DNA of 64,000 nt, taken from assembly GCA_008360955.1 (NCBI GenBank), contig LUCM01011216.1, positions 263,898 to 327,897 of the forward strand. Reading direction: 5' to 3'. The position numbers and the translations under genes were made by a program. This document shows, piece by piece, positions 1 through 64,000 of the stretch. Numbering within the stretch: the first letter of the stretch is position 1; every line of letters starts with the position of its first letter. The notes below the pieces were generated by a model. It was not told where the DNA came from, did not search any database, and was given only the letters and a program-made list of their open reading frames with translations. Origin of the DNA: Fasciolopsis buskii (taxonomy: Eukaryota > Platyhelminthes > Trematoda > Plagiorchiida > Fasciolidae).

Positions 1-1284
1 TCCCAACCGAGAAAATGCTAACACGCGCAAAAATGAGGTATAAATTAATCACGGACCTGTAAAACGTTGTGTTTTCCTACTTTTTTTAGGTTAATCTAAT
101 GCGACGCCAAATTACCTTATTGACTGTACCATAAAAATACATAAACAGTTTCTACAACTTGATTCCAGTTCACAATATGATGGCAGTCTGGAGAGAGTCA
201 ATCCCTTTTTCAGCTAGAAATCAGTGTGAACGATAATAACGGTTCCAACCGGCACGTTGTTATTGGAAACAAATTAACGTTTACCCAATCCGAGGTTGAA
301 AACAATGCAAACTCCGTTTTTCTTGGCTTGTTCATTCCTTTTCTCGCTCATTTTAAACGAACTACAGTTTGGTTCTTTTTGTCTCTCTTGGTCACGTTTT
401 GGGTAATTCAGCGAAGGATTTCTTCATTGATATGGTCAAACTAAGTTTTATTGAAGATTTTGAGGTATTCGTGTGAAATGAAACAGCAGGGAAAACCGAT
501 ACTTTTACTGACATACCCCAAGGTTGAAGGCGAAAGGACCGAATACCAAATTGGTGGATGACTGTGAGTAAAATAGGATCATGCTGCTTGAATAGGTGAC
601 TACAAACAAGCGATGGATGTGTTACTAAAGTTATGGGTTTTTTTACCTGGGGAAGGGTTTTCCTTGTAACATCCCTCAAGAATCCGAAACTTGGCATGCG
701 TGGGGTCCGCTTACAAAGATGTAACAGATAAGATGAACAGGCTCTTTAACCGGAAACTCGGACATCTGATTCGAAAGCGCTGCTTTACGCACTAATTTTG
801 GTTAGGCCAGAGCTGCAATTGCATTCTCAAAAGGAAGGACCCAATTTGGGCGACCCACTGAAAGTGAGGACAAGAAAAGGCACACGAAACAATTGGAGCT
901 GTCCAGGCTGACCAAGACAAACAAAATTCGCAAGGCGTGCGCGCACATACACACACACGTACACTTGATTCTTCTGACACTAGGTTTAGTAAGAAACTCC
1001 ATGTCCATCCCTACAAACGTCTACTTTTTTCGACATCGAAAGTCACATAAAACTGTAGCTTCCATTTTATGCAGACCGTATTTAGCGTGCGATAACCGAA
1101 GTGTATAATAATATAGGCTTATTTAACTCCTGCTTTCCAAGCCTTGAAAGATGGCTTGTGCTATCTATATCCATGATAAATCCGAGACTCTAGCTCTATT
1201 GTTCAACTGATGCCCGCAAAAAATCTTTCAATAACGCTTCGCTTTCGTCTATCTGGGGAGCCAAAATCTGCAGCAGTCGATCTG
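1..1284. other. Unassigned sequence, no gene seen
   Basis: Short open frames on both strands (up to about 100 codons) have no recognisable domain and no convincing splice-flanked structure. A short AC-rich run lies near 946-960. Nothing else stands out. Confidence 0.5.
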
Positions 1285-1289
1285 GCGCA

Positions 1290-1910
1290 TACGGGAAAGA
1301 TGGTTGGAATAGCGAGAAATTCACCAGATACCAATTCGGTGTTGGTCTTGCGAAGCAGGCTCGTGGAAAGCTTGCAAATGCAGTTGTGACTTCGATAGAT
1401 TCAGTTGGTTTGCTGTCTTGTCCAAGACTGTTGTGGATTTCAGCCTAGACGAAATCGAAGAACTCTGAGAAAAGTTATCGGACGATCCATATAACGGTAA
1501 GCGAGCTAATTTAGTGACTAATTTGTGCCAAAGGAGGCTGGATTTCATTCATACAGGGCACATTTAGAAGGTTTTTGTGGTTTCTCTTCATGTTGTTACT
1601 AGAACGGGGATCTGTCTTTGTTTGTGCGTTTAGATAATTCCCTGTTTCTCTCCAGTACTAGTCGTTGACGCTTGCATCGCCTCGAAGTCTACTGGCTGTC
1701 ACCCTGCTCAAATGAACGATGGACCCGGGCCGACCATGTCGCGATTGTCTATAAATCTAGGGATGCATGAAAGACTGGCAGTTGTACTGGAGCGCTCCCC
1801 CTAGATTCTGATCACGATCTGGTCCATTGCCCATGTGCCTCGACAGAACTTCCTAACGGACGATTTAGGTGTCGTCGGGTAGAAATTGCACGGTCAGAGT
1901 TGCATGTTAC
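1290..1910 (+). pseudogene. RTE-like endonuclease remnant
   Basis: This part would have nicked target DNA for target-primed reverse transcription. An FGVGLAKQARGKLAN-like stretch at about 1336-1380 resembles the FGxGxxxxNGxxLL region of these endonucleases. At 1717-1770 the frame reads RWTRADHVAIVYKSRDA, matching the family pattern of RWTQIDHIAISxRWRG with the expected Asp at 1732-1734. At 1801-1827 it reads LDSDHDLVH, including the SDH triad that ends the endonuclease fold (1807-1815). Stops and frame changes separate the blocks. The N-terminal part of the domain is not recognisable. Confidence 0.65.
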
Positions 1911-2399
1911 AAATCGAAAATGCTTTATTTCGAAAGTTAAAATCAATGCCATCTGATAAAATTAACCTGCAGCGGTTGTTCTTTAAGAATGCCGTGTCCT
2001 CCGTCAGCCTAGTAAGTTGTGGCCTGACCAGTTTGTCGTTACGTTGCGTATTTCCGCTTAATTTGTGCGCTTCCCTGAGGCAGGTCAATCTATATAGGTT
2101 CGTGGTGAGTATCGCGAATACATGGAATTCTATTCGGGGATCGTGAGACCTAGTGGTATAAAATAGCATTAAGGCGGAACATGTCCCATCGGGAAATTCT
2201 TGCAAGCGGTTTCATTACAACTAGATCATGAGTAGAAAAGCATTTGATCTGAACAAAACGAGCTGTAGAGTAGACGTTTCCTTTTTCTATTGTCATTGCT
2301 GATGAATTTTATGCTGAGTTGAGAGCTTTAAAGCACAAACAACCTGGTCCCCAGCACAAGTCACCTTACAGCTATCCTAGCGTATTTCACGTGACTTTT

Positions 2400-3260
2400 T
2401 CTGATGGATTCATCTTCTGAGATGAAGATGCGCAAAAATGTCCAAATCTTACCAAGTAACAAATCCCCAGGTCCTATTAGCTATTTCTCAGCCCCATTCA
2501 AACATGTTTTAGAATTTCAGATTCATTTATCCATTTTTGGCAATCTGTGCAAGTTTGAGCTTTGTTAGTGGGATCGAGTACTCCAGAGGGTTCACATAGT
2601 GAGAAGTACAACCACTGAGGTGTTAGCCTAACTTCGATAGAGTCAGACCTATTGTCGTCTGCTATTCTTCGCCAGGTATATAAGGCGCACGAAGTGTGGG
2701 GTCTATTCTCGTCGTAAATGCATCGAACAGTTCTTCATCATTCAACGGCTTTTAGAGAACCGTGACCAATGACCACTGTATACTTAGACGCCTGATCAGT
2801 CTTTGACTTCCTCAACAAGTGAGTTAAGTATAATCGTTTCTTAATATCGATAACGACTTGGATGTATGGTTTTGAAACAAACTATACTGTCAATCTACAT
2901 GCCGGACTATGGCTAATTACAGCTCTTTGCCAAAATTCGCTTTTTCCCGGTGGGTTAAAACAAGGCTGCCTTAAATCACCAAGTTTCCTCCCGACTTTGC
3001 CAAACCGGAAGTTCCACAGAATGAGTTGTCTATTTTGGCGGACCGGGGAGTCGGATGACTTCAGAGGAGCAAAGATTTTGTTTCAGCATGGACAAATGAT
3101 ATCGCCTTGCTGGATGACATTGCTTAGGTACTTCGATTTTTTTTATTTGTTCATTGACTGAACTATCCAGGTACAATATGGATTTTTAGCCTCAGATTGC
3201 CAGAAGTTTATACCAGACTAGCGAAATCCCGGTACTCAATTCATGCTTTCTGATAATAAC
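2400..3260 (+). pseudogene. RTE-like reverse transcriptase remnant
   Basis: This is a relic of the polymerase domain. NKSPGP (around 2458-2475) corresponds to the conserved KxPGPDG block. RGVSLTSIESDLLSSAIL near 2610-2665 corresponds to the YRGVSLTP block. Motif A reads VYLDA*SVFDFLNK at 2778-2819, keeping both Asp codons but with a stop (2793-2795) between them. GGLKQGCLKSPSFL at about 2949-2990 corresponds to SGVRQGCPxSPFLF (motif B). Motif C, normally YADD, reads WTND at 3089-3100, so the first Asp is lost. A weak RLAxxRYSxHAF-like block reaches about 3255. The enzyme is dead by stops and by the motif C change. Confidence 0.72.
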
Positions 3261-4599
3261 AAAAGAGTGTGAACATCTTCAGGTATCCTGAATGCTTGGA
3301 AACAACTAACAGAGAGTTCAAGATGAAGATCACATCAGAAATCTTGTGTTCCCTATAGGTTTTCACAAACTTACAATACGTTTGGCTCCACCATGATGTC
3401 CATTTTTTTCTCATCAAGTAATGGCACAGAATGTCTAAGCTTGTAGTCCGCCCGCAAGTTGGTGAGACCGGACTCATTCGTTTCAATGATGCTACACTAA
3501 TTCCAGTATTTGATGACCTGCCTCTGAAGCGTTGCTCATGTGTAAGGTGTGAACATCGAACGAACAATGACGAGGTGTGTTATGTCGCCTAACTCGTTAC
3601 CGTGCTGCATCCTTTGGGGAAGCAAAACGAAGCACCATTTCCAGACCAACTCTTGGCTTAAGAGTACTGGGGTCTCAATGTCTCTTTGTATATGGGATAG
3701 AAATTGTCCTTGGTTTAAGATACTGACAGACATTGGTCGGGAACGAAGTTAGTGGTACGAATGCTATTTGGTTTGTCTGTTGTTCATAGATCCTAAACTA
3801 CCATGACCAAAGAAAGAAAAATATCACAAAATGGTTAAGACGAAAACAATTTCATGCTTGTTTATTACCTAACTGTTCACATCAATTTTCGTTCAGTTCG
3901 TCGATTTTGTGGTTACCATGACATCGAACGTATCTCCATAAGAATTAAATATATGTATTTCATGATCATCTTTGGAGGCAACTTCCTTGTGGCAATTTGC
4001 CGGGTTGAAGACAAAAATGGTTCAATTGATCTGAAAGACCCTTGCAAGACTTCCAGTATTACGGTCTTCACATGACCTCGGTCCATCTTCATCTTTTCAG
4101 GCATACCATAAATTGATTCGCGATTTCAGGTTTCGATTCGAGAGCATATATCAGCCCCGTGAACAGTATGCGACGACACACAGTAAAATACTAGTTCTGT
4201 CTCATCTAGCAACCTTCCTGATGCTTCAGGAACAATCCATTCCGCGAGTGTGCAAGTGTTGCTTAAGGTCTAATTTTACGGCTATTGAATTGGATGTACC
4301 GTGAGGGCCTTTTCAGTACTTGGGTGTGAGATCAGTAAATCTAATTATATCTTATGCTTCAAGCGTAGTAACAATCGAAGAATCATGAAAATCCAAGCTC
4401 TCCTCCTAGTTTGTATCCCATGATATCAACTCGAATTTGATCTTCATTTCTCCTAAATGATTTTCAAACAATATCGATGAATTGCATATTATAGCAAATG
4501 AGGAAACCTGGTATAATCACATTTAATGGCAATGCAATTAACTTTTCTAGAGCAGCTTTTATGATATGCATTTAATCAAACCTAGTTTATGTTGCATTT
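3261..4599. other. Unassigned sequence, no gene seen
   Basis: Part of this could be the decayed 3' portion of the RTE-like element to the left, but I could not align a recognisable C-terminal block. Open frames of 60-108 codons on both strands overlap each other and look random. Confidence 0.4.
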
Positions 4600-4795
4600 G
4601 ATAATATATACATAGATATGTAGCATTTTATTCAAAAGTTGTTTCATTTAAGTAAAAAAACTGAGGGTTAAACAAATTTACACTCATCACCTTGTAAAAA
4701 TCAAACAAAAACTCATCGAGGAACGATCTGAGCAAGTCATTATTGGTTGCTCAGAAAATCGGCTGAAACACGGCCACGGTTTGACAAGGTGAGTG

Positions 4796-5329
4796 CTAAA
4801 TATGGGACAGTGGAGTTCCTATGAATACTGATTCTAGAGGGTATGGAACGAAAGGCGGACCGCGTTGAAAGATTAGAGCGATGTGCAGAGGTCCCGTGGG
4901 CTGTGAAAGAATTGTGTGAGCAAATTTCTCACATTTTGATAGATAATGATCAAATAAATTGAAGGACAACTCAATTAGTTGTACGGAAGACACACGACTA
5001 ATAATTGATAGCATTTTAAAGTCGTTCCTAAGTAAACCTGGATAAATAACAGGAGAACAGCAGGGAAGGATTGGAAAAACACTTTGGTATATAAGTCGGG
5101 AGATGGTGCTTTGTTTCACCTTGTAGTATGAGAGCCTTCTGATTTCAGTTGACAGTCGTTGCAAATTCCTCACACAGATAGAAATGTGAGATGTTTGCTT
5201 CAGATGGTAATCAATAGTTACTATTAGATATTTCATGGAATCATCCATGGCAAGTGTTTTTGAGTTGATCAATGACGTTTCGGATGGGTAGGCTTGCCAA
5301 GAGAGCGAGATATGACAGACATTGGACAT
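4796..5329 (-). pseudogene. CR1-like reverse transcriptase C-terminal remnant
   Basis: A 177-codon open frame, the longest gap-free one in the window. It contains KYLIVTIDYHLKQTSHI (family pattern KxLGVxIDxxLKWxxHI, motif D/thumb), RRLSYYKVKQSTISRLIYQ, PILPCCSPVIYPGLL and LSKCEKFAHTIL, which are standard thumb and C-terminal blocks of CR1-like elements. The stop at 4796 falls at the same place as in copy 2, so this is the natural end of the protein. The frame is intact but lacks the upstream enzyme. I see no sign that it is separately expressed. Confidence 0.85.
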
Positions 5330-5436
5330 ATTTAGATGTGCGGAGACTTAAACCAGCTTGTGCAGATAAATCGTAGATAGAGGGAATGTTATTTGAGAAA
5401 CTTTAAAAGTCGATGTTGCTGGAAACCGCTTGATAG

Positions 5437-5932
5437 AGGACAACATGATGAGCATACTTAAACAAATGAAATGGGGAACTAGCTGACAAGTGGCTAATTA
5501 AACAAAGAAGAGAAACGCTGAAAGAAGAGCACTCTAAAGTCCGAATGTGTTATTAACGCGCGATATTGCAGTTTCACTGGACATTCGTGTGCACCGGGTT
5601 CGGTTAGTAAAGTAATCGGACAACCATGCTAATAAAGGCGCGGGGAAACCAAATGTCTTCAGTTTGCGAATTATAAGAGATCGTGAGAAGGAATCGAATT
5701 CCGATAAATAGTCTAGGAATGCGCAACGAACAGATTTCATCGATGCGTTTGAAGGACTCACAAATGTGATGAGTATGGAGGCGACAGCATCCATAGTGGG
5801 CCTGTTAGATTTATAGACAAACTGAAAAGGGTCGTCAGGAGGATACATAGAAGAACGCAGGCGCTTAAGTATAGCACTTCCCTTCAGTTTAAGACCAAAT
5901 GTTAAAGAGATGAGGCGAAAGCGTTTTGCCAA
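5437..5932 (-). pseudogene. CR1-like reverse transcriptase palm remnant
   Basis: An open frame from 5932 to 5534 reads DPFQFVYKSNRPTMDAVASI, then FLDYLSEFDSFSRSL (motif A, normally FxDxSxAFD) and FGFPAPLLAWLSDYFTNRT, the standard spacing of CR1-type palm blocks. After a stop near 5534 the relic continues. The motif C segment at about 5437-5459 reads KYAHHVVLYQA: the usual Asp-Asp pair of YADD is His-His (codons at 5445-5450), so catalysis would be lost even without the frame damage. The change could be read as gat gat becoming cat cat, which is odd because two equivalent substitutions are needed. Confidence 0.85.
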
Positions 5933-6401
5933 AGCAGTAGAACTGGTAGATTTTGGGATATGAATAATAGTGATGAGTCTTCAGTAGTCAGGTGTAGGAG
6001 ATGAGATTAATAATGAGTTAATCGGAGACGTGAGTGCATTCGCCAGAACCACAACATCATGTCTTGAAAGAGCTGAGGACAGGAAGTCAGGACCAATCCT
6101 TGTGGTTCTTTTAGTGGTGCGGAGAAGACCGAGCACCCTTATCCAGAAACACTTTTAATTGTCCTATCATCAACCTGTCCAAATATGACTGGGATATAAT
6201 TGGAAACATAGATGAAAGCAGGACTGATGTTGTCGACATCCGCAGCAAAATTTATCATGTTTCTTTATCTTCCCACGCAACAGTCAAATGCCTCTCCATA
6301 AGAATCGGTTGTTGTTACTAATCTGGAGTTGGCTAGCGAATGTAGTGTCGATGCGTTTGATTTCAGCTTTTATTACTTTGATAATACACCGCATGCTTTA
6401 T

Positions 6402-6873
6402 TTATTGCTGGATTTGTAGAAGTTCTCCCTGCATTTTCATAAGGACCAATAGTGTTTCTAGGGGACAGCAGATATAATCGATTGCGTTGGGCGTCTTTGT
6501 GAAAAGTTTGACGTTGTCATTGGGCCGGGGTTCAAAAGAGGAATAAGCAGATGCGTGTAAAGGCCATTTCTGAAGAAGGATAAGGCTGTTATTTGAATAA
6601 TTATGGAGACGAACTCGAATTTGATTTATTTGCCTGGAGGAATGGAAAGCTGACCTAGGGCGTATCTTGGGTCCTAACAAAAGCAGGCAATGATCACTAC
6701 TTGAAATTGGAGCACGCAATTTCACGGAAAATTAACCGAGGTGGTTGGTAGTAACTCGATCTAGAATAGGGTCACCTTTGGTGGGAGAAGCGCAGAGATC
6801 AGCCAAATCAAACACAATCAGTGGTAGGGTAGATGCATGATTAAAATCAAACTATCCTCAAGAGGAAGAACAC
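6402..6873 (-). pseudogene. CR1-like endonuclease C-terminus and linker remnant
   Basis: The minus strand reads FNHAS near 6835-6850, then, after a frame break, an open frame from 6725 to 6402 beginning MKLRAPISSSDHCLLLLGPK. The SSDH segment is the His-containing end of the apurinic-type endonuclease fold. The region after it (QIRVRLHNYS and onward) matches copy 2 at 60620-60900 residue by residue. The upstream half of the endonuclease is absent because of 5' truncation, and a short deletion relative to copy 2 removes the sequence before FNHAS. Confidence 0.8.
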
Positions 6874-9800
6874 CGTATATATTTATATATTAATGTGTCC
6901 ACTAAGTTTCTTCTTCTAACTTCGATATTTCTCCGTTATTTTATGCTAAGGTTGGCCAAACAACTCAGCCATCGGCAAACGCGTGAACACGGTAGCTATG
7001 ACCAAGATTTTAAATTCTTCCGCTTCTACAATCTGCCAGGATTGTGGCTCATTAGGATACTTTGCAAAGATACCAGTTCACTCGGTTTCGTGTCTCGATT
7101 CTAACATGGTATACGGTATACAGGTCAGTTATTTCAGCCCACTTCTACCAGGATACGGGAGTTTGCGTTTACGGAATTTCTGTTTGGTTCGTAGAAATTG
7201 TTACGAACGAAAAAACTGGAAAGAAACTGATTCATTTTTAGAAAAATATCCGAGTAAAAAGGCTCGAATACTGTTTCGTAACTTACGACTAGGTATATGC
7301 GTATTCTGCATTTGAAAAAAAACCATATGCTTCCAAATGTCAAAATTTGTTATAAACAATCAGAGATGATTGACTAGAGGAGATGAAGAATAGTGTACTT
7401 TAACCAACGTTCCCGGTTGGAGTGGGGTGGAACCACGTGACACAACATTTGGATCTTTGCTAGTGTTCCAATTATTTTGTACAATTAACGTGAAAGATCG
7501 AAAAGAAGAAATTTGTCGTCTAAATTGTGAATGGTTTTTGGCCGACTTGTTTTGACGGTAGCATAAATTTTTTGTTCAGATTAAATGATTTATCAAATTA
7601 TATCACCCCAGAACTAAGGATGAATAAGCTCCAATATTTTTGCATCTAACCCGTCACAATTGGACTGTCGTGTTTATTGAAAATGTACAAATTTTGATGC
7701 CCCATAATTCATTCTTTCATTAGCACAAGAACGGTAAGGTTATTTGCTGGTAAAAGGGATGTCTTCGTCAACTTATCTGCACCTCGAGCACCATGATCAC
7801 TAACTTCGAACTTATATTTTTCGAAAGAGATTATAATTAAATGGCTTGGCGTTTACATTGCATGCGTTCCATCCTCAGTCGAGATGACGTTGTCAGTGCG
7901 CTCGCGCAGCCCGTGGTTTTCGTCTACACTCATCGGTTTACCATTAGCCTCGACTTCGGACCTGCTAGACGAACTTGGCCTCGTAAAATGGACATTTGTT
8001 TGATCGTTTCGCTTTGGATTCCAGGGGAAAGAGGTTGCGCATGAGTTCTCTAATCCTCTCAGCTGTGGACGGTTGTCTCCATTTGAAGCCGATGAATATT
8101 TCGTGGTGTAGTAGTAATGAAATATTTATGAAGAATCATTGGTGGAATCGCAGCTCGAATTAAACACATACATGAAATGAAGACAATCGCTCACGGCTGA
8201 GTTGATCATACAACTCAGGGCAAGCGTCATTTCCCTGAACTAAACAAAGGCCAAGGTCGTTTGGCAAGTCAAAGGTCAAGGCTAATGCTAAATCTTGGTT
8301 GCATATGAGCATCCCTGGTTGCGCGCACGCACTGATAATGTCAGCTTGACTGCTGATCGAACGGGCGCGACGTGAACGCGAAGCTGACTGGTCAGAACCA
8401 CACGGAAACTAGTAAACTAACCTCAAAGAAAAAAACGGATTTTCTAAATAACTCTGAATTTCCTTCCACCTCTCCGAATGACGAATGTATTGCCGAATAT
8501 TACAACGGAATTATGCATGGAATTCGGAATTTCCAGGAAAGATGGGGCAAGCGTTTTAAGGTTATGTTCACATGAATCGGATGCTGGTGCTGAACGCTTT
8601 TTCTTCCTACCGTTGTGCAACATTTCTTTTGCAACACTTTTAATAAATTTATTTCGATTTTCGTTATTCTGTGCGATTTTCCCGGAAAATTTGCTCAAAT
8701 AACTGAAAGTTGCCTAATGAAACACGCAACAGAGGGAGGAAGTTAGGACCGGAAAGTGTGAAAATGTAAGACACTCCATGGTCTCGTTACTGTCTACCAT
8801 TTGCATTCATATGTTCGCTCTAAATACGAGCTTGCGTGACCAAACCCCAAAAGTTCTAGTTGGTACTTTCTTGGCCAGGAAGTACCATTTGCGTTGTTGG
8901 GTTTACGGCCTGGGAAAAATCAGGACTACAAAAAATAAACCTGGATCAAGTTAGGTTTTATATTATTTGCCAATAACTGAACAGTTCGTTGACGTAAGCT
9001 GAATTCCTCACGTGGAGATGTTCACAATTTTGATTTATGATTTGCTAGTTTCACGTTCCCTATCGTGACAGATCCATGAGATACCAAACTCTACCTTGCA
9101 TTCCGTTCATCCTCAGAGGTTTACACGAGGAAATTTCCCGTTTCTTCGTTTGGGACTTCAGAACCAAACTCTTCGACATATTACCGTGGTTTTTCCCTTT
9201 GGATTTGAATCGTCCTCGATCGTATTAGTGTAATCATTTCCAATGAGGCTTTCTTGTGTTTCATTAATTATCCAGTGTGCATCGTTTGCGCAATAACTAA
9301 ACAACTGGACCAGGAGAAAATTCACTCTACAGAGCACTTGGAAAGGCAACCAACCAATCGTTATTGCTACTCGCTTTCGGGTGCTGAAATCCGATTGCCA
9401 CGTTCGAGACCCACGGTGGTCAACTGGCAGTCAACTGATGTACAACAGGGAATTTTATTTCGATATATGCAACATTTGGACCTCGGATTAGCTAAAACTG
9501 AGTAATGCGTTGCTTGTTTCATCATTAGTTACATGTTTGCATGTACATGTTGCTTCCGAGTCACTATGTTGCCGTGTCACAGACTGCTTTCATCACCTTG
9601 GATGTTTCGTTATACGGATTTGCAAAATGTATCAACCGTTACAAAACAATTTCATTGGATGAATCCTTAGGTCTTGGGTTTTACTTTCGAGTCTTCCTAA
9701 AAGCCCTGTCTTGATATAATAATATTACGAATGTATTCGCTTGTTCTATAGCATGATTCCCGCAACTCGGATGTTATTTGAAAATACGTTGTCCTGTATC

Positions 9801-12800
9801 AGAACAAGTTGGGAACAATTTTTGCAAACGTTTGCACACGTCAGACAGTATAATGCGTAAAATATGTGTGACACACGGGCCGAGCTTTTAACTTATATGT
9901 GCACATCAACCGAGCTACTGTGTCACGTGTGTTGGAACTGTTAAGTTGCAAAAAACCGAATCTGATGATGTTTAGATATTTCACACACATTTACACGCAC
10001 ACACACACAACGAATTAATCCCCATGTGCCAAAATTTGATTGAATTGCACAGCGATAACCGTGCATTGACACATAATATCAAATCTAAGGTATGCCTAAT
10101 TAATTCATCATTAATTTGAGGTCCCATTCTCAAGAATTTACCCTTCAAAAAATCAGAATCGCAATGGGATTTCGGATTCTCCATTTAATCGGTCATAATA
10201 AAGTACCCTAATTAGCCGATTATCATTTATCAACCGGTATATGCGTGGACGAAACACAATAATTCGAGTAGACAAATTAGTTCACTTGAAAGTTTGATGA
10301 TTGGATGTTTCGTTAGGGTTATTTTTGGTACTTGTATTATAAATGAACTGAACATTTATCTGTCACGTATGTTGCCAGTTATCTGTGGTCGATGTTTACG
10401 GAAAAATAAGAACGATGATTACCAATTTTACAAGTTGTAAAGTCATTTGTGGAACACTGCTGTCTAATGTGCAGACAGAAAATGATCGGCCGGAAGCAGT
10501 CGTCACAAGGCAGATTGAGCGGAAGCGAATGCTAACATCGAGAAACAGACTGATCTGCTACAAACAATGAAAATATGTATTAATGGGGGTGCGACAGTTT
10601 TTATCTCCACAGTTCGGTTTGCGTGGCACGTACATTTGGACCGTCTCGGATAATGTCGTTAGAGTTATTAGAAATTGCAAATCACGTGGCTTGCACTCAC
10701 TGATCCTCACTATTGTTCACGTATTGGTTTTATTCAAAATACGATTCTCTAGTCCAGTTTAATTTTGTGCAACGAAAGGGCAGAAAATACTCTCGAGATA
10801 CAGTTGACCATATTCATCACGCAATGTGCAATCGGATCTGATCAAACCGGCAGTGAGAGGTTGGATGTTCTCCATTATCATCTTCTTGTCATCTTTTTTC
10901 GTATCACATCTGACGGATTATTGTTTTTTCCATAGCTTTTGTCCAGTTATCAGATAACGTCAATTGAATATTGTATACAATTACTGATTGTATTGTTTTT
11001 TGTTCCACGTGACTATCTGATCTTTGGGCTCCACGTTTCATTCACAAAGTGCAGATCATCCTGTTGGTGTTATACTCAAAACTAATCAGATTACAATTTT
11101 ACTTTTATTGGAATTTGTTATTGGATCATTTTGTTCATCGTAATCAGAATTTCAGCTGGGAATATCCAACTGGGAGGTGTGTGTGTGTTACCACAGTACT
11201 ACCAAATCCCGTCCAAGCTATTCAGGTTCACCGAGTTACAATTCCCCATATGTCGTTCTCCGTAAGACCATGCAGTCCGCTGCCCGAGGTTTGCTCGTAA
11301 GAAACACAGTCCGAAGACAAACACTAAAGCATAAAAACATTAGTTCCATAAGATACTCGCAAGTAATTGTAAGTCTTTTGTATGATTATTATCTTATTGG
11401 AAAATACCGGGCTTGGAAGCAACAAATCTGTCTGCTTAACATAATTTGGTTTCAATATAAATAAGGCATCAGTAAAGGCTCACTTATCTGACAGCCAATT
11501 GCCAAAAATTGGTAGAAACATGTAAGCATTACCGAGCTATTTTATCCTACAAACTGCTGATCAGAGCTTGTTTCATATCAACTCAAATCGGACTCGGTTG
11601 TCAAGTTTCACGCATCTCAAAAATGCATCGGTGTCGCGACCTTTGAATATGAGAACACAAATAAGGATTTAGATCTGCGCACGTTTCGGCTACCAGTCCC
11701 ATTTAGTACCAGCATAAATTTGAACGAAAATACTACCTTACAAAGTATTAATTTCCCGCGGGACGACGCGCATTTTATTCTGCATATTTTAAAATAATAC
11801 GAATAGCCAGATGTGACACAGAAAGGAATGTCGACTTATGCATTATTCTTATAGAGGTCAAGGTGACTGGCCTTAAATGAAGTGGCTTTTGTCCGTTTGT
11901 CAGGCAAGTGATCGTCCACCAAGCTACCAAAGTTGGGACTGTGAGAAACGGATACGATATGCAAAAATAGAAAAGTTATTGAGGACCAATGGAATGCGGA
12001 TTTTACAAAGCTATAGTCGTACCCACGGTGGAGCAATGAAAGAACATTTTATTGGCAAATGGAATATGATCGGTAGGATCTTGGCTCTCGACATCCCGCT
12101 TTCAGACCTAATAGTGCGCATGGGGATTTTCCCACCTGCATGACGTCTCGTGATCAGGGCTGTGGGAGGATGAAGAACATTTGAACAAGCAACTATTTTG
12201 CGTAGACAAACAATCAAGTCCCAAATTGTTACCGTTAAGTTTTGTGCTCCGTTTCTCTCAAACTCTATTTATTTTCCATTTTGCAAGACTGCGATTTTCA
12301 TATTCTTTTGTATGCAAATCGTTTGATCTGTTTAGTGTGTGTTTAAATTGACTTGTCCGTTTTGGATCAAAACCGGATTGACTGAACAGTTGCCGAAGCT
12401 TGTGGATTTTGGTTTGTTTAATTTTGCCTCCAGAGCGTACAACTGCACTCTGTCGAGCGGAGATCTCTAGACCTATCTGACGTGTCCGCAGCACAAGGTC
12501 GGTTATCTACCTCAGTGGAAGTAAAACACGCGTTACCATTCGAATGTTGAATGAATTATGCTCTTTACCCTTAAACACAACCCCATGCATCGTTTAACGA
12601 AATCCGACTTATTCATACAATATGCGTAAGGATATTTAATTACCTAACCTTTACAACCCATGGGAAAGACATTCAATCATGTGACCAGGCAAAGTTCCGT
12701 AGGATCATATGTTCAAAAATATTAGGAAGAATACGAAAGCCAAAAAGCAGTCACTTTTCACGGGAGATATGATAAAGATGCGGAGAAAACCGAGCACGAA

Positions 12801-15800
12801 TACTTGCCGATGTAGGTATTAATTTTGCAAGCGAATGAATAAGCGGTAGAAGTATCCCGGATGAGGTGACGTAAATTGTCATCACACAGATTTACATCGT
12901 TCTGTTAAAATAAAAATTTATTTCCAGGAAACTTATTGTCAATCACGTCTGAAGAACGGCGTAAAAGATTTCCATTTGGTAAAGTAAATTACAATCGCAT
13001 AGCACAAAATCGCACGGACCAGTGGTCAAGGTGCAATATTGCCCAACGGTACAAATTGCGATACGCGGGAACTATGCCCGTGTCCCATTGCTAGTCGATC
13101 GACGTGTATTTTGTCATGCCTGACGAGTCGAATGGAACGCACGAAAAATGTAATCGGAAAGACGATAATCAATTGTGCCCTTTGGACTTAGGTGAGGAAG
13201 AAATAAGGACAAAGTGAATAGAACGCGCTAAAATACAAAAGTTGACATTTGCATTGGTCACTGCCTTGGTGTTGCACGATGGATATTGCTGGTCAAACTT
13301 GGGATTCCATGTAATTTGAGGGCTACTAGTTCATTGTCTTGAGTGACAAATTCAATTTTTCATTCATTCATTCATTCATTAGTGAAAAAGATAAAAAGGA
13401 AATGTATTACTCGTTTAGCTTGATTGAAAAACAAAATGCCAGAAATAGTTTTGACCAGACCAATTATATCAGTACGTAATCGGCGATGACGTTCGATTGT
13501 CTGCTAACTTTTCTGATACTGGTTCATCAGAAGTCATCGGATTCTTTGGTTGCCTTTGTAAGAAATGACGCAGATGTGTGCGTGCGTGTGTGTGCATGTG
13601 GCCTAAATTCAGTCATCAAACAACTGAAGACTAAGTGAAACCGAAGTTGTGTATCTTATATATTAATTGAGTTTTAAAGCAATTCATTGAGGACCACTCA
13701 TCGTAATCCAACTTGACTCATGATTTTTGTGTGGTAACTTGTAAACTAATCACTTCTCTTGCATTCCCTTAAATCCCTTAGTAACAGCAGACTGTCAAAA
13801 GTAGATAACGATTTTCAATCCACATTCCGAGAGCTCTGCATTTCTGAGCATTGGCCAATCCAGTAAGTTGACGATCAGGCACTTTCGTCTGCAACGTTTT
13901 ACGTGCAAAACAAACCACCTAGTCAGAAATGCAAAGACAAACGGAGTTTGCTGTTCAAAACAATCGAACACAGTTGACTGATTGTGAAATTATGTACGGG
14001 GAAATGTTACTGTTGGTTTCCGACGTTAAGAAACCGAAAATTCTTTTATGCATCAGTCAAAAGTTTGTTCAGGATTCAGCTGTCTATGTTATGCTTGCTT
14101 ATCCTATTCGGTCCGAAGCGAGCAAACATGTCGATTTGTGATCGGAAAACTATTAAGTCGTAAGTCCGATTATCGATGCGATTTTCGTTTTGGATTTCGC
14201 AACATTTACGGTCGAGAATGTCGTGGCAGATTTGATGTTTTTGCGTGGAACTGCTTGGAATGAGACGGTTTCATTTTGTAACCACTGCGTTCACGCTGGT
14301 TTAATGAGAACAGAACAAATGACATCCGACCGATAAAGGAAGATGAACGTGTGATGAGATGTTGGAAACTGATTGTGCACTCCTTTTCCGTCTCATTAGT
14401 CAAACCCTCTTGTCACTTCCACTCAGTTTTTCTGTACGAATAAAAAACATTTCTACCCTTCTAATCTTTTGAATGATGTTCTATTTCAAATACTGAAAAC
14501 ATTTCTTTCATTATTTTGATTGGGTTTGCATTAACCAGCCGTATCATTGAGTTGCGACAGGATTTCTGAATGAAGTTGCGAAACGCTGAATTTGATGGAA
14601 ATGTCATTCCGCAAAGACTACTACTCAGTTTGCGTTTGTTTGTTCCAGTCAGCCGAACAAACGTGAAAATATTCACCAAACTAAGCCCAATACATTTCAA
14701 TACACGGGAAACGGAAAGCGGCAAGAGTTGACTTGTACAAAGAACTTCGTGTTTGGTTGGATCATCCATGTCCCGATGTGTTCCCGTTCTGTCCAGTCGT
14801 GTCATTTCCGATCATAGTACAGTTCACATTTGATTTCAATTAAACGAATAGTGTGGACGCTCATTTCAGTCGACTTAGACATTTTACATTTTGATCAGCT
14901 CCCGTCCAATAACTTTCTCCAGTCACCACCGTTGACTATTGAAGAATCGAGGTGGAAGGACAATAATGTCACTTAGTCACCATGGTACTTGCCGAGTTTT
15001 GCCCATGGCAGTGTTACATAACTTTCGACATACTGATTTAAATGTCCATTTTTTTCTTCATGAAGACAGTTTCTAATCTCTTCGGTTTGCACGCTGTCCG
15101 TGCACGTTCAATGAATAGCGAAATATGCATTTTTTTTTAAAATTTCTCGACAACTGTCTCAATGGTAACACAGTCACCTTGGAAAGACCCGATTTAATCT
15201 AACCCATCCACATACTTCATGTTCCAACTGACATGTCAACATTTTTGTTTTAAATCAGCAAATGACATTTGTCTGTGTTAAACAATTTCAAAAGTCCGAA
15301 TTCCGCCTTTGAAACAAGGATATCGATTTTTGTCCCCAGTCCGTTTTTTCCCAACTAGCTGTGTCGGAAACATTGATTCTGGGTAAAATAATCTTCAGGT
15401 CTTATGCTTCTCCTGTATTTGACATTGTTTTAAACAGAAAATAAAGAAAAACTCAGGAAATGCGATTGATCTGAACCGAGAGCCGAAGGGGACAGATAAT
15501 TCTAGGCAATATTATTTGTGGAAGTATGAGAACAAACGAGCGTATCCATTGGTTTGTTCATTCCACAGCACAGATGATCGGGTCCGCTGATTTACTTTGC
15601 ATTCTTTTCCGATTGGAAAGCATTCGTTTGAATGACACACGTCACCTCACACGTTATGTGCAGACGTTTTGTTATCACGAAGCAACAAAGTGATTCTCCC
15701 AAGTATGCCAACGCTTTGGCAACCTGGACGACAAAATGTTTACGGACTTGACCAAATACTAACACAAAAGATTACACCAGGCGCGAAGACGAATGGGTCC

Positions 15801-17160
15801 GTTCGCCGAGAGAGAAAACAACGACACATTTCCAATCATGGATAGAAAATATACTTAGTGGAATTAAAAACAAACAAACGACCAAACAAACAACTGGAAT
15901 TCGCATTCGTGTTAGACTACTTTCATCACTGCCGCGTACTTGTTTTCCAGTCTTGTTTTGTCGAGAGTAGGGTAAAATAAACACTTTTTGTGTGTCAAGC
16001 CAATAAACGGATAAAAAGTTTGGTAAACATGAGTACGAGGATCACTCACTTAGGGCTAGCCAGCCAAAAACGATTCGGAGACTAGTGATAGATGTGATTT
16101 TGACCTCGGGAGTACGGGTTCGCTTGGGTTTTGATGTACTTACACATTTGACCCGGTTATTTAGTCAGCTCGCTGTGTCTGATATGATAAAAATGGTTAT
16201 TTCCATAAGAACAGATTTATACGATTACCAAATATGAAAGACTAGGTGAATATTTTGATAGAAAACGATTAGTAATGATAATTGTTCTAAAAATGTCGAC
16301 TTTGCTTTTTGTGTAGAAGCGATGTAAATATTTATTGGTCACACTATTCCTTCTTAGATTGTATGCTATCTGATTTGTCATTGATTGTCACCTTCAGTTC
16401 CTTGTTGCTATGTGTCGATTGTTCCCATTTTATACTGTTTATTGTCCAAAATCATAATGCGTTTTCTTTTTTTTTTTCTCACGCAACCGAAGTATGTGAT
16501 ATTTGAATTTATCCAAATTGAAACATCATTACGAGTTTTTGAGTGATTCCATAATTGACCAATGCCGTTATATGCGTCATCATTATCGTCAAATCCGAAA
16601 TGTCAGCCCTGGTTACTTCATGCCTATTGTTAACGATTTCTCACCTGTCATTGGCTGATTCCAATCTCTCACCATGAGTCACTTATTCCGTTGACAGCTC
16701 TTCATCAACGTCACCAAATCATTCCGGAAAAGTGCACACCTACTACTGCATAACTCTTTATTAAATCTATTTGTTAGTTAGATTCTTAAAAATACCAACA
16801 GACTGAAGAGTGACAAACTCGAGCCACGTTGTTGATGGGATAGGTCTCAAGTGATGAAACAAAAATAAGTGTAACCACCATGTTGGATTTGGTTGTGTAC
16901 ACAGTGATACTCTCCGTGGACTCGAGCTTACGTTGGTCTTTTGTGTTGCCCTTTCAGGGTGTGACAAATGTGAATCCCCCGGTTGAGGAGCACAGTCCCC
17001 GGGGACGTATTACAAAAAGATTGTGATTGTAAATTGTGAGTCTTAAATATGGACCACAGGGTTTCTTGCCCGAATTTTCATTGCATCCATCTCCAAACTA
17101 ATACACGGTCCAAAGTAACTACTACTCAGGAACCAACGTTTCATCGCCAATCAAGTATAT
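6874..17160. other. Long unassigned stretch with simple repeats only
   Basis: More than 10 kb without a gene I can support. It holds a CA-type run near 9996-10010, a TTCA tetranucleotide run at 13359-13380 and a GT/GC-rich run near 13574-13600. A protein-like frame at 8372-8575 and a possible short plus-strand exon near 11205-11267 (after an acceptor-like ttaccacag, before gtaaga) were noted but have no independent support. It is probably intergenic or intronic. Confidence 0.45.
13359..13380. repeat. TTCA tetranucleotide microsatellite
   Basis: About five and a half perfect units of TTCA. Confidence 0.9.
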
Positions 17161-17354
17161 CTTTCATCTTTTGCTTCCTTTATTAATCCAATAATAATGT
17201 ACATTGTTTTTCAGGAAGCAAGTCGCGGATAACAGAGGGCTGTCAAGTGAGGAGTTCGACTGGTGGTGGGAAGAGGAGAACCCCCGACCTTCATGTTCAC
17301 ACGCCACGACCTTATCCGCTTGGCCACCGCTGGCCACTACAACTGTTACTAGGA
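17161..17354 (-). mobile_element. tRNA-derived SINE, family 1, copy A
   Basis: Read on the minus strand, the element has a tRNA-like head with a box A (TGGCCAAGCGG) and a degraded box B, then a shared body (AACTTCC..., a GGCAGCCCTCTGTT-like segment, GGCCGCGGCC) and a 3' tail ending AATAAAGGAAGCAAAAGATG. Five other copies lie in this window at 21.9, 22.5, 29.9, 39.2 and 57.1 kb. Copies A and F also share about 20 bases upstream of the head (CCTAGTAAyAGTTGTAGTGG). Such elements are transcribed by RNA polymerase III and moved by LINE enzymes. The partner LINE is not identified here. Confidence 0.9.
17179..17184 (-). promoter_or_regulatory. AATAAA polyadenylation hexamer within SINE copy A
   Basis: The hexamer is part of the 3' tail of the SINE and is also present in copies C, E and F. 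Here it lies about 350 bases downstream of, and on the same strand as, the stop codon of the putative terminal exon at 17532-17716. No canonical AATAAA is seen closer to that stop, only AATAAT/AATAAG variants. Its use as the gene's signal is inference. Confidence 0.4.
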
Positions 17355-17531
17355 AATATATATGCGCATAGATATTCCCAGCATCCCCCCCCATGAAACA
17401 AGAATCGTATGAGCACATTCCGATCAAATACGCAGCGGCATAGATAGTGGCTTATTTAAATTTGCACTTGTATTATTAAAAATCTTTCGATAATAAGTCA
17501 TTGTGTTGATATTCCAAATAAAGCAGTCAGG

Positions 17532-17716
17532 TTATAAAACTGATCGATATCTTTTTATGGCCACCTTTGTATATTCCAACCGTGATGCATTGCTAAAAGG
17601 GACAAACTGAAATGCCTTCACAATCACTTGAGGCGAACGTTTTAAAGAATCCGGCATCGATAAATACTGGTAATCGATGGGCTCACCACTAATGAAATAA
17701 TCAACAGTAGAGCTTC
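17532..17716 (-). CDS. Putative terminal exon of an unrecognised minus-strand gene
   Basis: The exon follows a good acceptor (a T-rich tract ending TTTTTTGATAG) and starts with two bases that complete a split codon (phase 1). It runs 60 codons to a TAA. The residues are mixed and charge-balanced: SSTVDYFISGEPIDYQYL, then SMPDSLKRSPQVIVKAFQFV, ending TKVAIKRYRSVL. The exon at 19142-19310 ends in phase 1 at a strong GTAAGT, so the two join without a frame shift and create an Arg codon. I do not recognise the family. No signal peptide or membrane segment is visible in this part. Chance open frames of this length are common here; the paired splice phases and the composition raise the odds. A SINE on the same strand lies downstream. 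Confidence 0.5.
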
Positions 17717-19141
17717 CTATCAAAAAACAAATGTAACTCTAGGGGAAAAACCACTCTACTCAAGGTAACGTATTCACCAAATTCCGTTTGAGTTCAACAT
17801 GAAACATATTTCGTCGAAATTAACTATTTTATATCTACCTTTTACTTAGCATGAGGAATTTGTCTCCATCCTCACAACGAACAATTTTCCTCTGTCTCAG
17901 AAGAATTACATATTGATGCACGGAAAAAGATTCAGTGATTATTTTTGTAACGGAGCGCACAGTCTGGGTGATATAGAACTTGCGGTAACATTTTCGGAAC
18001 AGTTTCTGTTAAATAGATTTTATGCACATTTGCTTTACATTTACCAACAAAATCAACTGATCGCCAGGTTAACGTGTTCATCATCAGTTTTCGTTCAGAA
18101 GCAAAACAGTTCCTCGTTGTATTATCCACTGAGTCTGTACATTTTATCCGCTGGGAATTGAGAGTTTTTGGTATTCTTCTTCCTTTATTGGGCAAGAATG
18201 CAATAACTTTTGGCAATAGTCCACCTTTTGATTTAAGAGTAGAGATTCTGCGGAAACTCCAACTGCAAAATTGATAACATTGCGTTCAATTCAGAAAGTG
18301 AGCGACTTTCCGCTTATAAACTTCTAGAAAAATGCCATGATTTTAACTAATACGCTTTTTGCCTCACAGATAACATGGTCCCAGAAATGTATATATACAT
18401 GTGCACATGTATGTTTATATATATACATATATATTAACTGCGCGTAGAAAAGCGCTTTCCAGATAATCGACACCGAGCACGTGTTGAAACTGTGTTACGC
18501 AAGTGCCAGACTATTTGTAATTTCAAGTTTGTCAGCACATACGGTTTCGTGTGTCGGACTTTAGACATCCATTACAAAACCTCTCGTAGTGTTCGGCTCG
18601 AGGATGAGGGGATTAATCTGAGTATTTACTTCTTCGACCCGACAACGTTTTTACCAGATAGCGGCACTTTTGCGAGATTTTTTAACCCACATTGGAAATC
18701 AAGTCACACTGACTTGATAACATAACGTATTCTCGGGGAGCAGACCGACAGATTGAAACAAGCGCTTTTTAAGTGCACTTAAACATATTTTGTTTATTTG
18801 CTCCATTTTGTTTTAACCAATATGCCAATGATATTGAAACGATCGACAAATTCGTCTCCACTCAAGTGACTTCAGGTATTCGTTCCACATGGCTAAAGCG
18901 CTGTAACCTTTGAGATTCTTGGAAATTAAACACGTTTTTGATTTTGATTGGCATGTAAGATTTCCTGTCTCTTACATCTAATCCATACACATTGGAATTT
19001 ACTGCCGATAACGCGACCATTGTAAGTTGGATATTCTCAAAAACGACAATATCTGCAACAATCTTTACGAACTGTAGGATTTAGTAAAATTGATAAGCAA
19101 TGAAAACACCCTTTTGGGCCTGTTATTCAGAATAAACTTAC
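17717..19141 (-). other. Probable intron of the putative minus-strand gene
   Basis: The sequence lies between the two exon candidates. It contains an alternating purine-pyrimidine AT/TG-rich run at about 18391-18434 and no further exon whose phases (1 and 1) would fit. The overlapping open frame at 17932-18216 has no suitable splice borders. Confidence 0.4.
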
Positions 19142-19310
19142 GTGAAGCACTTGAAGATCCCATCGAAGAATTCACAGATGATTCCATAGTGATCGGAGAA
19201 GTCTCTTGCATTAAATGGGAAAGGGATTCACAACTTGTACCAATCTGAATTGGGCCAGCAATTTGATGTTCCGGTTGTTCGAAGATTTCTACCAATTGAG
19301 ATGGCGACTC
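19142..19310 (-). CDS. Putative internal exon of the same minus-strand gene
   Basis: A 169-base exon between an acceptor with a clear pyrimidine tract (CTTTCTCCCTCTC, then TGACAG) and a strong donor (CAC|GTAAGT, G of GT at 19141). It starts in phase 0 and ends in phase 1. It encodes ESPSQLVEIFEQPEHQIAGP, then IQIGTSCESLSHLMQETSPI, and a Ser-rich end TMESSVNSSMGSSSAS. The Ser/Glu/Pro-rich composition suggests a flexible, probably intracellular segment. It would join directly to the exon at 17532-17716 across an intron of about 1.4 kb. I could not identify the upstream exons with confidence; 23117-23257 is one candidate because its phases fit. The function is unknown. Confidence 0.5.
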
Positions 19311-21899
19311 CTGTCAGATCGCGCGAGAGGGAGAAAGATAGACCGGTTGTGATCATTTCACTGGGAATTTGGCAAAACGCCACTTTGGAGCTAAGATAAT
19401 CCGTTTTGCTTGTGAAAACCCGGCACAACTGTTCAGTAGGGTCACAAAAACGAAAATGCGTGTAATCTTGTGCATGAATGACCAAAACCTAGAGGCCACT
19501 CATCAAATTAGCCCAGAACAAACTGATCGCGAAACAACGGAATTAGTCGAACGACCCGGCCGAACCGGTACTGGGCACGTTTTTATCCCTCGGACAGCGT
19601 GATTCCCGTACTGACCTAGCCACAACAACAAAAATGGCGTAACGCGATGTGTGCCCGATATTTGACCTGAACGAACCGCATCTGTATGGTTATGCCACGG
19701 TTTCTTTTAACCCCGGTCTACCTATTTTTCCCGTGGGCCACTCCCATCTCCCAGGTACGCGGCCTCTTTCGTTGACCTTGGTGTATCTACCGGATTGGTG
19801 AACACGTGATAACATTCACACACATACGAAATGGCACACACACGGGCACTCTCATAGTAACCAGTACCCATGGGTACATGCTGACTGGTATTGTTTCATT
19901 GTATCATCGAACAAATCCCTCGAAAACATGATTCTTGCCGATTCGACAGGTCCTGTTTACCCAAGACGTTTAATTCGATCAAAACAGTGTGTAACTATTC
20001 ATTTTTTCATGAGCTAAAGACATCTGATATGTACAATCGTCGCGGTAACAGTCCATGCTAATTAATAGCTCATTTGAAGACAATATGTATTCATTCTGGT
20101 TTTTGGCAGACGTTCACAAATAAATCAGCTAGTTTGATTAGAATTAAATTAAACCAGGCTGAAAGTACTTCGGGAAAAAAATTCCAGTCATTGCGCAAAG
20201 GTTGACACGGGTTTGCTAAGTTTGGGCATTCGTCTGATTAATACAGCACGGTTCCTATACGATGTAAGGTTTATGCTTGAAATACAATTAACTCTTGAGT
20301 GGTCCATTCGAACATCAATGATTGCCAAATGCTAATTTCATTAAAACTTAGTAGACGATTATGATGAACACTTCAGATCGTCACTGACGATCGATGACCT
20401 AATCAATAGCTGAAGAGGCCATTTTGTGCGGCCAGTTGCCTTGGTTGACTCTCCACCTACGCCAGTACATAGATACTGATTCTTTTTCATAAATGGAGGT
20501 GATCAGGAGAATGGGTTATCTGAGAAAACAAGATGGGTGAACCAGAGGGGCTGTACAATCCATTGTGAAAGATGGTTGCCAGTTGTCACTATTACGGTGA
20601 ACAGAACTTTTGGGTTTGATGTTTTGAGCATTTGATTTTAAACAAAAAATATTTATTAGCATAAATCACGAATTCAGGCAGGTGACTGTTCAAGTGGAAT
20701 TGACAATTCCATTTAGGATTACGTAAAACAAGAGCCAAATGATTCAAACTTCTGCAATTTCACGTACCTGTCAAGATCGAGACACGTGACCTTCTCCTAA
20801 CCTGGCCTTATTCATCAACAGGTAGACTTAGATCATCACTAACAGTCAAGTTGATACCAGCCACATCAGGACAGATGTCACCGAAACAATAACTACAAAA
20901 CTCGTAAAAATGAACCGGGAACTTACGATTTCTGTAATCATGAAATTCTTGTCTCTGAGCTTGCAGTCCGTTGTATTTCACACATTTTTTCATAAAAATT
21001 CTGAATTTATTTATTTATACCCACCCTGGAACTGGTCATTCCCCTACACAAACGGTCGGAGCGGTTTTCCCAATCTCTTTTGCCAGTATCCAAACACGGT
21101 TTCGGAACAAACCTGTGCTTACGTGGTTATCGTATAGCTAATACAAAAACATGTCGTCGTGTCAGTTAAGTGATACAATATCTTGATAGATTATTCAACA
21201 AACTGCTCTGTTAGTGATGATATGCATTTCATATTTTATTTTCTGAACAAAAACGGTGACGCGCCGAAGACAACACAAGCGACCATTTACAGTTACAATA
21301 AAAAACGTTCACTTCGGTTGAACTAAAAATAAAATTCGCGCATTAAGTTTATCATCCTGGACGTGGTACCGGACAGTACGAACAAGATGGCAGTAAATGT
21401 GAACGGAGCTCTGTAAAACCACGGCCGGAATTCTTGTAACGAATTTGGATATTTGGGGAAGAAACGTGTGTGAAGTGAGGACTGCGCGTCTTTCGCGTAA
21501 AAAAAGGTAGTGCAAATGCTTCCCAGAGAGGACGAATAAAAAATCAGTTTACGTATTGCTAGAATAAAATTTTCTCCAGGTTACTGACTTTGAGAAAATC
21601 ATTCATCGGCCACAACATATAAGCCTTGCCGGTGGATATCTGGTCTCTGTAATGAGCGATAGTTTATGCCCAGAAGACAATTCTTGCACTCGCAAAAGAT
21701 CTCCGACTAGCCGAGATTTAACGTCAATCATGATAACCACGGGTGTGGTAGTGAATTCTTCACTAGTGAATATCGAGGTCCAAGAGCAAGTTTGTGATCC
21801 ATCGTGACTGCGAAACCATGTCCATGTTGGGTCGTATAGGGATGAATGGAAACCAAGCGATTACTATTTTCTTTCATGTAGACGAAATTTGGGTTTCAT
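19311..21899. other. Unassigned sequence
   Basis: No gene is supported. A minus-strand frame ending at 21323 is preceded by an acceptor-like TTTTATTCTAG and followed about 80 bases on by an AATAAA on the same strand, so a terminal exon is conceivable, but its composition is not distinctive. A donor-like GTAAGT on the minus strand near 20926 has no matching open exon. Confidence 0.4.
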
Positions 21900-22072
21900 T
21901 ATATCTCTTACTTCTTTTGTAAATGAACTGACAATGCAAATCATTTTTCAGGACGGGGCTCGCGGCCAACAGATGGTTGCCAAGTGGGGAAGTTGATTGT
22001 CGCTGGGAGGACTGGAACCCGGGACCTTCATCTCCAAACGCCACGACCTTATCCGTTCGGCTACTAGCGGCC
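21900..22072 (-). mobile_element. tRNA-derived SINE, family 1, copy B
   Basis: The minus-strand order is head (box A-like, a GTCGTGGCGTTTGGA segment, box B-like GGGTTCCAGTCC), body (CACTTGGCAACCATCTGTT, GGCCGCGAGCC) and tail (CTGAAAAATGATTTGCATTG). The AATAAA of the tail is lost in this copy (ACAAAAG). It is full length apart from point changes. Confidence 0.88.
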
Positions 22073-22146
22073 TTAGTCCGTGTATCCTCGAAAAAAGCAA
22101 AGGTAAGCGAGTAGCATCCAGCTTTTTCTGCGTGTGGGGAATATAT

Positions 22147-22161
22147 GAGAGAGAGAGAGAG
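22147..22161. repeat. GA dinucleotide run
   Basis: About seven perfect GA units just downstream of SINE copy B. Confidence 0.9.
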
Positions 22162-22525
22162 TATGATAGTGGCTCTAATCCAGACTAGCTACTTGTCCTC
22201 ACTTAAAGGTACGGGCCGAGATAACGATCAGAATGCTTGGTAATGTTTATAAACTGTTACCGACTCCCCTAGACCTGGGATGGGAGATATACGCTTGTTT
22301 TCAGCGCATTTTGCAGAGATTTACCCAAGAATCTCCCAACGGTGACTTCTCACACTGCTTTGACAGAATGTATTGTTTTCCTGTTAAACCTTACATAACA
22401 TTTCGTTTGTATTGTTTGAGATATTTCGATTCCGAGAATACGTTATCTTACAAAACCATTACTGGCCAGTTTTGGGTGAAAAAATCAATCGCACCCGTTG
22501 GAGTATAGTGCGGATTCTCATAACG

Positions 22526-22692
22526 CAGTGGCCGGCCGTGGCCAAGCGGATAAGGTCGCGGGTTCGAATCCTCCCATCGCCGATCAAATTCCCCACTTGG
22601 CAGCCCTTTGCTGGCCGCATTCCCCTTCCTGAAAAAATGATGTACATGGCTATTTCATTAATAAAGGATGTAAAAGATGAAAGGTAAAAGAT
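22526..22692 (+). mobile_element. tRNA-derived SINE, family 1, copy C (internally deleted head)
   Basis: Plus-strand copy with head, box B (GGTTCGAATCC), body and AATAAAGGATGTAAAAGATG tail. The head lacks 22 bases found in the other copies: GATAAGGTC is joined directly to GCGGGTTCG. The missing piece would have been flanked by two AAGGTC repeats, which suggests deletion by slippage. It lies in opposite orientation to copy B, about 450 bases away. Confidence 0.9.
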
Positions 22693-23116
22693 ACCATCCT
22701 GGTCAACGTTGCACGGTGCAAAAAGACTGTAGCATTACCATTAGGAATAATCATAAATCCTTAGATTTGCAATCCAGTTTATTTCGTACAAAGTTCGGCT
22801 GTAACATTTTTCGACATACTTCGGGATTTGGTCTTTTATCATTTGGGTACTGAAACCGGACAGACAAATTGACAATTCGATATCACAAACCGAAAACCTA
22901 AGGTATATTCTCGCCTGGGTGCAGATACTCGTAAATGCCTTCCAGTGTACGGATTGAATGCGAACTTGAGGCACGGAATGTTTAAAAGAATGATCTGTTA
23001 TCGCCCGTTTAGTTGTGATCTTTCTTACTTGGGATTTAATGACGGAAAAGTTTTTGATGTCGGTATAACTGAACGAATATGTGATTAAACGTCAGTCGGT
23101 TTTGGAGATTCCCTAC

Positions 23117-23257
23117 CTTCATCCGGAACGGAGTGACCTCAAATTCGTCCGTTATCATTCTTGTAATTAGGCACTTTGTCATTATCGTGCGCAAGCCCAA
23201 GCGCAGTTGTGCAGTACTGATGATCCATACAGTTTTGGTAAAACGATAATTAACAGA
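23117..23257 (-). CDS. Candidate upstream exon (low confidence)
   Basis: A 141-base open segment on the minus strand, bounded by a good acceptor (AACCCCTTTCCAG) and a moderate donor (AAG|GTAGGG). It is phase 0 at both ends, so it could be spliced directly to the phase-0 start of the exon at 19310. It encodes SVNYRFTKTVWIIS at its start and TDEFEVTPFRMK at its end. There is no recognisable domain. A 30-base micro-exon candidate (codons YPNDKRPNPE, near 22820-22850, acceptor GGTTTCAG, donor GTATGT) would also fit between them in phase. Chance is a real alternative for both. Confidence 0.25.
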
Positions 23258-23940
23258 CTGGAAAGGGGTTTTTCCAATCAGATCAAATGTGCAAAAGAAC
23301 TCCGCAGCGCACACACGTCGTACCAGGATCGGATAGAGGTTTCGTAATTAGAAAGAGACGAAAATGTGATATGCTCGGGGTGCTTCTTGCACAGATGCTT
23401 TGAACCAATTTACCTGGCCACATTATGCCTCCCGAAGGAGAATATATTGGGTTACACAGAACCATTGCTGACATTCTCGTCCAGTTTGTTTACAAACTTT
23501 CGAGTCAGCGGTGTACAATATTGTATTTTCTGTCAGATAAAACATTCATCAGTAGGGGATCGCGGGATTGTTGTAATTTCGTACTCTGTTTGTTGTTGGC
23601 GAGCCGTTATCTTTCAAACCAGCCTGTATGACCGAAAATCGAATCGGGCGGCAACCATTAAGAAGCAAATTTTGGAGTTCTGAAACCAGCCCCTCTAAGG
23701 CACTCAGTTAACATCCACATCCAGTACTTATACATTGAACATTCGTGCTGATTCAAGTTGCACTGCTGTCTGCAAAATGAAAAGCGGTTGAAAAACATGG
23801 TTGAAAATGTTGCAGAGAACAGTTTAGGCACAAAACATTCTCTTCCGCAAGTGGACTGAATGTCGGCATTGGAACCCGAAAGACACAAAAAAGAGATCAA
23901 GCGAGGTGTGGAAATAAACGTAAAACATGGGGAACAAATA

Positions 23941-23968
23941 CATCTATCTATCTATCTATCTATCTATC

Positions 23969-24044
<76 letters not shown>

Positions 24045-24128
24045 TTATCTATCCATTTAGCTATCTGTTTGTCTATTTATCTATATCCTTTTTTTATCTA
24101 TCTGTCCATCTATCTATCTATCGATCTA
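23941..24128. repeat. TATC tetranucleotide microsatellite
   Basis: Near-perfect (ATCT) units from 23941 to about 24050 with one phase slip at about 23970, then a decayed tail to about 24128. The open frames through it reading YLSI repeats are by-products. Confidence 0.97.
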
Positions 24129-27048
24129 TCAGTATATTGATTAATCTCTCCGTCTATCAAAATAACTGCCTACCTCCTGATTGATAGCATTCAGAGTGGA
24201 CATTCTCAATAATATTTATCCCAACTTTGTAGGACTTAATTAGATCTTTATTAACAATGCCAACTAATTTTGCACTCGTTACCCCGGTGATAGCAAATGT
24301 GATTCATTCTTTTCTCGATACACCCTTTTCCCTTACTGGTAGGCCTTGCTGCGATGCTAGTCTAGAGGGTAATACCACAACATGTGGAATGAAAGTTTGC
24401 CCGTCCAATTCACCTCACATTCGATTAGGCAATCATTTAAAAACTTTTCAATTTTCTTGGCTTCGTTTCCAAAAAAATATTGCATATTTTTTGCACATAA
24501 TCGAATAGGTAGTTAGTACTATTGCCATTATCAGGATTATTCCATTAGAATCGTTAATCATGCCATGTTTCATCCGATTCCAACGGCCAACATGGAAGAA
24601 CTGCGAAATAAGTTGGGAAGACAAATGTACCCAAACCTTGTGCTGAATCTGTTTCCGACAGTTTTTAGTCTCGACAGAGAGTAAGAATGATGATCAAGAT
24701 ACTGATACACTGATGACGAAAACGACTAAAGGTCATTCAGTCATCATGTAGCTTTTGTTCGGTATTTCGATTATCGATCACTCTCTACAAATTCGTTCCA
24801 CCGACAGGTGAATAACAAGTCCCAAGAGATCGGCGATATGGATGACGAGCCCAGTTTACGCACAAAATGAATTAGTCCCCTTGTGTGTCTTGATCAGCAT
24901 AGTACAACCACGGGGTCTGGTTACACTTTGCGTCCAGATTCGGACCAATCCGGATGGCCGATGTACTGCTGTCTGTTAGGCTAATCCGTCGAAATATCGA
25001 TAGTCTATATGATGCACAAGGATTACAATAGTATACAAACGAATACATTGTACATATCCGGTACTTCACGGCGTTTGGGACGTTTAGATATAATCCATAC
25101 AGGTGACTTTTATCAGCCAAAAAACACGTTTCAATCGAAATGATTCTCATGGTATCGAACGTTTCCTCCAATCACTTAGAGAAATTGTGCAGTGTTTTGT
25201 TCATAACGGAAATGCATTTTTGCAACCTTGGTCTGACTTGAACATTTAGGAGATTTTTCCCCGACCAACCGTCATTTGTACTTTACGCTCCTTGTTTTAT
25301 ATAACCCAGTTTTCGACCAATTAGATGCAAGAAAACGGTCGTCCAATTTGCTCGAGTTTGTTCACCTTGTACGATCGAACGCATACCAGTGGCCTTGGTG
25401 ACATTTTCTGAAAAACTCGATAAAATCCCCGGTTTCACTAAGGTGTGCCGGTGATGCAAATACATGTTGATGTATTCATTTTTTCGACGCATTTTTCTAA
25501 TATTACTTGTTGTTGTGCATGTGGCTTCCGGGGATTATCGTCGAGCTGAAAAAATCACGCATTTTGACCATATTTCATTTTGGCAATCAAATATATACGT
25601 CGTTATTAAAGCGGGGAACATGATTTGACAGATTGTCGATCATTCTGTGCGAGTAAATGTCATTGTGATAGGGGAAAAATTGCCGGTTATAGATTGGTCT
25701 TTTTTCGATTTGCGTCATTGTTCTGACGAGCTAATCGATATCATATCTGCAAGCGATAGCTTTGTTTGATTCTTGTTTGATGACTATCGGTGGATTCCGG
25801 TTGATTCGGTGGTGAAACGAATTTTACTTGCTCGTATTCCGAGGCGCCGGATGAATCGTTTCAATGGGTTTCGAATATTGAACGATAAAAAAAGTCGTTC
25901 GATCTTTTTTCTCTGCCTTTTTTGACCAAATTATTTCTGTACAGCAGACCAAAAATCAATTCGTTCTTGCAGACAAAACAGTTCACACAGTTCAGATAGT
26001 GGTCTGACGTTTTCGTTCCAATCTAGACCTACGTCGGGTTGGTCGGCAAACGGAGTGTAATATGTGGAGGAAAATTCTCGCGGCCTCATGTAGAGTCATG
26101 CAGAAAGCTAAAACGTTTGTATTGACAATAAAAGCTTGAAGCTCCTATATGTACATCTTTCCAAGCCAGGTGAAGCTCAAAGAGCTGAAAGCCCAGGAAC
26201 GAACGGGAATTCATCAGCGCATAAAAAACTCCATTCAACTGAACTCTGATATCTTGTCAGTCTCTTGCTGTTCGGTTCCACAAATACTTAGCGGAGTGCT
26301 AGTCTTATTTTGACATATCTACAGAATGCTACGTGAAAATAGTTCATGGAGTGTGCAGAACCGAAGTTTCACTACTTGGATGCCTAACAATAAAACAGCT
26401 AAAAAGACAGAATGAAAAGAAAAAAGATCACTCGACGTTATCGCCAATATCCACAGGTTTTAACTTTCTATGGTACGAAAATTTCTTCAACCGGTCGCAT
26501 ATTTATGCTGTTCCGTTTCTGTACCTCTGCGCACGGAATCAGTTATATGCCCTACTCTGTCAGTTTATACGTAAACCGTAAATTGGCAATGAGTGCTCTT
26601 AGCAATCACCTCCAGTTGCATTATTCATACATTTTTATCCTCCTTCATTATTGTTTTATCAGGTAGCTTATTTTATCAAAATGTTGAATAATATTTGTTA
26701 CTGTTCCGCCATGATGCTTACATTAGGTTTCTTTTGTTCACACTAAATATTCACTCAAATTCGGTTGTATAACAAAGCACCTGTATTGTTGTGAATATTT
26801 GGTAAAACGTATAAAAGAAACGTTTTGGCAGGTGAACAACACTTATCGCTCAATAAGTTGTTCAGAGATGCATATGATTATCATGCCAGGTAAATAGTTT
26901 TTGTCATATATTCTCGGCATTTAAAAATTTGCTAATTCAGGCATACAAAACCTATTGCTAGTGAATTCCATTAGATATAGACAAGAACTGACTGGACGAA
27001 ATACAATCAGAGGCCAAAAGCAGTGACGTCACAAAAATTGTAATGTAA
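24129..27048. other. Unassigned sequence before the assembly gap
   Basis: Protein-like minus-strand frames occur at 24872-25171 and 25283-25492, but splice borders are ambiguous and no domain is recognisable. Nothing here reaches the level of a supported gene. Confidence 0.4.
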
Positions 27049-27955
27049 NNNNNNNNNNNNNNNNNNNNNNNNNNNNNNNNNNNNNNNNNNNNNNNNNNNN
27101 NNNNNNNNNNNNNNNNNNNNNNNNNNNNNNNNNNNNNNNNNNNNNNNNNNNNNNNNNNNNNNNNNNNNNNNNNNNNNNNNNNNNNNNNNNNNNNNNNNNN
27201 NNNNNNNNNNNNNNNNNNNNNNNNNNNNNNNNNNNNNNNNNNNNNNNNNNNNNNNNNNNNNNNNNNNNNNNNNNNNNNNNNNNNNNNNNNNNNNNNNNNN
27301 NNNNNNNNNNNNNNNNNNNNNNNNNNNNNNNNNNNNNNNNNNNNNNNNNNNNNNNNNNNNNNNNNNNNNNNNNNNNNNNNNNNNNNNNNNNNNNNNNNNN
27401 NNNNNNNNNNNNNNNNNNNNNNNNNNNNNNNNNNNNNNNNNNNNNNNNNNNNNNNNNNNNNNNNNNNNNNNNNNNNNNNNNNNNNNNNNNNNNNNNNNNN
27501 NNNNNNNNNNNNNNNNNNNNNNNNNNNNNNNNNNNNNNNNNNNNNNNNNNNNNNNNNNNNNNNNNNNNNNNNNNNNNNNNNNNNNNNNNNNNNNNNNNNN
27601 NNNNNNNNNNNNNNNNNNNNNNNNNNNNNNNNNNNNNNNNNNNNNNNNNNNNNNNNNNNNNNNNNNNNNNNNNNNNNNNNNNNNNNNNNNNNNNNNNNNN
27701 NNNNNNNNNNNNNNNNNNNNNNNNNNNNNNNNNNNNNNNNNNNNNNNNNNNNNNNNNNNNNNNNNNNNNNNNNNNNNNNNNNNNNNNNNNNNNNNNNNNN
27801 NNNNNNNNNNNNNNNNNNNNNNNNNNNNNNNNNNNNNNNNNNNNNNNNNNNNNNNNNNNNNNNNNNNNNNNNNNNNNNNNNNNNNNNNNNNNNNNNNNNN
27901 NNNNNNNNNNNNNNNNNNNNNNNNNNNNNNNNNNNNNNNNNNNNNNNNNNNNNNN
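27049..27955. other. Assembly gap (run of N)
   Basis: 907 undetermined bases. The frame that appears open across it is an artefact. Confidence 1.
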
Positions 27956-29864
27956 TTAGCGGGATCATCTTGTTCAACCCCACTTCTGGTCGGAAAATAT
28001 TACTTGCCCATAATAAGACCGAATTGTATTCTAAAGTAAACATTTCTGCTTGTAATATCCCTGTAACATAAAGGGTATGGTTAGTTACCCTGTCAAAAAT
28101 GTACTCGGCCGGACGCAATGTTCCTTAGCCCAAGATAAGGGCAAAGTTGGTATAGATTTACTATCAATCTTGGAATGACTGGGTGACAATACAATTAATG
28201 ACATTGACATCAATGCTACCATTGAGTTCATGCAAGTCACACTGAATATGGTCCCATCGGTAGAACGGGTGTGTACGGGGGGTATATTTCAAAGAAACCG
28301 ACTGTGCCATCCGCAGAAGCATTTGAATACTTTGGATCGGCCAATCGCACACAGACCACTCTCTCTCTCCCTCTCTCTCTCTTTCTCTAGAATGCTTTTG
28401 CACTGGAATTGTGTCATTTCATTTCACGTCTTCTGATTGGAAGTTTGATTCTATTTTGCTATTTAGCTTTACACTAAAAGCAGTGCATGATCATGTTAAA
28501 GCCGGTCTAAAGTAAGTAGAGTGTCCCCGGGTAACTATTTCTTACAAATCTTCGTTCATAGGAGAAATGAAAAAAACAATCCGAAAACAAAAGACTTGAC
28601 ACGGATTGAGGGGATTCAAATGCGCACGGACTATTTGAACAAGACTGCTAGTTGTACGTTGACAAGAGGAACTGTGACAATTTGTCATCTACATTTTAAA
28701 GTAAAGTAGAATAAGTCACTCATTTTGCTGAAATGTTCTGTCTTTCTAATCGCATCAAACAAAGTCGAATGAGAATTGGGTACCAGAAGCGAACAATCGA
28801 ATTTTCTCCGGAAAACCACAGCAGAGAACGAAAGAAAGCGGAACAAGATCGCATTCGTGATTTATAGTCGAACATTTTGTTGGACAAACTATTCGTGGTT
28901 TTTATTGGCTTCCTTCGATCATTCGTCTTCCCTCGAGGTTCACGATTCGCTAGGTGAGTACCAACAACCACGCCACAGATCAAAACCAGGCAACGTGTTT
29001 CTCTTCTTCTCGTTTGTTTGTCTCTGTTTTTGTGACGTAAAATAACCAACTGAGACAGAACATAACATGCAGCAGAAAACGTCAAGATGGTTGAATCAAT
29101 AGGATTTTCACCATAGAACTGAACTGCAAATGCAAAGAGGACTAGTCTTCTCGAATTTCAAAGTTTGTTTCAACGTCGCTGCAGATGTTACGAAACAAGC
29201 GATCTCAAAATGAGTGATCACTTTGTTTCACATCCCTAAGTTGATTATTTATTTTGTCCGAAAGCTAGAGATAGTCATAAGATTTTGGCAAATTGCAAAC
29301 ATTGTCTGCCGTTGACTGACTATGCGGCAGCGCGTAGACCTACGATTGACAAGCTGGCTCTGACGTATTAAGCTTTGATCGGATTCGGAAGATAGATAGT
29401 TGTCACTTGGGAATTGAAACCAGATAGGCAGCAGATGGGGTAGAAAAGATATTTAACTTTTTTCGCATTCAAAAGTAACGCAAAATTCTTGAATAAAATT
29501 GAAGACCGTTTGCTTACTAGTCGAATTATAGCGCTTGGTCACGAGGTGACGACATATGCCCGCAAAGTGTTAGGCGACTGGATATCGATATCGACCTTTG
29601 GGTTCGAATTTGGAATCAAAACAGGCTAATGGGTTTTCCGCGAACCACGTACGCATTTCTTGTTTGAAATTTCAAAAGGCATTATTCATCACGCCGCCTG
29701 ATGGCTCAAATGAGCAGTAAAACGGATAGAAACTAGCTGCAGCTGCATCGCCCTTCCCAGACCAGCAATAATCCAAAACTGGGTCACGAACAAGGGATGG
29801 ATGGTCGTGAACCAAAAGGCTTAGGTTGACCCTTAGCAGTTTAGCAAAATTTATCCCATGTCGC
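27956..29864. other. Unassigned sequence with a CT-rich run
   Basis: A CT-rich run lies at about 28359-28388. A GGGTTCGAATTT stretch near 29600 resembles a box B, but no box A or SINE body accompanies it. No gene is supported. Confidence 0.45.
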
Positions 29865-30040
29865 GACCGGCGGTGGCCAAACGGACAAGGTCGTGGCGTT
29901 TGGACGTAAAGGTCGCGGGTTCGAATCCTCCGCCGCCAGTCAGCTTCCGTCACTTGGCAGCCCTCTGTTGGCCACGGCCCCCTTTCTAAAGAGTGAAATA
30001 CACTGTTATTTCAGCTTTGAAGGAAGTAAAAGATAAAATA
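29865..30040 (+). mobile_element. tRNA-derived SINE, family 1, copy D
   Basis: This is the best preserved head: box A TGGCCAAACGG, box B GGTTCGAATCC, and complementary ends GGCGG / CCGCC as in an acceptor stem. The body is CACTTGGCAGCCCTCTGTTG and the tail AAGGAAGTAAAAGATAAAA. The anticodon arm does not fold (the segment GTCGTGGCGTTTGGACGTAA has no stem), so it is a SINE head and not a tRNA gene. Confidence 0.92.
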
Positions 30041-30356
30041 TAGAAAGATTCATTTGTTGGCCATTTGTACAGCAAATGACCTCTGGCCTCACGGTACGGA
30101 ACGGTGATGGCCACATCCGTAATCCGCTCGACTACAACGAAAACGTTCAAAAACTGATCCTCTAACTATTGAGTTCTAGTCGCAATCATTCCGACTTCGG
30201 CATGGAGACTGAATAATGCCAAGAATCCCTACCAAGCTGCATAGGACTGTTGTACAATAAACCTGTGATTTTTCACTGACAAGCTGTTAGTACTGCAAAA
30301 ACGATCAACTTTCTGTTGCATAAAAACCTCTTACCATTTAGGATATCTGGTTTTTA
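30041..30356. other. Short unassigned spacer
   Basis: This is the spacer between SINE copy D and the foldback repeat. Nothing is recognisable in it. Confidence 0.5.
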
Positions 30357-30432
30357 GTAGCAGGAGATTGAATGTTTTCATGAAATAATTCGCCATGTGA
30401 TATCATCGCTCAACTCACCATAAAGAAACCAT

Positions 30433-30493
30433 GGAAGCACTGTACAGCTGTTTCATCCAGCTTGTTAGGAATCATCAGCAGCAGTGCATATCC
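30433..30493 (-). ncRNA. Hammerhead ribozyme motif, copy 1 (slightly altered)
   Basis: On the minus strand, stem I is GCACTG (30487-30482) with CAGTGC (30442-30437), extended by GGA/TCC beyond an internal loop. The core has CTGATGA (30478-30472), a short stem II (TCC/GGA, loop TAACAAGCT) and GAAA (30454-30451). A tiny palindromic stem III (ACAGCTGT) is followed by A at the expected cleavage position. Relative to copy 2, an extra CTG lies between stem I and CTGATGA. All conserved core bases are present, but the inserted triplet and the weak stem II (T-T at its base) may impair activity. Confidence 0.65.
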
Positions 30494-30504
30494 ACCGCGC
30501 CCGA

Positions 30505-30580
30505 ACTGGGACGCGAACCCGAACAAGGACGAACGATTGTGAGTCGAACGCCTTAGCCATTACGCTACCGGGCAGGCTCT
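30505..30580 (-). other. tRNA-Val-like head of foldback repeat copy 1
   Basis: On the minus strand, box A-like TAGCGTAATGG is followed by an anticodon arm CGA-CTCACAA-TCG, whose seven-base loop has T at the position before a CAC anticodon (Val), then box B-like GGTTCGCGTCC. An extra segment sits before the T-arm and the acceptor ends do not pair well, so a functional tRNA is unlikely. Confidence 0.65.
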
Positions 30581-30774
30581 GAACGGTTTGTTGAACTTCA
30601 CCACATGATGTTGCACCTATCCGTCACTGATTTGCACGGCTGCTGTCCGCTGGCTCAAAGAAATCGACCCCTACTCATAGATGAATTCTCTGCATGAGGT
30701 GGCCTAAGTACGACCGAGGCTTTGGATATGATATCACATGGTGAATTATTTCACGAAAAAATGCAATCTCCTAC

Positions 30775-31554
30775 GAATAAAATGTATCTGGTTTTCTCGG
30801 AATGTGCTAAGCAAGGCAACAGAAATTTTGGGCACTATTACAAAAATTATATTCGTTTGCCTAATTCCAAACACAAGCATTTTTCACGTTCAATAATTCC
30901 ATATGAAAATTTGTATTGTTCAGAAACAGTAATGTTTTCGGAAGATAGCAGTTTGGTATTTTGGTAGACGGATAGTTCCATATAGCACATTACACGAAAT
31001 AACAATTTCCTCATTCAATCCATAAATCATTCAGATCTGATAATCGAGTGTTTCTGTCTTGTCGCATTCCGTCAAACTGATAATTTATCTTTAACCGAGC
31101 AAGTTCTTCGAATTATTCAGTTTTGCAAATGAGACAGAATAAAGAACTTTATGGCAAAGCAAACACTTAGTACTTTCTTGGTGTTCTGGTCTATAAGCTT
31201 GGATTTTGGTTCACAATCGTTTCGTCACCAGTCGAGGTGACATGGTCAGCACAACTGGCACCACGACTGGTGATGAAAAGTTTGCGATCTACACGCGAAG
31301 TTCAACGATCAGAGCCCCATGAAACTAAACGTCTGAGCCACGACCAACGGACGATAAGCATCATCACTCAGATGCTAGTAATCGTAATGCAGAAACATAC
31401 TGACTTGAAAACACCAGCGTAGTAATTCAGTCCTCTATCTCTCGGAAAGGTGTGTATTCCTCGAAGAGAAGGACAAACTTCGGTTACTATCTTCACCTGA
31501 AAAGAATACTAGCACGTCTGATGTTCTGCTGAGTTATGGTACAGAATTGACCCA
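30775..31554. other. Unassigned sequence
   Basis: No recognisable gene or repeat between the foldback element and the tRNA-like pair. Confidence 0.45.
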
Positions 31555-31675
31555 TCTGTGGACAATCCTATCCTTGGCGGGATTCGAACCCACGCGTGGA
31601 TACAAATCACGCAGCTCAACTGGGACAGCGTAGGTGACACAAATACGTGGGTTCGAATACCCCCGAGACCGAAGA
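31555..31675 (-). repeat. Inverted pair of tRNA-like halves
   Basis: The minus strand carries GCGTGGGTTCGAATCCCGCC, a perfect box B with a five-pair T-stem, preceded by GTCCCAGTTGAGCTGCGTGA. The plus strand carries a related T-arm (ACGTGGGTTCGAATACCCC) about 60 bases away. Each T-arm is preceded by a GTGA-type segment, so the two look like inverted copies of one tRNA-derived sequence. Neither folds as a whole tRNA. This is probably part of another tRNA-derived SINE family with only one locus in this window. Confidence 0.5.
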
Positions 31676-34600
31676 CTCTTAATCGTAGAATTAATTCTAA
31701 AATTCTTAAACTCTGCCGAGCAGAAGTCGTGAAGCTTATGAGTTATGATATTTAGAGACGCAATGGTACACGTGTGAATAAAGGGTGTCATCCATACAGA
31801 TGTACAGGACGCTCAGCTATTTATTTTGTAATAAAAAGGCTTGCAACCTCGCAAACGGCTAAAAATTTCGCGGCCTTTTTTAGCTGCCAAATTCTTCTCT
31901 TTCCGAGAACGATCTGTTTATTTCAACCTCGCCCTGACCCACACTGTGTTCGGTCTTAAGCTAATTTATGTCCTATAGCACGGTCTTACTGAAAGAATCT
32001 TATGAAGATTGGAGGTAGGGACTGTTCGTGCTGACTTCGTGCGGCTTATTTTAGCACGGTCCGATTTCACTTGGTCCCTCGTGTTCCTTGACTGTAGAGA
32101 CTCGACTTCGTTTGTGCTAATATTAGGCCGTCACTCTAAGGAGTTTATTTGTTTGGGATAACAGAATACTCAGAACTAAATGTTTCTACTTGGATTATCG
32201 GACATGAATTTTCGATTTACGCTTTTTAATTAGCTATTCTTCTAATACCTAATTGTGGCCTATTTGTATTGCTGTTCGACGGATAATGGTCAACGCTCGG
32301 TGTCAAATGTATGGTCCTAGTGTCCGACCACTTTACCTATTGATGGTACCGTAGAATTCCGTGAATCGACTCTCTTTGCCCTAGTTTGGTTCTGCTTTGA
32401 ACGACATGTAGCTCGGAACGGGAAAATTGTGGTGTTCGATAAATGGAACAGTGAATCGAACGTCAGAATTCGCTCGGACCAAACTTAGTCTGTTTGGTCG
32501 ACACAGCGTGGCAAACCAAACATTTGACAACGAGAAGTAGATTTCAGCGTATCGGAACACGACTCCGGGTTTTCATTCTCTTCGACGTTTGAGTTTTTAA
32601 CAACCATTTGTCTCTCAGATATCGCTCATTTATGGGTGGTATCTAGGTGTTTAATGCTTTTGCCTTACACAGTCCATTATTTACCAAGGTGGTACATGTC
32701 TGTTCAGTAGGTACGGGAGATGCGCACCAGCAAAGCAGTTATATGGAACTTCTGTCTAAGAAAAGGTGGTTCGAGAAAAGCTCGAGCTGAACAAGCCAAG
32801 AAGTAGGAGAACATGCACCATTTGAGAAGCTGTATCAACAACAGAGCTCTACCGGTCAAATTTCTCACAATCTTCACCGCGAATACGCTTTCTGAAAAAT
32901 GTTTTTCTGTACAAAAAAGATTTTTGTCATGTCGAGCTTAGTGTAAGAAGCATGGAACAATAGACAAGATTTTTAAGCAAGTAGCTGCGCACGCCTGGTG
33001 ATTTTTATTCCAAAATTCATAGAAGCGCACATGAATCAAGTCTCCTTAATGATGGTTTACAAAATCGTGCTTCAAAGTACATCCGAAATGGCATTTTTCT
33101 TTGCTTAAAGTGGAGTGTGGACAAACGAAATAGGTAGTGCCGATGTCTGGCAGGTAGCAACCCGCACCTGTTTTTCATTCATTCTGCAGTAACTCATCAG
33201 AGTTGGCTTCTCATAGGGCACCAAAGTGCAGCAATGACATTCGAGGACAAAATTAAACACATAACAGTGGCTACGTGCAAAGCAGTTAAAAGATTCTGTT
33301 CTATCCAGATTCGAGTAACCCATAATTATATGTGTTTCACCCGTTTTTATTCAAAGTAGGACCACAAACAAACCGGTGTCAGCTGCTCAGCTAATTACTC
33401 CGCTTCATTTTATTCATTACGGTCAAGAGTGTGAGGTCTCGAGTAGCGAACATCTCTCGCGTGAATCGGACGATCGGAAATAATATGACAAAACTCGAAC
33501 TGAAGTCTCCTGCGGTACTTCCATTGCCAGTCTGTAAAATCTGTTCGCCAAGATTTGTGGTGGAATTGCCAAAATGCCAGTTGTTACTGCTTGTTTTTTA
33601 ACGTGGGAAAACAAATGCGTTGCTAATTGGAAACGTTCTATGTACAAGGGTGCAGGCCAACGATCAATGGTAATCAAAGTTGATTCGCGTTCAGAATAAA
33701 ACGTAAACTGATTTATTCTACTCGCAACTCTTAATTCGTAGCTGGAATGTATCCGTTGGTTACATATCAATATCAGCAAGAAATATTCCGGACATCATTG
33801 GTTGTATTAGCCTGATGTTCTGTTGTTTGGAGTCAGTCCTACTTTGCTCCCTAATGGAACCAAGATATATGGTCACTGGGACTGGTCGTTGGTTTTTGAC
33901 CGATGAAAATCAGACTGAAAGGCGAGATCGATTTTCCCTAAATCCACTTGATCAGTCGTGGAGATTCAGTACGATGATCATTATTGTGTTTTCCGAATGG
34001 GATAAGATTAGTCAGAAGATCCAGTTTAAGGACATTAATCGTTTTATATGAGACTCCATTCTTCGCGGGCTGCCTGGGTCCATGATATTTCATGAAGTCG
34101 TACCATAATTCACTCAGGCAACGTATCTCTCAATGTTGGACAACAGGTCAGAAATGCAGCATATAAAACTTTACTGTTTATATGACCAGAATCAACTTCT
34201 GCTGACTTCTGAGGCTAGGGTGTTGATCGTTTGAAGAGCGCGTCTCAGGTCGTATGAGTTCATTTAATAAAAAAACCTAGTGAATTTTTGATTTTACCTA
34301 ATTATTTGTTTATTCCGTTAAGTCTCCGGCATTCTCAATGGAATCTACACAAGTAAAAAATGGAACAAACCCTAGAACTTAATGCCCGAATTTCCTCATT
34401 TTCCTCAAAAAACGATCCTCAGTTACAGAGAGGCCAGGTACAAAAGTTAGAGTTGCCATTCAGTTTGAGTCTGGAATTTTGTCGGTGTAATTTAAACAAG
34501 TGTGCACAAATTTGGACTAAACTGATAACTTTGCTCTGAACATTGACACTTGCTGAAAGGTGAGCTACATTCGTTCCATGTCCCAGTCTCTTGTGCCTAG

Positions 34601-37600
34601 AACTCGTAGAATTGTTAGTCACGGAAACAAGACTGTTAGCGGTTTCATTTTGTTGCTTTTTATTATTTTACATCTTAGATTATCAAGGTTCGCCAGCAAA
34701 TAATGAAACATCAAACCTCGCGCAGTAGATTTAACCAATAAGACGAAGATTCCAAACGAGCTGAGTCGAGCCCATTCGGCAATTTGTAGGCCAATAAATA
34801 AGCTGAGTTTTATAATCTAATAACTGTTTGTAAATACTTTTTTTCGCTTCGGCCCTGCCAACTTATTAAAATTATTTTCTCAACTGACAATATGCTACTT
34901 GCAAGTAAGCAATCGTGCACTGCGAAAGTGTCCTACGAGAAGGTTGTTCAGTTCCGCAAACAGCCGTATTTAGCTGAAACTGGTTTTTGGGGAATTAGTC
35001 TTCAGGTTATGGGTCGTAAGAGCGAATTTTCCTCAGCATGAAATTGTATAATACACTGATATGTGAAATCATGCGGACGTCATCCGAAAGGCGTCAGTTA
35101 GATAAGGAGTTGGTGACAATTTATAACTTTTTGTCAAATTGATGATACAACCTATTACTAATTAATTTATTTCACTTTCTTCGAGTTGACTGGTCAAAAC
35201 GTTTTTCGATGTCTGTAGTTAGGACTGCTACTCCATAAGTATTTCACGTGTAATTGGCCATGAATAAGATTATTACGTTATAAAAACGTCAGACTTGAAC
35301 AGCACAACAAGCGCAACGGACATGTGCTGCTTTTAATTCTCATTGGCAAGTTTGTCCAGTTTTACAAAATATTTTTTTTATTTAGCGGATATTAGCCCCG
35401 AAAGAAACATGAGCATTTTATTCTTATCACGAAACTAGTTTCACTTTCACCCCTTGGTCAAATGCATGATGAAAAGTTGTGCTGGTGAGTTGTGCATCAT
35501 TTATACCGTTCATCTTACCAAAGTCACAAACAAAAGGAATATTTTCGCCAAATGCATCAAACAAAAAGGTAAGACTATGCGAACATGCGCTCAAACCATG
35601 ACTGGCAAAAGTCGGAACCACATTAATTAGTAGTAGTAGCAGCAGCAGTAGTATCATGCTTTAAAATTTGTTCGAAGTGGGAATTAGTGCGTCCAACACT
35701 TCATATATGTTAACTATGTTCCGTATTGTATGATAATGACACATTGAACTGTGAGCGAATTCTATGATATTCCAAATTAGTCAGTGCAATGCCCTGGTGG
35801 AACGATTCCTAATGACCGTAAAAAATGGGCAACCTAGGTTGGATGTGTTAAGTTTACAAGTTGTACTGGTTGTTCAATTCGGGTTCACAAATCACGAAGT
35901 CCGCGAGCGTAAATCTCGTGGAACTATTAACCTGAACGTTGAAGCACGTCAGTAGTCAAGTCATGAATGGGCCGTCAAAATATTTCACTACTTTTCTGCA
36001 GTCGATCAGGAGATAAAAACAGTTGGTCCACTCCTCATTTCCTTTCCTAGAACTCGATGCTGAAATCTACCGTGACCCTATAGAAGACAGCCAGAGTTAG
36101 GCATGTTTACAGTTAGACACGTCAACGATATCGCAATGCAATTAGATTGATCTCTTCTGATAAACAATAATTTTGCACACCAGATATTGGCGGATTTTTC
36201 TGGTTCATTACGATGTGTAATCCAATGCGCTGAGGAACATAAACCATTTGGTCTTAATCTCATGAATGGTTGACGCATCTAGTTGCAGATAAACAAACAA
36301 ACCCTCCGTTTGGTTTAGCTGTTCATTTGCGTTAATTTCATCCGACCATTTATAGGATCCAAAAAACGGCATATACGTGTGCCCAAGCGGATCACGTGGC
36401 CCCACTGTGGACATGCATAGGCAGTGTGTGATGCACTGGCACACAGTGATGAATGAAAGCAATAGCACCACACATGTGATTCACAATGATGGATCCACAT
36501 GGATAGTATTTATGGATTTTGGAATGCCATATGGCCAGACTACAATCCTGGTACAGCTACGTAACATCTGTTACTGCTTTTTGTGGGTCACTGGATATAA
36601 TTTAATTAAAGAAGAATGACTGATACAGAATATGCCATGGACGATGACTCATGGGTACGAATTGGATGGAGGCAGACCGTTGTCCTCAAACAACTTGAAT
36701 ACGGCCAAAGGTAGATTGTACGCTAATAGGTTCGTTGGAACAGCTTGAATTCGATAGAATAATTTTACTGATATGGAGCTACAGTGAGATCAGGTGCCCC
36801 TCGGTCCTGGTTCACATCTTCTTACCGTCGATTAAGTACTCCACCTGGCAACAGTCTGTTTGCTGCTATTCCTTAGTGCCTTGTCTCCCCATTATTAATA
36901 AATATAAAATATAAGTAATATATTTGGCGTTAAATAAGAACAGATAGATGTTAAGGCGAGATCGCGAGTGTAATTGAAAGTAGTCGCATTGTGCAACTGT
37001 TCGGATGAACAGTTTTCACGATCATCCACACGGATGTTTAGTTCAGTAGGCAGTAGAGATCAGCTTTCTGGAGTATGAATTACTGCATAATTTTCACTCT
37101 CAGTCATATATGGCCAGGTGCATTTGTTTGCAAATATTGATTGAGAAAGAATGCTAAACTGTACTCAGGATTGTCCGTTTTGATTGGCCGTGTGAAGCTT
37201 AAGCCATGTGATAGGTATAATACGATCGATTTCTTGTTTTCATCCACTACTTTTCACCTGGCTTGTCTCTGCTGCTCACCATGGTTCAATTTGACAAGTA
37301 ACTTACTAATTAACATTGAACTGGGCAGTAATGAACCTCTTTTGTTCATTTTTCATTCAAAGTTTGTAACAATCGTCACGGTCAACCATCGGAGAACAAA
37401 AGCCAAACGGGCCGTACATATTATGTACTAGCAAGTGATTCGATTCTCGCGCTAATCTTTGCGGTCGTATTTCAGTTCGTTTGAAAAAAGACGAGTTACT
37501 AATGGCAGTGGGTGGTACGCGGAACTCGTGCATTTGTATCACAATTTACCGCAGATGTCTGGTTGTGAGATTTGGGCTTAGCAAACAACCTGATCAGTTT

Positions 37601-39177
37601 CATGGTCACTGGGGACGAACAGCTGTTGAAAGGCGATTCGCCTGCTGTTCCGCAGCACATCGGAATGGAGTGTCAATTTAGGTAAACCCCATTCACTTGA
37701 TTTCAGTAAAAAGTGCCACGTTATGTCCGTCACTATTGTCTGGAAGAGACTGGGATTTTTATCAATCATCAAGCGGGACCATCACATTGTTATCGGAGAA
37801 TACCGCTAACACGTAGACATGGCGCGCATTTCAATGTGGTGGGTGCCTCATCAGCTGCACTGTCAAAATGTACCGCTTTTAGCATTTCACAAACGGAGCT
37901 CGTTCCGGAGTGAACTGGGACATCGAACACCTGTTTCGTAACTAAATCAATCTTAGCGAGATTCCCACTTGAATAGGCTCAGTGATATTTGCCGACCACA
38001 TGGTGAATGGTTGGTTCCTGGAAAACCGTAATTAGCAGAAGTTTTAACAAATGTTAAATTGACCCAAGAGTTGTTTGGTTACAGCTGTCTCTAGGGGCTA
38101 CCTTCACTAAAACCAATGTAATTTTCAATTTCTAGTCCAAAGCAGCGAATGTTCTATGGGCACGTGTTCAAACGTTCATATATATGCTCCCGGGCAAATT
38201 TTGTTCACTCATCCAGATATTACTTGCAATATATACATATATATATATATAATCATCAGTTTGCAGTGCTGTACCAGGTACTAACGGACAGATTGGCTAA
38301 TTATAGTTCCTGTCCACTTAACGTTCAGTGGGCGCTTTCTACTTCCGAGAGTATGCACTCGGCAATTACACAGCTGCGATGGGGAAAGGAGAATTTTTAC
38401 GAGTCATTCTAAGCCAAGAGAAAAACGGGCCATCTGAGTTCCGTTTGTGCATCCGCCGAGGTTTTATGGTTCAAACAAACAGTTATAGCCAGAATGCGCG
38501 AATCGTTCATCAGCACAACCTTTGAGCTGTGCGGAAAATGACAACATTTAGTCCGTTAGGGAAAAGTTTCTAATGAACTGCAGCATTCGGACCCTGCATG
38601 GTAAATCAGCTAAGTTTTGGAGGTGCAACCACCTCGTCAAACATGTTTGACAAAGCCTGCGACTGGAATGATATCCTTTACAGACTACACGGAGGGGAAC
38701 AGGGCACACTGACGTAACCAATAAGATACGCGAGATCAAATTGCACACGCACGAAGTACATGAAATTCAGATAGAAGGGAATCGAGTCGCAAACTGGGGA
38801 AGAAATGGTGAATCCTCATTAGTTAAAAGATGTTTCCGCCAGGTGTACAAATAAAAGAATGCTCAGGTGACAATGACATCAGTATGTTTAGCTATTTTTG
38901 TTTGCAAAGCTGTACTTGATGAACGAAGTGCTTGTCTATATGTATGATAGCTCGGCAATATTAGATACACGTGTTGGAGAATATAATTAACAACCTGGTT
39001 GAAGTATGACAATCCAAGGATAGCATATCACACTTGTGATGACAATGCAATTTTCCCAACTGACAGTTGATGGCAGTGATTCACAGTGCAGCGCCGGCGT
39101 TCTGCTCTCAACTAAAACCCGAGGAATCAATTTGGTTCGTCTTATTTAACACCAACTATCAATAACATTTTTTTAAT
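31676..39177. other. Long unassigned stretch
   Basis: No supported gene in about 7.5 kb. Simple-sequence runs occur at 35627-35655 (TAG/CAG triplets) and about 38230-38252 (TA). A minus-strand frame at 36208-36471 begins with a hydrophobic stretch (VLLLSFITVCQC) and looks protein-like, but I found no second exon to confirm it. It is probably intergenic or intronic. Confidence 0.4.
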
Positions 39178-39342
39178 CATATTTCTTTATTAATGAAATA
39201 ACAACTGCGCATTGTTTTCATCCAAGGGGCCGTGGCCAACAGACAGCTATCAAGTGGGGAAGTTGAACGGCTATGGAGGGATTCGAACCCGCGACCTTCA
39301 CGTCGAAACGCCATAATTCTACCTGCTTAATCACCACCGTGA
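39178..39342 (-). mobile_element. tRNA-derived SINE, family 1, copy E
   Basis: The minus strand has a decayed box A (the head reads GGTGATTAAGCAGG), box B GGTTCGAATCC, body ACTTGATAGCTGTCTGTTGG and GGCCACGGCC, and a tail with ATTAATAAAGAAA. It is recognisable over its whole length although the head is the most diverged of the six. Confidence 0.88.
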
Positions 39343-41149
39343 CATTTCGAGATCGAGAAGCGAAAACAATCCCGAGAAAATCAATTACCAATGAAGCATG
39401 TGTCTACAGGCCAGACTCACTCCATATAATAATAAATTGATTCTTCCTACTCAAACTGTCAAAATACATGAGGAATTATTATAAGCAGAAAAGTGGTGGA
39501 CCTTAGCAGATTTTGAATGTACGCATTGGACACAAACCACGCTTTTGACACGGTCTGGTAGCACTCCTAACTGAATGAAGACGAGTGTTCGGATATTTTA
39601 GCTAAGAAAAACAACTGATCGGCTGTCCTAAAGACGAAACACGACGTGGTCAGATACAGTTTTCATATTTGGATCAGTTATGTGCCTGACAAAAGTAGAC
39701 AAACCAAATTTAACAACCAACAAAACCATTAGCTGAACATAATCCGTCGAAATGAGACGACCTTCTCGAATTGGATTTCCTTACAGTGTGACACACAATC
39801 CTATTTTGGTGGGGATTGTAAATCTCAGATTCAAGATTCGAATATTTCCGATCAAATTTTTATTGAATGTAATTCACCTCATACTTTGAATGTCTAATAG
39901 AGTAACCAGTATCAGCTGACTTCTTCTAGAACTCTGGGAGATCTAGAAGCCATAATGCCCACCGTACACGGCATGTGTGGATAAATAGTCAACAAAATCC
40001 CCGTTCGTTGACATCAACATGAGATATGTAAGTGACTGATCTCTGTGTCTCGTTCAAACTCATTTTGGCACTACAACAAGACTGTTTCGACCTGTTATCC
40101 GAGTTTCCTTCCCAAATGTTTTGTTTAAAAGCCTACACCTAGATGCATCTTACATGAGCACATCCCTGTGTGCCTATTGCCAGATGTTCTGTTGTTTGCA
40201 AAACTGAAACATGTGTTCACATATTCTTGTATTGTTTTGACGGAACTCTATACAATTTCAACATTACAGTGGAATGATCTAACCAAAGGTGTGTTCTATT
40301 TGAGGGGAGAAACATCGAGGAGTGTTCTCTTATTATGTGAAAGTCTAAAGAAGCACATGACAATTTCGCTGACTGAAGATAAGAAATTCAACTCCTCGTC
40401 GGCGGATCATGGAGCAAAACAGACGTCACATAAAGTCAACAGCAATTTTCTCATTGGCACACTATTCGGGTTTCCTAATTCCCCGTGTCAAGATTATACC
40501 GTGTATAAGGGGAGTGAATGGTGGCGAAACGTGCGTCTCTTCGAGGCCGGGGCAAGCTGATGCTCCGTGGTTCGCGCAAATTTTCATGAAAAGAAAAATT
40601 TACAAAACCCGGTACAAGGCGAGTTTATTTTCAGTGCTACACACGGGCCTAAACAAAACGCGGTTTACAAAGATTGGGTTAGGATGATCGAAACAGGTTA
40701 GTAATAAAAAATACTCGGAGTTCGGCAATGATGTGTCCACATGGATACTTTATGGTCAGTGATGAGTCGAGGAGAAAAAGACATGACACTGACAATAGAA
40801 CAGTCAGTGTACAAAACAATCAGGTGATTAGAACAGGACGGGGTAATCAGTTGCACTACATTCGAAATAATCGGGCCAGTTGGTTCCAAAATATCACGAC
40901 CTACCTAAATTACACAAGGATGGGATGTCCAATTCCGGACATGAGCAATTAGCCATTCCAAATCATGGCAAAATGGCTAGTTGAGATCATGGAACCAATC
41001 AGGTAACAAATTTCAAGGTTCAATCAAGGCGATATTTTTAAATTTGTAGATTTGATTAAACCGATGAATGTATCTGACAAATAAATGCACTCATTCAATG
41101 CATATTATCTGTTTGTCATGTAAACAGTTACGTACATAGGGATTGACAA
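39343..41149. other. Unassigned sequence
   Basis: A 130-codon plus-strand frame at 40168-40560 has no recognisable domain or splice support. The right end may include the unrecognised N-terminal part of the Penelope-like element. Confidence 0.4.
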
Positions 41150-41165
41150 GGAAACTTCAGAAACA

Positions 41166-41899
41166 TCTGTCGGACTGTTGATAGATAAACGGAAATGGCT
41201 TCTCGATATGTGCACGCTTAGAATTAAGTTCTCGTTTGACAGATATAGATACCGGTAATGAGAAGAAACAGTAATGAAATCCTTCTTAGATCATATGCTA
41301 GCGGAAATTTTCACGGCAGTACCAGAAAACGAGTCACTATCTGAACATATCAACAAAGTGACGTCCAGCAGGCAGTATGCGGACAACGTAAATTACATAT
41401 CCGACTGATTTCATAGAATCTGATGCAATTCTACGGGATTTCCGACCAGCTCATGAGGATACGGAATTCAATCTGGAAATGGAATCATTTGACTATCTGC
41501 CATTCTCAGATGTATTCTTACCACGTCGTCAAAATGGCTCACTTCGATAGTCAGTCTACCACAAACAAAACATGGATGGGGCAGCAGGTAGTTTCGCAAA
41601 GTTTTGTCACAACGAGTCAGAAAAGAAGTCTTACCCAATGTTAATCAAGCTGAGTCATCATGAAATGCACTACAGACGGAATTGAAGATGAACTAATAAA
41701 AGTGAAACAACCACGTCCATAGAACGCGTGTCCTGAAAGTTTCTTCGATAACAGTATGAAAATCAACAAAGACGAACCCGAGGTTCAGACAACTAAGAAG
41801 AAAGCCAAATACTTATCCGTACCTTTTAGACGAGACACCTTAGCAGCCTTGGTAAGTAGACTGCTTCCAGTGGCAATTCGGAATACGTTTCGCTATTGA
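41166..41899 (+). pseudogene. PLE reverse transcriptase remnant
   Basis: Frame 1 (41166-41400) carries LLDMCTLRIKFSFD, two stops near 41256, then SFLDHMLAEIF and motif C at 41376-41387, reading YADN where PLEs normally have YxDD, so the second Asp is Asn. Frame 2 (41422-41690) reads FNLEMESFDYLPFSDVFLPR and SVYHKQNMDG, matching the family pattern of FLDV-x-RxxDGSLxTSVYRKxT. Frame 3 (41723-41899) reads NACPESFFDNSMK, then KAKYLSVPFRRDTLAALVSR and NTFRY, matching the YPxxFIxxxMK and YLSLPFKGDxxSExxxRRL blocks. The agreement of several ordered blocks makes chance unlikely. Confidence 0.82.
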
Positions 41900-42335
41900 A
41901 CTACGTACTTTGTTCACATCTCAAAGGGTTCCCGTTTCGCAGAAAAAAGTCAAACTGTTTATGGATTTGACCGCTTACTTTGCGCACTAACTCACTTGGG
42001 TCTGTGAGGTAGGTTAAGCAGGTTGAGTCACAAGAACCTAATCTAAAGATATAAGGGAATGTCATCCGCGCTGTCTGAACAAAGGGGCGATACAGACTGG
42101 ACAAAAGACAATCATCATACACTTGATAGAATCGGATCAGCATATCAACGAGAATGATGATTTTCCTTCCGTCTACTTCGTTAGAGGAAGACCAGCGAAT
42201 TGGGTTAAAGGCCAAATCTTGTCCACATCCGAAGGGATCGCGATCTACCTGAATAATCTAGCTCTGCGAGTCCGGGAACAACACATAAGTTATTTGTATC
42301 TATCCTGCCCTTCAGTGCAAGTTAAGATTACGTAA
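41900..42335 (+). pseudogene. PLE GIY-YIG endonuclease remnant
   Basis: Downstream of the polymerase, a VYGFDRLLCA stretch is the probable relic of the VYxFxCxCGxxYxGxT start of the domain. After frame breaks, IRECHPRCLNKGAI (around 42050-42092) matches the RxxEHxPxxL helix. From 42123 an uninterrupted stretch reads LIESDQHINENDDFPSVYFV, then ILSTSEGIAIYLNN and HISYLYLSCP, matching the HLxExGHxID..FxVIY and EAIxIxxxxPxLCxQKxxVxxLxLPW blocks. The Glu in SEGIAIY aligns with the catalytic Glu. The domain normally nicks DNA to prime reverse transcription. Confidence 0.78.
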
Positions 42336-43040
42336 CCAGTGACTCAGTTTGACCGATACGACAAATGTGAACACATTATCTATCACGATGCCGATTAACC
42401 AGCATCCATGCAGACACATCATTTCGAACTCCAATTATTTGTTATTACTAATCAGTTTCGATCATCTTATCCCAATACCTATCAAACGTGTTGTATTTTG
42501 CCAGTTGTGAGGCACCGAGAAGAAACTTGTTTGCTACCGTGCCTTCTAATGTCTCAATCGGGAATCTTCAAGTATCAAAAGAAAGGTTTGTTCGGTCTGG
42601 TGAATGGTTCTCTTCAAGTAAAAATAACTTTTCTTTAGACCAAAAAACGCAAAACCTTCGGTATATGAGACAATAGAGGTTTACAAATGCGCAACTGAAG
42701 CAGACTTCTGCAGGTTAGATGTGGCGGCCCTTCTCCCATGAGTTCAATCTATTTTCTGTTTCTTTACAGCTAGATAAAGTACAAAGCTGCAAATGGTTAG
42801 TAACAGTACTAATGGTAGAGTCTTGCTTTCCTGGTTGGTGTACCTCTGAACCGACCACGAGTACAGATTGTCGTGTGGAAAACGTGGTTGGTCAAACATG
42901 TATCTAGAGTGCAAATACGGAATTTGTCGTTTGTAGACGAATAACATGCAATCCGCTAGTTCACAGCAACAGACGGCTGGAAACAGCCCATAAATCATTA
43001 CTCAAGTAGCATTATTCCCACAGCCAATGCTAACTTTTGA
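42336..43040. other. Unassigned sequence downstream of the PLE
   Basis: No recognisable terminal repeat of the PLE and no gene. Confidence 0.4.
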
Positions 43041-43135
43041 AACCACTACACCTGTTTCATCCACCTTGTCGGAATTGGGACACAAATCCGGGCCGAACGA
43101 TTGTGACCCGAACACCGTAGGCATTTGAGCCAACG
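43041..43135 (-). mobile_element. tRNA-headed hammerhead repeat, copy 3 (fragment)
   Basis: The minus strand matches the head of the foldback repeat: GGTCACAATCGTTCGG (same CAC-type loop), a box B-like GGATTTGTGTCCC, then AATTCCGACAAGGTGGATGA and AACAGGTGTAGTGG. The 5' half of the hammerhead (stem I strand and CTGATGA) is missing: sequence just after box B is joined to the stem II strand TTCC. The tail is not present beyond about 43041. It is a decayed or internally deleted copy. Confidence 0.65.
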
Positions 43136-45765
43136 GAAATGGTTCTCCATTTCTTGTCCAACTTCAGCCCCATCCTATGCTCCCTTTTTACGTGAATGAA
43201 CTTTACAGACCACAGACCTTCGCTGAGAAAATGGTCAACCTCCAAGTTGTGGTTGGTTCCTCTTTTGTAGGATTTCAGCAAAGTTATGGACAATCATACA
43301 CAGCATTAAGAGTTGACGGTTTTTAGTGATGGAGGGCTTAACACGACCTCCAAGCGGCTTGTTATGCAGCATCAGACTTTAGATTGGTCACATGATGGGA
43401 ACGATCTGTGGGTTGCATAACACGGGCTCCTAAGGATTCTATGTCATGAGGATTTGATGTATATTGGGATAGCCCAATAATAAAGAAACGAACTGATTGC
43501 CTGGCATGTGCCAATAAAGGATAGCTTCAAATCAGTCTTGACGATCACTTGTGCATACTTTCTCACGTAATCCGGATGTACAGTAAATAGCCTACCTAAA
43601 CTGTAGGTGTGCAGACAGTGCTGGTTCATGTGACCTGAATGGTTGACGTGAACCCAATAAGAGTTTCTATTGTAATTCCACTGTACATTTTTCAAACTCT
43701 CATCATTTTACGGCAACGCTTTCGTCCGAGGCTCAGACCAAACCGATCTTGGAAGGATCGGCAAGTTCCAGCACGTCTCCAAAACAACAGGATGGCTCAC
43801 TCAGTGTCACTGTATATAGGTATTTTTCTAAACTAATGCTATGTCAAGTTGGGCAAATAAGAATTCCTTTGAACCAGACATTTTTTTATTTGCATCTGTT
43901 ATGCCGACTGAGTAATCACTGCAGACTTTCACGATCAATGTCACAAAACGCTCAAAGTGTTTCCTCTCTGGAACTTATTCCTTTTCGTTTGTTGCACGCG
44001 AAACGGAATTAAATTCAATCCGACACCCCGTAATCGGCAATTCTATTCCTGCTCTCATTGTTTTATATTTCAGGCTGCCTGAATGTCCCATTTTCTTCCG
44101 CCTCAGTAGCTGCATTGACGAAAGAAAACGTAATTGCATCACAATTGAAATCTACGTGAGTGAAACCAAAGCAAACATCAAGTGCATAGAGGCGAAAGAT
44201 ACGTGCAACATTTGGACCACGCCTCCCGAATTTCCTTCAAATCTCTATATAATGTTAGTGATAGTAGTAATAATAGTATTAGTATTGGTAGTGGAAGTGG
44301 AATTGGTATTACCGTTTACTCTAACGACGTTTTTTAACAAGAAGGTTGAAATAGTTGCACAGGGACTCCATGGTTTATTGACGACTAGTTGGACGGAATT
44401 TTGGAAGAATGCAAATGGATCTTTTGGAGTTGTAAAATTTATTCAGAACACAATTCATTTGGTAGCAACAGAGCTCACCGTTAGAATTAAATTTAGGTTA
44501 AATTTAACATTCGAATACCAACGCATTTGGTACAACCATCAAAAGTTGATTTTCGGTCAGTGCTCCTTCATATCGCATCTTACTCCGCAACGTTGAACGA
44601 TTACACCTCGCGGACTGTTATGTTCAGCCACTTATGCATACAAACGGAATCTTCAAGCCAAAATTGGTCATCTCAAAAAATGGACGACCCAGCAGCAAAT
44701 TCGTGCAGATCGCTGAAATAGTCGATCTGGACGATGACATTGTAGGTGACACGAAGACCGGCCGGTCACGTGCTGTTCGATAAGGGTGTTTTGTTTTAGT
44801 TGATAAACCATTCTGTCTATTTTGGAATCGTACTAAGCTTGGCGTATTAGAAGCTCTACTGCTACAATGATCGTTACTGGCGTCTCTTTGATTTTGTTTA
44901 TTAGATTCACTCAGTACTGAAACCACAAAGAAGTACTCAATTCATTCATTAAATGAGTTCTCACAGAACCGGGAACTTCTAACACGTGTCATGTGCTGTG
45001 AACCATCGTTTCATTGACTATCAACTTTTTATCAAAATTCGTGTTTGTTTTTTTCGGTTCCAAGGTTGACTGAATAGTTGTTTTGACTGTTTCGAAATGC
45101 GTGGAATAGTAGTCGAAATAATTGCCTTTGGATGGTTGAACTTCCGGACTATTAGTACCGATTGCAGATAAGGCATGTGTTGTTTCCAAACACTCTATAT
45201 TGTTCTCGCATTGAAACCGTTTACTATTCTAAGAAATGTATTTTTACCAGCGCAACGCGTTGCTCAGTATACGTGCAGTTATATATGTTATTTTTTATCC
45301 AGTAGTGTTGTGGAATCTAAACTGTCTTTTGATTTTGGTTCACGGTAATTTTGGTATTTTGGCTGTCAAAATGATTGATAATGAGTAACTTGTCGAGAAG
45401 TTCCAATATGAGAACCACAAATACGAGGAGTGCATGCGAATAGATCCAATTTGTCCCTATGTCGTCGCAACCGTTGGACGAACGTTTTTCAACGATGCGA
45501 GAATTTCGGCCCCTTATAGTTCATGCATGGCGATTTTGTTTAATTGTGCTCATCCTTATCGCATTACAATCATGGTGAACCCAAAATTTCTGGTAACATT
45601 TTGATATATTGTATGGATTTTCAAATAAAGACGAGCTGCTTTATGAGATTTTGTAATCAAACCGAGAGGACGATTGCCCGCGTATAAAGTAAACGCCGAA
45701 ATATTTTCGACTATTTCATTTGGACTGCCTTATAGAGAAATGCACTACCGTATCCGGATATACAC
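43136..45765. other. Unassigned sequence with a triplet-rich run
   Basis: A region rich in (TAR/GTR) triplets at about 44255-44310 gives a false membrane-like segment (IVVIIVLVLVVEVELVL) in an open frame at 44156-44596. I see no gene. Confidence 0.4.
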
Positions 45766-46009
45766 CTGTGTAAAACGCAGGAACAGATGAGGCTGTTCAA
45801 ATTTCATCTCCTTCAATCTATCAGACAATAACCTAGTGGACGATAATTTCGCTTTCATATCCCGAATAGCTAGAATTTCATTTATTCCTTGAAAGTTACC
45901 GCTGAGCACATTGAGAAAACACAAGTTGGCGAACAAGCACTGTGCTCTCAAAAACAATTTGTGGTTACGCTTCAACTCCCCTAGCACACCCTCCATCCCA
46001 GTGCAAACC
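45766..46009 (-). CDS. Candidate coding exon, unrecognised (low confidence)
   Basis: A 244-base open segment on the minus strand after a good acceptor (a T-rich tract, GTTGTCTAG) and before a weak donor (CAG|GTGTAT); alternatively it runs to a stop at 45745. It starts with one base completing a codon and ends in phase 0. It encodes a charged, probably helical stretch (GVLGELKRNHKLFLRAQ, LAIRDMKAKLSSTRLLSDRL, KEMKFEQPHLFLRF). A central block LFANLCFLNVLSGNFQ is repeated in inverted orientation at 46180-46233 with codon-like differences. I do not recognise the family; host exon or unknown mobile element are both possible. Confidence 0.35.
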
Positions 46010-46179
46010 CTAGACAACAAAACAATTAACACAACACATTCTTGTGTATTCAGGTTATGCATCTAACACCATAAATCCCTTCCCCAACCATATTTGCATC
46101 TGGCTAATCCAAACCTTCTTAAATGGAATATTTCCAAATATATAATAAGGTAATGGCATGAGTACGAATCACTGAAACG

Positions 46180-46233
46180 GGGCTTGTTCGCCAACTTGTG
46201 TTTTCCCAATGCGCTCGGTGGGAATTTCCAAAA
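46180..46233 (+). repeat. Inverted partial copy of the 45.9 kb exon block
   Basis: The plus strand reads LFANLCFPNALGGNFQ and is the counterpart of LFANLCFLNVLSGNFQ encoded on the minus strand at 45889-45941. Twenty-three bases (GCTTGTTCGCCAACTTGTGT plus TTT) are identical. Beyond them the copies differ at seven or eight positions, three of which are silent third-position changes. The similarity does not extend upstream of the shared GCTTGTTC. Confidence 0.6.
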
Positions 46234-49200
46234 CATTTCTGATTGTAGTGAACACAGAATCTACCGTCCCAGAGAAGCGGAAATCCAAGCTACCAAGTGA
46301 ATCGTGTTCGCACCATGACAGCGTTTTCTAGCTTGACTTTAGCAGAATTTCAGAGGAATATGTTCTTCCCAGAAACTTCCGGAAGAGATTAGTCAGCATC
46401 TGTGAAGTTCGGTGGAATGAATTATAGTCTGTGAAGTGATGTCCAACTAAAAAGACGAAAAACGTCTGAACGGAAGGCGAATTTACCGTCTGCCTTGGAA
46501 CGGGGCAGATTGGGCAGATCCGTCCTGTTCTAATGGTGGACGAACCGCATGAGTGTGATGCAAAAAGTTTTGAGACTGTTAAACTCAACTGACAGAACTT
46601 ACAATTTAGGACAAGAATCGCTTTGGACGAATACAAAAATGTAACCGATTGACAAGGGAGCATACTGCTTCGGGCAAAAAAAACAGTCGTTAATTAAAGT
46701 CTACCCACCCAGTATCGGTTAGAATTCGTTTAGGCGCATTCAGTGGACTGAACCAATGATAAATGCATTTTACAAAGCAGTGTCAATGCCAATAAAACCA
46801 CTGGTGTTACCCAGGAATGCATTAATTGAATTAATATGTATATCACAAAATTAAAATATAAAATATATTATTTTTTGTAACGATTTTACAAATGAACAGA
46901 ATAATTTGCGGTTTTCCGCGAAAACTCCGTGGTTAAATTTAAGATGAAAGAAAATCCACATTTTAGGATAATTTCGGTCAATTTGTTTCAAATTTTAATT
47001 GTTCATACGATTAAACATGCCAACCACAACCGTTAAAATGAACGAACCACTTTGCTAAATTTTGCATTTGCCGGTAGACCTTGGGAATAGAGATGCTCCG
47101 TGGCTAGATTTGGACCATAAAATGTCAAACACAAAAGGAAGCACTACCCGCCGAAAAAAAGCAAAATATTTTCATTAGATTTTTTTCCGATGCTTCCATG
47201 TTGTATCCTTGGACAAATTTTGGTTGTAACGCTATCCTCTCTTGGGTGGGAGTGAGAATATTTTGTTTGTACTAACTTCACATTGGAATAAAATACGGAA
47301 ATTCGTTACCAATTGATTGCAATACGTCCCAACAATGTCTGCTACAATTAACTGGTTTTAACTACTAAACACCTCAGTGATTATCCATCTTTTTTGACAA
47401 AAAATGAAAAGTGAATTTCGTTTAGCTACCAGGCCCTATTTCCAATCATGGTCACCTGCACGTAACCAACAATGCACTGTGTCATTCGTTTGCCCTACCT
47501 TTCTTATCTGTGTCCATCATTCTCTCCGATTCATCGGCGGCGTCAACTACACCCTCCTGAGGCCAAGCAGTATTAGTTAAATTGTATGGACTTTTTGGTT
47601 TCAGGAAACATGCCATATTGACATCGTTGTCAATTACCTAGTCTGATTGACGTTAAACACATCGGAGATCCGAAATCTGCCTCGATTAGACCAGTACAAA
47701 CACATCCGTTTGTGAATGAAAGTGACAATAAAAATTTGGGAATAAAAGAATTCGTCTGGGAAATAACAAAATAGTCTCGCGGAATCCCTTCCTTAAAGGA
47801 GATACGTGCATTTGGTACTGTTGTCTCTAGTCATCTTTGTGATTGCATGTATACCACAGGTACTCTTACACTGATCTTTTTGTAAACCTTTGTATCCTCA
47901 CAAACCATTCCCGATTGTCAAAATGCAGTCCCAAATGTCATTTAAGAATGCAAGACATAAAAAGCATAGTAACACTTTAAAATTAGTCTCATAACATAGA
48001 ATTTGCCACTCTGACTGACTTGGAACAAATTACTATCTTACGTTCCGTCTAACTTTTACCTGACGCCAGTTACAATGCACAACAAATTGTCTCCTTCTGG
48101 CTACAGTATGTGAAGTCTAATTTCTCCTTCGTGCTAGACAATTTGCTTCTTTACGTTTGAACGCATTGAACCATTCGCGGTAAGTAGTACCTCTGAACAA
48201 ATTCCAGACTCGCCTTATCCAACATTCCCAAAAGTTAAGTTGGCATTTTGACCTAGCGAAAGACAAAACACGTTTTCTCAATTTTCACCAAAATTGTCCG
48301 AGAAAGATGTTTTTCGTTTGGTGTACGTATGAAAAACACAAATCCAAATGGTGCCTACAAACGGATGCACTTGTGTCTCTGTGGACTGAATGCATTGTGT
48401 GCTAATTGGCTTTTTTCAAACACGGCGAAATAGCGCAACGCAACCCTTCCTATTCTCAAACTATCATGTGCGATTCTCCGCGTTGTTGACGTAGGCATGA
48501 TATTTTACATCATACAAGATGACTTAGAACATGTTTTGCCGTGATGGACTGTCGGACGGTTTGTCTAACGACGTTTTTGGTCTCGAACAAGTCTGGTTAA
48601 GATGGTGATGATGAGGCGACTGAAGGGGAATGATAAATTGGACGGCGATGGGCAAGTTGGTCACTGTTTGGTGATTGATAATTAGAATGATACAGACTAA
48701 GCAGAGAACAAGTGTTAGTCCAAACGTAATGCATCTTATAAGGATGAAATCTTAAGCTTAATTTTTGGCTGTACAAGTTTGGACTGGTAAGGCTATATCC
48801 ACCCGAATATGGGCTCAGCAACCTGTTTCAACTGACCAGCCCACTTTCGGTGGCTCGATTCAAGGTAAACGCAACTGATGGTTTATTTTGCCGCACGTTT
48901 TATCCGTCGTTTTCATTGATGACGGCTAGGAAGCAGCCGGCGTGAACGAGGTCCAAAATCAATTGTTAGACTACAAAATACGCCTCACTTGGTCACGTGT
49001 TTCTGCGATCGTTTTTCTTACATTTTGCTTTCGCTAACGTGGAAAAACTCACAGCTTTATCGGTTCCCAGTTGCACTTCAAGAATGTTATTTGGATAACT
49101 TTTTACAAAATTTTGAAGGTGCTATTCAACTATTGTTTTTACCTAAGCCAATCTACCCCAAATTATCATTCTTATAGGGGACATTATTAAACTGGACAGT

Positions 49201-50414
49201 GGTCTAGGCCCGGATACGGAGATGTGATAATATGTCTACGAAATAAAGGAGTTGAGTGAAACTTTCTTTCTTTCTTACCTTATCAAAGCAAGGAATGATT
49301 GCTTCCCTAAGGCACTTTGCAATGAAAATGTGCAGTTGGGGCCTTCTTTCTCGCCCGACCGGAGCATTAGGGCTTTTGAGCTTGTTCACCCTGTCTTAAG
49401 CATCAAAATATTCCCAAGATTTGTCGGAATTTAGCTTAGATGACGAAAATGAGTAAGAGAATCATGCGGGATTCATAGCAGATGTTTCTATTATTAGACA
49501 AGGTTACGCTTTAGAAAAATGGCACACGTCAACCTTGTCTATTCGACAAAAACGTACGATATCACTTTGTAATTCGTTCACGGATTCAACATCAATACAT
49601 TTTCCTAAGGATGCAATCGAAATTCTAGTCCTAACTTGATAAAGAAGTGTTAAAGAATGAAATGTTCCGACAAAACTAAAGAGAACACCTCACAGACGGA
49701 CAGTGACAACCGCGAAACCGGTCATGAACTTCCGGGTACATTTTATTCGAACCATCCGTAGATGAAACATAATACTAACAACAAAATCTACACTGCTTAT
49801 TGATGTCAAGGCGATGGTAGGTTAAAATTACGCTACTTCTATCTATCAATCCCTCTATATGCATGCGCATGTGCGCATGTATACATATGAATAGTTTCGC
49901 GGGACCAACAAGTCAAACTGGCCTACTGAAAAAGCTGGCGAGCAACTTGCAGACTGATCAGTTAGGTCTTTGATAACAACTGAAACATTGGTAAGTAACT
50001 GACTTGCAATTAACAAAGAGAGACGCAAAACAAAAATATTTTGGAATCGTTCATCGTTCAGGTAATGCTAAGATTCGGGGTAATAGAGCAAGCTCATTCG
50101 GGGTTAGTAAAAAGCTAACTGCGCAAACAGTCAATGAAAGGAACAAATTCTCCACGGTCTGCGGCGAAACCATCTGGTCACGTCGAGTTGTCATGTAATG
50201 AAGTTTAAATGAATTTTTACAATGCTCCAAACCATGCCTTTCCAGAAGGTCATGTAAAACGACGCGCTACAGAATCCGAATTTAGGGTGCTTAAACTGTC
50301 CGATAGATCTCGGTGACACAAAGCAAATGGTAGTACTCTATGCAAAACCGCACATCTTATCCTTTCGTGTATTAGATTCATGTGGCAGTTGGATGAGTTC
50401 GACGTTCTCATTAA
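46234..50414. other. Unassigned sequence
   Basis: A minus-strand frame at 46328-46663 includes GTAAGT and GTAAAT donor-like sites and a TTTTTAG acceptor-like site, but the phases do not join cleanly. From 46.7 to 50.4 kb nothing is recognisable and frames are short. Confidence 0.4.
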
Positions 50415-50750
50415 GTGACCAGAAATCGACGTCTGCTTTGTAATCCTACTCGTCATCGGTTGTCTCGGTCCCAGCTTCACAGCACCAGGAGTAGTAAAGC
50501 GAAAACAATCAAATGGTCCGTGCTTGGCCATCGTGTTGATCCGTTCAAACATAAGCTGGTAAGTTGGTTACTACCAGTCTGTCGACCTCTTTTTTTCTAT
50601 TCTCAGTCGTGTCTTCAGGCAATGCCCTCTACTGCATTTGGACTTGCCGTGAAAATCAGAAAATCCCGTGGCGAAATGCTGGTTCCAGTCTCCCTGCCCG
50701 GTTTGCCGCCAATCGGATTCCTGTCTTGTGAATCTTCCGCTCGATACTAA
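50415..50750 (+). CDS. Candidate gene fragment with a possible 48-base intron (low confidence)
   Basis: A 111-codon open frame that may contain an intron at 50559-50606: the donor is CTG|GTAAGT and the acceptor follows a strong pyrimidine tract (CTCTTTTTTTCTATTCTCAG). The intron is 48 bases, divisible by three and without a stop, so the spliced (95-codon) and unspliced products share a frame. Short introns occur in flatworms. The protein is basic at its start (MTRNRRLLCNPTRHRLSRSQ) and ends GFLSCESSARY; no domain is recognised. The first Met is arbitrary. The good splice signals are the main support. Confidence 0.3.
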   Translation: MTRNRRLLCNPTRHRLSRSQLHSTRSSKAKTIKWSVLGHRVDPFKHKLVSWLLPVCRPLFFYSQSCLQAMPSTAFGLAVKIRKSRGEMLVPVSLPGLPPIGFLSCESSARY

Positions 50751-52040
50751 AGCCGCTTGAAAGCCAGTCTCTCTTTACGGATGCAATATGGATTGATTGG
50801 TGATCAACTCGTCACACAAAATCGAGCCGTCGTGGGTTTCTGTCACACCACCCCTAAGCCTTACTCAACAATGTCCAACTTTCATGATAATTGGCTCTTT
50901 GGTGAGGGAAAACCCATGCTTTTGTAAGGATCCAGGGCATTGATTTCTTTGGCCCAAGTGGTATTTCCGGGTGTTCTTCCAATCCCGCGTCCAATTCATA
51001 TTTGATCTATCCCGTGGCTCTTTGCTTGCAACTTCCAACTTCTATTCCGTCAAATTTATATGAAGTAAATTGATATTTCCTCTGTGGGTGAATTGTTTTT
51101 GTTACCACGCATATCTGCGAGTAAAATTCCTGCAAATTTTCCATAGTTAGCCGTGTCATGTTCGGCCGACAATCGAGCCACACAGGAACTGATTTCACAT
51201 TTAGATATTTTTATCATGTACTGCATTTGTTCAGCGCATCTGGTTTGCCAACATGCATCACAGTCCATACGAAGAAGAAGGATATGATCAACGGATGTCA
51301 CCGTACTATCTGCTTCTCATATGAACTGGTCCGGGTCTCGGTGATTCATGTACCGCTAGGAACCCGTGATGTACAATTTTACTTTGAAGGCCCAATAACT
51401 TTCTCACATGGTGGTTTTCCCTCTTGCATGGATGACTTTAATCACGCAGGATCCTTAAGGACTTCATGGCCAACGAATCTGGGATTGAGCGTGGTTTTCA
51501 TTTCAGGTCATGCGGTCAGCTTGGATTTAGCGGAATGTTGAAGATGAGAATGAGATCGAAAAATGCATCCATTCAGCGTGGCTAGGCGTGCTGACAGATT
51601 GCGCGGTATCTTCAAGGTCATACAGGACTTGAGTATGGCGAGAATAATTGTGTAAAGAATTCCATTTGTCGAGCAGATTAAATATGCATCAAGTGCAACA
51701 TAACGAAACTGGATCATAACCAGTTTGTTGCATTTGTGTGCCAGCTTTCTCAGGCAGACAATCAACATAAATTACAGGCAACCTTTGAAGAATCAATCGC
51801 AGCTGATTGCATTCGATTTTCAAACAAACTCGTTTGGTTTACCTTGATCCGAGTGCTTATCGGCAGACAGTGTTCGCTCACTTGTTGTGAACAACCTGCG
51901 GAGTCTCCCATACGCATCCAATAGGCTACGTTCATTTTCCGGTTGATTCATTCCGCACGATTGGTCTGCTAGTCACGTTGCGTTCGGACTTAGTTCACTC
52001 CCAAAAAAAAACGAATCGCTTGGTTTGGTTCTTGCCACAG
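50751..52040. other. Unassigned sequence
   Basis: A 127-codon plus-strand frame at 51158-51541 has no recognisable domain. Nothing else is supported. Confidence 0.4.
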
Positions 52041-52204
52041 AAACGGAAAACGGCCATTTAATCAAGTCACCTAATCAGCCTCGTGGACTGCAAGGCTTCG
52101 CACAGAAATCAGATAAGAATGAAAGGGATCAAATGAGCATGCAAATGAAATCACCAGTGTCGATCCAGTACACCGCGGTAGCATTCGGACAAATGGAACA
52201 GAAC
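52041..52204 (+). CDS. Candidate internal exon, unrecognised (low confidence)
   Basis: A 164-base open segment after an acceptor-like GGTTCTTGCCACAG and before a possible donor AAC|GTAAAC, starting in phase 1 and ending in phase 0. The encoded stretch is polar and Gln/Lys/Ser-rich (TENGHLIKSPNQPRGLQGFA, KNERDQMSMQMKSPVS), unlike the Leu/Phe/Cys-rich random frames around it. No neighbouring exon was found. Confidence 0.25.
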
Positions 52205-55200
52205 GTAAACGAAAAGAATGGTGCGCTGTGTGCGTGTGTGTGTCAAACTGCCTGTCGATCTCATGCAGATTATTGATGAACCAAGCACAACCCGAAGAAA
52301 GGTTGACACTGTAAAGATTTGCTTAGAGCAGCTGACAGATTTGGTTTGCTTTTTGTCATCTGTATTTCTACAGACTACCAAGTTCGATATTACATATATA
52401 TATATATATATGTATTCCAGTAAACTTCTTGTTTACTGTTTACCACGAACAATTATTTCCAATACCAGCTGGCTAAACTGTTGGGCTTCACGACTGTTCC
52501 CGGTTGAAAATTTCCGATTGGTTCCATCGCGGACAACCAGACTAATTTTCGAAGATTGGCAGAAGTTTATTGCTAATAGAAACGATCGGAACTTTCGATC
52601 GGATGTCGTTCATATTGGTGTTTGACCGAGGTGGGTTAGATTCGCACGAAAGTCAATATCCGCTCCCCTACTTCGAATCTAGCAGGGACACCGAGCGCGG
52701 TAAATTCGATTGGCTATTGGGAAAAAAATCATCCTTGTTGTACCGCTGCTCGGTTTTTTTTTAGAAAACTACTGCCACAGCACCTTGCATGTAATCCGTC
52801 TACTCGGGTTACTAAAAGTTTCCATTACGCGAGGGAATTAGTGCTAGCCGAACACGAGCTCAAGGAACACATTCAGACTGACGCCTACAAGGCAGGTTTA
52901 TCGTTTAGGCCATGAAATGAGGGTTTCCCGAGGTCAATGCTTTTTTTTACCGTGTTCCAAAGTCGTACAGTTCTCTACTGCAGAGAAGAATTGAGGGGCA
53001 GAAAACTTCACAAATGCGTCTCGATGATGCCATGCTAGTGACGAACCCAACAGAGACAGAATATCTGAACCAGGTTTTCGTATTATCCAGCAGCAACCTA
53101 ACCATCTGTGATGCACGACAAACTATTTCATTACTGTTTATCAGATTTTTCGAATAATCCAGTCCCTGGATGTCATTTCTAACGCTAAAATTGAGCGTAC
53201 ACTGTTGCTCCATGACATTTTGTCTAATGGAAAAAGCAGTATGTTGGTCATCGCAATTTCACAATGACAGACTTTTCATGTAGGGAAAATGGTTGTTTTC
53301 ATTTATCCAGATTGGAAGTTTTGTTCAGCGACTAAATGTCTGCTGATTACATCAACTATTGGGTCTTGATGCTGCTTGAGTGTTTCGTTTTTAGAGTTAG
53401 CCACCCACTTTCGAACGCTTTACATGCATTCACGCAGTTCGTTCTCAGCAAGACCGATTATTTCCAACATATGCTAAAACAGTAATTTATCGATTGCGAT
53501 TAATGAGTGTAACAAAAAATGTAACCATTCGTATTCATCGATGGGTTCATACATGCAACCTGATCAGTCGTCTTGAGGTCTTAGGGGACCAACAAAAATC
53601 GAATTGTAGGAAGCATATCTAAACAAGCTGTGGGATCGAATTTCTAATAAGATCAAATAATGTTCACGGCCAGATATATATTTGGTTCGAAGCGAGAGAT
53701 AAACTTCACTGTTGAATAGGGATTCCGAAGTCGACTGACGTTCACAATTCAATCTGGCAGCAATAAGAAATGGAAGAGCAACTCGGAGTTCATGACTGGA
53801 CATTATTCTTGTCATTAAACGACAGGCGGTTTGGTGAATGGGAACATCTTACTCGAAAGAAAATATACACGAAAGCACAAACCTTATTCCCACTAGCGCA
53901 TGAGCCATAATGTTTGTGTGTGTGTGTGTGTTTGTATATGTGCGTGCGCGTGAGAGAGAGGGCGAGAGAGTATGTGCCGCACAAATCGTGTTCTTCTCTT
54001 CCATGTTGTTCATATTGCGGGATGCACAAAGGTGGCAGGGTCTAGTTTACTGCACGGCATTCACAACTCACCAAATCCATTCACACACACTGGAACAGAA
54101 AGTGTAGCATGTGTGGAAAAAAAGAATCACTGATGGGCGAAGTAATATTATTATTAGAACATCATTGAAGCGGGAACAGCATGTCGCACATGTTCGGCCG
54201 GAATCACAGAGTAGTCAGTGAAATCGGACACGCGATTGTGCGAGGAACGTAGACATATTTAGCACCGAGTAGATTGTGTGAGCGAATTGCTTGGTGTGTA
54301 TAAAAAACAATTTTAATTGTCCCGTATTTCAAACTATTTCATTGGCGAACTGCTGAAGCTTGCACAATCATGACGTGTCAACATGCTTTGGACCTACGTA
54401 CAACTTTCACGGGGCTCATAAAACTCTATGGTTGGCAAGACAAGAGTTGATGTTCTACACCAGTTTCCACAGTTTAAGAGAGACGCACCGTAATTTAGTG
54501 CAAATGCTGCAATGAGCCAATGATACCGGCCCCAGGAAGTCAAATTCAAGACTGCTAAAGTAAGACGGATGATTTTTACTCCGCAACACAGACCACGAAC
54601 TACTGAGAGTGTTGGATCACAAAATTGATAGACGAGAAAAAGAAAAGTGCGGGTAAAAATATCCGTTCAGAGTTTAACTCGGTGAACAACGATGGTTTGA
54701 TATCAAACTTTATGACAAAGCAATACATATGTAACGTTATTTCTACATGCCCATAGCGAAACTCACACACATAAATTCACTATCTACATTCGCACGGAAA
54801 TAAGAATCAATGGTTTGTATCAAATATGAAGTACTCCTAGTCGAACCAAAATCAACGGATTTGTAATCTCGAATGAGAAAACAAAAAAATCAGTTTCCTG
54901 ACCGCTAAAAGCTCCCTACTGCAATCGAATCAAGGCAGAAAAACGCGACTCTTCAAATCTAGTTTGATTTGCTCTATTCCGCCAAATATGTTTTACAGCA
55001 CACATTTCGATCAAAAGATTCCTGTTTTTTCCATATGCTTATGCAAACATTAATGTGCTCCGTCACGGCAACGATTTGAGGCCGGGACTGATTACGTGTA
55101 CAGAAAAGGAACCTTGGATGCATATTGCAGTCCATTGTTCAGTTGCAGAAGGAATTAGCCTAACAGCAGATGAACTTGCTTTCCGGCTAACCCAGGCTCG

Positions 55201-57140
55201 TCAAAAAATAACAAAGCGCTAATCGATCAGGAAATGTGCATCAACGAAAAACGAAATTTGGTTGATATGCTGTAAAAATGCGAAGTGAACATATTCTTTA
55301 ATTGGTGCGTTTGTTTTTTTGTGTGAGATGAATGACCTGTTCGAAACAGAGACCAGTGAACGAGGTGAACTTTGAAATAACTTAGGGTACTACACACCTA
55401 GGTCTGCATTCATAAAGAATTACTTTTATTATTCCTAATATTGTTTGTATTATTGTTGTTCTTGCTCTTTGGTTGACTACGTGGACGAAAACAAATCCGA
55501 TTTGACCAAATCACTCGAACGGGCCGTTTATCAAAACAAAACCGAAAGTGCATATCGTGCAAGGCAACGGCATTGTTCATTCATTTGGGTTGCGATCGCT
55601 TCAGTTTGATGGGTTGTTATATAGTAAAAAGAAACAGTTTTTGACTACAGAATCCGGTTGTATTAGTCGGTTACAAATAGCCCGATTTGGTCGATTTTGT
55701 GGCCAAATGACAGATTGCACTCTCTGATTGCACGTGGCCGCGCGTGCACTTCAGCCAAACGTTGGAAGAAAAACGAAGGAGAAATTTCATGTGAATGGGG
55801 AACCCATTTGGGATTAGTTCATGCCTTGAAATGTTTTTTCTACGCGACGTCATCCGTAATCGCCAAGCTAGAGAATAATGGAGACAAAAATCTAAGAAAT
55901 CCGTGGTTTATTTTTGTCGGAATTCTCGTTGTTCTCACAGTCATTCAGTTTGTAAACGTGACCGCAAACTGTACTCGTATTTCGGAAATGCATGCACGCG
56001 AACGTGCAAGCTGACCCGGGAAACAAGATTTCAGTTGCGACGAGTATTTCTGTTTCACCAAGCCGAGTTCATACGGTTGCGGACAGATCTGCCCGATGCC
56101 AAATTGGTCCAAAATACCAGCTGCGCACTGACCTTGTCCCAACGATCAAACGAAAGATATTTTGGGGAAAATTGATGTGTTTCCATCTCGAATGTCAGCA
56201 CGTACGCAAAACATCATCGAAGCCGTGAACTAGGTGGACAACATAGCAAAAGCAGCACTGGTCGGCAGTAGATTGGAATTCTCCCAATAAACAGAGTTGT
56301 CCCTCGGGTGAATGATTAGTTCCAAACTTGTCGGGTTCTCTTTCAAGCTGGTTTGAAAGATGCTAGAAAAACATACACATATGTTTTTAAGGAGCAAGCT
56401 GCCAGCATCATTGACCGGCCCATCAACACGCGAAAGTCCCCGGTGCAGAATTTCGCACCTCGAATATTTTTCTTTCATTTTGCGAGCCCAAAACTGGCCG
56501 TCGTTTACTCTCGCAATTAGTTCAGTGAAGATGATAACAGCTCGGCTACGAACTCACATCCCGTGATTCATGGTCATCACGATAGGTCACATCAAATACG
56601 GCTAATACCAATATGCTTGGGGAAGCAGTTCGCTTAAGTGCTAGACGTCTCCTGGCCAACCCCCCACCTGTCGAACAGGGAACAATTAAACTAATTAGAT
56701 CCATTACTTCGGTCCACAGCTGGGATACTTTTCACAAGTTTGCACGTTTTCTGCTTTTGATTTGTCATCCTAGTCAAATCACCCTACCATCTTATTCCAT
56801 TTAGTAGTAGCGTTTTCTTGCAAAATGATTATATATTATTGAAAACTAGCTTGCGCGCCGTTTTATGTTATTCCCAATGTCCGCTGCGGGAACCTTTGGA
56901 GAACCGTTGCATAACTGTTTTTCATTATATGAACAACTCGTACGAACAAACATCCCAAGAGAGTAAATCATCACTCGCACGAACAGATCTTTGCCAAACG
57001 TGGTTCTGTATCGTTTTACTGTACTTTTACGGAAGTTCGCATAAACGAATATCTCGATTTCAGTTCTGGAAAAGTTACTCTTATTATCTAATCCTATTGG
57101 AAGAAACATAGATGGATAGAAAGTACTGATCTTTCGCCAT
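52205..57140. other. Unassigned stretch with simple repeats
   Basis: A TA run lies at about 52393-52412 and a TG run at about 53911-53931, followed by GAGA-rich sequence. A frame at 55697-56014 has a hydrophobic stretch (FIFVGILVVLTVIQFV) but no other support. No gene or recognisable transposon was found. Confidence 0.4.
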
Positions 57141-57330
57141 TTTTCTTTTACTTCCTTTATTCATGAATTAACAGCGCACATCATTTGTCAGGAAGAGGGC
57201 CGCGGCCAACAGAGGGCTGCCAAATGGGGAAGTTGACCGGCAATGGGAGGATACGAACCCGCGACCTTCATGTCCGAACGTCATGACCTTATCTGCTTGG
57301 TCAGCGGGGGCCACTACAACTATTACTAGG
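57141..57330 (-). mobile_element. tRNA-derived SINE, family 1, copy F
   Basis: The minus strand shares the pre-head segment CCTAGTAATAGTTGTAGTGG with copy A, then has a decayed box A, GGTCATGACGTTCGGACATG, box B-like GGTTCGTATCC, body CATTTGGCAGCCCTCTGTTG and GGCCGCGGCC, and a tail with GAATAAAGGAAGTAAAAG. Confidence 0.9.
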
Positions 57331-57700
57331 ACATACGGCTAGATTACTGTTACCAGTTATCGAGATGCGCACCTACTAAAGAGCAATCAATTTATTCCAA
57401 ATGACCTTGAATAAAAAAATGGAACGTACCGAAACGTGACAAAACAGTAATAATTCGTTGTCCAGAGAATAGGTGGGATCCTAGAATAACTGTTGTGCAC
57501 AGTTTCAAACACAGACAGATAGGGATCACACGGCGTATGAATTGAGGAGTTCCATGCCATACGAATTTCATGCCCAATATCTGGTCATTCTTTTGCTGGA
57601 TATTGCGTTTGCAAACCTCAGCCCTAGTTCCACATATTTTCCATTCTCAATGAGCTAAATGACCAGTCTGATTGCAAAGCCAATTAAGTGATTTCTGTTT
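57331..57700. other. Unassigned spacer
   Basis: No recognisable feature. Confidence 0.4.
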
Positions 57701-57862
57701 TGAATGACGTAATGTTAATAATACAGCGTTTTTGGTGGATGTAATGCGCCAACGTTTCGACTACCGTGGGTAGTCTTTCTCAAGGCAAGTTTTGCAACCT
57801 AAACGTTAGCGCATTACATCTACCAACAACAAGGCGGTGTTATTAACGTTATATCATTCACA
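57701..57862 (-). repeat. Palindromic element with hammerhead-like (type III-like) fold
   Basis: Arms of about 55 bases (57701-57755 and 57801-57862) are imperfect inverted repeats; the inner part GGTGGATGTAATGCGCCAAC pairs with GTTAGCGCATTACATCTACC. The loop holds a second hairpin. On the minus strand, the arm ending AACGTT corresponds to stem III and to the GTT cleavage triplet. AGG...CCT forms a short stem I, GACTACC-CAC-GGTAGTC is a perfect seven-pair stem II, and GAAAC follows it. The expected CTGANGA reads TTGAGAA, so two conserved bases are changed. Hammerhead motifs are known in Penelope-like elements, so this may be a fragment of such an element. Confidence 0.6.
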
Positions 57863-58547
57863 ATAAAAACCAATACTTCCCGACAAAATCCTTACCTCAT
57901 TCAGTCGTGATGTTTACAAACTCGTTGCGAGTTGGATTGCTGTGGGATCCAATTAACTGATATTTAAAATCACAACCTCTAAACTGCCTTCGATACGGAC
58001 ATTTAACAATTTAAAATTTCATACTTGACTAGCTATGCTAGTTGCTTTAAAGTTGCTACTAGCAGTAACTAAATACGTTTCAATCAGGAAACATACCTTT
58101 TAGGATCCGTCGCATTGCTTATGTCAAATTTGATTGAACTATCCTGCAATAATCTTGAAACTGACTCATCATTCCCTGGCTGATATCCAATATAGATCTA
58201 GGGACAAACCAACTTTCGAGTGAGCATATCTCTTCGGAATACTTAGTTGACGGTTTCTGACGTTCAAAGCACTTTGCCTTTTGACTGCCTCAAGTCGTTC
58301 TTTCATCTTACTTCACAATAACGCCAACTTAGCTTTCAGAGTTCACATTTTCCAGTTAGAATTAAATTTGACTCCTCAGAATATCGGAGATAAAGTTGTT
58401 ACGAACTTCAAACTTATCAGTAAACAGATTTGAATCAATCAGTCACTTTTATTCAATTTGTGAGAACAGAATAAAGACGGAAGTGGTAAGATGAGTGCAA
58501 TTCGCCTATGTAATTGAATCTTATCGATTCATCTATGAGGTGACGGA
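57863..58547. other. Unassigned sequence
   Basis: No recognisable feature. Confidence 0.4.
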
Positions 58548-58790
58548 TGGTAGTCAAGTGGATTAAGCCTCTATCAACCCGAAAACGGGTAAGGGTTCGA
58601 ATCCTCGAACCGCCGTCCACTTTGGTGGGGGTCACCAAATCGCTGTAACTCGACTCATTAACTTAATGAAACCTTGTGCAGAATTTTACGCCACTGCCAG
58701 TTTGAATCAGGGTAGCCGGCTTCTCTTACTCCGAGCCGTCGGCTGCAGTGGCTAGGCAACAGGCCCCCTTTCACTAAACCCGTTATTAGA
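58548..58790 (+). mobile_element. tRNA-derived SINE-like element, single copy here
   Basis: The tRNA-like head spans about 58551-58620: box A-like TAGTCAAGTGG, a CCCGAAAACGGG hairpin, a perfect box B (GGTTCGAATCC) and complementary ends GACGG / CCGTC. It is followed by a body (GGGGGTCACCAAATCG, GGCTGCAGTGGCTAGGCAAC) whose right border is estimated at the pyrimidine-rich GGCCCCCTTTCACT. The arm sizes do not fit a canonical tRNA. It differs from family 1 in both head and body. Confidence 0.6.
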
Positions 58791-59396
58791 ACAGATTGTA
58801 AAAACAGTAGAAAAAGCAGTTTGCTAGCTACCGGGGAACATTAAATTCGAATTCAGTCCACCAAATCGGAGGAGAACAAATATGGTGCACTAATGGTTTT
58901 GCGTACCAGACTCGAGACTCGTGATGTGATCAAGATGATTGATTCGGTAGCCAGTTTACGAGTGTCAACATGGGCACTCATTCATAACAAAACGTACGAT
59001 CATGTACTTTTAGCATTTGGTACATCCACAAAGCACTCGGTACCTTTATTTTGGAATTTAACAAAAAGAAAACAAATAAAGAAAGACGAAATATGTTGCT
59101 TGGCAATAAATATTCTTTACTTGGCATTCGAAAGCGGTTAATTCCTTTGTCAAAATAGAAAAATCAATTAACTGTCGACTGTATCCGACCACCACAAAAA
59201 TCTATTCACACAGTTGGTCGAATATGAAATACAATTCGCCCAAAGTTCGATGGACTTGCTTTATTGATTTTTTCAGTACACAGTAGTAGCTAGCCTAGCT
59301 TCCCGACAGTTGATCACTTAATTTGGAGATGAAAAAATAATTGATCCTAATGCACTCCAATAAATGTGTGCCCCAACAACAAGTCTGATACATGTC
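58791..59396. other. Unassigned sequence
   Basis: An 82-codon plus-strand frame at 58893-59141 has no recognisable domain. Confidence 0.4.
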
Positions 59397-59635
59397 AGTA
59401 GGAGGAGATTGAATGTTTTCATGATCTAATTCACCATGTGATATCATGATTCAACTCACCATTAAGAAACCATGGAAGCACTGTACAGCTGTTGGCGTCC
59501 CAATTCGGGCGCGGTGGATATGCACTGCTGATGATTCCTAACAAGGATGAAACAGCTGTACAGTGATTTCGTGGCTTCTTAATGGTAAGTTGAGCGATGA
59601 CATCACATGGTGAATTAGTTCATGAAAGTCTGGTA
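59397..59635. mobile_element. Hammerhead foldback repeat, copy 2 (head-to-head tails)
   Basis: The right part (59493-59635, plus strand) has a short remnant of the head (GGCGTCCCAATTCGGGCGCG), the hammerhead, and the tail (CATCACATGGTGAATTAGTT). The left part (59397-59492) is the same tail on the minus strand, starting at AACAGCTGTACAGTGC, which is stem III plus the 3' strand of stem I. The two tails form arms of about 80 bases around a spacer of about 60 bases. The inversion junction lies at the palindrome ACAGCTGT of stem III. The tRNA head is mostly missing. Confidence 0.75.
59523..59565 (+). ncRNA. Hammerhead ribozyme with intact conserved core
   Basis: Order on the plus strand: stem I strand CACTG (59523-59527), CTGATGA (59528-59534), stem II TCC (59536-59538) / GGA (59545-59547) with loop TAACAA, GAAA (59549-59552), minute stem III within the palindrome ACAGCTGT, then TA (59559-59560) and the other stem I strand CAGTG (59561-59565). 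Every conserved core base of a hammerhead is present, with cleavage predicted after A59560. This is a type I layout (open stem I, tiny closed stem III). Natural hammerheads with such a short stem III usually work as dimers, which the palindrome would allow. Stem II is weak (T-T at its base). Confidence 0.72.
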
Positions 59636-59891
59636 TAATCGTTCAGAATGGCAACATCCTTTGTAGACAGAAACAAAACAGCTGTTATTTTAATTGGAGA
59701 TTTAATGCACGGGCTATCATTTGGGTGAGTGATCATTTGAAAAGTCAAACGGAAGCGCTTTTCCTGTTTGTGTCCGAATCAAAAAGAATGCATGCAAATA
59801 TACAATCTTTGCGCGCACCTTTTGATTGGTTGAGCCAAAACTGGGGTTCATTCGTATTTTGATGTTTTCGTGCTGAATTTTTGGTTCCATT

Positions 59892-60690
59892 ATGGTATCC
59901 GTTCGCCGCTACAATCATCTAGAATTGTTGTTGCTTAAAAACCCTGTCGTTTCTCAACGTGGACCGAGATCACGCATCATTACACCCCAAAGATCTAATC
60001 AGTCCAGCAAAAGCACTCGTGCTGGCTGGCAGCTCTTAAATGCACCTCCTGCTAAGATATCCATTCCGGCATTGCTGAGTACCAACATCCACTCTCTGTT
60101 TACGAAAATGTCCGATCTGTCCCTCACACTTCAATCACCGATCCACGTTCACACGTGTGTCATCCGAATAAAAGAATCGTGGCTGAACCCGGATATCGCT
60201 GATTCACTCGTGTCGATAGACAGTTTCAGACTCCATCGGCAAGACAGAAGAAGACTGGAAGCAGTGTGGCAACATACATAAACTCCTACTGGTACGTCAA
60301 TTCCGAAGTTGTTTATACGTACTCGATAAACGAAATTGACTGTCTCGTGACACAGTGTCATCCTAGGTTTTCGCATCATACCAGCACAATCATAACCAAT
60401 TTATACATTCCCCCCTTTAGCTCGCAACACAATATTGCATCATTTCTCGACTCTTTTCTAGTATTTATTCTTCGTTTTCTTGAAGATAATCTGCATATCA
60501 TTGTAGGTGGTTTTAATCATGCATCTACCCTGCCAGTGACTGTTTTTTGACTTGACTGAGCTCTGCGGTTCCATTTTAGATAAAGTTATTACCAACCATC
60601 CCGATTTATTTTTCCTGAAATCGCGTGCTCCTACATCAAGTAGCGATCATTGTCTGCTTCTGTTAAGTCCCAAGATATATTCTAGATCAG
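59892..60690 (+). pseudogene. CR1-like endonuclease remnant, copy 2
   Basis: From about 60070 the frame reads LLSTNIHSLFTKMSDLSLTL, where the Asn begins the fold, then IKESWLNPDIADSLVSI with the catalytic Glu preserved. A frameshift follows near 60266-60281 (RRLEAV versus the expected RRGGGVATYINS). The next frame gives LDSFLVFILRF and VGGFNHA, where the usual GDFN has lost its Asp to Gly. After another shift, the frame from 60552 contains SSSDHCLLLL, the SDH end of the domain. With Asp replaced and two frameshifts, it cannot be active. Confidence 0.8.
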
Positions 60691-61810
60691 TTTTTCATTC
60701 CTTCAGGCGAACAAATCAAATCCGAGTTCGCCTCCGTAACCTTTCACACAACAACCGTACACTTCTTCAGAAATCCCTTTCACTCGCTTCTGGCTGCTTC
60801 TTCTTTGAACCCCTGCTCAAAGACAATGTCAAACTTTTCACAGAGATGGTCAAAGCAATCTATGATATCTGCTGCCCCTCAGAAACACTATTTATCTCAA
60901 ACGGATGTATCTCCTCCTAGAAACTGAAATTTCTAAGACACAAGGAGCACATCGTAATATTTTAAGCGTGCGGTTTGTTTCCAACCTAATAAAAGCTGAA
61001 ATTAAACGCATTGACACTAAATTCGCTAGCCAATTCCTGAGTGGTAACAAAAATCGATTCCTATGGCAAGGCATTCGACTGTTGTGTGGGAAGATAAAGA
61101 AAGATGCGAAAACTTTTGCGAATGTCGACGGCATCAGTCATTCTTTCATCCATTCTTCCAGTCATATTTGGACAGAGTGATGATATGACAGTTACATGAG
61201 TTTTCAGGAAAGTGGTGTTCGACCATCTGCGCACCGGTAAGATGACCACTGAGGTTTGTCCTGACAGTCCGTCCTCAGCTCTGTTAAGACAAGGTGTTGT
61301 GGCTCTGTGGGATGCACTCGCGTCTCTGAAAATCGCTTCAGTAATCTTTTCTTTCATCCCTGACTGCCGCTGACCCGTCACTATTATTTCCATCCCAAAA
61401 TCTACCAGTCCTACTGCTTAAGCAAATCGTTTTTGCCTCATCGCCTTAACATCTCCTGGTCTTAGATTGACGGACTGATGACCCACTTCAGTTTGCTTAT
61501 ACATCGAATAGGTCCACTTTGAACGCTATCGCCTCTCTCATACACCACATTTGTAAGTCTTTAAAAGCATTGATGAAATTAGTATTGCGCATTTCTGGGC
61601 TATTCATCTCAATTCATTTCGATCCCACGGTCTCTTCTATTGCACAAACTGCAAACATTTGGTTTCCCCAGTTTTCCATTAGCATGGCTGTCTGATTACT
61701 TCACTAATCGAACCCAGTGCACCTGAATGGGCGGTAAAACTACAATATTGTTGGTTAACAACTCATCCGTGCTTTAGAGCCTTCTCCTTGCACCGTATCT
61801 TCTCTCTGCT
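60690..61810 (+). pseudogene. CR1-like linker and reverse transcriptase remnant, copy 2
   Basis: QIRVRLRNLSHNNRTLLQKS is shared with copy 1, as are LIKAEIKRIDTKFASQFLSG (60980-61040) and the nucleotide sequence on to about 61800, which can be followed through IPKST near 61393 and the DYFTNRTQCT region (aligned, frame-broken) near 61690-61720. A block of about 45 bases before the YKSNRPT region is missing. The motif A region reads LFISIHFDP instead of FLDYLSEFD. There is no readable motif C. Confidence 0.75.
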
Positions 61811-61830
61811 TACTTACTTACTTACTTACT
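61809..61830. repeat. CTTA microsatellite at a LINE deletion junction
   Basis: Five perfect units lie close to the point where copy 2 of the LINE loses alignment with copy 1. Confidence 0.9.
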
Positions 61831-62250
61831 GAAATTCTTCGTCGGGTGTGTCAATCATTAGTCGTGCCTTTCATACCACTAGATGAGTTGTCCATCAGTC
61901 TGTGACCAGCACTTGTTGGCACTTATTCGCATTCTCTGAACAACGATCCTCCAAAGTGTCGCTCTCTTATTCGAACACGATCCACCTACCATTCCATGCC
62001 ATCTAGAATCAATAGCTATATGAACCCCTGTATCCCATATTTAGCATGATTCCTGACAAACTGTGACCGTGTTTCAACCGAATTCCTGAGCAACCGATCA
62101 CAATGTGCTCAGATAAATCCTCGATGAATCTTAATCTCATTTTCACAAGGCTATGAGTATAATTTGTTTCGTACTTTGTCTACTCTTTTTGGCTGAAATG
62201 CGACACTTGTTGTACCTAAGTTATATCCAGTGCATTGCTGTCTTCATACT

Positions 62251-63609
62251 GGACTAACCTCGCGTACGTCTCAAAATAAAATTAAGAGAGGAAAGTTTTC
62301 AAATGCCTCCGGACTCATTTTGCTAACTGTCTATGTGCATTTCACACTTGGATTGCAAGAAATCGATTTCTGATGATCCGCGTAGCCTTTTTTCTATCAG
62401 GTAAACACTGAACAGTCGGTGTAAAGATATAGATAAATAAAACATTTGACTTCACCACCAGTGGAAACCCGCAATCATTCTCTGTTTGCTGCTGCAAACG
62501 GTCTCTCTGCTTACGTACGGGACCAAATTCGTGTGAAAACTCCACTTAAGGCTCGATCAACATTCATTTTGTGTGAACTTAATGGGAATGCATTACTAAT
62601 TGTCAGTTTGGCTTGACTGTAGGGATTTCGTTTACCTTAGCTACAAAATATCAATACAAAATAAATGTTCTCATTGGGCATTCCATCAAGATTTGTTGTC
62701 CTGTTTAGCATCCTTACCGAGACTAATGAAGTGCTAACTTTAGTCGGTTAGATTACTTAGAATGTTCGATTTCCGCCCTTGTAGTGAAACGGAGTAGCAC
62801 GTCGATCACAGCTACCAAGATCTGTTTGCAAAATCGGGAACTCGATCGATAGAAGAAATCGAAGGGTTATTAGTACACCAATTTAACGTCAACCATGTGT
62901 TACCAAAAGAGGGATATTAGTAAAAAAATCGCTTTCCCTCCTAGTCCTGTGAATTGGATTCGGACCGATGCTGTTCCACCTCCCATGGAGATGATTCCAA
63001 AAATAAATCACACGGTATTTGTTTCTTTTTCTGAGCAATGGAAGCAAAAATGTTTTCGTCTATTGCCACTGCGGTGGTGCGAACAAGTGCGAACCTTTGC
63101 AAGATGTTATCTGCCTATCTAAGCATGATGTTTGGACCTTAAAGGATTATTTTGCGATACGCGAAGATTCACCATTTGTGTGTGTACGGCGAAACCGTAA
63201 CCAGTCCTTATGAGATTGGTCAGGTAGCGAAATAAGCCCAATATGGCATTCGGAGAACACATTTTTGACAAACAATTGATTTTGGTGATTTTATTCTCAA
63301 GCCTGTACCAACAAAAATGTGGAAACTGAAACGAAAGCCAGCTGGGAAGGGAAGCTATGATTTTGAGACGTCAAATTTGTCACAGAAATGAGATTGTTTT
63401 ACTATTGGCAACCAACTGAATCGGAAAGTTGATGATGTCAAGGGGTTGACTAGTTTGAATCACTCCCATTCGCCAGCTAACTTATACACGGAGGTAAAGG
63501 AATAAACTCATGTTTAGTAAGTGGTAAAAACAGGTCAGTCGATCGTTACCCAGTCTGCTTTCTCACTTGTTTACGGAGTTCCAGGTTTCAAGTTTCAGAA
63601 GCGATTAGG
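62251..63609. other. Unassigned sequence
   Basis: Frames of up to 75 codons, none recognised. The last 100 bases may be the decayed continuation of the RTE-like element, since a YG-containing stretch occurs near 63570. Confidence 0.4.
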
Positions 63610-63999
63610 TGGATGCCCCGGGAACGTTAGGTAGAGGTTTTCAACCACCGATGTTTACATAGTATGACTAGCATTGGATGGAGTGGGCGGGTTAGTAATG
63701 TGGAGGTAAGGAATCAAGCACCATGTGCCAATTCTGAGAATACCTTACATCAGAGTATGATCCCTAGTAGACTATGCTGGTTGGGTCACGTGTTCCTTAT
63801 GGCGAATCCTCGTCTACCATAACGTGTCCTATTTTGTGACTCTCCCAAGGAATGGAAGAAACCACCTGGAGGTCAACAGATGACATGGCAACGTGGGATG
63901 AGATAATGTACAGCGAACTTGTGTAAAGTAGATGTCTCACGTCTTCGTGGTTGGGGTCCGAAGAACCCGTCAACTAGCTGACTGGATACACTGAAGGAT
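63610..63999 (+). pseudogene. RTE-like reverse transcriptase C-terminus, remnant
   Basis: One continuous frame with a few stops reads VEVFNHRCLHSMTSIGW, GRVSNVEVRN, LHQSMIPSRLCWLGHVFLM, then a stop at 63820-63822, then KKPPGGQQMTWQRGM and SRLRGWGPKNPST. These correspond to the C-terminal blocks of RTE-like flatworm elements (FDHRCLR, SNxEVRxRVxG, LRWLGHVLRM, WKKxRGGQxMTWxRGMK, RLPGWGPRDxxxxWLETLxDMA). It is in the same orientation as the element at 1.3-3.3 kb and may belong to the same or a sister family. It runs to the window edge and may continue beyond it. Confidence 0.85.
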
Positions 64000-64000
64000 A

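Follow-up and report, generated by a model that had tools for sequence, protein, structure and literature searches.

A tRNA-headed hammerhead SINE of the Sm-alpha/retrozyme kind with Penelope-type insertion scars in Fasciolopsis buskii

The SINE-like elements Sm-alpha and Sj-alpha reportedly go back to Ferbeyre 1998 and Laha 2000. In Schistosoma they join a SINE-like form to a type I hammerhead and a tRNA-derived head, according to the sections consulted of PMC2770079 and PMC8490949. For animal retrozymes a replication cycle has been proposed, with Penelope-like elements (PLEs) named as a strong candidate helper from shared traits (PMC7229834, in the part consulted). Genomic PLE copies show an inverted pLTR, a 31-bp optional tail and duplications of 8-10 bp, and trans mobilisation is described (excerpts of PMC3846280). 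In vitro, the PLE protein of Anolis cuts and extends both target strands, and its cDNA begins at two adjacent internal sites that match a 30-40 bp 'tail'. The Anolis hammerhead cut (+26) and the main start (111-118 of the ORF) lie 85-92 nt apart, hammerhead mutants insert equally well, and the hammerhead cuts only in the presence of the protein (passages of PMC11167929).

Here we analyzed a stretch of 64,000 nucleotides from Fasciolopsis buskii (the window), in which an insertion at 59.4 kb belongs to a repeat family that we call family A. The repeat is a tRNA-headed hammerhead SINE of the Sm-alpha/retrozyme kind that bears PLE-type insertion scars; we do not assign it to Sm-alpha itself. Since it has no ORF, we do not call it a PLE, and its 404-nt unit is too short for the reverse transcriptase and GIY-YIG ORF of an autonomous one. 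The window also holds a LINE-type reverse transcriptase fragment (5534-5980, - strand; RVT_1, 31.4 bits), an (ATCT)n microsatellite of 47 copies (23942-24130) and an assembly gap (N run, ~27030-27960). Overlapping broken frames at 59877-60920 (+) adjoin the 59.4-kb copy and look LINE endonuclease-like by eye; a Pfam search of these frames gave no match.

The 59.4-kb copy carries a full-length type I hammerhead motif at 59522-59566 (+), with all core letters present. Read 5' to 3', it comprises the 5' strand of stem I (GCACTG, 59522-59527), the core CTGATGA (59528-59534), stem II with its loop (TTCC-TAACAA-GGAT, 59535-59548; TTCC at 59535-59538, loop II TAACAA at 59539-59544, GGAT at 59545-59548), the core GAA (59549-59551), the palindromic stem III ACAGCTGT (59552-59559), an A at the predicted cleavage site (59560) and the 3' strand of stem I (CAGTGA, 59561-59566). 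A CUGANGA...GAA core and three stems thus stand in type I order, and every element listed in an earlier note on this DNA was found. The hammerhead fold would place the cut after A59560. Stem I pairs at five of six positions (5 bp), and the closing pair of stem II that adjoins the core (10.1/11.1) is lost to U-U. This pair matters for hammerhead cleavage. Searching with a structure model, as the note had proposed, gave a full-length match to the Rfam type I model RF00163 (model 1-45, E 0.038 in a 1-kb search), though at 20.8 bits it falls under the gathering score of 34 bits; a scan of the 64-kb window at Rfam gathering thresholds therefore reported no match. MIR807 was also hit on both strands at 59429-59615 (45 and 43.9 bits; gathering 113), which we attribute to the inverted-repeat hairpin only.

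Stem III is an 8-letter palindrome without a loop. A single molecule cannot fold it, and the palindrome is suited only to a dimer; the note had remarked that hammerheads with a short stem III tend to act as dimers. In the modeled minimum fold of the monomer, core letters pair with the palindrome. For the dimer, the double-hammerhead fold was computed at -24.9 (window copy), -39.9 (L032, a copy with G at 10.1) and -37.9 kcal/mol (young version), against minima of -30.0, -42.8 and -39.2 kcal/mol, respectively. A double-hammerhead dimer is therefore plausible in these models, 1.3 to 5.1 kcal/mol off the minimum in the three versions, without being the minimum itself.

The whole insertion is a composite of two arms joined head to head (59391-59625), a structure that the note had overlooked. 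Its left arm is an inverted 3' piece (59391-59493, - strand; unit 301-403, with a ~25-nt tail), and its right arm is a forward 5'-truncated piece that carries the hammerhead and no tail (59491-59625, + strand; unit 238 to ~377). The extent given previously, 59493-59635, covers the forward arm plus one direct repeat and misses the rest of the larger insertion. Putative target-site duplications of 10 letters flank the composite, AAGTCTGATA on the left (59381-59390) and AAGTCTGGTA on the right (59626-59635); they differ by one mismatch and score 7.5, below our threshold of 8, and the match of the forward arm enters the direct repeat, reaching 59627-59628. Because the forward arm is truncated from unit 238 at the inversion junction, this copy lacks the head, which agrees with the suggestion that most of it had been lost.

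A second copy at 30.4 kb has the same head-to-head build on the opposite strand. Its main arm (30355-30731, - strand; unit 28-401, match from 30352) retains both head and hammerhead, an inverted 3' piece adjoins its 5' end (30728-30784, + strand; unit 347-403), and an exact 11-letter target-site duplication, TATCTGGTTTT, stands on both flanks (30344-30354 and 30785-30795). The hammerhead (30437-30487, -) has an extra CTG before the core, which doubles this word (GCACTGCTGATGA), and its loop II reads TAACAAGCT. The tRNA-like head (30498-30573, -) scores 16.7 bits with RF00005, below the gathering score of 29, and ARAGORN found no tRNA. It contains box A-like (30557-30567, -) and box B-like (30509-30519, -) words, the latter one letter off the box B consensus, and its letters read as Val/Leu-like. 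The placement of the hammerhead in a tRNA-headed repeat family, with the 30.4-kb copy supplying the head, is supported. The terminal inverted repeats of the two window copies measure 77 nt and 55 nt, each at 87%. Two old, diverged fragments of family A lie at 43044-43262 (-; unit 66-315, nhmmer E 1.1e-6) and 44312-44395 (+; unit 263-346, nhmmer E 1e-4).

We then turned to the genome (703 Mb, 6,974 contigs). A search with 218 nt of the 30.4-kb copy gave 1,916 candidates, of which the best 40 were scored and yielded 45 matches; as the best candidates were taken, this sample represents the youngest copies. The family A unit is ~400 bp long (working unit 404 nt; GC 46%) and consists of a ~180-nt upstream part, the tRNA-like head, the hammerhead and a ~92-nt 3' part. 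Tandem neighbors are mostly spaced by 400-407 bp. The longest row we describe, at locus L061, holds five units at a 407-bp period; this array and the other 400-407-bp tandems fall within the retrozyme pattern of tandem 150-450 bp units with a type I hammerhead. Core letters are mutated in four of its five units (CTCATGATGATTCG, GATCAAAC), so the array grew from units with a broken ribozyme. Transposase-adapter-like letters, which we take to be Nextera, occur near position 1330 of L061, directly before the five units, and the size of the array is uncertain because such letters mark an assembly artefact.

Copies of family A are laid down in a consistent way. At 30 loci from the genome search (best 40 of 1,916), the 5' neighbor of the main copy was inverted in 20, on the same strand in five and absent in five, two of which abut assembly gaps. 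Among 63 clusters, counted after 12 had been set aside (nine with N, two duplicates, one at an edge), 32 were plainly '-...+' and no cluster was plainly '+...-'; a '+-' step also occurs in three complex clusters. Direct repeats with a score of at least 8 flank 26 of the 63 clusters, compared with 2.25% of 400 random flank pairs; a hand count of the simple '-+' clusters gave 15 of 22, a count in which the matched letters of L029 overlap the element and the repeat in some rows does not adjoin it. In the copies examined, direct repeats of some 10-16 letters stand on both sides of many composites. The 3' ends (n = 97; ends of local alignments, summed by hand) fall into two groups, with 41 at unit 370-389 and 45 at 399-404, four between and seven before, which places two end sites some 25 nt from each other in these copies. 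The unit boundary is crossed by 29 arms in 19 loci, counting L013/L034 and L009/L062, which overlap. The loci examined thus combine a head-to-head inverted copy, an optional tail and a short target-site duplication, as PLE-type insertions do.

These ends also bear on the template. In family A the predicted cut follows unit 310, and the more distant 3' end is at ~403, to be set beside the 85-92 nt of the Anolis element. A linear RNA cut at this site would, as a template, give cDNAs that run from ~403 and stop at 311. None of 102 cDNA segments starts within 9 nt of unit 311 (the nearest start at 301 and 329), 27 of the 102 beginning at unit 1 by construction of the linear query unit. RNA cut at the predicted site is therefore not an evident template, and uncut multimers or circles fit better.

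We further investigated the conservation of the hammerhead. The genome contains 1,494 + 1,475 = 2,969 matches to a degenerate core pattern and the reversed control none (0 + 0), an excess beyond chance. Among the first 100 pattern matches listed by contig, position 10.1 is T in 96, A in two, C in one and G in one, and position 11.1 is T in all 100. The pair adjoining the core is thus U-U in the majority of family A copies that bear the core, among them the 59.4-kb copy. The core had been described as intact; its nine letters are kept, but the description is too strong, since both this copy and 96 of the first 100 matches listed have U-U at 10.1/11.1. When 18 rows were selected by the Rfam model, G stood at 10.1 in 11 of them (opposite T in 10 and C in one). 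Core identity is 0.908 versus 0.917 elsewhere in 52 family A rows taken without a structure model, so that the core shows no extra conservation, and covariation in these rows does not exceed what chance would give (22, 132 and 31 of 500 shuffles). When 24 rows were picked by hand, two-sided changes appeared at 10 of 14 pairs, reached in 0 of 500 shuffles; as 16 of the 24 rows were model-selected, we give this result little weight. Rows left out numbered 12 with N before the 98-row set and six of 75 distinct rows in another set.

A second repeat family sheds light on the ancestry of this motif. Locus L031 scores 35.4 bits with RF00163, the sole one of 30 genome matches above the gathering score. 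In a search with it by overall DNA similarity, 40 of 208 candidates were scored, namely L031 and 39 further matches of 71-81% identity, and hammerheads were read in the 20 of 39 whose match covers the hammerhead. This family B is a second, older tRNA-headed family that carries the same core. Its majority sequence makes up a full hammerhead in which the 10.1/11.1 pair is G-C, stem III reads ACTCGAGT and the cleavage site is C. The consensus cores of families A and B are identical; across the 14 stem pairs, seven are the same, six have changed on both sides with pairing kept, and one, the 10.1/11.1 pair, is intact in B and broken in A. The stem covariation that the earlier note had asked about is accordingly seen between the families, at six of 14 pairs, and is not significant within either: in family B it is weak (75, 40, 41, 306 and 64 of 500 shuffles). 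Core identity within family B is 0.922 against 0.839 for the stems, one of 10 family B copies submitted reaches the Rfam gathering score, and the core with at least 12 of 14 pairs is retained by three of 20 copies in family B and by 22 of 52 in family A. Taken together, the comparison indicates that the ribozyme was once real. A further tRNA-headed hammerhead copy, L056, has stem III ACGCGAGT, which on reading is intermediate between the stem III of family B and the Rfam consensus palindrome.

The genome also contains PLEs that show the same head-to-head pairs as the repeat, together with hammerhead-like sequences. GIY-YIG matches number 142 at E up to 1, many of them below the family cut-off, and pairs within 2.5 kb, read from the table, are arranged '-+' in nine cases, '+-' in none and on the same strand in three. 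L068 has GIY-YIG above and RVT_1 just below the cut-off, and GIY-YIG was found in L071. For one PLE frame the nearest matches are unnamed metagenome proteins (48-51%), and the best named ones are proteins of flatworms (44-46%) and shark (43-44%). A hammerhead-like sequence occurs at eight places in seven PLE loci; by eye, CTGANGA is intact in three of these loci (L070, L081 and L083) and also in L067, with one extra letter after the core. PLE copies L068, L070, L080 and L083 enter (TA)n shortly past the hammerhead-like region, perhaps an insertion preference. A PLE with the 3' sequence of the repeat was not found in the 31 PLE loci examined, each a fragment of a few kb and none a whole element. 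L093 and L069, the only candidate partners by similarity to the last 110 nt of the repeat above shuffles, both turned out to carry inserted repeat copies, and a link between the ATG in the core and PLE start codons found no support.

We consider it probable that the 59.4-kb insertion is a non-autonomous, tRNA-headed hammerhead retroelement, SINE- or retrozyme-like, inserted by a PLE reverse transcriptase/endonuclease. We propose PLE-type copying because two end sites, head-to-head inversions, run-through of the unit and target duplications are published hallmarks of PLEs. Under this model the template would be a multimeric or circular RNA, and the PLE protein would nick both target strands and start cDNA at two internal sites. 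The ribozyme would once have cut multimers as a dimer through its palindromic stem III and would now be weak or dead in the most-amplified family. Given that no segment starts within 9 nt of unit 311 and that hammerhead mutants of the Anolis element insert equally well, insertion may not need the ribozyme, or the ribozyme may act before the template is made. A bolder idea, to which we assign a low probability, is that dimerisation rather than cutting is now the main task of the palindromic stem III, which would join two template RNAs in the double-hammerhead fold for a dimeric PLE protein, one RNA being primed per nicked target strand. If so, it would explain both the two-sided head-to-head composites and amplification despite the lost 10.1/11.1 pair.

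The two end sites also weigh on how far an ordinary tRNA SINE, mobilized by a LINE, with twin-priming products as inverted arms and the hammerhead as an inherited passenger, could account for the repeat. A tRNA-like head and direct repeats are usual for SINEs, the window holds the RVT_1 fragment at 5534-5980, and the 31 partial PLE loci offer no partner sequence. Twin priming inverts the 5' part of the same copy and leaves a 3' end at one flank only. Family A insertions instead carry a 3' end at each flank and a duplicated region, their arms continue beyond the unit boundary, and their ends fall at two sites, so that we find a LINE origin unlikely. The same inverted arms could be the termini of a MITE-like DNA element that captured a hammerhead SINE, as the long terminal inverted repeats of the window copies (77 and 55 nt, 87%) and the flanking direct repeats would allow. 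A MITE, however, should retain constant termini, and here the inverted arm varies in length between copies, starts at either of the two 3' sites and can break off at any internal point. Head-to-tail arrays are present as well, which leaves this origin very improbable.

A further alternative is an active animal retrozyme, whose multimers would cut themselves, an RNA ligase closing the products into circles that serve as templates. The ~400-bp unit, the tandem arrays, the type I hammerhead and cDNA past the unit boundary are all in line with it, and the cycle proposed in the consulted part of PMC7229834, with PLEs as strong candidate helpers, matches as well. Nevertheless, 96 of the first 100 copies listed have U-U at 10.1/11.1, the core is mutated in four of five units of one long array, and a multimeric linear RNA explains the boundary crossing equally; we regard an active retrozyme as possible, if doubtful. 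A last alternative is a chance motif, in which the palindrome and the ACAGTG word are part of the inverted repeat and the remainder is coincidence. The inverted arm does hold the same palindrome and neighboring word, the family A match is under the Rfam threshold and family A shows no internal covariation, but six compensated pairs link two families with an identical core, and one family B copy exceeds the threshold. Chance is the least credible of these explanations: the family comparison speaks against it for the ancestor, while for function today it may hold.

With insertion by a PLE as the preferred reading, the scars bear on the copying machinery of hammerhead-bearing SINEs and animal retrozymes, for which a PLE would be the copier. 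An old family with a paired stem II beside a young one with a broken pair lets one ask whether spread needs the ribozyme, and the small size of the element, ~400 nt, would suit work in vitro with purified PLE protein. In the titles and abstracts of the limited literature collection searched, we found no report of PLE-type insertion scars on a hammerhead SINE.

Among known systems, the W-element families of S. mansoni share type I hammerheads with very short stem III with family A; the parts of PMC8490949 consulted report some of these hammerheads as active in vitro and mention target duplications and internal inverted repeats, but they present satellite-like W-chromosome repeats, and two-ended head-to-head insertions are absent from the description in those parts. 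Sm-alpha and Sj-alpha resemble family A in SINE-like form, a tRNA-type head, type I hammerhead and high copy number, while the Sm-alpha head, in the text available, resembles tRNA-Gln-TTG and that of family A is Val/Leu-like. The stem letters of family A differ from the Rfam Hammerhead_1 consensus, the Rfam model being the means by which Sm-alpha was compared. With metazoan retrozymes, as portrayed in the sections consulted of Cervera and de la Pena 2020 (PMC7229834), it has in common tandem 150-450 bp units with a type I hammerhead and no LTR; it departs from them in its tRNA-like head, its mostly dispersed head-to-head composites, its broken 10.1/11.1 pair and its GC of 46%, against under 45% in a figure legend of that paper. 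From PLEs the repeat differs in its tRNA-like head, in the lack of a reverse transcriptase/endonuclease ORF and in having no sequence common to the 31 partial PLE loci examined. Yet it shares with them, as far as the excerpts describe PLEs, the inverted 5' partial copy, an optional tail of similar length, short target duplications, tandem arrangement and a hammerhead near the priming region. What is new is that the genomic scars themselves are PLE-like on a ~400-nt tRNA-headed hammerhead element.
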